A stretch of 41,964 bases of DNA from positions 1 through 41,964 of IMG/VR virus record IMGVR_UViG_3300042562_000964. One strand, 5' to 3'. This stretch comes from a virus. The notes beneath the pieces were generated by a model. It had not been told where the DNA came from and ran no database searches. It saw only the letters and a program-made list of their open reading frames with translations. This document shows, piece by piece, positions 1 to 41,964 of the stretch. How positions within the stretch are numbered: the stretch's first letter is position 1; the number at the start of each line of letters is the position of its first letter. The translations under genes were made by a program, and so were the position numbers.

Positions 1-1
1 T

Positions 2-24
2 CCCGCTCGGATATGAGGAGCGGG
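2..24 (-). terminator. Hairpin after the first gene unit
   Basis: Stem CCCGCTC (2-8) pairs with GAGCGGG (18-24) around a 9-base loop GGATATGAG. It lies just beyond the stop of the 59-aa gene, so it may end that transcript. No T-run can be checked because the window ends here. A hairpin with nearly the same loop is at 3291-3313. Confidence 0.35.
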
Positions 25-34
25 GCGTACTCGG

Positions 35-214
35 TCAGTCTCTGCAGACTGGAGTGCGGGTGTGGCTCCCACATACTGCGCAGAGGTTGTCCCATGCTGC
101 TGAGTTGCGATTCTCATACTCGCTGCGCTCAAACAGGTGGCTGTTCCCATGGGGAGTCAGGTTGGCCGGGGTGGGCTTCCGTGCTCCGGGATTGGGTAGT
201 CTAAATGCGCTCAT
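35..214 (-). CDS. Small Cys-rich (zinc-knuckle-like) protein, 59 aa
   Basis: A short reading frame starts at ATG 214-212 and ends at TGA 37-35. The start overlaps the stop of the upstream gene in a perfect ATGA junction, which is the main reason to believe it. The N-terminal half is basic and Pro-rich. The C-terminus carries C45-x2-C48, H51 and C57, a pattern that could hold one zinc ion. I do not recognise a family. It is the third gene of the unit that starts at the promoter near 767. Function is unknown; a small metal-binding accessory protein is an inference from the cysteines. Confidence 0.6.
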   Translation of the reverse strand: MSAFRLPNPGARKPTPANLTPHGNSHLFERSEYENRNSAAWDNLCAVCGSHTRTPVCRD

Positions 215-423
215 TCTCGCTCATCTCGAACGATCTGGAGCCAGTCGACCTTATCTACGTCGACCTCGGAGTTAGGTATCTGCAGCTTGCTGATCTGCTC
301 AGCAGCCTGCTCATCATCCTCATTAGCTGCGAGGATGTTCTGGACCTGAACGTACAGGTCGTGGTCGTTGGCCAACCACAATCCAGTTTCGTAGGTGTCC
401 CAGCTTTCGTCGGTGTTGTTCAT
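211..423 (-). CDS. Small acidic phage protein, DUF7249-like
   Basis: A 70-aa protein beginning MNNTDESW. Residues 9-25 read YETGLWLANDHDLYVQV, and the end contains VDWLQIV. This resembles the small phage family that starts with a Y-E-T-x-x-x-x-L-W-x-x-N-D pattern (DUF7249 as I recall it); that match is from memory and not tested. I chose the ATG at 423 because GAGG lies about 9 bases upstream and it follows the stop of the previous gene directly. An ATG at 432 and a TTG at 438 are alternatives. The function of the family is unknown. Confidence 0.75.
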   Translation of the reverse strand: MNNTDESWDTYETGLWLANDHDLYVQVQNILAANEDDEQAAEQISKLQIPNSEVDVDKVDWLQIVRDERE

Positions 424-424
424 G

Positions 425-691
425 TCAGTCATCCTCAATCATATAGTCGGCAAAGGGTACGGGAGTCTCTCGGATATTGATGATGGCCACGATGTTTGTC
501 AAGTCCGCAAACTCTTGGATGCAGGCCAGTGCCTCGGCCTCGGTCTTGAAGAATCCGACAGGCTCATCGGACCATGCGCCAGTATCTAGAATGCATACTG
601 CTCGGAAGAACTTGCGCCCGTCTGCGTTCCACTTGATGTGGTCTGCGAGCGCTGCCTCCTGAACCGGTGTGAGGAGTGTTGGGGTGATCAT
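425..691 (-). CDS. Hypothetical protein, 88 aa
   Basis: First gene of a three-gene unit (691 to 35). AAGGAG precedes the ATG by 9 bases, at the end of a leader that begins at the promoter centred near 760. The protein has a helical N-terminus (TPVQEAALADHIKWN), then a mixed alpha/beta stretch with FFRAVCILDTG and a helix FKTEAEALACIQEFADLT, ending acidic. No catalytic motif or transmembrane segment is visible. I do not recognise the family. Coding status is supported by the promoter, the ribosome-binding site and tight packing against the next gene. Confidence 0.8.
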   Translation of the reverse strand: MITPTLLTPVQEAALADHIKWNADGRKFFRAVCILDTGAWSDEPVGFFKTEAEALACIQEFADLTNIVAIINIRETPVPFADYMIEDD

Positions 692-714
692 CTTGGTGGT
701 GCTCCTTGTCTCGT

Positions 715-728
715 GGGGATTGTTCCCC
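715..728 (-). promoter_or_regulatory. Leader hairpin of the 691-35 unit
   Basis: GGGGA (715-719) and TCCCC (724-728) form a 5-bp stem with loop TTGT in the 5' untranslated leader, just before AAGGAGCACCACC. The same layout occurs at 1933-1947, 3203-3216, 3855-3869 and 5982-6002. Confidence 0.5.
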
Positions 729-743
729 GGGGTGTTGGTATTG

Positions 744-772
744 AACTTACTTGGTGTGATTCACCATGTCAA
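744..772 (-). promoter_or_regulatory. Sigma70-type promoter for the 691-35 unit
   Basis: On the minus strand TTGACA (772-767) is followed by a 17-base spacer and TAAGTT (749-744), predicting a transcript start near 737. The spacer contains the inverted repeat TGGTG-N5-CACCA (752-766), placed where a repressor would block RNA polymerase. Confidence 0.7.
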
Positions 773-787
773 GTCATTAACAGATAT

Positions 788-1204
788 TTATTTGCAGGGC
801 ATCTGGGCACGGTAGGCAGCCTCTAGCTCGACGGATGCTGGGAAGCCCATGAACCGGCGAACCAGCAGGCCCATGGCAGTGCGGAAGATCGGCCCGTGAC
901 CATCACACAGTCCCGTGCCGATGTGTGCTAGCTCGTGCAGCACGACTGCCAGTGTGCGGTGCCGTGGACTGTTCCCGATGAGGATGAGACCGTCTGAGTG
1001 AGCCAGAGAGTAGCTGGCAGAGGAGGAGCGAGGCTCGACCTTGATGTCCTTGTTCGCAGCGTCGGGGAACTGTGTGCTCCACCACCCGCTAGCCGTGATC
1101 TCAGCCACCACCCCTGTCAGCTCAGCCATGGTGCTGAACCGACGGGAGATGGGATCTAGGACAAGGCCCTCGGCCCGATAGACGGCGTTAGGCAGAGATG
1201 CCAC
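788..1204 (-). CDS. HExxH putative metallopeptidase (TIGR04338-like)
   Basis: A 138-aa protein with a zinc-protease signature near residues 88-105: VVLHELAHIGTGLCDGHG, that is HExxH with a further His downstream. The N-terminus (NAVYRAEG) and size fit the small actinobacterial HExxH family catalogued as TIGR04338; the family name is from memory. In such proteins the two His bind zinc and the Glu activates water. Substrate is unknown. The start is GTG 1204 with a strong AGGAGG 5 bases upstream, giving a 17-base overlap with the upstream DUF2786 gene, so the two are co-transcribed. SprT-like peptidase is the alternative label. Confidence 0.85.
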   Translation of the reverse strand: MASLPNAVYRAEGLVLDPISRRFSTMAELTGVVAEITASGWWSTQFPDAANKDIKVEPRSSSASYSLAHSDGLILIGNSPRHRTLAVVLHELAHIGTGLCDGHGPIFRTAMGLLVRRFMGFPASVELEAAYRAQMPCK

Positions 1205-1907
1205 GCTGGCCTCCTACCGATGTCTGGCCGATGTTGGCGGTACGTCCTGCGGAAGACCCGGCGTTGTAGTGGGAATAGGACTGGTTGGTCCGGCGGTGGC
1301 TGGTGCGGTAGCCGGGGGAGCTTCCAAAGTGCTCTTGGTACTCGGCGTCGACCTTCTTGGACCTGTCAATGATGGCCAGCCCGGTGCCCACTGGGGCGTC
1401 CTGAAGGGACTCCTCGGTAGCGGACTCGTAAGCGGCCTTCAGACGTTGGCTCACGACCTTGATCCAGCCTGCAGCGAACGAGCGCCGTGCTCGCTTGGTG
1501 CTGACGGCATCGTAGGATGTGATCTGCAGGATCTCTGAGTCCAGCTGGATCTCTAGAGAAGTCAGCAGTGAGACCATGAGATCCAAATCTGAGCGGTGCC
1601 CGAAGAGGTTGTACTGGTTGGACTTGTGTGTCCGGCGTACCCAGACGTTGAACAGCTCTCCGATGGAGATGGCCAGCTGGTCCTTCTGGGTACGGTAGGC
1701 AGTCACATCGACGATGCGAGACTCGCACGGGTCGACCTTGGGGTCGGCGGTGAGGCTCAAGATGGCCTCATCGACTTGGTGCTTGGCCATCAGCTCGGCG
1801 GCCTTGGCCAGAAAGCTTGCAGCTTCCTCGGAGTACTCAGTGGCTGCGGCCTTGGCCAGCAGTCCCCTGATCTTGGAGATCTTAGACTCCTGCAGTGTGT
1901 CGGTCAT
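1188..1907 (-). CDS. DUF2786 domain protein
   Basis: A 239-aa protein. Residues 8-48 (KISKIRGLLAKAA ... SFLAKAAELMAKHQVDEA) match the DUF2786 helical repeat, common in actinobacteria and their phages. The middle segment (about 65-180) is mixed and carries YNLFGHRSDLDLMVSLLTSLE, as in the usual DUF2786 partner domain. The last 40 residues are Gly/Ser/His-rich and probably disordered. The ATG at 1907 sits 8 bases after AAGGAG. It leads a two-gene unit with the HExxH protein. Biochemical role is unknown. A link between an HExxH protein and DUF2786 is worth noting but unproven. Confidence 0.88.
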   Translation of the reverse strand: MTDTLQESKISKIRGLLAKAAATEYSEEAASFLAKAAELMAKHQVDEAILSLTADPKVDPCESRIVDVTAYRTQKDQLAISIGELFNVWVRRTHKSNQYNLFGHRSDLDLMVSLLTSLEIQLDSEILQITSYDAVSTKRARRSFAAGWIKVVSQRLKAAYESATEESLQDAPVGTGLAIIDRSKKVDAEYQEHFGSSPGYRTSHRRTNQSYSHYNAGSSAGRTANIGQTSVGGQRGISA

Positions 1908-1932
1908 TCGGTGGTGCTCCTTGCTAGGTGTG

Positions 1933-1947
1933 GGGAGTAGGTCTCCC
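1933..1947 (-). promoter_or_regulatory. Leader hairpin of the DUF2786 unit
   Basis: GGGAG (1933-1937) pairs with CTCCC (1943-1947) around loop TAGGT, directly upstream of AAGGAGCACCACC. It is nearly identical to the hairpin at 3855-3869. Confidence 0.5.
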
Positions 1948-1962
1948 TCGGTGTTGGTATTG

Positions 1963-1991
1963 AAACTACTTGGTCTGTTTCACCATGTCAA
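1963..1991 (-). promoter_or_regulatory. Sigma70-type promoter for the DUF2786 unit
   Basis: TTGACA (1991-1986), a 17-base spacer and TAGTTT (1968-1963) on the minus strand. The flanking bases and the spacer TGGTGAAACAGACCA closely copy the promoter at 744-772, including the TGGT/ACCA inverted repeat. Confidence 0.7.
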
Positions 1992-2040
1992 GTCATTTAT
2001 CAAGAAAGATGATATTTATTCTGACCAAGTGATCGACCTG

Positions 2041-2286
2041 TCAGTCGGTCAACCACGACTCATCGTGGATCTGGGCACCCGCAGCAGCCAATTCGTACCG
2101 GTGCTCCTGTGCGGCGAGATCGTCTGACCTCTCAAGCTCCAGCACTGCACCATGGGCACAGCAGGGCAGCTGGCCAATGGCCACCGTGGCAACGCCTTGG
2201 CAGGGGTGCGCAGCTTTCACACAGCAGACCCATGCCCACCCGGTAGCGGGATTGCTGCCGGGTAGCTCGTGAACCGATACGGACAT
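2041..2286 (-). CDS. Cys-rich hypothetical protein, 81 aa
   Basis: Start chosen at ATG 2286, 8 bases after GGGAGG; a TTG one codon earlier is possible. The protein contains a cluster of cysteines and histidines (WVCCVKAAHPCQGV, then LPCCAHGAV), which could bind a metal, followed by an acidic helical half. Cys22 and Cys23 open the cluster. No family recognised. It lies downstream of the small membrane protein, separated by 19 bases, and probably belongs to the same transcript as the 246-aa gene. Confidence 0.7.
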   Translation of the reverse strand: MSVSVHELPGSNPATGWAWVCCVKAAHPCQGVATVAIGQLPCCAHGAVLELERSDDLAAQEHRYELAAAGAQIHDESWLTD

Positions 2287-2305
2287 CAAAATACCTCCCG
2301 AGCGC

Positions 2306-2443
2306 TCATGACTTGCTCGCCTTCCGTCGGCGGTATAGCACTTCCACCGCCCAGACTGTCCCGCCTAGCACTAAGCCTGCAGCAAACTGCTGCACACCCG
2401 AGAACTGGTTGATCCATGGAATATCGATCAGGTTAGCGATCAT
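2306..2443 (-). CDS. Small single-span membrane protein, 45 aa
   Basis: ATG 2443 overlaps the stop of the 246-aa gene in an ATGA junction; a longer version from ATG 2506 would overlap that gene by 67 bases and is unlikely. Residues 17-37 (QQFAAGLVLGGTVWAVEVLYR) form one hydrophobic helix followed by RRRKASKS, suggesting the C-terminus stays in the cytoplasm. It could be a holin-like or host-membrane-acting peptide, but the sequence alone does not decide. No ribosome-binding site is obvious, so translational coupling is likely. Confidence 0.6.
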   Translation of the reverse strand: MIANLIDIPWINQFSGVQQFAAGLVLGGTVWAVEVLYRRRKASKS

Positions 2444-3180
2444 GACTGGTCCGCCAATAGTTCCAAGGCGTCTAGCCCGACGAGGTATGGCTCGCCGTCG
2501 ACCCATTGGACTGCGCCAGTATTCTCGATGGCATCACAGACCCACGATGACCACTCAGGGTCGACCTTCATGGCCTCAGTGTCTAGCCATGCTCCTGATG
2601 GACCCTCGGCCCAGATGAGGGCCTCTGGGTACTGCCTACGGACGGACCAGAGGTCAGGCTCGTTGAGAGCATCCAAGGCTGCTTCGACCTGACGGTCATG
2701 AGAGGTTCCCGACGATGCCAATGGTATCGCAGCGATATACGCAGGGTCGTAGTAGTGGGCCAGAGAATCGATCTCGATCCCGACTGCCTTGAATGCCTCG
2801 ATGACACTCCAAGCTTCATAGACATCCGACTCGGACGAGTAGACGATGGCGGTATCAGTAGCCGACTCTGGTCCCCAGTTGGGGAACCTGCCTCGGATAT
2901 CTGACCGGCGCAGAATCCACTCGGTCACTGCATCTTCCAAGGTGATAAAGACATCACTCGCTGAGACGGGACCTGTCTCATAGCTTCTGCCACCGTGGAG
3001 AAAGTACCCCACGAGGTTGACTGGTCCGGTAGCTGCAGATCCAGCGGTGGTGGCTGTCCACTCGTCATCGGTGTACTCGACAGCTACTCCAAGGCTCAAC
3101 AGGTGAGCCAGCTCTGCTGGCGTCTGTGGAAAGCCTGCGATGGAGTCTAGGAATTCTTTGGTGTTGCTTGGTTCTTGCAC
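2440..3180 (-). CDS. Hypothetical protein, 246 aa
   Basis: Starts at GTG 3180 with AAAGAG 9 bases upstream in the AGCACCACC leader context shared by the other left-arm genes. The protein is acidic and mixed alpha/beta, with Trp-rich stretches (FPNWGPES, PEWSSWVCDA). Its sequence suggests a soluble globular protein. No catalytic or DNA-binding motif is visible and I do not recognise a family. Unlike its neighbours no TTGACA promoter lies just upstream. The leader instead contains a 13-bp hairpin able to compete for its ribosome-binding region (see 3182-3283). Confidence 0.75.
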   Translation of the reverse strand: MQEPSNTKEFLDSIAGFPQTPAELAHLLSLGVAVEYTDDEWTATTAGSAATGPVNLVGYFLHGGRSYETGPVSASDVFITLEDAVTEWILRRSDIRGRFPNWGPESATDTAIVYSSESDVYEAWSVIEAFKAVGIEIDSLAHYYDPAYIAAIPLASSGTSHDRQVEAALDALNEPDLWSVRRQYPEALIWAEGPSGAWLDTEAMKVDPEWSSWVCDAIENTGAVQWVDGEPYLVGLDALELLADQS

Positions 3181-3202
3181 GGTGGTGCTCTTTCTGTTCG
3201 GT

Positions 3203-3216
3203 GGGGATTGTTCCCC
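3203..3216 (-). promoter_or_regulatory. Leader hairpin of the 246-aa gene
   Basis: GGGGA (3203-3207) and TCCCC (3212-3216) with loop TTGT, the same hairpin as at 715-728, immediately upstream of the AGAGCACCACC ribosome-binding stretch. Confidence 0.5.
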
Positions 3217-3235
3217 GGGTTGGTTGAGAAGATTG

Positions 3236-3283
3236 CCCCAGCACCACCGGGAGAGAGAAAAGGAAGGGTTGGTGGTGCTGGGG
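3236..3283 (-). terminator. Long 13-bp hairpin downstream of the first pentapeptide gene
   Basis: CCCCAGCACCACC (3236-3248) and GGTGGTGCTGGGG (3271-3283) are perfect inverted repeats around a 22-base purine/pyrimidine-biased loop. No T-run follows on the minus strand. It could be a terminator of the pentapeptide gene or a regulatory stem for the 246-aa gene, because one arm is complementary to that gene's ribosome-binding stretch at 3182-3190. Confidence 0.6.
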
Positions 3284-3290
3284 ACTGGCT

Positions 3291-3313
3291 CGCCTTCGGG
3301 TATGAGGAAGGCG
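3291..3313 (-). other. Hairpin with GGGTATGAG loop
   Basis: CGCCTTC (3291-3297) pairs with GAAGGCG (3307-3313) around GGGTATGAG. It follows the stop of the pentapeptide gene by about 17 bases. The loop matches that of the hairpin at 2-24 except for one base, whereas the stems differ in sequence but keep pairing. Confidence 0.45.
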
Positions 3314-3329
3314 GCGTTCTTGGTGCGGA

Positions 3330-3830
3330 CTAGTTAATCTTGGCACCAGTCAGGATGTACGCCGAATTGACCGAGAGGGTGCGGATAGATGCGAGGCTGA
3401 ACGTCGCTCCGCTGAAATCTGCTCCGTCAAGGATGGCTCCGGTCAGGTCGGCGTCGATCAGGTCGGCACCCCGTAGGTCGGCGTTAGTCAGTCTGGCGTC
3501 GTTCAGGTAGGCACCTCTCAAGCTGGCGAAGCCCAGCTTGGCTCCGGTCAGGTCGGCCCACCTCAGGTCGGCCTCGAACAGGTTAGCGTTGTTTCCGATG
3601 AGGTAGCCGTTGACTAGTTTCCATCCGGTAGGCAATACGGCTGGCTTACCAGTGACCCCACCTGATCGGACGCCGCTGAAGTCTGCGCCCTCAAAGGTAG
3701 CGCCGGTCAGGTTAGCGCCGGTCAGGCTGGCGTCGTTTAGAAATGCGCCGTTAAAGTCAGCGAAGATCAGGTTGGCTCCTGTGAAATCATGGTTGGTGAG
3801 GTTCTTGTTAGCCAGATCGATAAAGGTCAT
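3330..3830 (-). CDS. Pentapeptide-repeat protein 1
   Basis: A 166-aa protein made of A(D/N)LXX repeats. The first block (residues 10-55: LTNHDFTGANLIFADFNGAF and following) is followed by a linker with LPTGWKLVNGYLIGNNA, a spacer often seen in actinobacterial pentapeptide proteins, and a second block (about 84-145). Such repeats fold into a right-handed quadrilateral beta-helix; some members mimic DNA and bind gyrase (MfpA, Qnr). Whether this one does is unknown. ATG 3830 is preceded by AAGGAG. It has its own promoter at 3885-3914 and long hairpins downstream, so it is transcribed as a single gene. Confidence 0.93.
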   Translation of the reverse strand: MTFIDLANKNLTNHDFTGANLIFADFNGAFLNDASLTGANLTGATFEGADFSGVRSGGVTGKPAVLPTGWKLVNGYLIGNNANLFEADLRWADLTGAKLGFASLRGAYLNDARLTNADLRGADLIDADLTGAILDGADFSGATFSLASIRTLSVNSAYILTGAKIN

Positions 3831-3854
3831 GGGTGGTGCTCCTTGCTAGGTGCG

Positions 3855-3869
3855 GGGAGTAGGTCTCCC
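3855..3869 (-). promoter_or_regulatory. Leader hairpin of pentapeptide gene 1
   Basis: GGGAG (3855-3859) and CTCCC (3865-3869) around TAGGT, the same sequence as at 1933-1947, followed by AAGGAGCACCACC and the ATG. Confidence 0.5.
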
Positions 3870-3884
3870 TCGCTGTTGGTATTC

Positions 3885-3914
3885 ATATTGGCACGGATGT
3901 ATTCAACGTGTCAA
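3885..3914 (-). promoter_or_regulatory. Sigma70-type promoter for pentapeptide gene 1
   Basis: TTGACA (3914-3909), an 18-base spacer and CAATAT (3890-3885) on the minus strand, with GAATACCAACA downstream as in the other left-arm leaders. The spacer keeps GTTGAATACATC, a diverged version of the GGTGAATCACACC motif at 753-765. Confidence 0.6.
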
Positions 3915-3950
3915 GACATTTCTAAAGATTGTTTGGAATTGTTTGTGGGA

Positions 3951-4016
3951 CAGCATCTCTGGGAGCAGATTGGGTGATAACGCCAAGTGCTAATGGTTTT
4001 GCTCCCAGAGATACTG
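3951..4016 (-). terminator. Long stem-loop downstream of pentapeptide gene 2
   Basis: ATCTCTGGGAGCA (3955-3967) and TGCTCCCAGAGAT (4000-4012) pair perfectly. With the flanking CAG/CTG the stem reaches 17 positions with one mismatch, around a 32-base loop. It begins 4 bases after the stop of the second pentapeptide gene and lies upstream of the next promoter. A terminator, a 3' stability element or a small RNA are all possible. Confidence 0.55.
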
Positions 4017-4019
4017 CGA

Positions 4020-4388
4020 TCAGTCTTCCTTCTGATACCAAGAGTCGGTATCACGGACAACAGCATAGAAAGCGTCGCAGCCTTCAAAGTCAGATCCCCA
4101 AAGCCGTGCACCTGTGAAATCAGTGCCCGAGCTAAGAGTGGCATTAGTAACGTCGGCTCTAGTCAAATTAGCGCCCGACAGGTTGGCGTCGGTCAAATTA
4201 GCGCCGTCTAGATTGATACTAGTGAGGTCGGCGCTTTTTAGGTTGGCTCCGGTGAGGTCAGCGCCTTGAAGGTCGGCTTCCCGTAGGTCAGCATGGCTGA
4301 GGTCGGCTCCCCGCAGATCGGCTCCCCGTAGGTCTTCGCCTCTCAGTTTGGCCCAGCTTTTAATGAGTAGTTTTTCGGTGGTAGTCAC
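4020..4388 (-). CDS. Pentapeptide-repeat protein 2
   Basis: A 122-aa protein with about 14 tandem A(D/N)LXX units: residues from about 17 read GEDLRGADLRGADLSHADLR, through DANLSGANLTRADV, then a degenerate end (FTGARLWGSDFEGCDAF) and the polar tail YQKED. I chose GTG 4388 because AAGGA lies 7 bases upstream; GTG 4418 would fall about 15 bases after the predicted transcript start with no ribosome-binding site. It has its own promoter at 4440-4469. Shorter than protein 1 and without the Gly-Trp linker, it is probably a paralogue rather than a recent copy. Function is unknown. Confidence 0.9.
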   Translation of the reverse strand: MTTTEKLLIKSWAKLRGEDLRGADLRGADLSHADLREADLQGADLTGANLKSADLTSINLDGANLTDANLSGANLTRADVTNATLSSGTDFTGARLWGSDFEGCDAFYAVVRDTDSWYQKED

Positions 4389-4411
4389 GGTGTAATCCTT
4401 ATCTCTTGTCC

Positions 4412-4426
4412 GGAGCACGGTGCCCC
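4412..4426 (-). promoter_or_regulatory. Leader hairpin of pentapeptide gene 2
   Basis: GGGGCA and TGCTCC (minus strand) can form a 6-bp stem with a three-base loop and one G-U pair, at the same leader position as the other left-arm hairpins but with a different sequence. Confidence 0.35.
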
Positions 4427-4439
4427 GGGTAAGTCAGCT

Positions 4440-4469
4440 AGTAGAGCCTAGATGTTATCTAGGTGTCAA
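4440..4469 (-). promoter_or_regulatory. Promoter with perfect spacer palindrome for pentapeptide gene 2
   Basis: TTGACA (4469-4464), 18-base spacer, TCTACT (4445-4440) on the minus strand. The 17 bases next to the -35 box, CCTAGATGTTATCTAGG (4447-4463), are a 7-bp perfect inverted repeat around GTT, an excellent candidate operator. Confidence 0.65.
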
Positions 4470-4470
4470 G

Positions 4471-4668
4471 TTATTTATCTGGAAGCTCCAAGCCCTGTTC
4501 TGCAGCCATCTTGGCTACAACCTCTTGAATCCTGCGCTGACGGTGCAGGTCAGCTACAGCGAGGATGCCCATCTCGGTGACCGATGTGGTCCCTGCAAGG
4601 AACCCTGTAAGGGCACCCTGCAGGAGCGAGGATTCTATCTGGTGGACGATCTCTGGTGTATCACTCAT
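4471..4668 (-). CDS. Hypothetical protein, 65 aa
   Basis: Last gene of the five-gene unit that starts at 5956. ATG 4668 shares a base with the stop of the membrane-protein gene (TGATG), so translation is coupled. The protein starts with a helix (IVHQIESSLLQGALTGFLAG), followed by a Gly/Thr turn and an amphipathic helix with basic residues (LHRQRRIQEVVAKMAAEQG). The middle is moderately hydrophobic and may associate with the membrane protein encoded next to it; that pairing is inference. No family recognised. Confidence 0.7.
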   Translation of the reverse strand: MSDTPEIVHQIESSLLQGALTGFLAGTTSVTEMGILAVADLHRQRRIQEVVAKMAAEQGLELPDK

Positions 4669-5282
4669 CAGTGCATCCCAAGGTAGTGAATTAGACCGAA
4701 TTCTCGGAGTAGTTCGCCCAGACCAGTGATGATCTGGATGGCAATGAGGAGCAGGTAGAACGATCCCAGAGTGAATGCGATTGCTAGTCCAAGGAGTAAC
4801 CTCAATGGGTCCTTAGGATCTGCGGAGAAACCGACATTGCTGCCTCGCTCCTTGTCCCAGTACATCCTCCACTTGTGGCGAGCATCTACCTCGGGAATTC
4901 CGGCGCAGGCTCGACGCCACGCTTGGATGAGCTTGAGCCATGTCATGTAGTAGGTGCCTAGGCCAATGGTGAAGAGAATGGTTCCCTCCCAGAGCAAGAT
5001 GGGGTTGAGGTCCTGCCGACCGACGAACATGCCTGCCCAGACTATGAGGAATCGGATGCCAGCACCTAGTGCACATGCTGCCCAGAACCAGAGCCAGAAC
5101 ACAATGGCACCCCAGTTCAAGACGTATCGCTGGTACCGGATAAGCCTTCCGGAGACCTCCTCGATTGGCACCCCGTTTCGGATGAGATAGGCAGCATCGG
5201 AGCGGATAGCTAGGTCAGCTATAAACTCATGGCCTAGGGTGGCGGCGGCTACGATCTTGTCATTAGAATTAACGGTCGTCAT
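4668..5282 (-). CDS. Multi-span membrane protein, 204 aa
   Basis: Start at ATG 5282 (MTTVNSND), 7 bases after GGAGG; this overlaps the upstream gene by 14 bases. Hydrophobic helices are visible near residues 55-80 (WGAIVFWLWFWAACALGAGI, continuing into FLIVWAG), about 97-113 (GTILFTIGLGTYYMTWL) and about 165-190 (LLLGLAIAFTLGSFYLLLIA), so three to four spans. A charged cytoplasmic loop lies between them (RHKWRMYWDKERG). I do not recognise a family. Phage membrane proteins of this kind often act in exclusion or envelope modification, but nothing here proves it. Confidence 0.8.
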   Translation of the reverse strand: MTTVNSNDKIVAAATLGHEFIADLAIRSDAAYLIRNGVPIEEVSGRLIRYQRYVLNWGAIVFWLWFWAACALGAGIRFLIVWAGMFVGRQDLNPILLWEGTILFTIGLGTYYMTWLKLIQAWRRACAGIPEVDARHKWRMYWDKERGSNVGFSADPKDPLRLLLGLAIAFTLGSFYLLLIAIQIITGLGELLREFGLIHYLGMH

Positions 5283-5478
5283 TGCTCTGCCTCCCATTGC
5301 GCTCGATGCCTGCGATTACCATCAACCGCTCGGTAGAGATTGACACTGCAACCTCTTCCTCAATCTTCTTGAGGATCTCTAGCTCCGAGTATGTTCCCGA
5401 CGCTAGCCGGAGAGCCAGATCCATCCTCCGACAGTTGGCAGCGATGTCGACCCTTGCGATTACTTCTTCGTCTTCCAT
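5269..5478 (-). CDS. Hypothetical helical protein, 69 aa
   Basis: ATG 5478 lies 2 bases after the upstream stop, with AGAAGAG as the ribosome-binding stretch. The protein is almost entirely helical by composition (NCRRMDLALRLASG, LEILKKIEEEVAVSIS) with balanced charge, suggesting a small helical bundle or coiled-coil. No Cys motif, transmembrane segment or known domain is seen. It is the third gene of the 5956-4471 unit. Confidence 0.72.
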   Translation of the reverse strand: MEDEEVIARVDIAANCRRMDLALRLASGTYSELEILKKIEEEVAVSISTERLMVIAGIERNGRQSNDDR

Positions 5479-5480
5479 GA

Positions 5481-5750
5481 TCAGTACTCTTCTCTGGGTA
5501 GTAGTAATAGTTCGTCGGTAGCGATGTATTCCCCGTCAGCGTTGAGGGGTAGGTAGGCGTCGCTGCCATTGCGGGAGATGTCAAGCTCTCGGGCTTCAGC
5601 CAACATGCCGTGGCGGCGGTAGGTGGCGATCACATAGTCCATGTGGGACGGCAGCATCTGCTGGCCAGCAACACCGCTGAATATCTCACGCATCTCGGTG
5701 AGAAACTCTCGGATGTCATCTGCCGGATTCTCTGGGTTTGGAAAGCTCAT
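5481..5750 (-). CDS. Hypothetical protein, 89 aa
   Basis: ATG 5750 overlaps the upstream stop (TGATG) and has GAGG about 8 bases upstream. The N-terminal half is helical (PADDIREFLTEMREIFSGVA) and the C-terminal third is acidic with YIATDELLLLP. There is no recognisable domain. It is the second gene of the unit that starts with the zinc-ribbon protein, and the tight overlaps suggest matched expression of all five genes. Confidence 0.75.
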   Translation of the reverse strand: MSFPNPENPADDIREFLTEMREIFSGVAGQQMLPSHMDYVIATYRRHGMLAEARELDISRNGSDAYLPLNADGEYIATDELLLLPREEY

Positions 5751-5956
5751 CAGTCATCCTCTCGTGGGGTGCAATCTGCACATAGTGAGACAGCCTCGGC
5801 GGGGTCTTGCCAAGTCTGTGCGTGGGTCTCGAAGTACCCACTGTCGGCGCACCCAGAGCAGAGTGGCTTTTTGCACAGCTCGCACTCATTCTCTGCTCCG
5901 TCGGGGATCGTCTCCTCGCAGGTGGCGCATATCTCGATTTCGATCACTTCTGGCAT
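5750..5956 (-). CDS. Small double zinc-ribbon-like protein, 68 aa
   Basis: Four CxxC pairs: C10-C13, C25-C28, C33-C36 and C59-C62 (CATC, CELC, CSGC, CADC). Eight cysteines in this order fit two zinc sites in a RING/LIM- or FYVE-like cross-brace, or two zinc ribbons. The protein is very acidic, which argues against direct DNA binding and for a protein contact. It is the first gene after the promoter at 6013-6041, with GGGAG upstream of ATG 5956. Family unknown; the metal binding is inferred from the cysteine spacing. Confidence 0.8.
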   Translation of the reverse strand: MPEVIEIEICATCEETIPDGAENECELCKKPLCSGCADSGYFETHAQTWQDPAEAVSLCADCTPREDD

Positions 5957-5981
5957 ATCAGTGGTGCTCCCTTTATCTGGG

Positions 5982-6002
5982 GCGAGGAGGGGATCTCCTC
6001 GC
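5982..6002 (-). promoter_or_regulatory. Leader hairpin of the 5956-4471 unit
   Basis: GCGAGGAG (5982-5989) and CTCCTCGC (5995-6002) form a perfect 8-bp stem with a 5-base loop, the strongest of the left-arm leader hairpins. Confidence 0.55.
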
Positions 6003-6012
6003 TGTTGATACT

Positions 6013-6041
6013 CAGTTAATCAGGTTGTGTGATGGATGTCA
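6013..6041 (-). promoter_or_regulatory. Sigma70-type promoter for the 5956-4471 unit
   Basis: TTGACA (6041-6036), 17-base spacer and TTAACT (6018-6013) on the minus strand, transcript start near 6006. GAGTATCAACAGCG follows, echoing the GAATACCAACA context of the other leaders. The spacer has no clear palindrome. Confidence 0.65.
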
Positions 6042-6073
6042 ACTCTTTATCTGAGATTCTTTGAGAGATGAGC

Positions 6074-6097
6074 GAGGGCCGGAGTGACCCGGCCCTC
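6074..6097. terminator. GC-rich 9-bp hairpin, likely terminator
   Basis: GAGGGCCGG (6074-6082) and CCGGCCCTC (6089-6097) around AGTGAC. It lies between the end of the long leftward operon and the first left-arm promoter. No T-run follows on either strand, as is common for actinobacterial hairpin terminators. Bases 6098-6204 hold no gene that I can support. Confidence 0.6.
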
Positions 6098-6204
6098 TCG
6101 ATCAGAGCTGAAGCACTGCCCAAGGTAGGCGGCACAACTGACCGTGACCATTTATATCACGCCACCGCTACCACATGCGAAGCAAATGTCAGTAGACTCC
6201 AGCC

Positions 6205-6456
6205 ATGCCCAGTCGAGAGCTACGCCCTTCATCAAAGGCCCGCTATAAGACGATCCCTGACGCTCAGAATCCTGCAGAAGCGATCAAGATGGTTCGTGGT
6301 GGGGCTATCTGCTCAACCGATGACCCGGCTGCTCACATCATCCGAGGATCTAATCAGGCAGCGGTCTGCCGACCCACCCTCGGGGGCAATCAGACTCCCG
6401 GAGCGCAGAGCGTAGACACCCGCCCACGGTGGAGAGTAGCTGGCCGGAGCAGTTAA
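6205..6456 (+). CDS. Possible small plus-strand protein, 83 aa
   Basis: A reading frame from ATG 6205 to TAA 6454-6456, convergent with the AP2-like gene, their stop codons sharing TTAA. The same head-on overlap of stops occurs at 30220-30223 between two better-supported genes, which favours this being real. The protein is basic at the N-terminus (SRELRPSSKARYK) with a central GGAICSTDDPAAHIIRGSN. No ribosome-binding site is evident and the only promoter-like element is a weak TTTATA near 6151. No family recognised; it may be spurious. Confidence 0.45.
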   Translation: MPSRELRPSSKARYKTIPDAQNPAEAIKMVRGGAICSTDDPAAHIIRGSNQAAVCRPTLGGNQTPGAQSVDTRPRWRVAGRSS

Positions 6457-6641
6457 CCCTCAGACAGTTGAGCGACGGCTTCAGCCCTCGCTAGAGAGGC
6501 ATCTTCAGCGTCAGAGAATGTTCCAAGATAGAATCTCTGGCCACCCCGAGTCACCTCGGCCACGAACCGATTACCCCATGAAGTGCGGTACACACCCCTT
6601 GGCAGGTCTCTGGCAGGGTTCGTAGTTGCTTTAGGAATCAT
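6453..6641 (-). CDS. Stand-alone AP2-like DNA-binding domain protein
   Basis: A 62-aa protein consisting of little more than one AP2/ERF-type domain: residues 16-55 contain GVYRTSWGNRFVAEVTRGG, RFYLGTF, and the helix AEDASLARAEAVAQL. This matches the three-strand sheet plus helix pattern (YRGV..W..W.A.I......LGTF...EEAA.AY). In phages the domain is usually fused to HNH endonucleases; here no nuclease is attached. ATG 6641 overlaps the upstream stop in an ATGA junction. It is the last gene of the long leftward operon and could be a regulator. Confidence 0.85.
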   Translation of the reverse strand: MIPKATTNPARDLPRGVYRTSWGNRFVAEVTRGGQRFYLGTFSDAEDASLARAEAVAQLSEG

Positions 6642-7936
6642 CCGCTAACCACAGCGTCAAGGATGTCATCGGACGGGATAGCATCCTCAAGCTGGAGAGA
6701 TGCGTTGCCTACGGCTGACCCGAAGAGGCGAGAAAGTGCCCCACCACCGGCGCTAGTGCCACGAGCTTCCAAGCTCACTCTGAGGGTATCCCTAGAGTCC
6801 AAGACATCTTGCATCTTGGAGGTCAGACTGAACATCCGATCCATCTCTCGCCCAACCTCTGGGGATAGCTCTTGCCCAGTAATCTCCTCGGCAAATCGGG
6901 CTTGGAGCACCCGCTGGGTCTGGATCTCTAGCACCGCTTGGAGTGTTCTCTGGAGCTGGTCTTTGGTCCGAATCTCGACAGGGATTGAGTACGCACAGGA
7001 CTGATCTGGCTCAGACGCTGGACAAGAATCTGACAGGTAGCAGTTGTTGCACTGGCGCAGACTCTCGTGCACGGACTCGATGATGATGTTCTCTTCAGAG
7101 ACCCCCTGAAGGTCCGTGGACTGTTCCAAGAATGCACTGATAACAGGTAGGACGTGCCGCTTTCTACCGGGGGGTGTATCAAGTACCCGAGGCTCGGTGC
7201 CGCTTTCTGGCGAGTGGATTATGACCGGGTTAGTTACTATAGGAGGGGTCTCAGAGGTGTTGTCTGCGGAATCCTCAAAGGCAGTCCAAGACCGGATAGC
7301 TAGAAGTGTCACAGCATCAGGGTCATCAACAAGCACGGCGCTCACATCGACACCTAAGTTCTCAATGTCCTCGGCGTGCTTCTGACGTACCTCGGACTTA
7401 GATGTAGCGCTATACCTGCATATCTTGTTACCGTCCCATACCTGAGTCTCTCCATGCTTCTGGACAGACCACCATGCGGATGATACAAGGACATCGTACT
7501 TATTAACCCCAACGCTCTTCCCGGTAATCACTCCAAGGACTGAATCCCGCTTCCTAGCAGACAGCACCCTGCGATTCAGCGTCGAGTCCTTGAATACTCG
7601 GTCAGTCACCACAAGGCCGGATTCAATAAACTGCCTAGGCAGCTCCCCCTCACCGTTCCACAGGGGTAGGTACATCTCAGCGTTTGACCATTCTTCAGGG
7701 CCAATGATGAGGCTCGGGTAGGTACCCATACACTCAATAGCGTCGGCTAGATCCTCGATAGATGAGGATACTGAATCAGTCCAAGCTACCCACTCTTCAG
7801 GCTCGAAGGCTAGCTCCCAGCTAGAGCGATAGTTACGAGTCCAAGCAGCTACGTTGAATGCAACTCGGGGAGCCTCAGACGATAGGTGGTGATGCTGCCG
7901 AGGATTCTCAGCCCCGGTTAACCAGATAGAGGTCAC
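6638..7936 (-). CDS. Large hypothetical protein with Cys cluster, 432 aa
   Basis: Starts at GTG 7936, two bases after the upstream stop. The N-terminal two thirds is mixed with several Trp-rich strands (WTRNYRSSWELAFEPEEWVA). Around residues 290-310 is a Cys cluster, CNNCYLSDSCPASEPDQSC, as in small Fe-S or zinc folds. It is followed by a long helical region (DQLQRTLQAVLEIQTQRVLQ onward) and a Gly-rich tail. I do not recognise it. The position next to the disordered 451-aa protein hints at a late or DNA-packaging-related role, but that is a guess. Confidence 0.8.
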   Translation of the reverse strand: MTSIWLTGAENPRQHHHLSSEAPRVAFNVAAWTRNYRSSWELAFEPEEWVAWTDSVSSSIEDLADAIECMGTYPSLIIGPEEWSNAEMYLPLWNGEGELPRQFIESGLVVTDRVFKDSTLNRRVLSARKRDSVLGVITGKSVGVNKYDVLVSSAWWSVQKHGETQVWDGNKICRYSATSKSEVRQKHAEDIENLGVDVSAVLVDDPDAVTLLAIRSWTAFEDSADNTSETPPIVTNPVIIHSPESGTEPRVLDTPPGRKRHVLPVISAFLEQSTDLQGVSEENIIIESVHESLRQCNNCYLSDSCPASEPDQSCAYSIPVEIRTKDQLQRTLQAVLEIQTQRVLQARFAEEITGQELSPEVGREMDRMFSLTSKMQDVLDSRDTLRVSLEARGTSAGGGALSRLFGSAVGNASLQLEDAIPSDDILDAVVSG

Positions 7937-7938
7937 GA

Positions 7939-9294
7939 TTAGGCATCCTGTGGTGGAATGTCAGGCTTGCCATCACCATTGGGGTCTAGAACGGGGTTTA
8001 GAAGGTAGTTACCAATGTTTGACTTCCCCGAAGCCTGAGTTGATGCAAGCTTGCCCTTGGGAAGCCCACCCTGACGACCACCTTTAGCCTTAGGCTTAGG
8101 CTTATCCTCAGACTCAGACTTAGTCGTTTTCTTAGGAGTCTTGGGCTTATCTTTGGGAGCTACTGGCTCTTTACCGGTAGCTGCTACCGGCTCAGCTGCA
8201 GGCGCTGCAGGGCTGCTCGGCGTCGGCTTAGGGCCACTGGGACCACTAGTGGTACCCGGGTCTTCCCCTGCGGGTCCAAAGTCTGGCTGATCCTGACTCC
8301 AGTCGAACGGAGTACCGGGAACCTGAGGAGAACTAGGCCCATTAGGTACGGCAGGTGTATCGCCAACTGCATCAGGATCTGAGTTCCCCATGGCGTCACG
8401 GTAGGCTACCTGCTCAGGAGTAAGTCCAGCATTGGGGTCAAATAATGCGTTAACACCCTGAGGGTTAGGTGGTACATAGCCCTCGGCAGGAGTAGCGGGA
8501 GCGTTAGGATCAGCGGGATTAGCAGGATCACCAATAAGCTTCTCTAAACCACTCGGACCCTGCTGAGCGCCCTCAGCGCGCTGCTTACGACGCTGCTCTT
8601 CTGCATCTTTAGCCTTACGATCCCGTTCAGCCTTCTTATCGGGACCGTACTTCTTAACACGAGCAGCTTCCTGAGCATCTTTCCGCTTCTTATCACGAGC
8701 GTCCTGAGCTTGCTGTGCGAGCTGGGCCTGCTGAGAGGCTATCTTGGGCTTGGACAACTTGCCGTATTTCTTAGGACTCATGACCCCGGGAAGGCGCTCA
8801 TCAGCTGCTACCCGTGACCGGTTAAAGTCACCCTGATACGGCCCATATGGACCATCACTGAGACCCTTAGGCTCCATGGTGTTGCCCGCATTCGCTGCTG
8901 TCCTTCCAAGGGTATCTAGCTCAGCACCGATGGTCCGACCGGCCTCATTAAGGCGACCGACCATCTCATGCGCTCGGTAGTCCCCAGAAGACCCGGGAGA
9001 CTTAAGCTCACTCCCGACTGACTGGACTCCACCCTTTATAGACTGGCCAGCATTGCTCAGATCAACCTGACCTAGACCCTGCTGAAACTGGGAGATCTTA
9101 TTCTGTGCGGCGTTACCTGCCATAGTTATACCGATATCGAGCGCCTTCTTGCCCATGCCCCCAGAGAAGCTAGCTACGTCACCCATAGACCCCGCAAAGT
9201 CCTTACCCGCTGCAGCTGCACTGGACATCCTCTGACCTGCGCCAGCGGCCATCTGGCCTGCTCCAGCAGAAAATGCGTCTAGTCTAGCTCCCAT
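7939..9294 (-). CDS. Low-complexity Ala/Pro/Lys-rich protein, 451 aa
   Basis: N-terminal 100 residues are Ala/Gly/Ser/Met-rich helices, as in phage structural or scaffold-like proteins. About 180-245 is a highly charged coiled-coil (QQAQLAQQAQDARDKKRKDA and onward). About 255-350 is Pro/Asn/Asp-rich, and 350-420 is Pro/Lys-rich with repeats of PKxK. The end returns to a short ordered motif (SNIGNYLLNPVLDPNGDG). GGAGG precedes ATG 9294, which overlaps the upstream stop (TAATG). No family recognised. Modular disorder suggests a scaffold, linker or nucleic-acid-organising protein. Confidence 0.8.
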   Translation of the reverse strand: MGARLDAFSAGAGQMAAGAGQRMSSAAAAGKDFAGSMGDVASFSGGMGKKALDIGITMAGNAAQNKISQFQQGLGQVDLSNAGQSIKGGVQSVGSELKSPGSSGDYRAHEMVGRLNEAGRTIGAELDTLGRTAANAGNTMEPKGLSDGPYGPYQGDFNRSRVAADERLPGVMSPKKYGKLSKPKIASQQAQLAQQAQDARDKKRKDAQEAARVKKYGPDKKAERDRKAKDAEEQRRKQRAEGAQQGPSGLEKLIGDPANPADPNAPATPAEGYVPPNPQGVNALFDPNAGLTPEQVAYRDAMGNSDPDAVGDTPAVPNGPSSPQVPGTPFDWSQDQPDFGPAGEDPGTTSGPSGPKPTPSSPAAPAAEPVAATGKEPVAPKDKPKTPKKTTKSESEDKPKPKAKGGRQGGLPKGKLASTQASGKSNIGNYLLNPVLDPNGDGKPDIPPQDA

Positions 9295-9794
9295 TAGAGT
9301 GCCTCCTGTATATCCAGAATACTCTTGGTCTTGTTGGCCTGTATCTGGGATCGATCCTGTAAGTCATTAACCATATCAGTCCAAGGCATATATTCTTGGT
9401 CCACATGGATCTTTCCAACAGGGCCACCGGGGCTGAGCATAAATAGACAAGGGACTCCTAGAGCGGATATCGCCCTAATAGCTTCAATGTCTGAGTCTAT
9501 ATAGAACTTGATGCCGTACCCTAGAGACAACAAGTGGATAATGGACTTCACCTTGTGCTCTAAGAATGTTACTGGCGATATGCCCCGAACCATGACCGCC
9601 ACATGGGTATAGAACCCTTCTAGGTTAAGCCAGTCTGTAACTCGATCATCCCGCTCTTGGTCGCTAATCAAGGTCACAGGGATTCCCGATGATGTAGCTA
9701 ATGCATATGATGACTTACCTGCATCATTAGGAGCAGCTGACCGGATGTCCTTGCCAGCGGGACAAAGCAGTCCGTCCAGCGCCATGACTATCAT
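9294..9794 (-). CDS. HAD-like protein lacking the nucleophile Asp, 166 aa
   Basis: The start MIVMALDGLL aligns with HAD motif I (FDLDGTL), but the first, nucleophilic Asp is replaced by Ala5 whereas Asp7 remains. Later motifs are plausible: Ser44 in VTLISDQ (motif II), Lys81 or Lys83 in FLEHKVKS (motif III), and Asp100/Asp102 in FYIDSDIEAI (motif IV). Canonical HAD phosphatases form a phospho-Asp, so this protein is predicted to be catalytically dead or to have a different use. A second HAD-like protein with degenerate motif I is at 24925-25341. The HAD assignment is by motif order only. Confidence 0.65.
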   Translation of the reverse strand: MIVMALDGLLCPAGKDIRSAAPNDAGKSSYALATSSGIPVTLISDQERDDRVTDWLNLEGFYTHVAVMVRGISPVTFLEHKVKSIIHLLSLGYGIKFYIDSDIEAIRAISALGVPCLFMLSPGGPVGKIHVDQEYMPWTDMVNDLQDRSQIQANKTKSILDIQEAL

Positions 9795-9795
9795 G

Positions 9796-11082
9796 TCAGG
9801 AGCCTATCTTAGGATTGGAGTCAAGCATCGTACGATAGTCCCATGTAGCTGGATCTATAGCGGGCTGCCCAGTCACCTCATCCCAAGGGATAGGACCAAT
9901 AGTCTTATCCAGATAGAAAATACCTTCTCTAGGATTGCCTCGAAACGTAGTCTCATATAGAGGAGTTAGTAGCTCAATATCGGCGGTCCATGCGTCGGGA
10001 TCTGGAGGAACCTCTCGCCGGTTAAAGTTCAACGTGCTGCTGTTAAACGCAGTACTGAATTGTGGACCGGGCGTAGCGTCCAGACCGAACTTGGTTCTAG
10101 GGTCGCTGTAATCGGCTAACAGTTGATTGGGTGCGGACTCATCTACATCGTCAGCAACAGCCCACGAAACCGTCTCTAGCCCAGCTATCGGACGAACCTC
10201 ACTGATAGCCTGCCTCATCTGGTACCCAATGTCAGTTGACTCGCTGATAGCTAGTCCAGTCTCCTGATCGATATCCTCTGGAGCTGCCCACCTAGCATAC
10301 GCATAGCTGATAAGAGACAGATACTCCTGACACTCTGCGGAGCTAGGCTCGTCTGGTACAACCTCAACAAAGGTGTCTAGAATACTCCAATCAAACCCGG
10401 GAGACCGCAGGGCGCTCACCTTAATTAGCCGAGGCAGGAAGCCCGCATAAGTGTAGTAACTATGCGCAGAGACTGTCTCTGTAGTATTAGCTGCCCGAAG
10501 CACAGCTGCAGATACGCCTGCGTATATACCAGAAGGAATTGACCCCGGAGATAAGGCTAACAAGTCTAAATAATCTTCTAAAGACTGATCGATTATACTA
10601 AATACTTTGAAAGGCGAGGAGTCCCGAGTATACGCCCATACCGGCATATACAACATATCTGCGTCAGGGCCTGAGCTACTTATTTCGCCCAATATGTAAG
10701 CCTTAAATGGATTCCCATCATAGGTCTCCACGAAGCTTTCAGGGGGAAACTGATCATCTACGGACAAGCCTTCGGTAGCATCTACAAACACGACCCAGTC
10801 ATCATCGGAATACCCAAACTTAATGTCCGCCTTATTAAACGACGCTTTACGCCAGTCAGCGGCTTCTGATTGACTGGCCAAGAAATTGGTCCCAGCCTTA
10901 TAACTGAATTCAGCCTCGGGGAAAGTCTTTGACCAGTCAATTACAAACCGACGGATAGTATCTCCCCGCTGGGCATCCAGAATGAACTCAGTGTCACAGA
11001 ATAACTGAGTCCAAGTGACGCTCTTGCCGACATCTAGCTCATTATCGCCAAAGTAAGAAGAGATGACCCCATGTATGCTCAC
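9796..11082 (-). CDS. Hypothetical protein, possible glycosyltransferase-like N-terminus, 428 aa
   Basis: Residues about 25-115 contain a pattern like GT-A-type glycosyltransferases of actinophages: a segment FNKADIKFGYSDDDWVVFVD, then ATEGLSVDD, comparable to a W-V-L-F-x-D-A-x-E-G-L motif. The remaining 300 residues are mixed with no obvious motif. No other glycosyltransferase features can be confirmed. Starts at GTG 11082. It is flanked by the HAD-like gene on one side and a Cys-containing protein on the other. The function call is tentative; a purely structural role is the alternative. Confidence 0.6.
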   Translation of the reverse strand: MSIHGVISSYFGDNELDVGKSVTWTQLFCDTEFILDAQRGDTIRRFVIDWSKTFPEAEFSYKAGTNFLASQSEAADWRKASFNKADIKFGYSDDDWVVFVDATEGLSVDDQFPPESFVETYDGNPFKAYILGEISSSGPDADMLYMPVWAYTRDSSPFKVFSIIDQSLEDYLDLLALSPGSIPSGIYAGVSAAVLRAANTTETVSAHSYYTYAGFLPRLIKVSALRSPGFDWSILDTFVEVVPDEPSSAECQEYLSLISYAYARWAAPEDIDQETGLAISESTDIGYQMRQAISEVRPIAGLETVSWAVADDVDESAPNQLLADYSDPRTKFGLDATPGPQFSTAFNSSTLNFNRREVPPDPDAWTADIELLTPLYETTFRGNPREGIFYLDKTIGPIPWDEVTGQPAIDPATWDYRTMLDSNPKIGS

Positions 11083-11114
11083 GGTAATAGCCTACCCCTT
11101 GCCGAGCCTAAGCT

Positions 11115-11729
11115 CTAGCGCTTAGAACGCCTCTTCTTCTGGGCCATAACCTTAGACATAGCTGCTACAGCCTTTGGGTCATACAACTTGGCCCGATTCC
11201 TTAGCTCAGCCACAACGTAGGTCTGGACGTATGGGCACATATGACAGACATACATCTGATGCTTCTTAGGCACGCCGGTAGACCGGCCAATGCGCTTGTC
11301 ATCACTGAATACATCGTTACATCGGCGCTTATTATCAGGGTTACCGTGAGCGTTGTAGCACTGGAGAGCACCAGTCTTGTAGTGCTCAGACTCCGCAAAC
11401 TGCTCACCAGTAGCCTCAGACAGTTCAGCCTTGATCTGGGTGACTACGTCTACCCGATCCCAAGTCTCCTGACTAACTGAGAAGGACCGAATGTAATCGA
11501 TACTGTCGGTATCAGGTCGACCATGAGTATGGCGCTCCACGAAGTCATCCATGAGCGGGTCATACTCAGCGACCATGATGACTTCCCCGTCATCATCTTT
11601 GAAGATGTGCTCCTCCTCACGGCCATCCTCCTGCCACGCCCAACGGGCAGGGACCATGGGGACATCTGGCGGTGGATCGGGGACCCGCTCTAGAACGCTA
11701 CAGATAGAGCATGAAACGACGCGTGGCAC
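11115..11729 (-). CDS. Cys-motif hypothetical protein, 204 aa
   Basis: GTG 11729 is preceded by GGAG. The N-terminus has CSIC (C7, C10). The C-terminal half has C124, C137 and a CHMC pair (YVCHMCPYVQTYV), followed by a Lys/Arg-rich tail QKKRRSKR. These Cys could form one or two metal sites. The acidic middle is rich in Asp/Glu. No family recognised. The basic tail and Cys pairs would suit nucleic-acid contact, but this is inference. Confidence 0.8.
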   Translation of the reverse strand: MPRVVSCSICSVLERVPDPPPDVPMVPARWAWQEDGREEEHIFKDDDGEVIMVAEYDPLMDDFVERHTHGRPDTDSIDYIRSFSVSQETWDRVDVVTQIKAELSEATGEQFAESEHYKTGALQCYNAHGNPDNKRRCNDVFSDDKRIGRSTGVPKKHQMYVCHMCPYVQTYVVAELRNRAKLYDPKAVAAMSKVMAQKKRRSKR

Positions 11730-11777
11730 AGTAGATGTACTCCAAACAATAAGTGAAACGGTGAAATGGTAAGACTA

Positions 11778-12026
11778 TCAGAATCTACGGGTAGCCATGG
11801 ACTGCGAAGTAGCAGTCCCACGAGTGAGGGCCTCATCGGGGTGTGAGCAGTTACAACCAGAGTCAGGAACAAACCGCTCGGCGTTGATATAACGGGGCCA
11901 TTCTAGGCGCTCGGGGTGAGTCTCCTCGACTACCCCACCACGGTTAGGAGCAAGGCGGATATATGAGTTCTCGATGATACCAAGTTCAAGTTCTTCGGTC
12001 ATCGACCGTGAGCGGTTTACCGTCAT
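11778..12026 (-). CDS. Hypothetical protein, 82 aa
   Basis: ATG 12026 follows AGGAG by about 8 bases. The protein has an Asp/Glu-rich N-terminus, RLAPNRGGVVEETHPERLEW, and CNC with a His two residues later (SGCNCSHPDEA), a possible metal-binding turn. Small, soluble, no recognisable family. It sits between two unknown genes of the same operon. Confidence 0.72.
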   Translation of the reverse strand: MTVNRSRSMTEELELGIIENSYIRLAPNRGGVVEETHPERLEWPRYINAERFVPDSGCNCSHPDEALTRGTATSQSMATRRF

Positions 12027-12038
12027 TTCAGACTCCTA

Positions 12039-12464
12039 CTACATCATGGGGTTTACAGAGCTAGATGCGTTCCTAAGGGTACCACTCCACACATCCTCTT
12101 CCATGTCAACCTTGCGCACTGGTTGAGAGGTACCACTCGTCCAAGAACGCACTGAAGGCCGCCATCTGTCCATCTCGAACAGCCCCTCAATAGTGAGAGG
12201 TTCCCGGTTATATGCAACCTCAGGGTCAGGAAAGAGCAGCTGGGGGACCATTGGTTTAATCTTGCGAATCTCGTCAGCAGGGATCTCTGCTACCCGCATG
12301 GCCTCAGAGACGATGTAGGACTCTTTAGTAGCTGATGGACCAATCATCCACGGGGATACTGGTCCGCTGTTCTGCTGCACTATGAGGGCACCAGAAGTCT
12401 CTGCACCGGAGGCAACAGCGTCTACTAGATCGCCATAACCCTCCTGATCAATACGGATAGACAT
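12039..12464 (-). CDS. Hypothetical protein, 141 aa
   Basis: I place the start at ATG 12464 (MSIRIDQEGYGDLVDAV), which overlaps the upstream stop as TAATG; a start at 12512 would run 49 bases into the upstream gene. The N-terminal part (GALIVQQNSGPVSPWMIGPS) suggests a compact beta structure. A central FPDPEVAYNREPLTI and a Trp/Ser-rich C-terminus follow. No family recognised. Confidence 0.72.
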   Translation of the reverse strand: MSIRIDQEGYGDLVDAVASGAETSGALIVQQNSGPVSPWMIGPSATKESYIVSEAMRVAEIPADEIRKIKPMVPQLLFPDPEVAYNREPLTIEGLFEMDRWRPSVRSWTSGTSQPVRKVDMEEDVWSGTLRNASSSVNPMM

Positions 12465-13039
12465 TATCGACCGGGGTAGGCCATGCCTACGCCCATTCCG
12501 GGTCCGCTCCATGGGGGAGCCATATGACGCAGCTGGGCTGCCCTATCAGGATTATGCTGATCCCATTCCACAGTGCCAGTTCTGCCCGGAGTCCCCTTAA
12601 TACCGACTCTGGCGAGATCCCCTGTCATTGGAACCTTAGCCCCTTGAGTCATCGGAGCCATCCCAGCTTCCATAAGAATGCCCGGGGGGACATACCGCTT
12701 ACCAAGAGACTGAGCCAGCAGTCCATCAGTGGGCTGCATCTCTGCGGGCCAGAAATAGTCCCTGCCATCTAAGCGTTCGCCTTTATGTACTCCCCGGGAG
12801 TACGGCTTATTATCTGAACGCTCTCTGAGACCTTCTCGGAGTCGATCCTGACGACGAGTCTGGACTGTGCCGACGTACCCGTCTGGGTACTGGGCATCAG
12901 GGGTCCGGCGATGCATGGCCCGAGCAGCATCCAGCGGATCGTGGAAGAACGGCTGCGGACCAGCGACTTCAGCAGCACGAAATGGGGCATCCCCTGCGGG
13001 ATAAGCACCGCTCTGCTGCCACTGCGTGAAGGAAGCCAT
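12464..13039 (-). CDS. Hypothetical Gly/Pro/Arg-rich protein, 191 aa
   Basis: ATG 13039 (MASFTQWQQSGAYPAGDAPF). The sequence is rich in Pro, Gly, Arg and Met, with aromatic turns (PFFHDPLDAARAMHR, YSRGVHKGERLDGRDYFWP) and a Gly/Met-rich end (WSGPGMGVGMAYPGR). It appears largely extended or disordered, more typical of a virion-associated protein than an enzyme. I recognise no named family. Confidence 0.75.
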   Translation of the reverse strand: MASFTQWQQSGAYPAGDAPFRAAEVAGPQPFFHDPLDAARAMHRRTPDAQYPDGYVGTVQTRRQDRLREGLRERSDNKPYSRGVHKGERLDGRDYFWPAEMQPTDGLLAQSLGKRYVPPGILMEAGMAPMTQGAKVPMTGDLARVGIKGTPGRTGTVEWDQHNPDRAAQLRHMAPPWSGPGMGVGMAYPGR

Positions 13040-13048
13040 ATGGGTATG

Positions 13049-13216
13049 CTACTCCGTCTGGTTAGACTCCGCTATGAGTTCAAGAGTTTGCTCTGCAGCT
13101 GCCAGCTGAGCTTGAGTATCAGCTAAGGCTATCTTCAAAGCTACAGCCTCTACGATGGAGTCCCCGATAATCTTCCCTAGCTCGGGCAGGATCTGTTCGA
13201 TAGTTACTTCAGACAT
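13049..13216 (-). CDS. Small helical (coiled-coil) protein, 55 aa
   Basis: ATG 13216 to TAG 13051-13049, filling the only gap between two clear genes. The sequence starts MSEVTIEQILPELGKII and continues as one amphipathic helix with regular Ala/Leu/Ile spacing (ALKIALADTQAQLAAAEQTL). A short dimerising helix is likely. Ribosome-binding site is weak (AGGG about 15 bases upstream). Reality rests on the frame filling the gap and its protein-like composition. Confidence 0.65.
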   Translation of the reverse strand: MSEVTIEQILPELGKIIGDSIVEAVALKIALADTQAQLAAAEQTLELIAESNQTE

Positions 13217-13230
13217 GACACGACTATACC

Positions 13231-13452
13231 CTAGAAGCAGTACACGCTAGTCTCGTCACCCATCCACACAGGGTACTCACGCTCCCCGGAGATAAATGAC
13301 ACATATCCCTTTGAACCTATAGACGGCTGCATTCCGGCAGACCCTGCAAGAGGGACTGACTCCTCTCCCCACACCTGAGGGATAACCACCAATATATCCC
13401 CATCCAGCGTACTGACTGCCTTCGCCTCGTATATCCCTGCGAAGTCAGCCAT
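13231..13452 (-). CDS. OB-fold baseplate-like protein (gpV/gp5 type), 73 aa
   Basis: All-beta protein with the layout of the OB domain of phage baseplate spike/hub proteins: start AGIYEAKAV, then VVIPQVWGE, a Pro/Gly turn (QPSIGSKGYVSFISG) and YPVWMG. Such domains connect hub and spike in contractile tails, but this gene lies in the replication operon, far from the baseplate genes at 30-42 kb. ATG 13452 shares its base with the stop of the SpoVS-like gene. Very short for a full spike, so only an OB module is present. Confidence 0.6.
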   Translation of the reverse strand: MADFAGIYEAKAVSTLDGDILVVIPQVWGEESVPLAGSAGMQPSIGSKGYVSFISGEREYPVWMGDETSVYCF

Positions 13453-13790
13453 TAGCGCTGAAATGTCTTAAACAAGATGGCGCTTATTTCCTTACCTTCA
13501 TTATCGGTGATGGTCTCAAACCCAACAATAAAGGCGAGGTCAATAGCTTTCTGGGCAAGGTGGCCACGAGCAATAGCTAGGGCCTTTACAGCCTGACCGA
13601 CTGCACCATGGCCAATAGCCCGGATCTCTGGGTAGACCTGAGTGTCACAAACAGCCCGGAAGATAGCAGTAGCTGCAGCCTGAGGAGCAGTGCTGGAGGA
13701 TACTCGAAGCATCTTTGGGTAGGGACCCGGAGAGGTCCCGTCGGGGAGTAGTTCAGCAGATTCCACAGTAGGTCCCTCAATCGGTGTCAC
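13452..13790 (-). CDS. SpoVS-like protein
   Basis: Residues 27-112 match stage V sporulation protein S: MLRVSSSTAPQAAATAIFRA, then EIRAIGHGAVGQAVKALAIA and RGHLA, then a strand-rich end with ISAILFKTFQR. SpoVS is a small Alba-like fold that modulates sporulation in Bacillus; its molecular role is not settled. The signature AIGxGAxxQAVKAxAIARG is well kept. Start is GTG 13790 with GGGGGA about 8 bases upstream, overlapping the nuclease gene by 14 bases. Expressed with recombination nucleases, so a nucleic-acid role in the phage is plausible. Confidence 0.9.
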   Translation of the reverse strand: MTPIEGPTVESAELLPDGTSPGPYPKMLRVSSSTAPQAAATAIFRAVCDTQVYPEIRAIGHGAVGQAVKALAIARGHLAQKAIDLAFIVGFETITDNEGKEISAILFKTFQR

Positions 13791-14184
13791 TAGAGATATC
13801 CCCCATCCTAATCACACGATCAGCATTAAAGTAGCCAACTGACTCCATAAGGGATAAAAGATCAGTTAAAGGTAAGACTGCGTACCAATCTTTAGGGTCA
13901 GGTTTACCCCTCGGGCGAGCTGCAATAAAGCCAATATCTGCAGAATCATTATTAACCTCGGCCTTTAACTCATTAAGCCATGTAGAAATAGAAGCGGTGT
14001 CTCCAGTGGCTGCCTTTACCTCGACAACTACCTTCCTAATGCCAGCAATATCTCCACGATCTAGAACGCCTTCTAATCTCCGGCGCTCCACTAGAAGCCC
14101 CCACACCTGCTGAAGGTGGGTAACCATCTTCACCTCGGTGTCAACACCCCACCGCTTTGCGGACTGGGGACTTCTCTTAGCCAC
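13777..14184 (-). CDS. PD-(D/E)XK nuclease, Holliday-junction-resolvase-like, 135 aa
   Basis: Restriction-fold pattern: E17 in GVDTEVKM, D45 in LDRGDIAG, and E55-x-K57 in VVVEVKA, then TWLNELKAEVNND with the helix expected of small resolvases. These acidic residues and the Lys bind Mg2+ and cut DNA. The GDIAG plus EVK spacing is typical of phage PD-(D/E)XK proteins labelled Holliday junction resolvase. Branch specificity cannot be read from sequence. Located with RecA-like and Cas4-like genes, consistent with replication-coupled recombination. Confidence 0.8.
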   Translation of the reverse strand: MAKRSPQSAKRWGVDTEVKMVTHLQQVWGLLVERRRLEGVLDRGDIAGIRKVVVEVKAATGDTASISTWLNELKAEVNNDSADIGFIAARPRGKPDPKDWYAVLPLTDLLSLMESVGYFNADRVIRMGDISSDTD

Positions 14185-14672
14185 TATGGAGTTCCTCTAT
14201 CGTTACGACGGTCTACGGGATCTCTACCGATCCTACGACTTAACTCCCGGCTGATGAACGATGCTGTCCTAGCGAGGCTGCCCTGCTGCTCAGAAAGAAC
14301 CTTGCGTAGTGCGTAGGCCATGACTAGACGGTCAGACGCAGCCTCTACCACAGGGTCAAGCTTGGCAGCAGACTTAGCCTCAGTGACAGTGGGCGACTTC
14401 TTGTCTGAAGTAAACAAAGACAGGAACCTAGCCTCAGCTATCTTTAGAGAGTTAGTAGCCCGAAGCTCCTCGACCTCCGCCCGGACTAGTTCCTCTGCAA
14501 TGAAGTTCTCCCATGCAACATAGCGGGAGAACACTGACATGAGCGCCCTGTCTGGCAGATCAGTGATATCCGCCGGGACCTCAGGGATATCGTCACTTGG
14601 CCGGTCCCACAACCTTACGTCGTTTAGCCCCGGTTGACCGCTTAACTCCTCGTTTGACTGTTTCCTCAGCAT
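14184..14672 (-). CDS. Hypothetical helical protein in recombination block, 162 aa
   Basis: I use ATG 14672 because AAGGAGCAAGG precedes it, giving an 80-base overlap with the Cas4-like gene; ATG 14708 is longer but has no such site. The protein is mostly helical: WENFIAEELVRAEVEELRAT, EAKSAAKLDPVVEAASDRLV and a basic end SRELSRRIGRD. It could be a recombination mediator or a DNA-bound scaffold given its neighbours, but no motif proves it. The large overlap with the preceding frame is unusual here. Confidence 0.72.
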   Translation of the reverse strand: MLRKQSNEELSGQPGLNDVRLWDRPSDDIPEVPADITDLPDRALMSVFSRYVAWENFIAEELVRAEVEELRATNSLKIAEARFLSLFTSDKKSPTVTEAKSAAKLDPVVEAASDRLVMAYALRKVLSEQQGSLARTASFISRELSRRIGRDPVDRRNDRGTP

Positions 14673-15567
14673 CCTTGCTCCTTGGTTCTTTAGATCCCCA
14701 GCACACATCTACATATTCACATGACTTACATACTGGGCCACCCGCACTTGCCCAGTGAGGATGCTCAGGAGGAGATCCAGCACGCACTGACGCCCCGACA
14801 GTGTGGGCGTCTTCTAGTAGCGATGACACTAGATCAGGGTTGTACTTAACCTTAAATTCCCGAGCAGCCTGCGTAGGCTTCCACTCGTACAGGAATATGA
14901 TCTCGTCGGTGTCCTTCAGGTACTCGTGACACTCTGGGGCTAGGGACAGGTATAGGTTCCCCTGCTTAAGGTGAGACGGTAGTGGCCTAGAGATGGCCGA
15001 CCACAGCTCGTCCAGAGTACGGTCGCCCGAAGTGAACTGGTTGAACAACGACGGAGCCTCGAACCGGACGGTACCGATCCCTACAGACTTAATCTCGATG
15101 AGCCGAACTTTCCCATCCTCACACAAGACCGCACCATCGGCGTGGCCAATAATGTGATGCTTCTCGCTATAGAGCGGGACCTCCCGGTACTCCACCTTGC
15201 CGCCACAGCGACAGGTCTCAGGAGAGAGGGCGAAGAACACATCATCACATGACATGCATTTCCACTTACCCCAAAGTATGCCCATGTCACGGAGCCACCC
15301 TTGCCACCGACGGTGGATAGCATGACCCTCTGCGAATACGTTAGCCAGCTGGAACCCGATGGGCTTGACGTTCTTAGCATCCTCACCGATGATCCGGAAG
15401 TAGGGCCTACGAGGACACCAATCAGCCTTAACCATCTCAGATGGATGCACGAACGACATGTCCCTGTCAGGGTCGACTACTGCAGCCTCCCTCATGGCAT
15501 GTCTGCGTATCTGGGGCAACAGGGTCTCGCCAGTAGCCTTGAAGCTATTTCTTCGTATATCAACCAT
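14593..15567 (-). CDS. Cas4-like exonuclease (RecB family) with Fe-S cysteines
   Basis: A 324-aa protein with the Cas4/RecB layout: C51 in WCPRRPYF, H82, D144 in GHADG, E158-x-K160 in IEIKS, Q202 in KQGNLYL, and C280, C283, C289 near the end. C51 with the three C-terminal Cys fits the 4Fe-4S cluster of Cas4, and H82, D144, E158, K160 and Q202 form the metal-dependent nuclease site. Between them is an extra CMSC/CRC zinc-ribbon (C104, C107, C119, C121) not expected in minimal Cas4. No cas1 or CRISPR array is nearby, so it is a phage recombination or replication nuclease. Confidence 0.9.
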   Translation of the reverse strand: MVDIRRNSFKATGETLLPQIRRHAMREAAVVDPDRDMSFVHPSEMVKADWCPRRPYFRIIGEDAKNVKPIGFQLANVFAEGHAIHRRWQGWLRDMGILWGKWKCMSCDDVFFALSPETCRCGGKVEYREVPLYSEKHHIIGHADGAVLCEDGKVRLIEIKSVGIGTVRFEAPSLFNQFTSGDRTLDELWSAISRPLPSHLKQGNLYLSLAPECHEYLKDTDEIIFLYEWKPTQAAREFKVKYNPDLVSSLLEDAHTVGASVRAGSPPEHPHWASAGGPVCKSCEYVDVCWGSKEPRSKDAEETVKRGVKRSTGAKRRKVVGPAK

Positions 15568-15889
15568 CTATATCCTCCAACCCACTTATCTCTAGAAAGT
15601 CATCCTCATGCAGTAACACATACTTGCGATTACCGATCTCTATATGCATTGCAGGAATCCGGTCATCTAACAAGGCATGCTTCCGAAGCTGCTCTAAGGC
15701 ATCAACACGGATAGATATCGACTTGATGTTGTCAGTACGCTTCATCTCCCAGAGGTATCCGGGACTTCTCACGTCCTGACGCTTCCTCCATCCAGATCCG
15801 GAGCCGGGATTAACCCGCCCGCCGAGCATCTTGGCAAGGCGATCCTCCTGCTTATCTGACTTTATCCGTATCGCTTTAAAGTCAGGCAT
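15560..15889 (-). CDS. PD-(D/E)XK nuclease, resolvase-like, 109 aa
   Basis: From ATG 15889 the protein reads MPDFKAIRIKSDKQEDRLAK, then NPGSGSG, D39 in RKRQDV and E48-x-K50 in LWEMKRTD, followed by helices and a last strand (RKYVLLHEDDF). This is the small family with K-x-x-E-x-x-x-A, GSG turn, D and ExK. A longer start at 15910 has a plausible GAGG upstream and cannot be excluded. The gene overlaps the recombinase stop by 8 bases. The specific DNA target is unknown; it is a second nuclease, with the PD-(D/E)XK resolvase-like one at 13777-14184. Confidence 0.8.
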   Translation of the reverse strand: MPDFKAIRIKSDKQEDRLAKMLGGRVNPGSGSGWRKRQDVRSPGYLWEMKRTDNIKSISIRVDALEQLRKHALLDDRIPAMHIEIGNRKYVLLHEDDFLEISGLEDIDG

Positions 15890-16910
15890 CCTTAGCCAAT
15901 GGTGCAGCATGGAACCTAACCTCAGACTCCACGGACTTAAACAAGTCTGGGGTAGACCGGAGGACCATCAGCGACTCGTCCTTGGACTTACCAATACGGT
16001 CACCGAGGTACGAGTAGGTGCTGCCGCCACGCTCAATAATCCCGTACGCAACTGCGATATTAAATAGTTCTTTAACTGAATCAAACTGACCAGCAGCGAA
16101 ACCGGGCACGTTCTCAAAGTAGAAGTCAACAGCTCCTGCTCGGAATACAGGGGCAGTCTTATTCTTAATAGTCTTGGCTTTCATGGTGATACCCACACGG
16201 GACTTAGAATCACTGATGATCCAATCATCCCGAGCTACCTCGACCCGAGTGAAGTACTCATAGTCCTTGGCCTTGCCACCGGGAGTTGTCCGAGGATCTC
16301 CGAACATAACCCCAATGCTCTCCCTCCACTGATTAATAACAATCCCAGTCCACTGGCGATCATCTTCAATGAGGGAACGCCTGCCGGTCTTGCGACCTTT
16401 GCGGTAGAACTTGGCCGACAACTTAGCCCCGAGAGCCACCCCAGCGTCCTTAACCTCTTTCTCAGCCTCGTCACCGGGGACTAGGGCAGGGTAGGAGTCA
16501 ATAACGATGCAGTCGTAGGCACGAACATCTAGGGCCTGCACGATGATCTCAAAGACATGCTCCATGACGTTGGTCTCGATGATGTCAACCCGGTTGAGAT
16601 CCATGCCAGCTGTCTCAGCCCAGCCAGACACAAAGTCCTCTGCGGCTATCCACAGTGTCTCAAAGTTAGGGTCCTTAGCCTGATTGGCGGCAACAGTCTT
16701 CATTGCCAGAACGGTCTTACCAGACGATGGCTGCCCGATGACCTCATTCCAGTGATTTACTGGCCATCCCCCTCCGAGCATTAGATCGAACGACAGCGAT
16801 CCAGTCGTAATGCGCTGCACTACACGATCCTTCAGGTCAGACCCGCTAATCAGGGTCTCATCCCCGTACTTCTTATTTACGGCCTTTAATAGGTCTTGTC
16901 TGACGCTCAC
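15882..16910 (-). CDS. RecA/UvsX-like recombinase
   Basis: A 342-aa RecA-fold ATPase: Walker A GQPSSGKT at 59-66, catalytic Glu near E91, Walker B CIVIDSY (D138), the signature VINQWRES near 191-198, and loop-2-like GGKAKDYEYFTRVEV at 211-225. These drive strand exchange on ssDNA. Starts at GTG 16910 with AGGAG and overlaps the zinc-ribbon gene stop (TAGTG). Sits between the DNA polymerase and two nucleases, so it probably serves recombination-dependent replication and repair. Closer to UvsX-type than bacterial RecA in length, by comparison from memory. Confidence 0.93.
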   Translation of the reverse strand: MSVRQDLLKAVNKKYGDETLISGSDLKDRVVQRITTGSLSFDLMLGGGWPVNHWNEVIGQPSSGKTVLAMKTVAANQAKDPNFETLWIAAEDFVSGWAETAGMDLNRVDIIETNVMEHVFEIIVQALDVRAYDCIVIDSYPALVPGDEAEKEVKDAGVALGAKLSAKFYRKGRKTGRRSLIEDDRQWTGIVINQWRESIGVMFGDPRTTPGGKAKDYEYFTRVEVARDDWIISDSKSRVGITMKAKTIKNKTAPVFRAGAVDFYFENVPGFAAGQFDSVKELFNIAVAYGIIERGGSTYSYLGDRIGKSKDESLMVLRSTPDLFKSVESEVRFHAAPLAKDA

Positions 16911-17317
16911 TAGGATACTCCTGAGTAGTTGGAAGGGTCACCCTGCTCAAACAGACCACCGGAGTAGCCACAATCGAAACATGATGGTGCCGGTGGAGGG
17001 CCACGATGGGTCCCCTGCGCACGGCTAAAGAAGTGGTTCCCGCCACACTTTGGACAACGCTGCGTTTCTGTTCGGGTAGCTTCCCCGCCTTGCCATTGTG
17101 CCATACCTGCGACCACGTCATGGACATTATTAAGCGCAGGGTCATGGACATTATTAAGCGCAGGCTGCTGGGGCGGGGGAACATACTGCTGCTGAGGCTG
17201 GACGTATTGCTGCTGTTGAGGCGGCGGAGCTTGCTGTTGCTGTTGCTGTTGCTGCGTATGTTGAGCTACACGAGAGCCAACATTACGGGCGTACCACCCA
17301 GAAGAGTCACCGGCCAT
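16910..17317 (-). CDS. Q-rich linker plus zinc-ribbon protein
   Basis: ATG 17317 (MAGDSSGWYAR), after AAGGTGG. Residues 20-60 are almost all Gln/Pro/Tyr, followed by a directly repeated PALNNVHD pair from an exact 24-base duplication. The C-terminal third has CPKC (residues 89-92) and, 23 residues on, CFDC, a typical four-Cys zinc ribbon. It precedes the recombinase and follows the polymerase, and might be a ssDNA or protein-recruiting adaptor. The flexible low-complexity region suggests a tether. No family recognised. Confidence 0.8.
   Translation of the reverse strand: MAGDSSGWYARNVGSRVAQHTQQQQQQQQAPPPQQQQYVQPQQQYVPPPQQPALNNVHDPALNNVHDVVAGMAQWQGGEATRTETQRCPKCGGNHFFSRAQGTHRGPPPAPSCFDCGYSGGLFEQGDPSNYSGVS
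17117..17164 (-). repeat. Exact 24-base tandem duplication
   Basis: Two identical 24-base units, 17117-17140 and 17141-17164, each encoding PALNNVHD in frame within the Q-rich zinc-ribbon gene. Identity of both copies suggests a recent slippage event. Confidence 0.9.
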
Positions 17318-17341
17318 TACAACCACCACCTTGATTCGTAG

Positions 17342-19435
17342 TTACTTCGCACTTACCCATGTATACCCAATCCCTCCTTCAGCCAGCAGCGGAACCTTCC
17401 CGAGAACTGGCGTGCCATCTCCTAGCGATACGTTACCCATTACATGAAGTAACTGCGCTAGTACCTCTTCTGACTTATCTACTGAGGTCTCTACCACGAT
17501 CTCATCATGGACTGTCAATAGCATACGGGTGTCCCCCGAGCATACTGATTTAGAAACATCCACTAGAGCCATCTTCATGATGTTGGCAGCAAACCCTTGG
17601 ATCACGGCATTTACTGCCTGCCTCTGCGCACGCTGCACATCGTACTCATTATCGCTAAATAGGCCCGGGAGCCTGCGCCGCCGACCAGTAGGTGGAATGA
17701 CCACATAAGGAGGATGCAGTGTAGGGGAGCTACGGTCCCCATTCCTAACAGCATCGTGAATGATCTGAGACTTCATCCGCTGGAGTCCACCGAAAGCCTC
17801 GAAATAGCTATTGATGATGTCCTCGCACTCTTGAAGAGGACGATGCACACTCTGCTGCAGCTTCTTAGCACCGCCGCCATAGATAATGAGGAAGTTAACT
17901 ACCTTGCCTACTACAGACCGCTCCTCATCAGTAACGTCTTCCATGGGCTTCTGGAGTGCTCCTGCTGCAGCTGCCCGGTGAATATCCTCACCAGTCGACA
18001 AGACTCGAACCATCTCAGGATCTCCCGAAACGTGGGCGGCAACTCTAAGCTCAATCTGGGAGTAATCAGCCACTACAAGTATGCGGCCCTTACTCTGGTC
18101 GGCTACAAAGCATTCTCTGAAGCTCTTGCCCAGATCACTCCTGACCGGGATCTGCTGGAGATTCGGCTCAGAAGAACTAAGTCGTCCTGTGTCTGTGCGA
18201 TGCAGGTTGAACCTAGTCCGGACTCGACCACCGTCTAGGATATCTCCCTTGGAGAATGGCTTCACAAATGCAGTGTGAAGCTTAGCTAGCTCAGTGTGAG
18301 TCTTAAACAATGCAGCTAGCTCGTTGGTATCAGCGTACTTAGCTAGGATACCGGCATCTAGCTTATCTAGACCCTTTGGCGTCTGCCCTAAAGGTTTAAG
18401 ACCCTGACCGCCCTCGGACACTGGCCCGAATAGGAACTTACGCTTAGCAGCTAGGTTAGTCAGCGGGAACTTAACTCCGCAGATGCGGGCTACGTCCACC
18501 TCTAGCTGCTTAACCTCTAGAGCTAGATGAGTGTCTAGCCGAGAAACAGCGCCCTTATCAATCATAATACCGGCCTGCTCCATGCCCATCAAAGGGCCAT
18601 ACAGACTCATATCAAGATCCCACGCCGCAAGTAGATCCTCCTCGGCCATGACCCGCATTATTCGACGGTACAGGCGGTGGGTGAACGTAACGTCCTGAGC
18701 GCAGTAGCGAGCGGCGTCGGCTAGGGAGAAGTTCTCTACACCGGCTTTACCCATCTCTGGATAGAACTTCTGGGCTACGGCACGATCTGAGGACCGGATG
18801 CCAAGGTACCACTCACGGGTAACAGGCTTGAGACCCTTCTGAAGCCGAGACTCATCTAGCAGGTGGATACCCACGAGGGTGTCAGCATAAGGACCCGGAG
18901 GGATCTCCCCGCCCCAGTACTTAGCCATAGAATGAAGGTCATACTTCAGGTTATGGTTAATGATTAGCCGATCCGAGAAGAAGATAGGCCGCAGAGCTGC
19001 GAACACAACATCTGGGCGAAGCTGCTTAGGCGGAGGAGCAAACGTAGCAGGGTGGGTAACTGTATGAGGAGTGCCTAGAGTCATCTGACTAGGGTCACGC
19101 TTCAATGGCCTACGGGTGGACAGATTATATTCCTGACGCCGACAGACATCAGTGACCATCTCCCCGTTAGGGTGGTTAATCGGTATGAGGTGCACAGCCG
19201 TATCAGTAGATATGGCTATCCAAGTAACCTCATTACGGATAGGGTTCAGCCCCCCAATAGTTTCAATATCAACAACAAAGCTGTCATGACTCTCAAGGTC
19301 AGCTACTACTGCGTCTAACTGATCAGCGGTTAACACCACCATCGGGTTATCACGGCGAGCTGGAGGAGCCAGAGGAAGTGCTTCCCCCGGCTCCACAACA
19401 GTCTTGACCTTCGTTATGGTCGGCTCATCAGGCAT
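17342..19435 (-). CDS. polA: DNA polymerase I family (3'-5' exo plus polymerase)
   Basis: A 697-aa family A polymerase. Proofreading motifs: D56-x-E58 (FVVDIETI), N162 and D166 (INHNLKYDL), Y244-x3-D248 (YCAQD). Polymerase motifs: RTDTGRLSS (about 413-421) followed by EPNLQQIP, motif A D457 in VVADYSQIEL, O-helix K511, F515, Y519 in GKVVNFLIIYG, and motif C H643-D644-E645. There is no 5' nuclease domain. The O-helix Arg is at R506, five residues before K511, where the usual spacing is four. F515 (not Tyr) resembles E. coli Pol I. Start chosen at ATG 19435, 8 bases inside the upstream stop. Confidence 0.96.
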   Translation of the reverse strand: MPDEPTITKVKTVVEPGEALPLAPPARRDNPMVVLTADQLDAVVADLESHDSFVVDIETIGGLNPIRNEVTWIAISTDTAVHLIPINHPNGEMVTDVCRRQEYNLSTRRPLKRDPSQMTLGTPHTVTHPATFAPPPKQLRPDVVFAALRPIFFSDRLIINHNLKYDLHSMAKYWGGEIPPGPYADTLVGIHLLDESRLQKGLKPVTREWYLGIRSSDRAVAQKFYPEMGKAGVENFSLADAARYCAQDVTFTHRLYRRIMRVMAEEDLLAAWDLDMSLYGPLMGMEQAGIMIDKGAVSRLDTHLALEVKQLEVDVARICGVKFPLTNLAAKRKFLFGPVSEGGQGLKPLGQTPKGLDKLDAGILAKYADTNELAALFKTHTELAKLHTAFVKPFSKGDILDGGRVRTRFNLHRTDTGRLSSSEPNLQQIPVRSDLGKSFRECFVADQSKGRILVVADYSQIELRVAAHVSGDPEMVRVLSTGEDIHRAAAAGALQKPMEDVTDEERSVVGKVVNFLIIYGGGAKKLQQSVHRPLQECEDIINSYFEAFGGLQRMKSQIIHDAVRNGDRSSPTLHPPYVVIPPTGRRRRLPGLFSDNEYDVQRAQRQAVNAVIQGFAANIMKMALVDVSKSVCSGDTRMLLTVHDEIVVETSVDKSEEVLAQLLHVMGNVSLGDGTPVLGKVPLLAEGGIGYTWVSAK

Positions 19436-20189
19436 ACTCGCCCGTGTCAGCCAACTCCAGAGCAAGCTCCTTGAGGTCCTTAAGGGAAACAGCCTGCTTC
19501 TCGATATCCGCAGCAGTGTAGAGAACTAGCGCATCAAGGCTGTCCTGATCGGCTGGGGACACATCGTATGACTCCATCAGGAGCGAGGAACGGACCGGGA
19601 GGATATTGGTCTGAGTATTCATCTTCGAGCCAACCTTGTTGACTGCGAAGTAGCCCTTAGAGAGGGGACCGATCTTCGGGTCGCTGTTGTACTGCTTGAG
19701 GAGGGCTGCAGGCTTTGCGCCAGCATCCCATGTCTTAACAGTGGGGTACCCGTCAGCATCGATCAGCGCTACGTTGAACGCAATAACAGTCTGGGCACGG
19801 TTGCCACCATCACAGATGGGGCACTCTCCGACACTGGAGCGGCACTGGTAGGTACGGGTCTTGCGAACTCCGCCAACCATACGCTCTACCCAGTGACGGG
19901 AATACGAGGCATACGGCTGATCTTCCAGAAACTTAACGATCTGGATATCATTCGTGATCTTCAAGGAGGATGCAAAGCCACTGTTTGCGTTCACAGTGCG
20001 ATCCATAGCTCCCCAACCAGCCTTAACTACAGAGAGTCGATTAGACCCAGCAACAGCTGAGCGCTGCTCCCTGTTGTGGGCAGCTTCCTCATCGGACAAG
20101 GGAGTGATCTCCCCAGCAGCCACGGCCTGCTTAAAGCTCTTGCGAGCAGGCGCAGCCTCTTCTTCTTCGTAAAACTCTTCGTCTGACAT
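19428..20189 (-). CDS. gp32-like ssDNA-binding protein
   Basis: A 253-aa protein with an acidic N-terminus, then a core carrying H99, C116, C123 and C126 (SRHW, TYQC, GECPIC). That H-C-C-C order and spacing resemble the zinc subdomain of T4 gp32 (H64, C77, C87, C90). Surrounding strands and IGPLSKGYFAVNKVG fit an OB fold. The C-terminal segment is acidic, as in proteins that recruit partners through a tail. Position directly before the polymerase supports replication use. The gp32 comparison is by motif and is not a full alignment. Confidence 0.75.
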   Translation of the reverse strand: MSDEEFYEEEEAAPARKSFKQAVAAGEITPLSDEEAAHNREQRSAVAGSNRLSVVKAGWGAMDRTVNANSGFASSLKITNDIQIVKFLEDQPYASYSRHWVERMVGGVRKTRTYQCRSSVGECPICDGGNRAQTVIAFNVALIDADGYPTVKTWDAGAKPAALLKQYNSDPKIGPLSKGYFAVNKVGSKMNTQTNILPVRSSLLMESYDVSPADQDSLDALVLYTAADIEKQAVSLKDLKELALELADTGEYA

Positions 20190-20659
20190 TATGTGCGGTC
20201 CTTCGCTGTTTGATCACGGAGTATGGACAGGAACAACTCTGTTACCTGAGCCGTGAATTGTTTATTTGGTGGTTTCTGATGTACATCTGTGATGACTCGC
20301 AAACGATTGCAGATCTCAAGGATTCCCTCGATCTGCTCACGAGTCCACAGCCTTCGGCCCTTCGGTACAGTTCCGTACGTTGGGGTAACCTCAGGAGCTG
20401 GGGAACGGAACGGGGATCTTGGCAAGACCCCTTTATTTTCCCAAGAACGAATGGTCACTGAACTACGGTTCAGCGCCTTAGACAGGTGGCCTATGGTGAA
20501 GAACTCAAGGTTCTCCCCGTTGATGAAGTAGAAGGTGGGCTTATAGTCCCAACCCTGCTCTTCAACAGTAGGCTCGGGATCTGGCCGATTAACTGGTGGC
20601 CTAAACCCCGGGAACGACTGAGACGGGTCGGTGCTATCGAAGCGATTCTGCTGGTTCAT
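20189..20659 (-). CDS. MerR-like helix-turn-helix protein
   Basis: A 156-aa protein. Residues 55-77 read TIGHLSKALNRSSVTIRSWENKG in pieces: TIGHLSKAL, then VTIRSWENKGVLP, the winged-helix start of MerR-type regulators. This is followed by PKGRRLWTREQIEGILEICN, the conserved wing and helix. A short C-terminal helix follows without a metal- or ligand-binding domain. ATG overlaps the upstream stop in ATGA. Likely a DNA-binding regulator or initiation helper inside the operon, but its operator is unknown. The N-terminal 40 residues are Pro-rich. Confidence 0.85.
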   Translation of the reverse strand: MNQQNRFDSTDPSQSFPGFRPPVNRPDPEPTVEEQGWDYKPTFYFINGENLEFFTIGHLSKALNRSSVTIRSWENKGVLPRSPFRSPAPEVTPTYGTVPKGRRLWTREQIEGILEICNRLRVITDVHQKPPNKQFTAQVTELFLSILRDQTAKDRT

Positions 20660-21096
20660 CCTCGGACCACCTTAAATGCGAATGTCTCTTTGCCGGGGGT
20701 GTAGAGGGCACTGACAGCGTCATCTGAGATCTTCCCAGCGAACGCAAGAGCCAGAAGAGCGTCCTCGTTAATGGTCTTGATAGTTTCTACGACCACTACC
20801 TCGTCTTCAATCCCCTCGGCCTCGATGAGCGCCCATGCGGCATCCTCATCGAAGTTAGTGGGGCAGCGACGCTCGGCCTTGATGGCTGCGATGACTTCGC
20901 CCTGCTCGTCAGTGAAGTCGTCATCGTTAAACCGGTACCAGTAAGAACCGTTCTCCGGGTCTTCTACGTCCCCTTGTTCGAGGAGAAAGTCCTTTAACAG
21001 GGCCTTGTACTTGTCCTCAGACTTGGCAGCGGTTTCCCGCAGCCTACGGGCCTTGAGGTGCTCCGATAGTGAACGTCTTACATCAAACTTAGACAT
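20656..21096 (-). CDS. Hypothetical acidic protein, 146 aa
   Basis: ATG 21096 follows AAGGAG. The N-terminal third is a charged helix (LSEHLKARRLRETAAKSEDK), the middle contains YWYRFNDDDFTDEQGE, and the C-terminus has helices plus TPGKETFAFKVVRG. Highly acidic overall. No family recognised. It begins a segment with a possible promoter about 35 bases upstream (21130-21158). Confidence 0.78.
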   Translation of the reverse strand: MSKFDVRRSLSEHLKARRLRETAAKSEDKYKALLKDFLLEQGDVEDPENGSYWYRFNDDDFTDEQGEVIAAIKAERRCPTNFDEDAAWALIEAEGIEDEVVVVETIKTINEDALLALAFAGKISDDAVSALYTPGKETFAFKVVRG

Positions 21097-21129
21097 GCTG
21101 TGCTCCTTGTGGTGACTTGCGATGAGATG

Positions 21130-21158
21130 ACAGTAACAGCTCTAAAGCAACTAAGCAA
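21130..21158 (-). promoter_or_regulatory. Possible promoter upstream of the 146-aa gene
   Basis: TTGCTT (21158-21153), 17-base spacer and TACTGT (21135-21130) on the minus strand, in one of the few gaps of the operon. The -35 box is weak, so this is tentative. Confidence 0.3.
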
Positions 21159-21159
21159 C

Positions 21160-22728
21160 TCACTTTGCTGTATTAGTTTGAAGAAATTCCTTAAGAGAGG
21201 AAAGATCTAGGTCAAGAACCCCACTTTTAGGGCTGTAACCCTCCCCATCTATGAACGCATCAGCGATCCGAGACTTCTCTTTAAGCATCTGGTACTGACG
21301 CTCTTCGATAGTGCCCTGAGAGTACAGGTAGAGGATATCAATACGCTTATGCAGGGTGGAAGTACGGTCAATCCTAGCCACCCGCTGCTGGAGTGCTCCC
21401 GCCGACCATGGGAGATCATAGTTAATCAAGTGGGTACCTGAGTCTAGGTTCACCCCATAAGCCCCAGCGTCTGAGCTAAGGAACAGCCGACACTTGGGAT
21501 CAGTATTGAACCTAGTAATACGTTCGTGACGTACCTTTGCTGCCGTATCCCCAGTCATAGAGGTATACCCAATCTTCTGAGCCTTTAGAGCATCCCCGAT
21601 AATCCCCAACATGGGCTTAAACCCTGAGAAGATGACTATCTTCTGGTTACCCTCTTCAGCAAATATCTCGGTAACGGTGTCTAACAAAGCGTCTAACTTA
21701 GCCGACGAGTTAGGCAGCGACTTCAGGCGATCTTCTGCAAGAAGAACAGAAGCGTATGCACTGCCGGAGGCAGTGTCCTCGTTATCAAAGTCATCTGCAG
21801 ATGCTAGGAGCAGCGATGGGTGATTAACGAGCAGCCGCATACAGGTCACTCGGGACATGATCTGACCCTTGAGCCAGCCCCCATCAGCTGAGTCAGCCCT
21901 ACCGTAGTGAGCTAGCAGATCAAACCCTTGAAAGCTTGCATCCTCAGCAGCATCCTCTATAAGAGCCAAGGTATCTTTCCGAATAAACTCATACAGAGAA
22001 CCACTTTTAGGGTCTAGCCTTACAGGCAAGTCTGTCTCTTGTCGCTGGGGTAGAAACTCGGCTATATCAGCACGAGACTTTCGGTACATAGCGGTATCTA
22101 AGCGGTCATGAAGCACGTTCAAGTTCTTATAGAACTGAGGCTTGCCCCACGAATCACGCTCAATAAAGGTACGGTCGAATTTAGGGAACGAGCCAAGTAC
22201 CTCAGGGTCTACAAACTCCATGATAGAGAAGAGTTCCTCAGGACGGTTCTCCACAGGCTGACCAGACAGGCCAATCCGGTGGCTAGCCCGCTTAGCCAGC
22301 GTCTTCAAACGCTTAGACCTCTTGGCCTGAAACGACTTGATCATGGTGCACTCATCGGCTATCAAGACATCGCACCGGAGATCTCGAACGATCTCGGCCC
22401 AGTCATGAATAAGCATGTCGTAGCTGAGGATCACATAGTCAACATCCGCCGCAGACTCATACTGCTTACGGCGCTTCGCCTTAGTACCATCGATGACTAC
22501 AGACGTAGCCCCGATATCCCACTTAGCTATCTCAGACACCCACTGGTACTTCAAGCTGTTAGTGCAGAACACAATGGTCTGGATACCGGGAGACTTGTCT
22601 CGTAAGCGCTGAGCGGTGATAAGGGCCACTGCAGTCTTCCCTGCGCCCATGGTCAGGGCAAGCAGAATGCTCCCCCGGTCTACCCCCATCTGGATAGCGT
22701 CTTCTTGGTACGGCCTTAAAGTGATCAC
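21160..22728 (-). CDS. SNF2/DEAD-like helicase
   Basis: From GTG 22728 (GTGA overlap with the primase stop) the protein begins MITLRPYQEDAI. Q-motif-like RPYQ, Walker A MGAGKT (27-32), motif II ADECTMIK (D125-E126), SGQPVENRPEELF (155-167) typical of SNF2 ATPases, and motif VI QQRVARIDR. 522 aa. Translocates on dsDNA or removes proteins and branches in SNF2 family members. An ATG at 22755 would add nine residues but overlaps more. The DECT variant of motif II is uncommon but the Asp-Glu pair is intact. Placement with primase and helicase suggests a replisome role. Confidence 0.93.
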   Translation of the reverse strand: MITLRPYQEDAIQMGVDRGSILLALTMGAGKTAVALITAQRLRDKSPGIQTIVFCTNSLKYQWVSEIAKWDIGATSVVIDGTKAKRRKQYESAADVDYVILSYDMLIHDWAEIVRDLRCDVLIADECTMIKSFQAKRSKRLKTLAKRASHRIGLSGQPVENRPEELFSIMEFVDPEVLGSFPKFDRTFIERDSWGKPQFYKNLNVLHDRLDTAMYRKSRADIAEFLPQRQETDLPVRLDPKSGSLYEFIRKDTLALIEDAAEDASFQGFDLLAHYGRADSADGGWLKGQIMSRVTCMRLLVNHPSLLLASADDFDNEDTASGSAYASVLLAEDRLKSLPNSSAKLDALLDTVTEIFAEEGNQKIVIFSGFKPMLGIIGDALKAQKIGYTSMTGDTAAKVRHERITRFNTDPKCRLFLSSDAGAYGVNLDSGTHLINYDLPWSAGALQQRVARIDRTSTLHKRIDILYLYSQGTIEERQYQMLKEKSRIADAFIDGEGYSPKSGVLDLDLSSLKEFLQTNTAK

Positions 22729-23627
22729 ACCATGACCCGCTGGGAACGATCCCACGCAGCCTTCAGAGCCTCGTTACTAGACACATCGCCGGGGTCCTTA
22801 GCAGGATTACCCTCATCGTCGAATAGCTGGGAATATGAGAACTTGACCGAGGGGCAACCAAGTCGGGACAGCATGGCCTCAACCACGCCATCTGCCTGAC
22901 GACCGGCGTCATCGTTATCCAGCGCCCTAACTACAACAGTGAAATATCGATTCAAGAGGATGGACTGAGCCTTAGATACCCCTGCACCATAACTAGATAC
23001 CGCTGGGATACCCGCCACATGGAGACGAACTACGTCTAAGGGTGACTCTACTAGAGCCACTACATCCATCCACTTGCCTCTAGCCTGATCTAGTCCAAAT
23101 AACGTGTGAGACTTAGGCACATCTGGAGGCAGGTTGGAAACCCCACCTAGCTGCTTGTACTGAGCACCTAGTAGCTCCCCGTCCTCAGAAATGATAGGGA
23201 CATAGATGCAGGACCGACTCTTATCGAAGAAGACCCCGTACGCATGAGTAGATTCCAGAGTCAGGAACCTGTTCTGAAGCATCTGGCTGGAAAGATCAAC
23301 AAGGTCTCCGGGATACCAGTCTGGCTCTGGCTCAATAGTCTCCTCTTCCTCAGCTACAGCGCTAAACAGCGTACCAAGAGCGGCCTGACCCATAAGCTCG
23401 TCGCTAGGAAGGTTCCCGGTTATATCGGTATAGAGGCTTACAATGGTCCCCTTATATCCACAAGAGAAGCACTGATGGAGACCAGTCTCGGCGTTGATAC
23501 CCCACGAAGCGTGGTTATCCTCCCGCCCAAGCATCTTGTAATGGCCCGGGCACAGCCCAGATATCTCATCACCACGCTGGCGTAATCCTTTAATGCCAAG
23601 CTCCTGAAGAATAGGTATGAGATCCAT
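22725..23627 (-). CDS. DNA primase (CHC2 zinc finger, TOPRIM)
   Basis: A 300-aa DnaG-like primase. Zinc finger: C26-x2-H29 and C53-x2-C56 (LCPGHY, HQCFSCGYKG). TOPRIM: E194 in ALVESPLDVV and D237-x-D239-D240 in ALDNDDAGRQ. It synthesises RNA primers on the lagging strand. Length is about half of bacterial DnaG, lacking a C-terminal helicase-binding domain, as in many phage primases. The stop overlaps the helicase start (GTGA) and its own start overlaps the DnaB-like stop (TGATG). Confidence 0.94.
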   Translation of the reverse strand: MDLIPILQELGIKGLRQRGDEISGLCPGHYKMLGREDNHASWGINAETGLHQCFSCGYKGTIVSLYTDITGNLPSDELMGQAALGTLFSAVAEEEETIEPEPDWYPGDLVDLSSQMLQNRFLTLESTHAYGVFFDKSRSCIYVPIISEDGELLGAQYKQLGGVSNLPPDVPKSHTLFGLDQARGKWMDVVALVESPLDVVRLHVAGIPAVSSYGAGVSKAQSILLNRYFTVVVRALDNDDAGRQADGVVEAMLSRLGCPSVKFSYSQLFDDEGNPAKDPGDVSSNEALKAAWDRSQRVMV

Positions 23628-24925
23628 CAGCGCAGGCCCTCGTTAGGGGTCTGAGGACCGGCGTTAATGCTACTGGTATCAATTCCAATGAGAGCAGGAT
23701 CTACCTCGGTGATAGCGCCTACGTCCCACCCGATACGAACATACGTTGCGGTCTTAGGACCAGACCTGACCTTATCAGCATGGAACTTAGATACATCTTT
23801 ATTAGGCTCGGGGCACGCCTCTACGATCAGGATCACGTCGGAGTCCTGAGCGAACGATGATGTATACCCAGCGCTATGCATGTTGACCCCACCCCGTGAC
23901 TTCTGGGCCAGAGCCTGCGTACTGATGACAATGGGGATCTTCCGGTTCTGAGCAAGCCGCTTCAGGCCACGGGTGATATTGGTGAGCGCACGAGGAGACC
24001 CTGATGGCTCCCCAGACTCATCCTCCATCATGTACACACCGTCTATGAACACGGCAGTCGGCTGGTACTCAGCTATCTTCGCCTGCAGCCCAGAGAGGGT
24101 AGTCATGGAAGACCGGTCATAGACCGACCTAAAGAACCCGTCAAGACCTTCCAGTCGGTCTAGGTTCTGCTGAATAGACTTCATCTCACGAGAAGACACG
24201 TTACCTGTGAGGATGTTGGTCAGAGGCACCTCTGAGACAAGGGATACTGCCCGGTCCCGCTGCTCCTCGTTACTCATCTCGAACGTGACGAATAGAATTC
24301 TCGATGCGTTCTGAACAGCAGTAAGGGCGAGCCTCAATAGCATTGAAGACTTACCGCTCGCCGGGAGTCCGATCAAGGTAATCAACTGCTCCGGCTGTAG
24401 ACCTCCGGTGGCTATATCTAGCCGGTCAAACCCTGTGCTGATACCCCGAAGACCACCCTCACGGCGGTCCTTAAGCAAGGCCATCATCTCCCTGCGAGCA
24501 GATGTCAAGATATCATCATCACGCCCAATAGGTACCGTGATTCTGGCATTGATGAGCGCATCCATGACAAGGTCAAACGCCCGCTGTCCGGGGTTAACAC
24601 CTTTGCCGATGAGAGCCTCTTGGAGATCCTCTTCCCGGAACGACTCCACCAGCCTGCGCTGAAGATAGCGATCCCGGAGACGCTCCACATAGTAAGTGAG
24701 AGTTTCGTCGTACTCCCCGAACTTGTAATGAGGGTAAGCAGCCCGAACAGCATCTTCGCCGGGGACCTTGCCGTACTCTAGATAGTGATCTGTGAGGAGT
24801 TCATAGACCTTCTCGTGAGTGGGGTCCGAGAAGAACTCGGTGGTGAGCTTAAGCTCTACAGCAGCGCCCATCTCTCCACCGAGGACTATCTCAGTTATGA
24901 CCGCATTCTCGATATCAACGGCCAT
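23627..24925 (-). CDS. DnaB-like replicative helicase
   Basis: A 432-aa RecA-fold hexameric helicase: Walker A GLPASGKS at 186-193, Glu216 in VTFEMSNEEQ, Walker B AVFIDGVYMM (D295), motif with STQALAQKSRGG near 336-346, and SAGYTSSFAQDSDVILIVE. The N-terminal 130 residues are helical, where DnaB holds its primase-binding domain. It unwinds DNA at the fork and works with the adjacent primase. Flanked upstream by a HAD-like and a loader-like protein. Confidence 0.95.
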   Translation of the reverse strand: MAVDIENAVITEIVLGGEMGAAVELKLTTEFFSDPTHEKVYELLTDHYLEYGKVPGEDAVRAAYPHYKFGEYDETLTYYVERLRDRYLQRRLVESFREEDLQEALIGKGVNPGQRAFDLVMDALINARITVPIGRDDDILTSARREMMALLKDRREGGLRGISTGFDRLDIATGGLQPEQLITLIGLPASGKSSMLLRLALTAVQNASRILFVTFEMSNEEQRDRAVSLVSEVPLTNILTGNVSSREMKSIQQNLDRLEGLDGFFRSVYDRSSMTTLSGLQAKIAEYQPTAVFIDGVYMMEDESGEPSGSPRALTNITRGLKRLAQNRKIPIVISTQALAQKSRGGVNMHSAGYTSSFAQDSDVILIVEACPEPNKDVSKFHADKVRSGPKTATYVRIGWDVGAITEVDPALIGIDTSSINAGPQTPNEGLR

Positions 24926-25341
24926 CAGAATCCCCTCCCTACAACTGCTGCGTAGCCAAGCTGTCCATAGCGGTGAATCCGGTCAGGATCAGAGTCGATG
25001 ACTCGTTCAACCTCGTTGATCCGCCAGATGAGAGATCGGCAGAAGATCTCAAAATCTACACTAATGCACTCAGATACATGTATCCCGTAGGTACTCAACC
25101 AATCAGCAGCAGCGGCGGCAACCTCTTCGCCCATAAATGTAACTACCTCGATAGTCACATTTAGCCTAGAAGCGTAGTCAACCATGTACTTGATAGGAAC
25201 GATCTGCCAATCCCACTCAGAAGCAGGCAGCAGGGTATCCTTGCGCACTACTCGGGACTGGTACTTAGGCTCGACCAGTATCCCCTCAAGGACGATGATG
25301 AATCGGTTAGTGGACCACGAAGCAATGTCACCCTTCTCCAT
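24925..25341 (-). CDS. HAD-like protein with degenerate motif I, 138 aa
   Basis: The segment FIIVLEGILVEP aligns with HAD motif I (xxDLDGTL) but the nucleophile Asp is Val17 and the second is Glu19. Motif II could be Thr68 (EVVTFMGEE) and motif IV is well kept as D116-x-D118 in RVIDSDPDRIHRYGQLGY. So the fold seems retained whereas the catalytic Asp is absent. Together with 9294-9794 this is a second presumed inactive HAD-like protein in the same operon. Could be an adaptor within the replisome. The classification is motif-based and tentative. Confidence 0.6.
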   Translation of the reverse strand: MEKGDIASWSTNRFIIVLEGILVEPKYQSRVVRKDTLLPASEWDWQIVPIKYMVDYASRLNVTIEVVTFMGEEVAAAAADWLSTYGIHVSECISVDFEIFCRSLIWRINEVERVIDSDPDRIHRYGQLGYAAVVGRGF

Positions 25342-25979
25342 CAGTCCACCGACGATGTAGCAGAGACGACCAGTGAGTCTGACCCTGAGAACAAGGATTC
25401 AAAGGACCTAGCAGCATCGTAGTTGTCTACACAAGCATTAAGGGACCTGACCGAGATGACCGTGTGGAACCTTGACGATGATGCACGAGTAGCTGCCAAG
25501 TTGAACAGGCTGAACGCCTTGGCCGATGTCAGGTGGGCCTCGCTCACCATGTCCAGAAACAACCACTCGGATGCTTCCATGGCGTGCAGCCTGCGCTCGT
25601 ACCGGTAAGCCTCTCGGAGCACATCATCACTACCGTTGGTGACCCTAGCTAGCTTGAACGAATCAGCTAACAGGTCGTAGTTCTGAACGTAGTCATTTGC
25701 GGTCCAGTAGCCGGACCAGTTCTTGCTCGACAACGGCTCACGCAGCGCCTGAAAGGCCACATACTGCCGATCCAAGAACGACGCCCCGTGCACTACCAGC
25801 AACGAAGAGGATTGGTCCCATTCACGCAGGTGATCGAACTCGTCACCAGATTCATCAAACGCAATATCTAGAACCTTGGACGGCAGTACCGATCCGGGTT
25901 CCTCGACCCGATGACGACGCCAAGCATCGGTCAGTGCGGCCTGAGGGTCATCACCACGTTGGGCGTATACGTCTTCCAT
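25341..25979 (-). CDS. Helicase-loader-like ATPase with lost P-loop, 212 aa
   Basis: I choose ATG 25979 (MEDVYAQRGDD) with GGAG upstream; earlier starts overlap the initiator by up to 110 bases. The core has the order of a DnaC/IstB loader: hydrophobic strand LLVVHGASFLDRQYVAF (P-loop position, but GASFLDRQ lacks the Gly-Lys-Thr), a WTANDYVQNYDLL strand/helix, Walker B-like SEWLFLDMVSEAHLT (D143), and R165 and R170 before TVISVRSLN, where sensor I and the Arg finger sit. It is encoded upstream of DnaB. Predicted loader fold without ATP use; this is inference. Confidence 0.65.
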   Translation of the reverse strand: MEDVYAQRGDDPQAALTDAWRRHRVEEPGSVLPSKVLDIAFDESGDEFDHLREWDQSSSLLVVHGASFLDRQYVAFQALREPLSSKNWSGYWTANDYVQNYDLLADSFKLARVTNGSDDVLREAYRYERRLHAMEASEWLFLDMVSEAHLTSAKAFSLFNLAATRASSSRFHTVISVRSLNACVDNYDAARSFESLFSGSDSLVVSATSSVD

Positions 25980-26031
25980 TAAAATCTCCATCCTGTTGAT
26001 TGCGTAACCACTCCTGATACGCATTCCCCAT

Positions 26032-27402
26032 TTAGCGGGGGCGAGAACCTTGCCACGGTGAGTCCACCCAGTCAAGGTAATCCGAGGTTTGGGCTGAAAT
26101 AATCCACTCGTAGCCAACCCATTCCGGTAATCCTGATGCACTTAGCGGAATGATTATGACCGCTTCACTAGCTGCTTTTTCCTCAGCAGATGCCTTATTT
26201 CTAGAGGCATTTGCCTTAATTCTTTGAGATTCTACCCGACCCGCTCTGGCCGCTTCCGCCTGCACCGCCCGGTCCTTGTCGGCTTGAGAGATCCACCCAG
26301 ACTTGACCAGCGATGCTCGGGTCTGGGCTACCCGAGGCGACAGGTGCCGCCAGAGATCCCAGACGCCCTTTTCAGGGTTCGGCTTGTAGGCCCATCCCGG
26401 AGATTGGGCCGCAACCTGTGCACAGAAGTGATCGATAATTGCATGTACAAGTTCCTCATCCTCATCGTGATCCGGCAGCAGTGTGCCCTTAATCCACGAG
26501 ATGCAAGCTACCCGAGACTTCACGGTTCCCCACGGCTTTCGGGGATACTCGGCACCTAGCGAATTGTTGTGGGAGTGAGCATGCCAGCTTTCATCGAAGT
26601 GCGCAAGCGCCTTTGATGCCGGAGTTCCCGAGCCGGGTCTTGAATCTGAGCTGGAAGGCTTATCGGGATCTGCTCCGAACACAGTTGGCACATCATCGTC
26701 GGGTGGTCGTCTTTTCATGGGATTCTCTTTCGGTTTGGCTGTGCGGCGGCGAAGCCGCTGCCTGACTATGTCAGGGGTATTATCCTGACTAGTACTAATA
26801 TTTGTATCTATATATATACTTAAATCGTGTGCACGCGAGGCACCATTTGTAGATTGATTTGTACTGGTATCCTCGACCCCAGTGTCTGTATGGGTATCTG
26901 GTATTAATTCGGGGTCCGTATGTAATTTGTAAGTACCTTCTGAGGGGTATTCTGCGGGTATCGTGTAACCATCAAACTGATGGTTAACGGTCATCTCGTT
27001 AACCATCAAAATAGGTGTATCTACAGTCCACATCTCATTGTAGTTTTCGATGAAATTGAGCATGATCGGGTCTATTGAGAACACGGGGAGCATGTACTTC
27101 TTCTTTGCATTCTTGGGCTGCATGTCTGGAAGTAGCTCGCCCACGATGATGCCTCGATTCCGGAGCATGCGTAGGTGTCGTTCGAGTGTCGGTTTGCTGA
27201 GGCCCCAGTGGGATGCCCAGTCGGCTTGAGTCTGTAGCTGCACCCACATCCATGGTCTTGTAGGAGTACAGCGCTCTACGAACAGGACGAGCAACTTGTA
27301 CTCAGGTCCTAGCCCGAGGTGAGCCTTTGCAGCAGGAAGGTTGCGCAGGACAGATCGCCTCCGCTGGTAGAACTCTTCAACTTGATTTCTAGATAGAGTC
27401 AT
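26032..27402 (-). CDS. Replication-initiator-like winged-helix protein
   Basis: From ATG 27402 (MTLSRNQVEEFYQRR), with GAGGA 8 bases upstream, 456 aa. The N-terminal domain has a winged-helix read-head: TQADWASHWGLSKPTLERHL, then RMLRNRGII, as in phage initiators. A central low-complexity linker (about 170-270, Thr/Ser/Asp/Pro-rich) spans the AT-rich repeat region. A C-terminal domain has basic helices (QIRRR-like) and DLDWVDSPWQGSRPR-like end. First gene of the leftward operon and next to the DnaB/loader pair. Initiator is the best guess; a regulator is the alternative. Confidence 0.72.
   Translation of the reverse strand: MTLSRNQVEEFYQRRRSVLRNLPAAKAHLGLGPEYKLLVLFVERCTPTRPWMWVQLQTQADWASHWGLSKPTLERHLRMLRNRGIIVGELLPDMQPKNAKKKYMLPVFSIDPIMLNFIENYNEMWTVDTPILMVNEMTVNHQFDGYTIPAEYPSEGTYKLHTDPELIPDTHTDTGVEDTSTNQSTNGASRAHDLSIYIDTNISTSQDNTPDIVRQRLRRRTAKPKENPMKRRPPDDDVPTVFGADPDKPSSSDSRPGSGTPASKALAHFDESWHAHSHNNSLGAEYPRKPWGTVKSRVACISWIKGTLLPDHDEDEELVHAIIDHFCAQVAAQSPGWAYKPNPEKGVWDLWRHLSPRVAQTRASLVKSGWISQADKDRAVQAEAARAGRVESQRIKANASRNKASAEEKAASEAVIIIPLSASGLPEWVGYEWIISAQTSDYLDWVDSPWQGSRPR
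26758..27008. other. Candidate replication origin inside the initiator gene
   Basis: A cluster of inverted and direct repeats in the linker-coding part: CCTGACTATGTCAGG (26761-26775) with CCTGACTAG repeated at 26784, an AT-rich run (26790-26826), four GGGTAT copies, and three TAACCATCA copies in alternating orientation at 26966-26974, 26978-26986 (inverted) and 27000-27008. The last two form an 11-bp inverted repeat GATGGTTAACG/CGTTAACCATC. Lambda O-type initiators bind repeats within their own gene. Confidence 0.5.
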
Positions 27403-27555
27403 CCTATTATTCCTCGTGTGACATAGCCGGTTGTGTGTGTATGTATCCGGCATTGTTACCACTCCGGCTCAGGTCCGGTTCGGTGTTTTCATCCTTCGCC
27501 GGATCGGGCCTCGGCCATCTCCGGTCTTGCGGTTGGTATGTCTAGCACATCCCGC

Positions 27556-27584
27556 TTGACCAATGCACTACTCATCTGTATTAT
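27556..27584 (+). promoter_or_regulatory. Sigma70-type promoter of the WhiB gene
   Basis: TTGACC (27556-27561), a 17-base spacer and TATTAT (27579-27584), predicting a transcript start near 27591. The 243-base gap between the divergent initiator (27402) and WhiB gene otherwise holds no gene; CCGG-rich stretches on the leftward side are seen but no convincing leftward promoter. Confidence 0.75.
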
Positions 27585-27645
27585 CTCGGGATGTACAGAG
27601 TTACCGCTTCATAGCGTGTATGCAGATAGTTCATCACGGGGCGCT

Positions 27646-27933
27646 ATGAACGCTTACCTGATTTCTCAGGTGGCCGAAGAAGCAGCTTGTAAAGGAGCTA
27701 GTAGTTCTCTGTTCTACCCTGAAACGGGTGGGCAGTCTAATACTGCACTCCGGATATGCCAGTACTGCCCCGTACAGCAGTTATGTTTAAAGTATGCGCT
27801 GAGCGCTAACGAGTACTACGGAGTATGGGGCGGTCACAGCGAGCGCTCTAGACGAAGAATCCAACGAAGAATAGACAACGGACAACTAACCTTGGAAGAG
27901 GCATCGAAATGTCAGATACGAACATTCAAGTAA
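27646..27933 (+). CDS. WhiB-like transcription factor, 95 aa
   Basis: WhiB domain with four Cys for a 4Fe-4S cluster: C15, C38, C41 and C47 (AACKGA, RICQYCPVQQLC), followed by the G59-VWGG63 turn and basic C-terminal SERSRRRIQRR. Such proteins bind an Fe-S cluster and sigma factor, controlling host or phage transcription; mycobacteriophage TM4 WhiB acts in superinfection exclusion. I start at ATG 27646 because the transcript begins near 27591; longer frames are unlikely. First gene of the plus island. Confidence 0.92.
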   Translation: MNAYLISQVAEEAACKGASSSLFYPETGGQSNTALRICQYCPVQQLCLKYALSANEYYGVWGGHSERSRRRIQRRIDNGQLTLEEASKCQIRTFK

Positions 27934-28406
27934 TTACTGGAGACACAATCAAGTACTTAGGTACTGGGTTTATGGGTCCACGAGACGTAGAAGTAACTGG
28001 TGGCCAAGCGTCTACCATCCTCAACTTCCCGTCAGGGAAGCTAACCACCTACATGTCCGGCGAGACCCGCTGGATGCGCTGCTTTGAGGGCGAGTACCAG
28101 CCCCTTAAGGCTGGGCAGCAGAAGTACTACAGCATGGAAGACCTTCTAGTGCTGGCCATGCTTATCGATACCTCAGAGCACAACATCAGTTACAGCCTTC
28201 GCTGCTCACTGGCCGATGGCATCCGCAGCGAGCTTGCTCTCATGTTAGATAAGAACCCCACATGGGACGAGCTAACGATTCCCCTGAGGGATGACAATGA
28301 AGAGGGTCCGGTCGTAACCGCCAGCAGTGGCCGGATTACCATGACCTACCTGCCTCGCTGGGACATCCTGTGGTACGACTTCATGGGTTTGTTTAATAAG
28401 GCTTGA
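27909..28406 (+). CDS. Hypothetical protein, 165 aa
   Basis: Starts at ATG 27909, 25 bases inside the WhiB gene, with GAAGAGG upstream. Mixed alpha/beta with a Gly-rich start (GTGFMGPRDVEVTGG), SGETRWMRCFEGEYQPL and a C-terminal WDILWYDFMGLF. No membrane segment, Cys pair or enzyme motif. Its stop overlaps the -35 box of the next promoter. No family recognised. Confidence 0.8.
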   Translation: MSDTNIQVITGDTIKYLGTGFMGPRDVEVTGGQASTILNFPSGKLTTYMSGETRWMRCFEGEYQPLKAGQQKYYSMEDLLVLAMLIDTSEHNISYSLRCSLADGIRSELALMLDKNPTWDELTIPLRDDNEEGPVVTASSGRITMTYLPRWDILWYDFMGLFNKA

Positions 28407-28431
28407 CAGGTCGGTAGTTGTTGATTACTAT
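28403..28431 (+). promoter_or_regulatory. Sigma70-type promoter for the structured leader
   Basis: TTGACA (28403-28408), exactly 17 bases, TACTAT (28426-28431). Predicted start near 28438, about four bases before the left arm of a 15-bp stem. The -35 box contains the stop codon of the previous gene. Confidence 0.8.
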
Positions 28432-28437
28432 CTACCC

Positions 28438-28591
28438 TACAAGTTATTCCAGTACCATCCAGCACCGTGGAAATTGGTGGCATCAGTCAGGATAAGGTCT
28501 GCATTGCGCCGAGTACCGTTGGTCTTTCTATTTCCCAGCGGCCTGATCAGAACTGTCTATATAAGGTGTGCCATCGGGTACTGGAATAACT
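28438..28591 (+). ncRNA. Structured leader RNA closed by a 15-bp stem
   Basis: AGTTATTCCAGTACC (28442-28456) and GGTACTGGAATAACT (28577-28591) are perfectly complementary over 15 bases, enclosing about 120 bases. Inside, CCGTTGG (28516-28522) can pair with CCAGCGG (28535-28541; 7 bp, one G-U), and GCACC (28462-28466) with GGTGT (28565-28569). The ribosome-binding AGGAG lies 7 bases after the stem. A riboswitch-like leader or a stable RNA would both fit. Confidence 0.65.
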
Positions 28592-28607
28592 ACTTACTAG
28601 GAGCATC

Positions 28608-28892
28608 GTGGAAATAACCGTACTAGCAGCTCTATCCGGCATCTTCTCCCAGAGGGTGCTAGAGGCTGTGCTTGCTGAGATAGCTGGCCGCCAGAAACGG
28701 GGGATCTATGCCCCCATGGTGGTCAACTGGATCGTGCTTACTATCGGTGTATCCATATTCGTGCTCTTGTCTGACGGGGCTGTTATCCTTATAGCCCCGG
28801 CGTTTGCACTAGCACTACTGATCGACCGTTTAGATGGATACTTGTTAACCAGATCTGATGAGTCGATCAGAAACATTGTAAGACGGCGCTAG
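28608..28892 (+). CDS. Small two-span membrane protein, 94 aa
   Basis: GTG 28608 after AGGAG. Residues about 40-58 (NWIVLTIGVSIFVLLSDG) and about 59-75 (AVILIAPAFALALLID) form a hydrophobic pair, with an N-terminal amphipathic helix (ITVLAALSGIFSQRVLEAV) and a basic C-terminus RNIVRRR. Could be a holin-like or exclusion protein; it is not next to an endolysin gene. It is expressed behind an elaborate leader, suggesting that its level must be controlled. Confidence 0.8.
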   Translation: MEITVLAALSGIFSQRVLEAVLAEIAGRQKRGIYAPMVVNWIVLTIGVSIFVLLSDGAVILIAPAFALALLIDRLDGYLLTRSDESIRNIVRRR

Positions 28893-28926
28893 CGATATCC
28901 GTTAGCCCTAATCGTGGAGGTAAATT

Positions 28927-29778
28927 GTGAAATACATCGTTGCAGGAACTGGCTCAATGCCTTTGAAAGAAGTTCGGGATGCTCTTGAAGACCTCCCTGA
29001 CAGAGACACAGTTGTCTACCTAGCTGAGGCAGGTACTCGGATAGGGATTGGCGAGCAGATCCAGTCATCTGGACTGTTCAAGGAGTTCTTCTTGTCAGTT
29101 GATAAGGAGAGCACGTTTGACGGCCTTCTGGGTAGTCATGACGAACTTATCGCCGGGTCCGAGGATGTCCTCCAATGGGATCTTAAGGCCGATCTTCTCG
29201 GGTCTACCGAAGAGGTTCAGGTGCTGGCCCTGTTCAATGGGGAAGAGGAGACGGACGCCTTTATCTTCCAGATCGTGGAGGCTGCTCTCGATGCCGGAAT
29301 CCGGTGTCGAGCGTTCAACAATCAGATGTATGACATCCAGTTGAATGATGCTCCTGCTGAACCCATAGCTGAGCTTGTTGAGGAGATCCAAGAGGCTGTG
29401 GCAGTCACTGCGGACATCCCTACTCCTGACCTCACTTTGGATGAGATTAAGGCCCTGAATCGATCTGAACTTAAGGCGTTTGCCAAGGGTATCGGCGCAT
29501 CTCCTAGCGACTGGCGAGTTCGATCTGACATCCTTGATGCGGTTATTGACCGCCTAGAGTTGGTGGTAGTCCTACCTGAGGAGAGCATTGTGGAAGACTC
29601 TACCGATGACGTAGACCTAGACCAGCTGTCTGATGAGATTGCCGCTCTGGATGATCACGGTGTGGACGTAGAGACTGTTTCGATTGATGTATCTCAGGTG
29701 CTAGCTGATCTTCTTGACTCAATCACTGCTGCCATCACTGAGGCTTCTAAGGTCCTTCGATCTGGGAGTGAAGGATGA
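28927..29778 (+). CDS. Rossmann-like protein with SAP/Rho-N-like C-terminal helix, 283 aa
   Basis: GTG 28927 after GGAGG. The first 140 residues start KYIVAGTGSM with a glycine-rich strand-turn and alternate strands and helices in a Rossmann-like pattern. Residues about 165-210 (LTLDEIKALNRSELKAFAKG and onward) resemble the helix-extended-helix of SAP or Rho-N domains, which bind nucleic acid or proteins. The C-terminus is acidic and helical. No catalytic motif seen. Overlaps the lipoprotein start (ATGA), so they are coupled. Confidence 0.75.
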   Translation: MKYIVAGTGSMPLKEVRDALEDLPDRDTVVYLAEAGTRIGIGEQIQSSGLFKEFFLSVDKESTFDGLLGSHDELIAGSEDVLQWDLKADLLGSTEEVQVLALFNGEEETDAFIFQIVEAALDAGIRCRAFNNQMYDIQLNDAPAEPIAELVEEIQEAVAVTADIPTPDLTLDEIKALNRSELKAFAKGIGASPSDWRVRSDILDAVIDRLELVVVLPEESIVEDSTDDVDLDQLSDEIAALDDHGVDVETVSIDVSQVLADLLDSITAAITEASKVLRSGSEG

Positions 29779-30053
29779 GGCTAACTATTGCAGCCCTATC
29801 CTTTGCATTCCTTCTCGTGGGGTGCGGATCAGAGTCCTATGACAGCGACTACTCCGCCCCGGTCCCTGTCGATAATCAGGCGATCCTCGATGTGGTCTGG
29901 GATTCTCAGTCCTATGATGATCAGCTTGCCATCTGCGCTGGGGTTCTGCAGTATGGATTGGACTGGGCGGCGACTAAGGTCATGGAGGGGGACACTGAGG
30001 ATTACCTAACCTATGACGTGACCACTGCGTTCTTGGCAGACAAATGCCTCTAA
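29775..30053 (+). CDS. Lipoprotein, 92 aa
   Basis: A signal peptide MRLTIAALSFAFLLVGC ends in a lipobox LVGC with Cys17 as the predicted lipid-modified residue, followed by an acidic, Ser/Tyr/Asp-rich linker (GSESYDSDYS) and a domain with two further Cys (C54, C91) that may form a disulfide outside the membrane. Phage-encoded lipoproteins of this size commonly block superinfection, for example Llp of T5 and several prophage lipoproteins; that role here is inferred. Confidence 0.85.
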   Translation: MRLTIAALSFAFLLVGCGSESYDSDYSAPVPVDNQAILDVVWDSQSYDDQLAICAGVLQYGLDWAATKVMEGDTEDYLTYDVTTAFLADKCL

Positions 30054-30223
30054 CCTTTGCGGAGTGGCTATCTATCGGTCTGAAGCTAGGCTGGATCTCT
30101 GAGCCGGTATGCGTCATGCATACCGGCCTCCCCTGCACCGAAGAGGAAGCGGAAGAGATAGATGATGGCTATGACCCTTGCCAGTACGGCCTTCGACTCT
30201 GGTGGCCTGCTGACGAGGATTAG
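30044..30223 (+). CDS. Small acidic protein, 59 aa
   Basis: ATG 30044 (MPLTFAEWLSIGLKLGW) overlaps the lipoprotein end by 10 bases, stop TAG 30221-30223. Contains C23, C31 and C46, an acidic EEEAEEIDDG and RLWWPADED at the end. I recall similar 55-70-residue proteins with a WLxIG start in actinophages but cannot name the family. Its stop overlaps the convergent tail-fibre stop by 3 bases, as seen at 6453-6456. Confidence 0.72.
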   Translation: MPLTFAEWLSIGLKLGWISEPVCVMHTGLPCTEEEAEEIDDGYDPCQYGLRLWWPADED

Positions 30224-31689
30224 TCGATGAAGTAGGTCAGCTGCATGCGGATACCATCTCCGCTAGCTATTGTGATCTCTGCTCCTGATGTCGGTGACCC
30301 TATTCCCGCTCCAGATGCAGCTGTTATTGCGAATACGCAGTCGTGGTAGTAGGTAGTGGCACCTGATGATGTCGGTGTTTTATTGTATTCGCACACGGCG
30401 TGGTATCTATTGTTTGTCGGCGCAGGGTCCCAGATAGATGCATTACCTATTGTCGAGGTGTGTGTCAGGTTGCCGGACGGAGCAACCGGTAGCTCAACTC
30501 TAATGGCATAACCCGCCGTCCCCGCCGTTGACAGCGAGCAGGTAAGCCACACGTTCACCAGCTTACCGGTCACTAGGTAACGGGCAGCGAAGTTATCCGC
30601 ACCCGTATCCACGGTTATACCAGTTCTCGTGGTGACAGCAGCGTTCTGCATCACTAGTGGTTCAAACGACTGAGGGGACTGTATAGGTTCAAATTCGGAC
30701 CAAGATGCAGTTCCACCTCCGCCCGGTGGAGCTTGGTTGTATACCCCTAAACGCTTTGCTGGCGCTCCGCCTGCGATAGCTGCAGTGTTGTATACAGTGG
30801 TGCCGTTGGCTGGCTCAGTGGGCCTGTCCGCACGGATAAGGATAGATTTGCGAACGTCAGTGGGATCAACGTCGACGTTTGATCCGACAAACACTGCTCG
30901 GTAGTTGATAGCCGCTTGAGCAGTGTCTAGGTTGGGGTTAATTTGGTCGGTTGCTTCTTCATCAGCTGCTGCCACGTTCTCTACAGGGCTGGTCATAGTG
31001 GCCTTGACTATGAATGAGTTTAGGGTTCCCTGAGGATCAGCGGTTCCTGTGGCGTTGAGAGTTCCGTAGTACTCCAGTGCCGGGACCAGCATATCCCCCG
31101 GGCGCATCGTGACGGTGATTGATCCCGACTGTGGGGCTACATAATCATCTTCTGTTACGGAAGTTAGGGAAGACCCGAAGAGTGATATATCTAGTGGAGA
31201 TATGGGATCCAAGGAGGCAGTAGTTCCGGGCCAGATACCATCGCCACTAGGCCATGCAGACCCGTGGGGTACTCGCCACCATGACACTCCCCATAAGGAG
31301 TCGTAGCTGGACGATATCCCAATAGACCAGTTTACGATTACCTGACGAGGCTGCATAGCATTGCTGGTAGTTCCTGACGGAGGAGTTGCCTCGTATGTAA
31401 GACCAACCTCGGTACTGGACCCCGTCATGAGGCCGGACGAAACTAGGTGGTTAGTGGCAAACCTGTTAAGCAGGGTGTACTGAATTCCGCTGTTAGGCTC
31501 AGGAAGGGACTGCCAAGTTACTCCATCTCCTCCTAGATCCGTCACCGGGGCTGTAGACCGTTCTACAGAACCTTGACGAGCGTACGCCACGATAGACCGC
31601 ACGGTCTCTTCAGTGATACTACCCACGTCGTTATTACCTAGTGAGTCAATTAGGGCGGTTACGGTTACGTCTGGAGCTGATTCAGTCAT
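30220..31689 (-). CDS. Tail fibre or receptor-binding-like protein, 489 aa
   Basis: Starts MTESAPDVTVTALIDSLGNN. Mostly beta-rich, Thr/Ser/Gly-rich sequence with segments typical of phage fibres (TGSSTEVGLTYEATPPSG, GGGGTASWSEFEP) and a C-terminal beta domain GAEITIASGDGIRMQLTYFID. Last gene of the leftward tail block. The distal position and composition support host recognition. No known carbohydrate-binding signature is seen. Confidence 0.75.
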   Translation of the reverse strand: MTESAPDVTVTALIDSLGNNDVGSITEETVRSIVAYARQGSVERSTAPVTDLGGDGVTWQSLPEPNSGIQYTLLNRFATNHLVSSGLMTGSSTEVGLTYEATPPSGTTSNAMQPRQVIVNWSIGISSSYDSLWGVSWWRVPHGSAWPSGDGIWPGTTASLDPISPLDISLFGSSLTSVTEDDYVAPQSGSITVTMRPGDMLVPALEYYGTLNATGTADPQGTLNSFIVKATMTSPVENVAAADEEATDQINPNLDTAQAAINYRAVFVGSNVDVDPTDVRKSILIRADRPTEPANGTTVYNTAAIAGGAPAKRLGVYNQAPPGGGGTASWSEFEPIQSPQSFEPLVMQNAAVTTRTGITVDTGADNFAARYLVTGKLVNVWLTCSLSTAGTAGYAIRVELPVAPSGNLTHTSTIGNASIWDPAPTNNRYHAVCEYNKTPTSSGATTYYHDCVFAITAASGAGIGSPTSGAEITIASGDGIRMQLTYFID

Positions 31690-31716
31690 GGTTTATCCTA
31701 TTGATGAGTACTTTGG

Positions 31717-33837
31717 TCAGGTTTCTTCGGGGTCAGGGATTAGGGAGCCGTATGCTGTTGACGTTATAGAGGTACTGGCGACGGTAGCTACCTCATCCTT
31801 TACTGCAAAGTCTAGTATCGGCATGTACACAGTGTCTCCCCAGCTGGGAGATGTTCCGGCATGCAGGTGATCCCAGTGGATGTTCACACTTGCTCCCTCA
31901 GGAACCCATGATCTTACATGGTGGTTCGGAGGATTATCCCCATCACCTAATGGTGGGAATAGGTAAGAGTTGAGCGAAGATCGGTTGTTGTAGTAGAGGC
32001 TGTAAGACTTATGTGGCGTAGGGTTATTGTCCCCGTACCAGCTGTAGTCCCCTGACATCCCCATCTCCCAGTCACCATCAAAATAGCCTAGCTGGGCCTC
32101 GTTCGGATCGACTAAGACGTTGTCTACGAAGATGTCTCCCTCGCCTTGAAACTCCAGCCTGAATTGGGCCGCTCGGTAGTCCTCTACGTTGGGGATCAGT
32201 GACTTGATCGGGATGAACCCTGACCCATCCGGGGTGTTTATATCTACCCAGCTAGTTGTTACATACGTTGCTGACCCTTCTTCCATAGCCGGTGGCCAGA
32301 AGAGCATGCCAATGCGAACCTTGCCTATCCCGGACACAGCAGCCTCTAGCGACCACCATGAAGATATACGCTGGTTTGGGATGGGGAGGGACTCTAGAAC
32401 TATATTATCCCCCACTATTTCGGCTAACTTAACGCATCGACTTCTATCGCCCATGGATAGAGTTACGCCGCCCGTTTCCACTGTCATGACTGCGTTGGAT
32501 CTCCACCCAAATGCCGGTGTGTCCGATTCTTCAAAGGATGGGTTTACGGCGTAGTTAATCCGCTGAGGGGATACCCACACATGGGCAATGAGGCTGTCTT
32601 CCCATGGTATTCCGGCTGATGATATTCCGGGAGAACCTACTCCTAGAGTTACCGTTGTATCATAGTAAATTCGGCTAGTAGTCACTGTTACTGCCGCAGT
32701 GTTCGAGGACGTCTCGGTGAAGGTTACAGTGTTCTTCGGTTGAGCATCGAAGTTGGCGTTGCAGACGATGGTCCCGCCGATCCCGTTTCTGATGATCACA
32801 TGTTTAAGGACCCCTTGGATCTGGTTCCCGCCGAGAAGGTTCGACCCGAACTCTACGACTGGTGTGGTTGAGAATATTGAAGTTGCAGTCGTACTACCCA
32901 TTGTTACTACCGCACCTAGCTGTGTCCACGAGGAGGTCGGCTCGGTTGGGGAGTCGGGGGCGGTGTAGAAGGTGGCAGTCCACCCGCCGTCGGGGTCGCT
33001 AACATCAAGGGTGACCCGAATCCACCCGCATTCGGTTGTGAACGGGACATCAGTCAAACATAAAGCAGTGGTAACATCTGTGCCATCGGGAGACCACTGC
33101 AGCGACGGATTCCCTCCATACATCGAAAACCAGTATGCGTAGTTTGGTGCAAAGTATCGTTTCCCAACGATCCCCTGATTGTAAGCACCGAACCAGTTTG
33201 TCGGCTGAAGACGAGCAGTGATCTCAAGATCACCAACGATGTCGAGCGCCGCAGAGTCAGGAGTCGATGCATAGGTCCCGTTATTGAGGCCGTAGCCGAC
33301 GAGGCCATCTGGACCGATGTAGGTCTTTACACTATTAGCAGCCCCACCGTCATTGGTTTCAGCTATATACGAGAACAGTTGACCATCTGCAGGATTCTTA
33401 AGAACTACAGGGTAGTCCGCTGTCCCATACAAGTAAGTGGGGGTAGTCGGTTCTAGGGCAAGAAGTATAAATTGATCAGCATCATCAACGGCATCTATTG
33501 ATATCACGATAGATGTCATGACTACCGCTGGGCCTTCGTACTCAAACCCTTCATCCTCAGGCACCGATATAGATACCTCACCTGTGACTAAATCAGTAGA
33601 ACTAACCACACTCTGGGTACCACCGGTCGAACTGTCATTCGGTGCAGCCTGCCACCCTATCTCGTCCAGCTCAGGTAGGGTCAGGTACCCTATATCTGCT
33701 GGATCACCGTCCCCCCATTCGTCCGCTATAGCAGGGCTACGGACCATTATTGTCATCTTCAGCGTTATGTCTTCCCAGTCCACTGTTTCAGCGTTCTCTA
33801 CAAACCATTGCTTTGAGAATGCGGCGCTAAACGTCAT
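31717..33837 (-). CDS. Tail fibre with LamG/concanavalin-like domain, 706 aa
   Basis: ATG 33837. N-terminal 180 residues form a beta-rich connecting domain. About 185-345 resemble a LamG-type jelly roll: YGLNNGTYASTPDSAALDIV, then a YWFSMYGGNPSLQWSPDG pattern. About 420-620 resemble a second jelly roll (INYAVNPSFEESD, DNVLVDPNEAQLGYFDGDW), followed by a C-terminal NHHVRSWVPEGASVNIHW. Such modules bind glycans, consistent with wall recognition. Adjacent to the gpI-like protein. Confidence 0.75.
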   Translation of the reverse strand: MTFSAAFSKQWFVENAETVDWEDITLKMTIMVRSPAIADEWGDGDPADIGYLTLPELDEIGWQAAPNDSSTGGTQSVVSSTDLVTGEVSISVPEDEGFEYEGPAVVMTSIVISIDAVDDADQFILLALEPTTPTYLYGTADYPVVLKNPADGQLFSYIAETNDGGAANSVKTYIGPDGLVGYGLNNGTYASTPDSAALDIVGDLEITARLQPTNWFGAYNQGIVGKRYFAPNYAYWFSMYGGNPSLQWSPDGTDVTTALCLTDVPFTTECGWIRVTLDVSDPDGGWTATFYTAPDSPTEPTSSWTQLGAVVTMGSTTATSIFSTTPVVEFGSNLLGGNQIQGVLKHVIIRNGIGGTIVCNANFDAQPKNTVTFTETSSNTAAVTVTTSRIYYDTTVTLGVGSPGISSAGIPWEDSLIAHVWVSPQRINYAVNPSFEESDTPAFGWRSNAVMTVETGGVTLSMGDRSRCVKLAEIVGDNIVLESLPIPNQRISSWWSLEAAVSGIGKVRIGMLFWPPAMEEGSATYVTTSWVDINTPDGSGFIPIKSLIPNVEDYRAAQFRLEFQGEGDIFVDNVLVDPNEAQLGYFDGDWEMGMSGDYSWYGDNNPTPHKSYSLYYNNRSSLNSYLFPPLGDGDNPPNHHVRSWVPEGASVNIHWDHLHAGTSPSWGDTVYMPILDFAVKDEVATVASTSITSTAYGSLIPDPEET

Positions 33838-33841
33838 CTGA

Positions 33842-35506
33842 CTATGCCTCCCCTAGAACCTTCTGGCTGGAAGTACCCAGCAACTGGTCCTCCGAATCGG
33901 AAGACAACCGCAGGTACAGCGATGGCTGGGATGCGACCTGCACGGTGTCAAGGGTATCAGCAGAGAACATTACCCCGGTAACATACTTAGGGTCTAGTGC
34001 TGCTGGAGAGTCCCCGGGGCCACCCGGACTGCTTGAGCGTATCCAGATAACTGGGCAAGCAAACCTAATGCCCTCAATATCTTCAGGGATTACCATAGAT
34101 ATGTAATGCCTAGTCCAGTCTGTGGAATCGACGATGACTGAAGCTGAGATATCCACACCTAATGGGGATACTGAGATGTATGAGTTTAGGCCATCAGAGA
34201 ACGCATCACTGAATCCTCGCTTACCTGCTACCTTCCCATAATAAGCCAGTCCGTAGGCAACCCTATGGTCGTCTACTTCTTTGGATCGAGTCCAGAACGA
34301 CAGGTGGTACAGTCTTCCGGGAATAACTGAATGGGCACGGTACCCGGGAACTAGGTTAGACGTGCTTCGGGTGGTCACTGATTGACCAACCCCGCATGCT
34401 ATTGCGATTGACTCACCCGCTGCGGGTGTCAGCTTCAAGCAAGTAGATACAGGGTGGGCACCTCTGGTTAACTCATCCGGAGTAGTCCTAGGTCCCGGAG
34501 TTGCATCCTCTTCTGCGCCTATAGCCTCCTCGAATTCTGCGTCTGTAGACACAGTCTCCATCTTTAGATTTCTTACCGTAGCCGTCGGCTCAGCTCCTCC
34601 TGATAGATCGGCGTTCATAGCTACAGATAACCCGCGATGAGCTGGGCACCAGTTCCCGACTCCTGACTCGAATCTAGCGTCATCCCTGAGGAGAAGTAGG
34701 TTGCTGCCCGGAGATGATGTTACGTCGTATTGGGTGGCGGATGATAGGTAGGCTTCTAGGCCGCCGTATGTTCCCCGGCTAGCTGATATATCCCGAGATG
34801 CGGCTATCACCGAGCGATAGCGAACAGCGCCTACTGACTCATCCAGATTGAACCCTAGGTTCTGCTGACCTAGTGATGAGATGAGAGATAACGGGGAGCG
34901 GTCTGGGTCATAGATAACATCCATGCCCTCGGTGAGTGTTCTGGTCAGATCTAGGTCATAGCCAATGGTCTCAAACCACCGCTTGAGAAAGTATCTCCGC
35001 TCGCCTACAGCTGGTCTACCGTCTACCTCTTGATAGAACGGGGGGAGCTGATCGTACATAACTTGGCTATGGTCGTAGTTAATCGGAACAAGCGTCTCTG
35101 CAGTCGCAGTCCGATACCAACTACTGCCAATCCTGAATAGTTGAGAGTAGTAGTACCAGCTCCCAGAGGGGAGTGGGGTGTCCGTGCTCTTACCGGCGTA
35201 GTCGCCTGCCCCACTCTTCTTTACCCTGTACACGATAACCCCATCAGATGGCGTTACCGGGTGCCCAAACCCAGACCTAACTATGACCATGTCAAACCAG
35301 TCAAGGTCTGTAGGAGGGGTGCCCCACCAAAGGTCGACGGCATTGTATCCGGATGGCGTGCTTACGAGGTCGAATACGTCTAGCCCTGAAGGCGGGCGGG
35401 GTCCGTACCTAACCATCGAGAGACTATCCGTGCGTGGATCTTCTGCTCGCAGTGCATCCCCAGTGCCGGAACGCCTTGTCTGGATTGACCTTGACTCTAT
35501 TGTCAT
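33842..35506 (-). CDS. Tail protein with gpI-like domain and carbohydrate-binding-like C-terminus, 554 aa
   Basis: ATG 35506 overlaps the baseplate J stop (ATGA). Residues about 140-235 contain YDQLPPFYQEVDG, KRWFETIGYDLDLTRTLTEG and SLISSLGQQNLGF, the pattern of P2 gpI-type proteins that join the baseplate to the fibres. The last 300 residues are beta-rich with LYHLSFWTRSKEV and RHYISMVIPEDIEGIRFACPV, like carbohydrate-binding modules. It probably connects the baseplate wedge and the two fibre genes downstream. Confidence 0.78.
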   Translation of the reverse strand: MTIESRSIQTRRSGTGDALRAEDPRTDSLSMVRYGPRPPSGLDVFDLVSTPSGYNAVDLWWGTPPTDLDWFDMVIVRSGFGHPVTPSDGVIVYRVKKSGAGDYAGKSTDTPLPSGSWYYYSQLFRIGSSWYRTATAETLVPINYDHSQVMYDQLPPFYQEVDGRPAVGERRYFLKRWFETIGYDLDLTRTLTEGMDVIYDPDRSPLSLISSLGQQNLGFNLDESVGAVRYRSVIAASRDISASRGTYGGLEAYLSSATQYDVTSSPGSNLLLLRDDARFESGVGNWCPAHRGLSVAMNADLSGGAEPTATVRNLKMETVSTDAEFEEAIGAEEDATPGPRTTPDELTRGAHPVSTCLKLTPAAGESIAIACGVGQSVTTRSTSNLVPGYRAHSVIPGRLYHLSFWTRSKEVDDHRVAYGLAYYGKVAGKRGFSDAFSDGLNSYISVSPLGVDISASVIVDSTDWTRHYISMVIPEDIEGIRFACPVIWIRSSSPGGPGDSPAALDPKYVTGVMFSADTLDTVQVASQPSLYLRLSSDSEDQLLGTSSQKVLGEA

Positions 35507-37029
35507 GATACTGGAGCTATCCCGCCATAGGCGGTGATGGTCAACCCGTCGTCGTCAACATCATCGTCTAGGTCTGTGTCTGGCCTAATCCTTAGGATCT
35601 CATCAAACGCTGGGACTAGATTAATGGTAGAAGATGGCCCGCCGAAATTCAGGGTAAGTATGTCCACCCAGTCGACCCCTTCAATCTTCATGATGGCCCG
35701 GTAAACCTCTCCGAGTGAGATCTTTGACCCAAAGTTAAGGCTATCAAAGTTGAACAGCGACTCTACTGCCATGGTGGCTGTCTGTGTCACACTCTCCTGC
35801 TCAAACCCATCAAGAACATGCAGATCAATATCAATAACGCAGTCCTTCCAGACCACGTCTTCAATAAATACTGATGCCCCTACTAGGAGTTTGTCCTCTA
35901 GGTGCGAGGTCAGGTCAGTCTTCAGGGCAGCTAGGACAGGTTCGGTAGCAGTTCCACTCGTAGGAGCTATGCGGATGTTCACTGCGGTGTATATCTGGCC
36001 AGATGCCACTGCTTTAGATATCCCGGGAACCTGTAAGGTCAGGTACTCAAAGTCCGGGAGAGAGATAGCCCTATCCCCTACCCGTGCTGATCGGGGGATT
36101 GAGAACCGCATCGAGTCTAAGGACTCTGGGTCAGACCCACCATACGGAACACCGACGTTGGTCACGGTAAGCCCGTCTGCCAGTCCTATTGCACTGGATA
36201 TTGCCGAGATACTTCCGACAGCCAACTGGTTAGCTGCCATGCCCACCCCGTACCGATATGACGCTTGTAGCTCAGCGCCTACCGGGGGAATCCTGCCCGC
36301 AGCCGAGTCCCCGAATAGGATGTTGGTATCATCCTCTTCGCTAACCCACGTCGAGAATGCGGAGGTGGTGGGTCTAGTAGAAGCCACTGTGGCGTACTCT
36401 GACCAGTTAACATACTGATTAGACGTACCATTAGATCCACCCTCTAGGGTCTTTACCCGTACTGACCCGGTTATTACGCCTCGGTTAGAAAGCTTGTAGG
36501 ACAGGTTAGGTCCGCCGTCAGATGTACCTAGAAGCTCGTTAGTTACCAAGGAGCCTTCTGTCGCTGTAACTGTGGCGACAAACAGCCCATTAGACGCAGC
36601 GGTTGTCACGCTGTAGTCAGTGGTGAAGTAGATAGGTGTTTCACCGTCTGCAGCTATAGCCGATACCTGAGTATTAGCTGGGATAGTTGTAGCGAGGGTA
36701 TCTGTAGCTGGCTGGGAGAACTTAAGTTCTACGACCGACGCTTGTCTTCCGATAGGTTGGTAACCGAGCATTTCGGCTATATAAAGTACCGACTGCCTGC
36801 GGATAGCCGTACCAAGAAACGCCTCACTAGATACCCGGTCAATGTAGTAGTTAGATACGTCCCCCATGTAGGCGTACATTTCTAGGAGTAGGGTGCCGAA
36901 GTCATTCGCCTCGCCTACTGTCTTCCATTCTGGAAACTTGCCCTTAGCAATACCCACCAGCATCGACCGGATAGTGTCGAAGTCTCTGGCGGTATAGTCA
37001 ATGACTAGATTGTTGGTATTGTCAGCCAT
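35503..37029 (-). CDS. Baseplate J-like wedge protein, 508 aa
   Basis: Start at ATG 37029, eight bases after GGAGG. Baseplate J proteins form the wedges of contractile tails (P2 gpJ, T4 gp6 type). Matching pieces: DYTARDFDTIRS, EWKTVGEANDFGTLLLEMYAYMGDVSNYYIDRV, AVASGQIYTAVNIRIAPTSG and the C-terminal KIEGVDWVDILTLN. GGSDPESLDSMRFSIPRSARVGDRAISLPDFEYL is characteristic. It overlaps the gp25-like stop by 8 bases. Confidence 0.92.
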   Translation of the reverse strand: MADNTNNLVIDYTARDFDTIRSMLVGIAKGKFPEWKTVGEANDFGTLLLEMYAYMGDVSNYYIDRVSSEAFLGTAIRRQSVLYIAEMLGYQPIGRQASVVELKFSQPATDTLATTIPANTQVSAIAADGETPIYFTTDYSVTTAASNGLFVATVTATEGSLVTNELLGTSDGGPNLSYKLSNRGVITGSVRVKTLEGGSNGTSNQYVNWSEYATVASTRPTTSAFSTWVSEEDDTNILFGDSAAGRIPPVGAELQASYRYGVGMAANQLAVGSISAISSAIGLADGLTVTNVGVPYGGSDPESLDSMRFSIPRSARVGDRAISLPDFEYLTLQVPGISKAVASGQIYTAVNIRIAPTSGTATEPVLAALKTDLTSHLEDKLLVGASVFIEDVVWKDCVIDIDLHVLDGFEQESVTQTATMAVESLFNFDSLNFGSKISLGEVYRAIMKIEGVDWVDILTLNFGGPSSTINLVPAFDEILRIRPDTDLDDDVDDDGLTITAYGGIAPVS

Positions 37030-37411
37030 TGTTATATCCTCCACGGACTACCGGAATACTCAGAGTATCCGGGTCAGAATAGCTACTTATCCGGTATACC
37101 ACATTGATTATAAGGACTGACTCTTCCCCGTCCGGGTCGTCTCCCAGTGTCACGGTATCAATCAATGCCCTAGGTACTGCGTACGCCAGCCTATCCTTTA
37201 TGACTCCGGCTAGATCGTCCCGGCGGAGTTTATCTATAGGTCCAAATAGTGCCCCTACAAGATCAGCACCGTAGTCGGGCCGCATAATGCGCTCCCCGAA
37301 GTTAGTCATTAGCGTGTCGATTATCTGAGATCTCACTACCCTCGGGTAGCTCTCGGTGTATGCCAGAGAACCTGATTCATTTATTCTTATCGGGAAATCA
37401 ATTATCTTCAC
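37022..37411 (-). CDS. GPW/gp25-like baseplate protein, 129 aa
   Basis: GTG 37411 (GTGA overlap with the hub gene). Contains the gp25 core: SYPRVVRSQIIDTLMTNFGERIMRPDYGADLVGALF, the E-R-x-M-x-P-x-Y-G motif of the T4 gp25 and P2 gpW family, then IKDRLAYAVPRALIDTV. In contractile injection systems this lysozyme-like small protein initiates sheath or wedge assembly. Its location between hub and baseplate J matches the usual order of contractile-tail genes. Confidence 0.92.
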   Translation of the reverse strand: MKIIDFPIRINESGSLAYTESYPRVVRSQIIDTLMTNFGERIMRPDYGADLVGALFGPIDKLRRDDLAGVIKDRLAYAVPRALIDTVTLGDDPDGEESVLIINVVYRISSYSDPDTLSIPVVRGGYNNG

Positions 37412-38544
37412 GAGTTTCTCCAGCTAGATATCCATGTCCCGTTGGATAGCGACATGCTCGGGTGAGGTCTAGCGCCTCGGGTGTAGAACCACTTGTAGGG
37501 AATATTCTTCTTCGTTGGCCTGTACTTATCTCTTACCAGTTTTAGGCTGGTCTGGAATAGCCCATCAGATATTTCATGAGTAACCTCAGTGGCTACCCAC
37601 AGCCCATCGTAGCTGTCCTGAATAAGCGATATTGCCCCTGTCGAGATGTCTACGGTATTACCCGGGCATAGCGACGAGGTTCCAAGTATCCGGGCAGTAG
37701 CTGTCTGTACAAGACTGTTCTGCCTGTCTATACGTTTAAATAGATCCTCGGCGTAGGCAGATGACGGGATATAGGTATCAGTAACGTAGAACGTGTCCCT
37801 ACCTAGCGGGGACGCTGGTTTCTTTACTACCACTTCTCCACTAGATGAGAACCATGCTGCCCGTGGAATACTGGGTCTAGGGAACGTAGCTGCTGTACTC
37901 GGCAGGAAGTCTAGGAGCCGTCGTCCACCTGACCCTTGGCTGTCTACAGACTTCTGGAGGGTAATGACCGCTGAACCCACCTCTAGTTCATCGATAGGGT
38001 CGAATAGCCAGACTGCACCCTCGTGGAACGAGATCATGCGACCACTGAGGTTATTAGCGTAAGTTAGCGCTGACCACCCGGTTCTTCCGGTCAAGGATAA
38101 GCGAGGGAACGCTGCCGAACTGCCTGCTGAGTAGTAGCCAATGTTATCTGGGGAAAGAACCCTCTTAGCAATAGACTCAGCGGTAGCGTTCTTTACAAGT
38201 CCGAACACGGGTCGCTTAGTGACAGCGGTTGCTCCGATGCACGATAGCGTGCAGGTCACTGTCGTCTGGAGCTTTTGCTCCTTCTCGATGCTGTAGATAT
38301 ACCCGTAGAATTGAGTAGATCCTCCAGTAGACCCAATTATAAAGGATATGGGCTTCCCGTCGAGGTCCCCTATTTCGGACGAGGCTATCTGGCAGGATAT
38401 CTGGGCAGAGTCATGCTTGCCTATCGCACGGTACACTTTGACCGCTGTTACGAGAAGTCCCCCTCGGTCCCTGCCGTCTATTCTAATCCGGCTTATGGGA
38501 AGGTTTATTCCTCCATATGGCAGAGATACCTTTACTTCTGCCAT
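37408..38544 (-). CDS. Baseplate hub protein, gpD-like, 378 aa
   Basis: Residues 1-120 are beta-rich (MAEVKVSLPYGGINLPISRI, YRAIGKHDSAQISC) as in T4 gp27/gpD hubs, then AESIAKRVLSPDNIGYY and ALTYANNLSGRMISFHEGAV, and a C-terminal domain ending LKLVRDKYRPTKKNIPYKWFY. Hub trimers connect the tube to the spike. The alternating layout with gp25-like and baseplate J genes supports the assignment. No enzymatic motif is visible. Confidence 0.85.
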   Translation of the reverse strand: MAEVKVSLPYGGINLPISRIRIDGRDRGGLLVTAVKVYRAIGKHDSAQISCQIASSEIGDLDGKPISFIIGSTGGSTQFYGYIYSIEKEQKLQTTVTCTLSCIGATAVTKRPVFGLVKNATAESIAKRVLSPDNIGYYSAGSSAAFPRLSLTGRTGWSALTYANNLSGRMISFHEGAVWLFDPIDELEVGSAVITLQKSVDSQGSGGRRLLDFLPSTAATFPRPSIPRAAWFSSSGEVVVKKPASPLGRDTFYVTDTYIPSSAYAEDLFKRIDRQNSLVQTATARILGTSSLCPGNTVDISTGAISLIQDSYDGLWVATEVTHEISDGLFQTSLKLVRDKYRPTKKNIPYKWFYTRGARPHPSMSLSNGTWISSWRNS

Positions 38545-38568
38545 AACTACCCTCCTGCTGGGCTATAC

Positions 38569-38883
38569 CTACGGTATAAATATAACATCGTTAGGTTTAA
38601 GATCCAAAGGGTGCCTGATCTGCGGGTTAGCTTCAGCCACTACCCACCACTTTTCCGAATCGTTTAATTCTCTCTTGGCTATTAAAGGGTATGTGTCACC
38701 TATAATCATCAGCTGAGTTCTATCAGGTGACTCAGGCAGCGGGAGCACCGGGAGACGATAAAGAGACTGGTGGACCTCCCGTACCGGCTCATCATCGACC
38801 TTTATAGGCTCACCAGCCTCATCATAGGTATTACCCCGAGTGAACTGTTTATCTGCGGATATGTATCGAGAATCAGTCCTCAT
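38569..38883 (-). CDS. LysM/gp53-like baseplate wedge protein, 104 aa
   Basis: ATG 38883 overlaps the upstream stop (ATGA). The C-terminal half has LMIIGDTYPLIAKRELNDSE, KWWVVAEANPQIRHP and LDLKPNDVIFIP, the LysM-like fold of T4 gp53 and other wedge proteins, ending in the strand that gives gp53-like proteins their name. The N-terminal part is extended. LysM here probably acts in baseplate assembly and not in wall binding, but both are possible. Confidence 0.8.
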   Translation of the reverse strand: MRTDSRYISADKQFTRGNTYDEAGEPIKVDDEPVREVHQSLYRLPVLPLPESPDRTQLMIIGDTYPLIAKRELNDSEKWWVVAEANPQIRHPLDLKPNDVIFIP

Positions 38884-40400
38884 ACCATCCCCCCAGCAAG
38901 CGTGGATGCCGACCCAGTGCCAGACGGCCTACATAGATAGTTATAGGAATTCAGTTGGCTGTCGCTTATTGATGCTATACCGCAGCTTCCACTTGGACTT
39001 GGCCAGCTAGTAGCATGCATAATTGACATCTTCCCATCCGAACCTACGCCGCTAATCATAGCGATGTGGTTTGATCTACCGCTTACTCCGTGCCTCAGCA
39101 GGAGGTCCCCCCTCTGAGCATTAGCTTTAATAGAGGCTGCCGCATTCGCTCCGCTAACTACTAGCCCCATACGCTTCCACTTCTCACCGCTATGGATGTT
39201 GTAGAAGGATCTAGTGTTTATTACAGATGCTCCAAGAACATCAGAAGCCCCCGCATCTTGATAGCACATAGATATGAATCCAGAGCAGTCATACGACTTT
39301 GGCCCTAGCCTGTTGACTTGAGAGTAGGTATATGGTGCTGAGTTAGTAGCTCGTATTTCTGCTGCCTTATAGGTCTTCTGCTGTACTGTCCCGTTACCGA
39401 TGAGTCCGATATTGGTTACCCCGGAGGCTGCCGCTCCTGCAGCGCCTTCACCCTCACCGAATGAATACGGGTTAGCTTTAGGAGCAGCCTCTGACTCTTC
39501 CAGAGTCGCCTTTTCCCTAGCTCTCTGGGCGTCTACGGCGGCGTCTAACTCAGCCTTAGTGTAGGTCTCGCTATAGACCTGATTGTAAGGAACTAGCGCC
39601 TCGTACTTAGCTATGGTCTGCTTAGAATCAAACCCGTAAGCCTGCTTAAGCGGGCCAAAGTAGGTGATGATCATCGTTAAGCTGACGATCATCCTCGTAG
39701 GGACCATGTCATGGGAGAACTTCACAAACTGAACCCGAGCGTTTGTGGCCCTTCCCTGCACCGTAAGATCCTTAGAGAACACCACGGTGATGTCTTTAGG
39801 GTTTGCCATCATGATCCCGTTATCCGGAACAGCAGCGGACCCGCCCATAGGGGGCACGTTTCTGACCACCATGTCAAAGTACCGGTAGTCCATGAGCACC
39901 CCTAGATCTGCATAGGGAACCTTAAGCTCATCAATCTGCCGGTCAAATACAAGGCTGAAACTGAAGTTAATAAAGTTAGGGGCTACCACTAGGTTGCCGG
40001 ACTGGTAGATAGTGTTGAACGGATCTAGTGCTGCTTGGTCCAGATAACTAACGTAATCCCTAGTTATCTCTGCAGGGTTATACATGAAGTTGAGCTGACT
40101 TAAGCTCATTAAGTCCCCAGAATCTGGAGAACTCCTGCGTACGAAACCACGAGTTATCTTACTAGACCCTTGAGCCGGGGAGAGTATTCCACCAGTTGAC
40201 GTATTAAATGGTGGGTTAGCTGATCCATTAGTACTTATAAAGTCTTTAACAGCTTGAGATGCTCCGCCGAGCTTGCTAATAGCTGGGTCCCATGAGTTGT
40301 TCTCGCCGCTGTCGTTATCTCCGTACCTACGGCTAGCGGTAGATGACGATACAGTCGATGGCCTAAAGGAATTAGTAAGTGCTGGGGTTATAATCGGCAT
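38880..40400 (-). CDS. Tail protein with NlpC/P60 peptidase domain, 506 aa
   Basis: ATG 40400 overlaps the upstream stop (TAATG). The N-terminal 260 residues resemble tail hub or distal-tail proteins (MSLSQLNFMYNPAEITRDYV, INFSFSLVFDRQIDEL). After a charged linker, residues 345-490 form an NlpC/P60 cysteine peptidase: C372 in DCSGFISM, H445 in SNHIAMI and H462 in IMHATSW, completing the Cys-His-His triad. Such tail peptidases cut peptidoglycan stem peptides during DNA entry. Confidence 0.88.
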   Translation of the reverse strand: MPIITPALTNSFRPSTVSSSTASRRYGDNDSGENNSWDPAISKLGGASQAVKDFISTNGSANPPFNTSTGGILSPAQGSSKITRGFVRRSSPDSGDLMSLSQLNFMYNPAEITRDYVSYLDQAALDPFNTIYQSGNLVVAPNFINFSFSLVFDRQIDELKVPYADLGVLMDYRYFDMVVRNVPPMGGSAAVPDNGIMMANPKDITVVFSKDLTVQGRATNARVQFVKFSHDMVPTRMIVSLTMIITYFGPLKQAYGFDSKQTIAKYEALVPYNQVYSETYTKAELDAAVDAQRAREKATLEESEAAPKANPYSFGEGEGAAGAAASGVTNIGLIGNGTVQQKTYKAAEIRATNSAPYTYSQVNRLGPKSYDCSGFISMCYQDAGASDVLGASVINTRSFYNIHSGEKWKRMGLVVSGANAAASIKANAQRGDLLLRHGVSGRSNHIAMISGVGSDGKMSIMHATSWPSPSGSCGIASISDSQLNSYNYLCRPSGTGSASTLAGGMV

Positions 40401-41964
40401 TACACTCCTAAGTAACTATTCTCTTCAATAGCGCTGCGCAGGTGATCTGAAATAATGTATGCCGCTCGTTTGGCGTCGGTATCATTACCAGATATCTGGA
40501 GATTAAATGTGTTCTCCATTGTGATTGGAGATGAGTTTACGGTGTTATTTGACTGCGTAGCGTAGGTGTTACTGTTATTAGAAGTCGACATCTGAGGAGC
40601 ATAGTAGGTAGGGGACTCCTGATTAGAAACTGCTTGCTTCTTTCGAGGATCACCTATAAAGAACCCATTAGATTTAGCAAGATTATAGATAGGTTCTATA
40701 TACTTAGACGCCCCGTATAGCGGACTCCCGCTAGGGTTGAACCCTCCAGCTGATGCTTTCCAAGCATTAAAGGTACTGCCATTGTTCTTATATACATCCA
40801 TGGCTGCCCGGGCGTTTACATTTACGTCGAACAGCTCTCGCTTACCTGCTGCGTTATTAGCGCTAATAATACCATTCTGAGCCAATCGGGGGTCGTGGAC
40901 GTAGTTGATCTGCCACATCCCCCTATCCCCGCTGACGCTGCTACGGTTGGCAGTGGTCCGGTGAGCATCGGCTTTCCACCCGGACTCTCTACCTGCAATA
41001 GATGCAATTACTACAAGCTCATCCCCGGAGAACCCTGCGGCGGATGCTGCCTTGAGAGCTTCAAGTGCCCCTGCCTCATTTCCTATACTCTCGGAGTTTA
41101 CTTGGACACCATTATTATATTTCTGAAGGATCGCTGCTGCACCGGCAGATGACCCGGGAGTCCCCATTACACCGTCAGCAGTAGCAGGAGCACCATCGGT
41201 GGCCCCAGAGCCTCTCTTCTTAGAGAAATCTACCGAGGATGCCACGCCGGGTTTACGGATACCGCTAGACCCTCCCAAGAACCCTGCAAAGGCGTTTACA
41301 GCGGCGTCACCGCCCTTAAGCATCTCCGCTATAGGTAGCCCTGTGACCTTGCCGAACCCATCCGCAAAGTTATCTATCAACGCAGAAGGGTCCATGAGTC
41401 CACCCTTGCCGAATAAGGCAGAGAAGTCTCCGGAGGCTAGCTGCTTGGCCCCCTGAAATAAGTTCCCAATAGTATCGAATACTCCTAAGGCAGACTGAGC
41501 AAACGATGCTAGTGCGTCCATCCCCGGAATACTGCTAACGATACCCCCTGCAACGTCAGAAATACCGCCCAGCATCTGGCTGAATAGGGATGGATCATCC
41601 CCACTATTAGCATCCCCTGATGCGGTTGCTCCTGCAAATGGGGAAGTTGAGGACATCCCGGGCAGCCGTCCCCAGAGGGAAGAACCGGGTGGCTTACTGG
41701 TAGGGGCTGGTGGTCCGACTGCAGGGAGTGATCCAAACCCCGGAGCGCTCCCGTTTCCACTGGTGAGGTTAGTCAACCACGATGGGGTACCGCCTGATGG
41801 GTTTATCGGGTCACCGATAGGAATAGTTCCGGGTGCCCCAACATGCCATGGTTCCCCGAACCTTGATCCTGAATCAAGTCCAAAGCTTGCAGCATTAGCG
41901 GCTATCCAGCCCATCTCAGACTCTGGCCCTAGGTCAGCAGCTAGTCCCTTGGTATGCATTGAAT
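40400..41964 (-). CDS. Partial tape-measure-like protein with M15 peptidase and lysozyme-like domains
   Basis: The reading frame is open past the right edge (the codon before the ATG at 41959 is TCA), so the N-terminus is missing. The visible start SMHTKGLAADL with EPWH 25 residues later is the end of a VanY-type M15 D,D-peptidase: H and D bind zinc, then E and H. About 125-235 is Gly/Ser/Ala-rich hydrophobic helices as in tape-measure C-termini, and about 275-430 is a lysozyme-like domain (GRESGW with catalytic-type Glu, GMWQINYVHD). Two wall hydrolases in one chain. Confidence 0.85.
   Translation of the reverse strand, partial: SMHTKGLAADLGPESEMGWIAANAASFGLDSGSRFGEPWHVGAPGTIPIGDPINPSGGTPSWLTNLTSGNGSAPGFGSLPAVGPPAPTSKPPGSSLWGRLPGMSSTSPFAGATASGDANSGDDPSLFSQMLGGISDVAGGIVSSIPGMDALASFAQSALGVFDTIGNLFQGAKQLASGDFSALFGKGGLMDPSALIDNFADGFGKVTGLPIAEMLKGGDAAVNAFAGFLGGSSGIRKPGVASSVDFSKKRGSGATDGAPATADGVMGTPGSSAGAAAILQKYNNGVQVNSESIGNEAGALEALKAASAAGFSGDELVVIASIAGRESGWKADAHRTTANRSSVSGDRGMWQINYVHDPRLAQNGIISANNAAGKRELFDVNVNARAAMDVYKNNGSTFNAWKASAGGFNPSGSPLYGASKYIEPIYNLAKSNGFFIGDPRKKQAVSNQESPTYYAPQMSTSNNSNTYATQSNNTVNSSPITMENTFNLQISGNDTDAKRAAYIISDHLRSAIEENSYLGV

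Follow-up and report, generated by a model that had tools for sequence, protein, structure and literature searches.

The window analyzed here, the whole stretch of DNA considered, is the complete virus record IMGVR_UViG_3300042562_000964 of 41,964 bases. Proteins recognized in it include DnaB, a primase, a helicase, DNA polymerase A, RecA and baseplate proteins, and on the basis of these the nearest named phages are the BRock-like Streptomyces phages. A similar gene order was found in GiJojo, BRock, pSt2308 and LuckySocke, with ≈30–39% identity between the window and the BRock-like phages in DnaB, baseplate J and the helicase; relatives in IMG/VR reach up to 57% identity in the helicase. We take the window to be part of the genome of a distant BRock-like myophage of actinobacteria. 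We infer an actinobacterial host from a WhiB-like gene and from the nearest phages. The gene for this WhiB-like transcription factor (window 27433–27933) heads an inverted block. Elsewhere in the window (6638–7936, minus strand), the C-terminal part of a protein matches the phage queuine tRNA-ribosyltransferase family (phrog_887, E 1.5e-20).

The locus under study holds the following features:

28403–28431, + strand: sigma-70-type promoter-like site, TTGACA-17-TACTAT (consensus matches)
28442–28456, + strand: 5′ arm of the closing stem P1, AGTTATTCCAGTACC (complementarity scan, Markov expectation, pair probabilities)
28457–28576, + strand: interior of 120 nt, with predicted stem P2 and small hairpins (folding no better than shuffles)
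28577–28591, + strand: 3′ arm of P1, GGTACTGGAATAACT (complementarity scan, Markov expectation, pair probabilities)
28599–28603, + strand: Shine–Dalgarno-like AGGAG, outside the stem and upstream of the GTG at 28608 (sequence, pair probabilities, folding with and without the leader)
28608–28892, + strand: encodes a small two-helix membrane protein of 94 aa and is homologous to a conserved actinophage gene (homologue comparison)
28927–29778, + strand: partner gene, 283 aa, conserved beside the membrane-protein gene (homologue comparison)

The two genes form a conserved pair, located downstream of the tail genes in many actinophage-like loci and inverted in several. Homologues of the membrane protein are widespread (83–94 aa, with partner proteins of ≈265–375 aa) and ≈21–30% identical to that of the window; the family can be recognized by its end, which reads SDESIRNIVRRR in the window and SDEALNAIMRRR in the related locus L009. 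Its two helices were read directly from the sequence. The GTG start at 28608 agrees with the homologues. The pair occupies 28608–29778 in the window, 4039–5103 in L009, 3153–4262 in L010, 2653–3817 in L030 and 13010–14644 in L005. It directly follows the last tail gene in L009, L010, L019 and L030. Relative to the helicase, it is inverted in L011, L023, L024, L032 and the window, and in the window it is also inverted relative to the tail and replication genes. The conserved membrane-protein and partner pair of BRock-like phages changes direction between lineages, and because it is inverted in the window and these four loci, it would there need a promoter and transcript of its own. In L030 and L009, the partner protein showed a weak Rho_N-like similarity that stayed below threshold.

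Upstream of the pair, an initial annotation had described a promoter consisting of TTGACA, 17 bases and TACTAT. This sequence is present and matches the consensus at 10 of 12 positions; we treat it as a predicted promoter only. Promoter-like sites were rarer in the scanned region than in shuffled sequence (11 versus 18), and the match taken by itself therefore says little about where transcription starts. No promoter-like site was found on the reverse strand at the leader. Two more promoter-like sites accompany the WhiB-like gene on its own strand, at 27382 and 27556.

The same annotation had proposed that the leader is closed by a perfect 15-bp long-range stem, and this was borne out: the arms of P1 are 15 nt each, 100% complementary and separated by 120 nt, at the distance proposed. 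The 5′ arm begins 11 nt past the −10 hexamer, the transcript start itself being predicted, and the 3′ arm ends ≈8 nt before AGGAG, within the 10 bases previously given for this spacing; the GTG at 28608 follows. When perfect pairs were counted at ≥15 bp and a spacer of 3–200 nt, one was observed, compared to 0.0075 expected per window (mean over 400 copies generated from the window by a first-order Markov model), and a chance origin of P1 is therefore unlikely. That nothing like it occurs elsewhere in the window is correct for perfect long-range pairs, but shorter or closer hairpins are present at 3236/3271 and 3951/4000. No further arm-like site with ≤3 mismatches was found in the window. In the predicted ensemble, all 15 pairs of P1 had probabilities above 0.92 (0.93–1.0).

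The whole leader (28438–28607, 170 nt) folded with a predicted energy of −55 kcal/mol, whereas shuffled sequences averaged −44.1 (z = −2.49). The interior alone was at the shuffled mean (z = 0.08), showing that the unusual stability of the leader comes from P1; with the interior unstructured, selection seems to bear on the stem rather than on what it encloses. P1 and the weaker P2 together make ≈24 bp of predicted helix. The further 7-bp inner stem of the initial annotation is indeed predicted, as a hairpin CCGUUGG/CCAGCGG, but since the interior is no more stable than shuffles, such additional structure is unremarkable. The reverse strand retains the stem and folds less well than the forward strand. 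Any coding signal of the interior is weak and confined to one frame. A hidden 40-aa ORF (28467–28589) scored between the coding and non-coding distributions and lacks a ribosome site; it was not supported, although it may yet be real. No tRNA was found, and Rfam searches at gathering and permissive thresholds returned no family match, only a chance-level snoRNA match.

The ribosome site is free of P1, and the predicted stem does not sequester AGGAG. Instead, the Shine–Dalgarno sequence is predicted to form a local hairpin with codons near the start of the gene, and this hairpin is identical with or without the leader. Deleting the 5′ arm in the model changed the predicted partners and did not free the Shine–Dalgarno sequence. 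A translation switch operated by P1 is thus not predicted. The sensing function or control of ribosome access that had been suggested for the leader finds no support here: the Shine–Dalgarno sequence lies outside the stem and is unaffected by the leader, the interior folds like shuffled sequence, and no known RNA family matches. The P1 leader does not supply any evidence for a new class of sensor.

A second copy of the leader was found only in contig IMGVR_UViG_3300042526_000714 (L003), where it is identical across its whole length and has the same orientation. Over 7.4 kb, two base differences and a 9-bp indel in the partner gene set this contig apart from the window. Position 1 of the contig corresponds to window 28374, which leaves 64 bases ahead of the predicted transcript start and places an assembly break beside the leader. 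As the only other copy is identical, it offers no variation in which compensatory changes or covariation in P1 could show, which is the main limit of the analysis. Neither the region nor its flanking proteins matched any phage by blastn or tblastn, and IMG/VR scans with the membrane protein, the partner gene, a 165-aa gene and an HTH protein returned the near-identical contig only, or nothing. The exact-arm pattern was found in no viral contig other than IMGVR_UViG_3300042526_000714 and in no genome contig. A covariance model of the leader, built from the two identical copies, matched solely the window among 85 sources (1.37 Mb), and nhmmer with the leader likewise matched only the window; by BLAST, nhmmer and covariance model, there was no leader homologue in ≈80 related phage loci. 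A combined search for promoter plus stem in 2.3 Mb of related loci gave three 11-bp matches beyond the window, about the number expected from shuffles; the one in L009 sits in AT-rich sequence. No comparable closing stem was found upstream of the pair in L009, L010, L019, L030, L011, L023, L024, L032 or the BRock-like phages. The annotation had named homologues with the same gene order and no pairing as evidence against its proposal, and this is in part what we observed, in distant homologues of the pair that include inverted ones. Given that the membrane-protein homologues are only ≈21–30% identical, the stem may have been gained in a young lineage or lost in other lineages. No described phage equivalent of the leader stem was found in the literature searched.

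Taken together, P1 is a real sequence feature and probably an ordinary, lineage-specific leader stem. Our preferred reading, to which we tentatively give a probability of roughly 0.4, is that it is a lineage-specific stem at the 5′ end of the mRNA of a relocated gene pair, serving in protection and/or RNase III processing. The pair would then be a small operon with its own promoter, transcribed from TTGACA-17-TACTAT with a start at ≈28438–28439. RNA nucleotides ≈4–18 would pair with ≈140–154, hiding the 5′ end in a 15-bp helix and leaving the ribosome site outside. By this means the membrane-protein/partner mRNA might decay more slowly from its 5′ end (RppH/RNase E/J type), and/or RNase III might cut the helix to give a short RNA and a trimmed mRNA. 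This reading is favored by the perfect pairing well beyond chance expectation, the near-certain pairs of P1 in the ensemble and the placement of P1 between the promoter-like site and the ribosome site, as well as by a Shine–Dalgarno sequence that the stem leaves untouched, the unstructured interior and the inverted gene pair with its need for a separate transcript. Against it, no homologue of the stem occurs in relatives, even where the pair is inverted, and a stabilizing stem is not required to enclose 120 nt. In E. coli, the stabilization of mRNA by 5′-terminal stems is established, according to papers listed in PMC3997798 (Emory, Bouvet and Belasco 1992; Bouvet and Belasco 1992). In Mycolicibacterium, however, stabilization upon RNase E depletion was uncorrelated with predicted structure near 5′ ends (PMC10641625), and end protection may therefore matter less in actinobacteria.

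Several other explanations were considered. It is rather unlikely that P1 is a chance or neutral inverted repeat without function. Its absence from all relatives examined would fit one event in one lineage, and the feature was picked from a scan of many windows; however, the low expectation per window and the location between promoter-like site and ribosome site speak against this. A separately accumulating, stem-closed small RNA of ≈154 nt, cut from the leader or ended there, appears quite unlikely: both predicted ends fall at the stem and the gap has no well-fitting coding frame, but neither a terminator nor a U-run was found after the 3′ arm, Rfam gave no match, and the interior structure is at chance level. 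That such an RNA of ≈154 nt is new, specific to this phage lineage, acts alone (for instance, after processing into a small RNA) and arose along with the inversion of the pair strikes us as highly improbable. We also regard as decidedly unlikely an element acting at the DNA level, whether as paired protein-binding half-sites spaced by 135 bp, as an invertible segment or as the remnant of a small mobile element with 15-bp terminal inverted repeats. A perfect inverted repeat does flank a mostly non-coding segment that is absent from distant relatives, but the window holds no other arm-like site, the arms recur in no viral or genome contig except the near-identical one, with a single orientation in both, and no clear target duplication was seen by eye; RecA was the only recombinase, with no invertase, among the window proteins scanned, which are a subset from a fragment. 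Finally, a ligand- or protein-sensing leader that controls translation or termination is very unlikely, in spite of its position in a 170-nt leader and the confirmed layout, considering that the predicted Shine–Dalgarno pairing is unchanged without the leader, the interior has no excess stability, no terminator-like alternative was found in the leader, and relatives show no conservation. Of the initial proposal, the long-range stem in a leader position, beyond chance expectation, is thus retained, and the sensing or ribosome-access function is not.

If real, the 5′-terminal mRNA stem would offer a clean natural test of whether, in actinobacteria, a long-range helix at the 5′ end serves to protect or process phage mRNA; data from these hosts so far indicate little effect of 5′ structure. 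The more broadly useful result is the recognition of the conserved membrane-protein and partner pair, which in the lineage of the window carries its own leader.

Among known systems, P1 resembles the 5′-terminal stabilizing stem-loops of the E. coli ompA/papA type in that the helix would lie a few nucleotides from the presumed 5′ end, with the ribosome site outside and downstream; the spacing from the −10 hexamer is consistent with a helix that begins ≈5 nt or less from the predicted start. It differs in being long-range and enclosing 120 nt, and in that the 5′ end is predicted from sequence. Processing stems for RNase III are known from the lambda N leader, T7 early mRNA and pre-16S stalks. 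Like these, P1 is a long perfect helix near the end of a leader and a candidate cut site for mRNA trimming, and like that of pre-rRNA it is a long-range helix closing a large interior; however, at 15 bp (≈24 bp with the weaker P2) it is near the lower size for cleavage, and its interior matches no known RNA. BRock, GiJojo, LuckySocke and pSt2308 share the order tail genes, membrane protein, partner gene and DnaB/primase/helicase/PolA. A strong terminator-like hairpin, A-rich, with CTATAGG...CCTATAG followed by a T-rich stretch, lies between the tail operon and the membrane gene of BRock-like Streptomyces phages, at 12870–12960 in L005 and in the equivalent gaps of L006, L007 and L008. In the BRock-like phages, as in the window, the membrane gene stands behind an intergenic gap; unlike in the window, the gap has the terminator-like hairpin, with a short stretch between it and the membrane gene, and no closing stem, and the pair runs in the direction of the tail genes.
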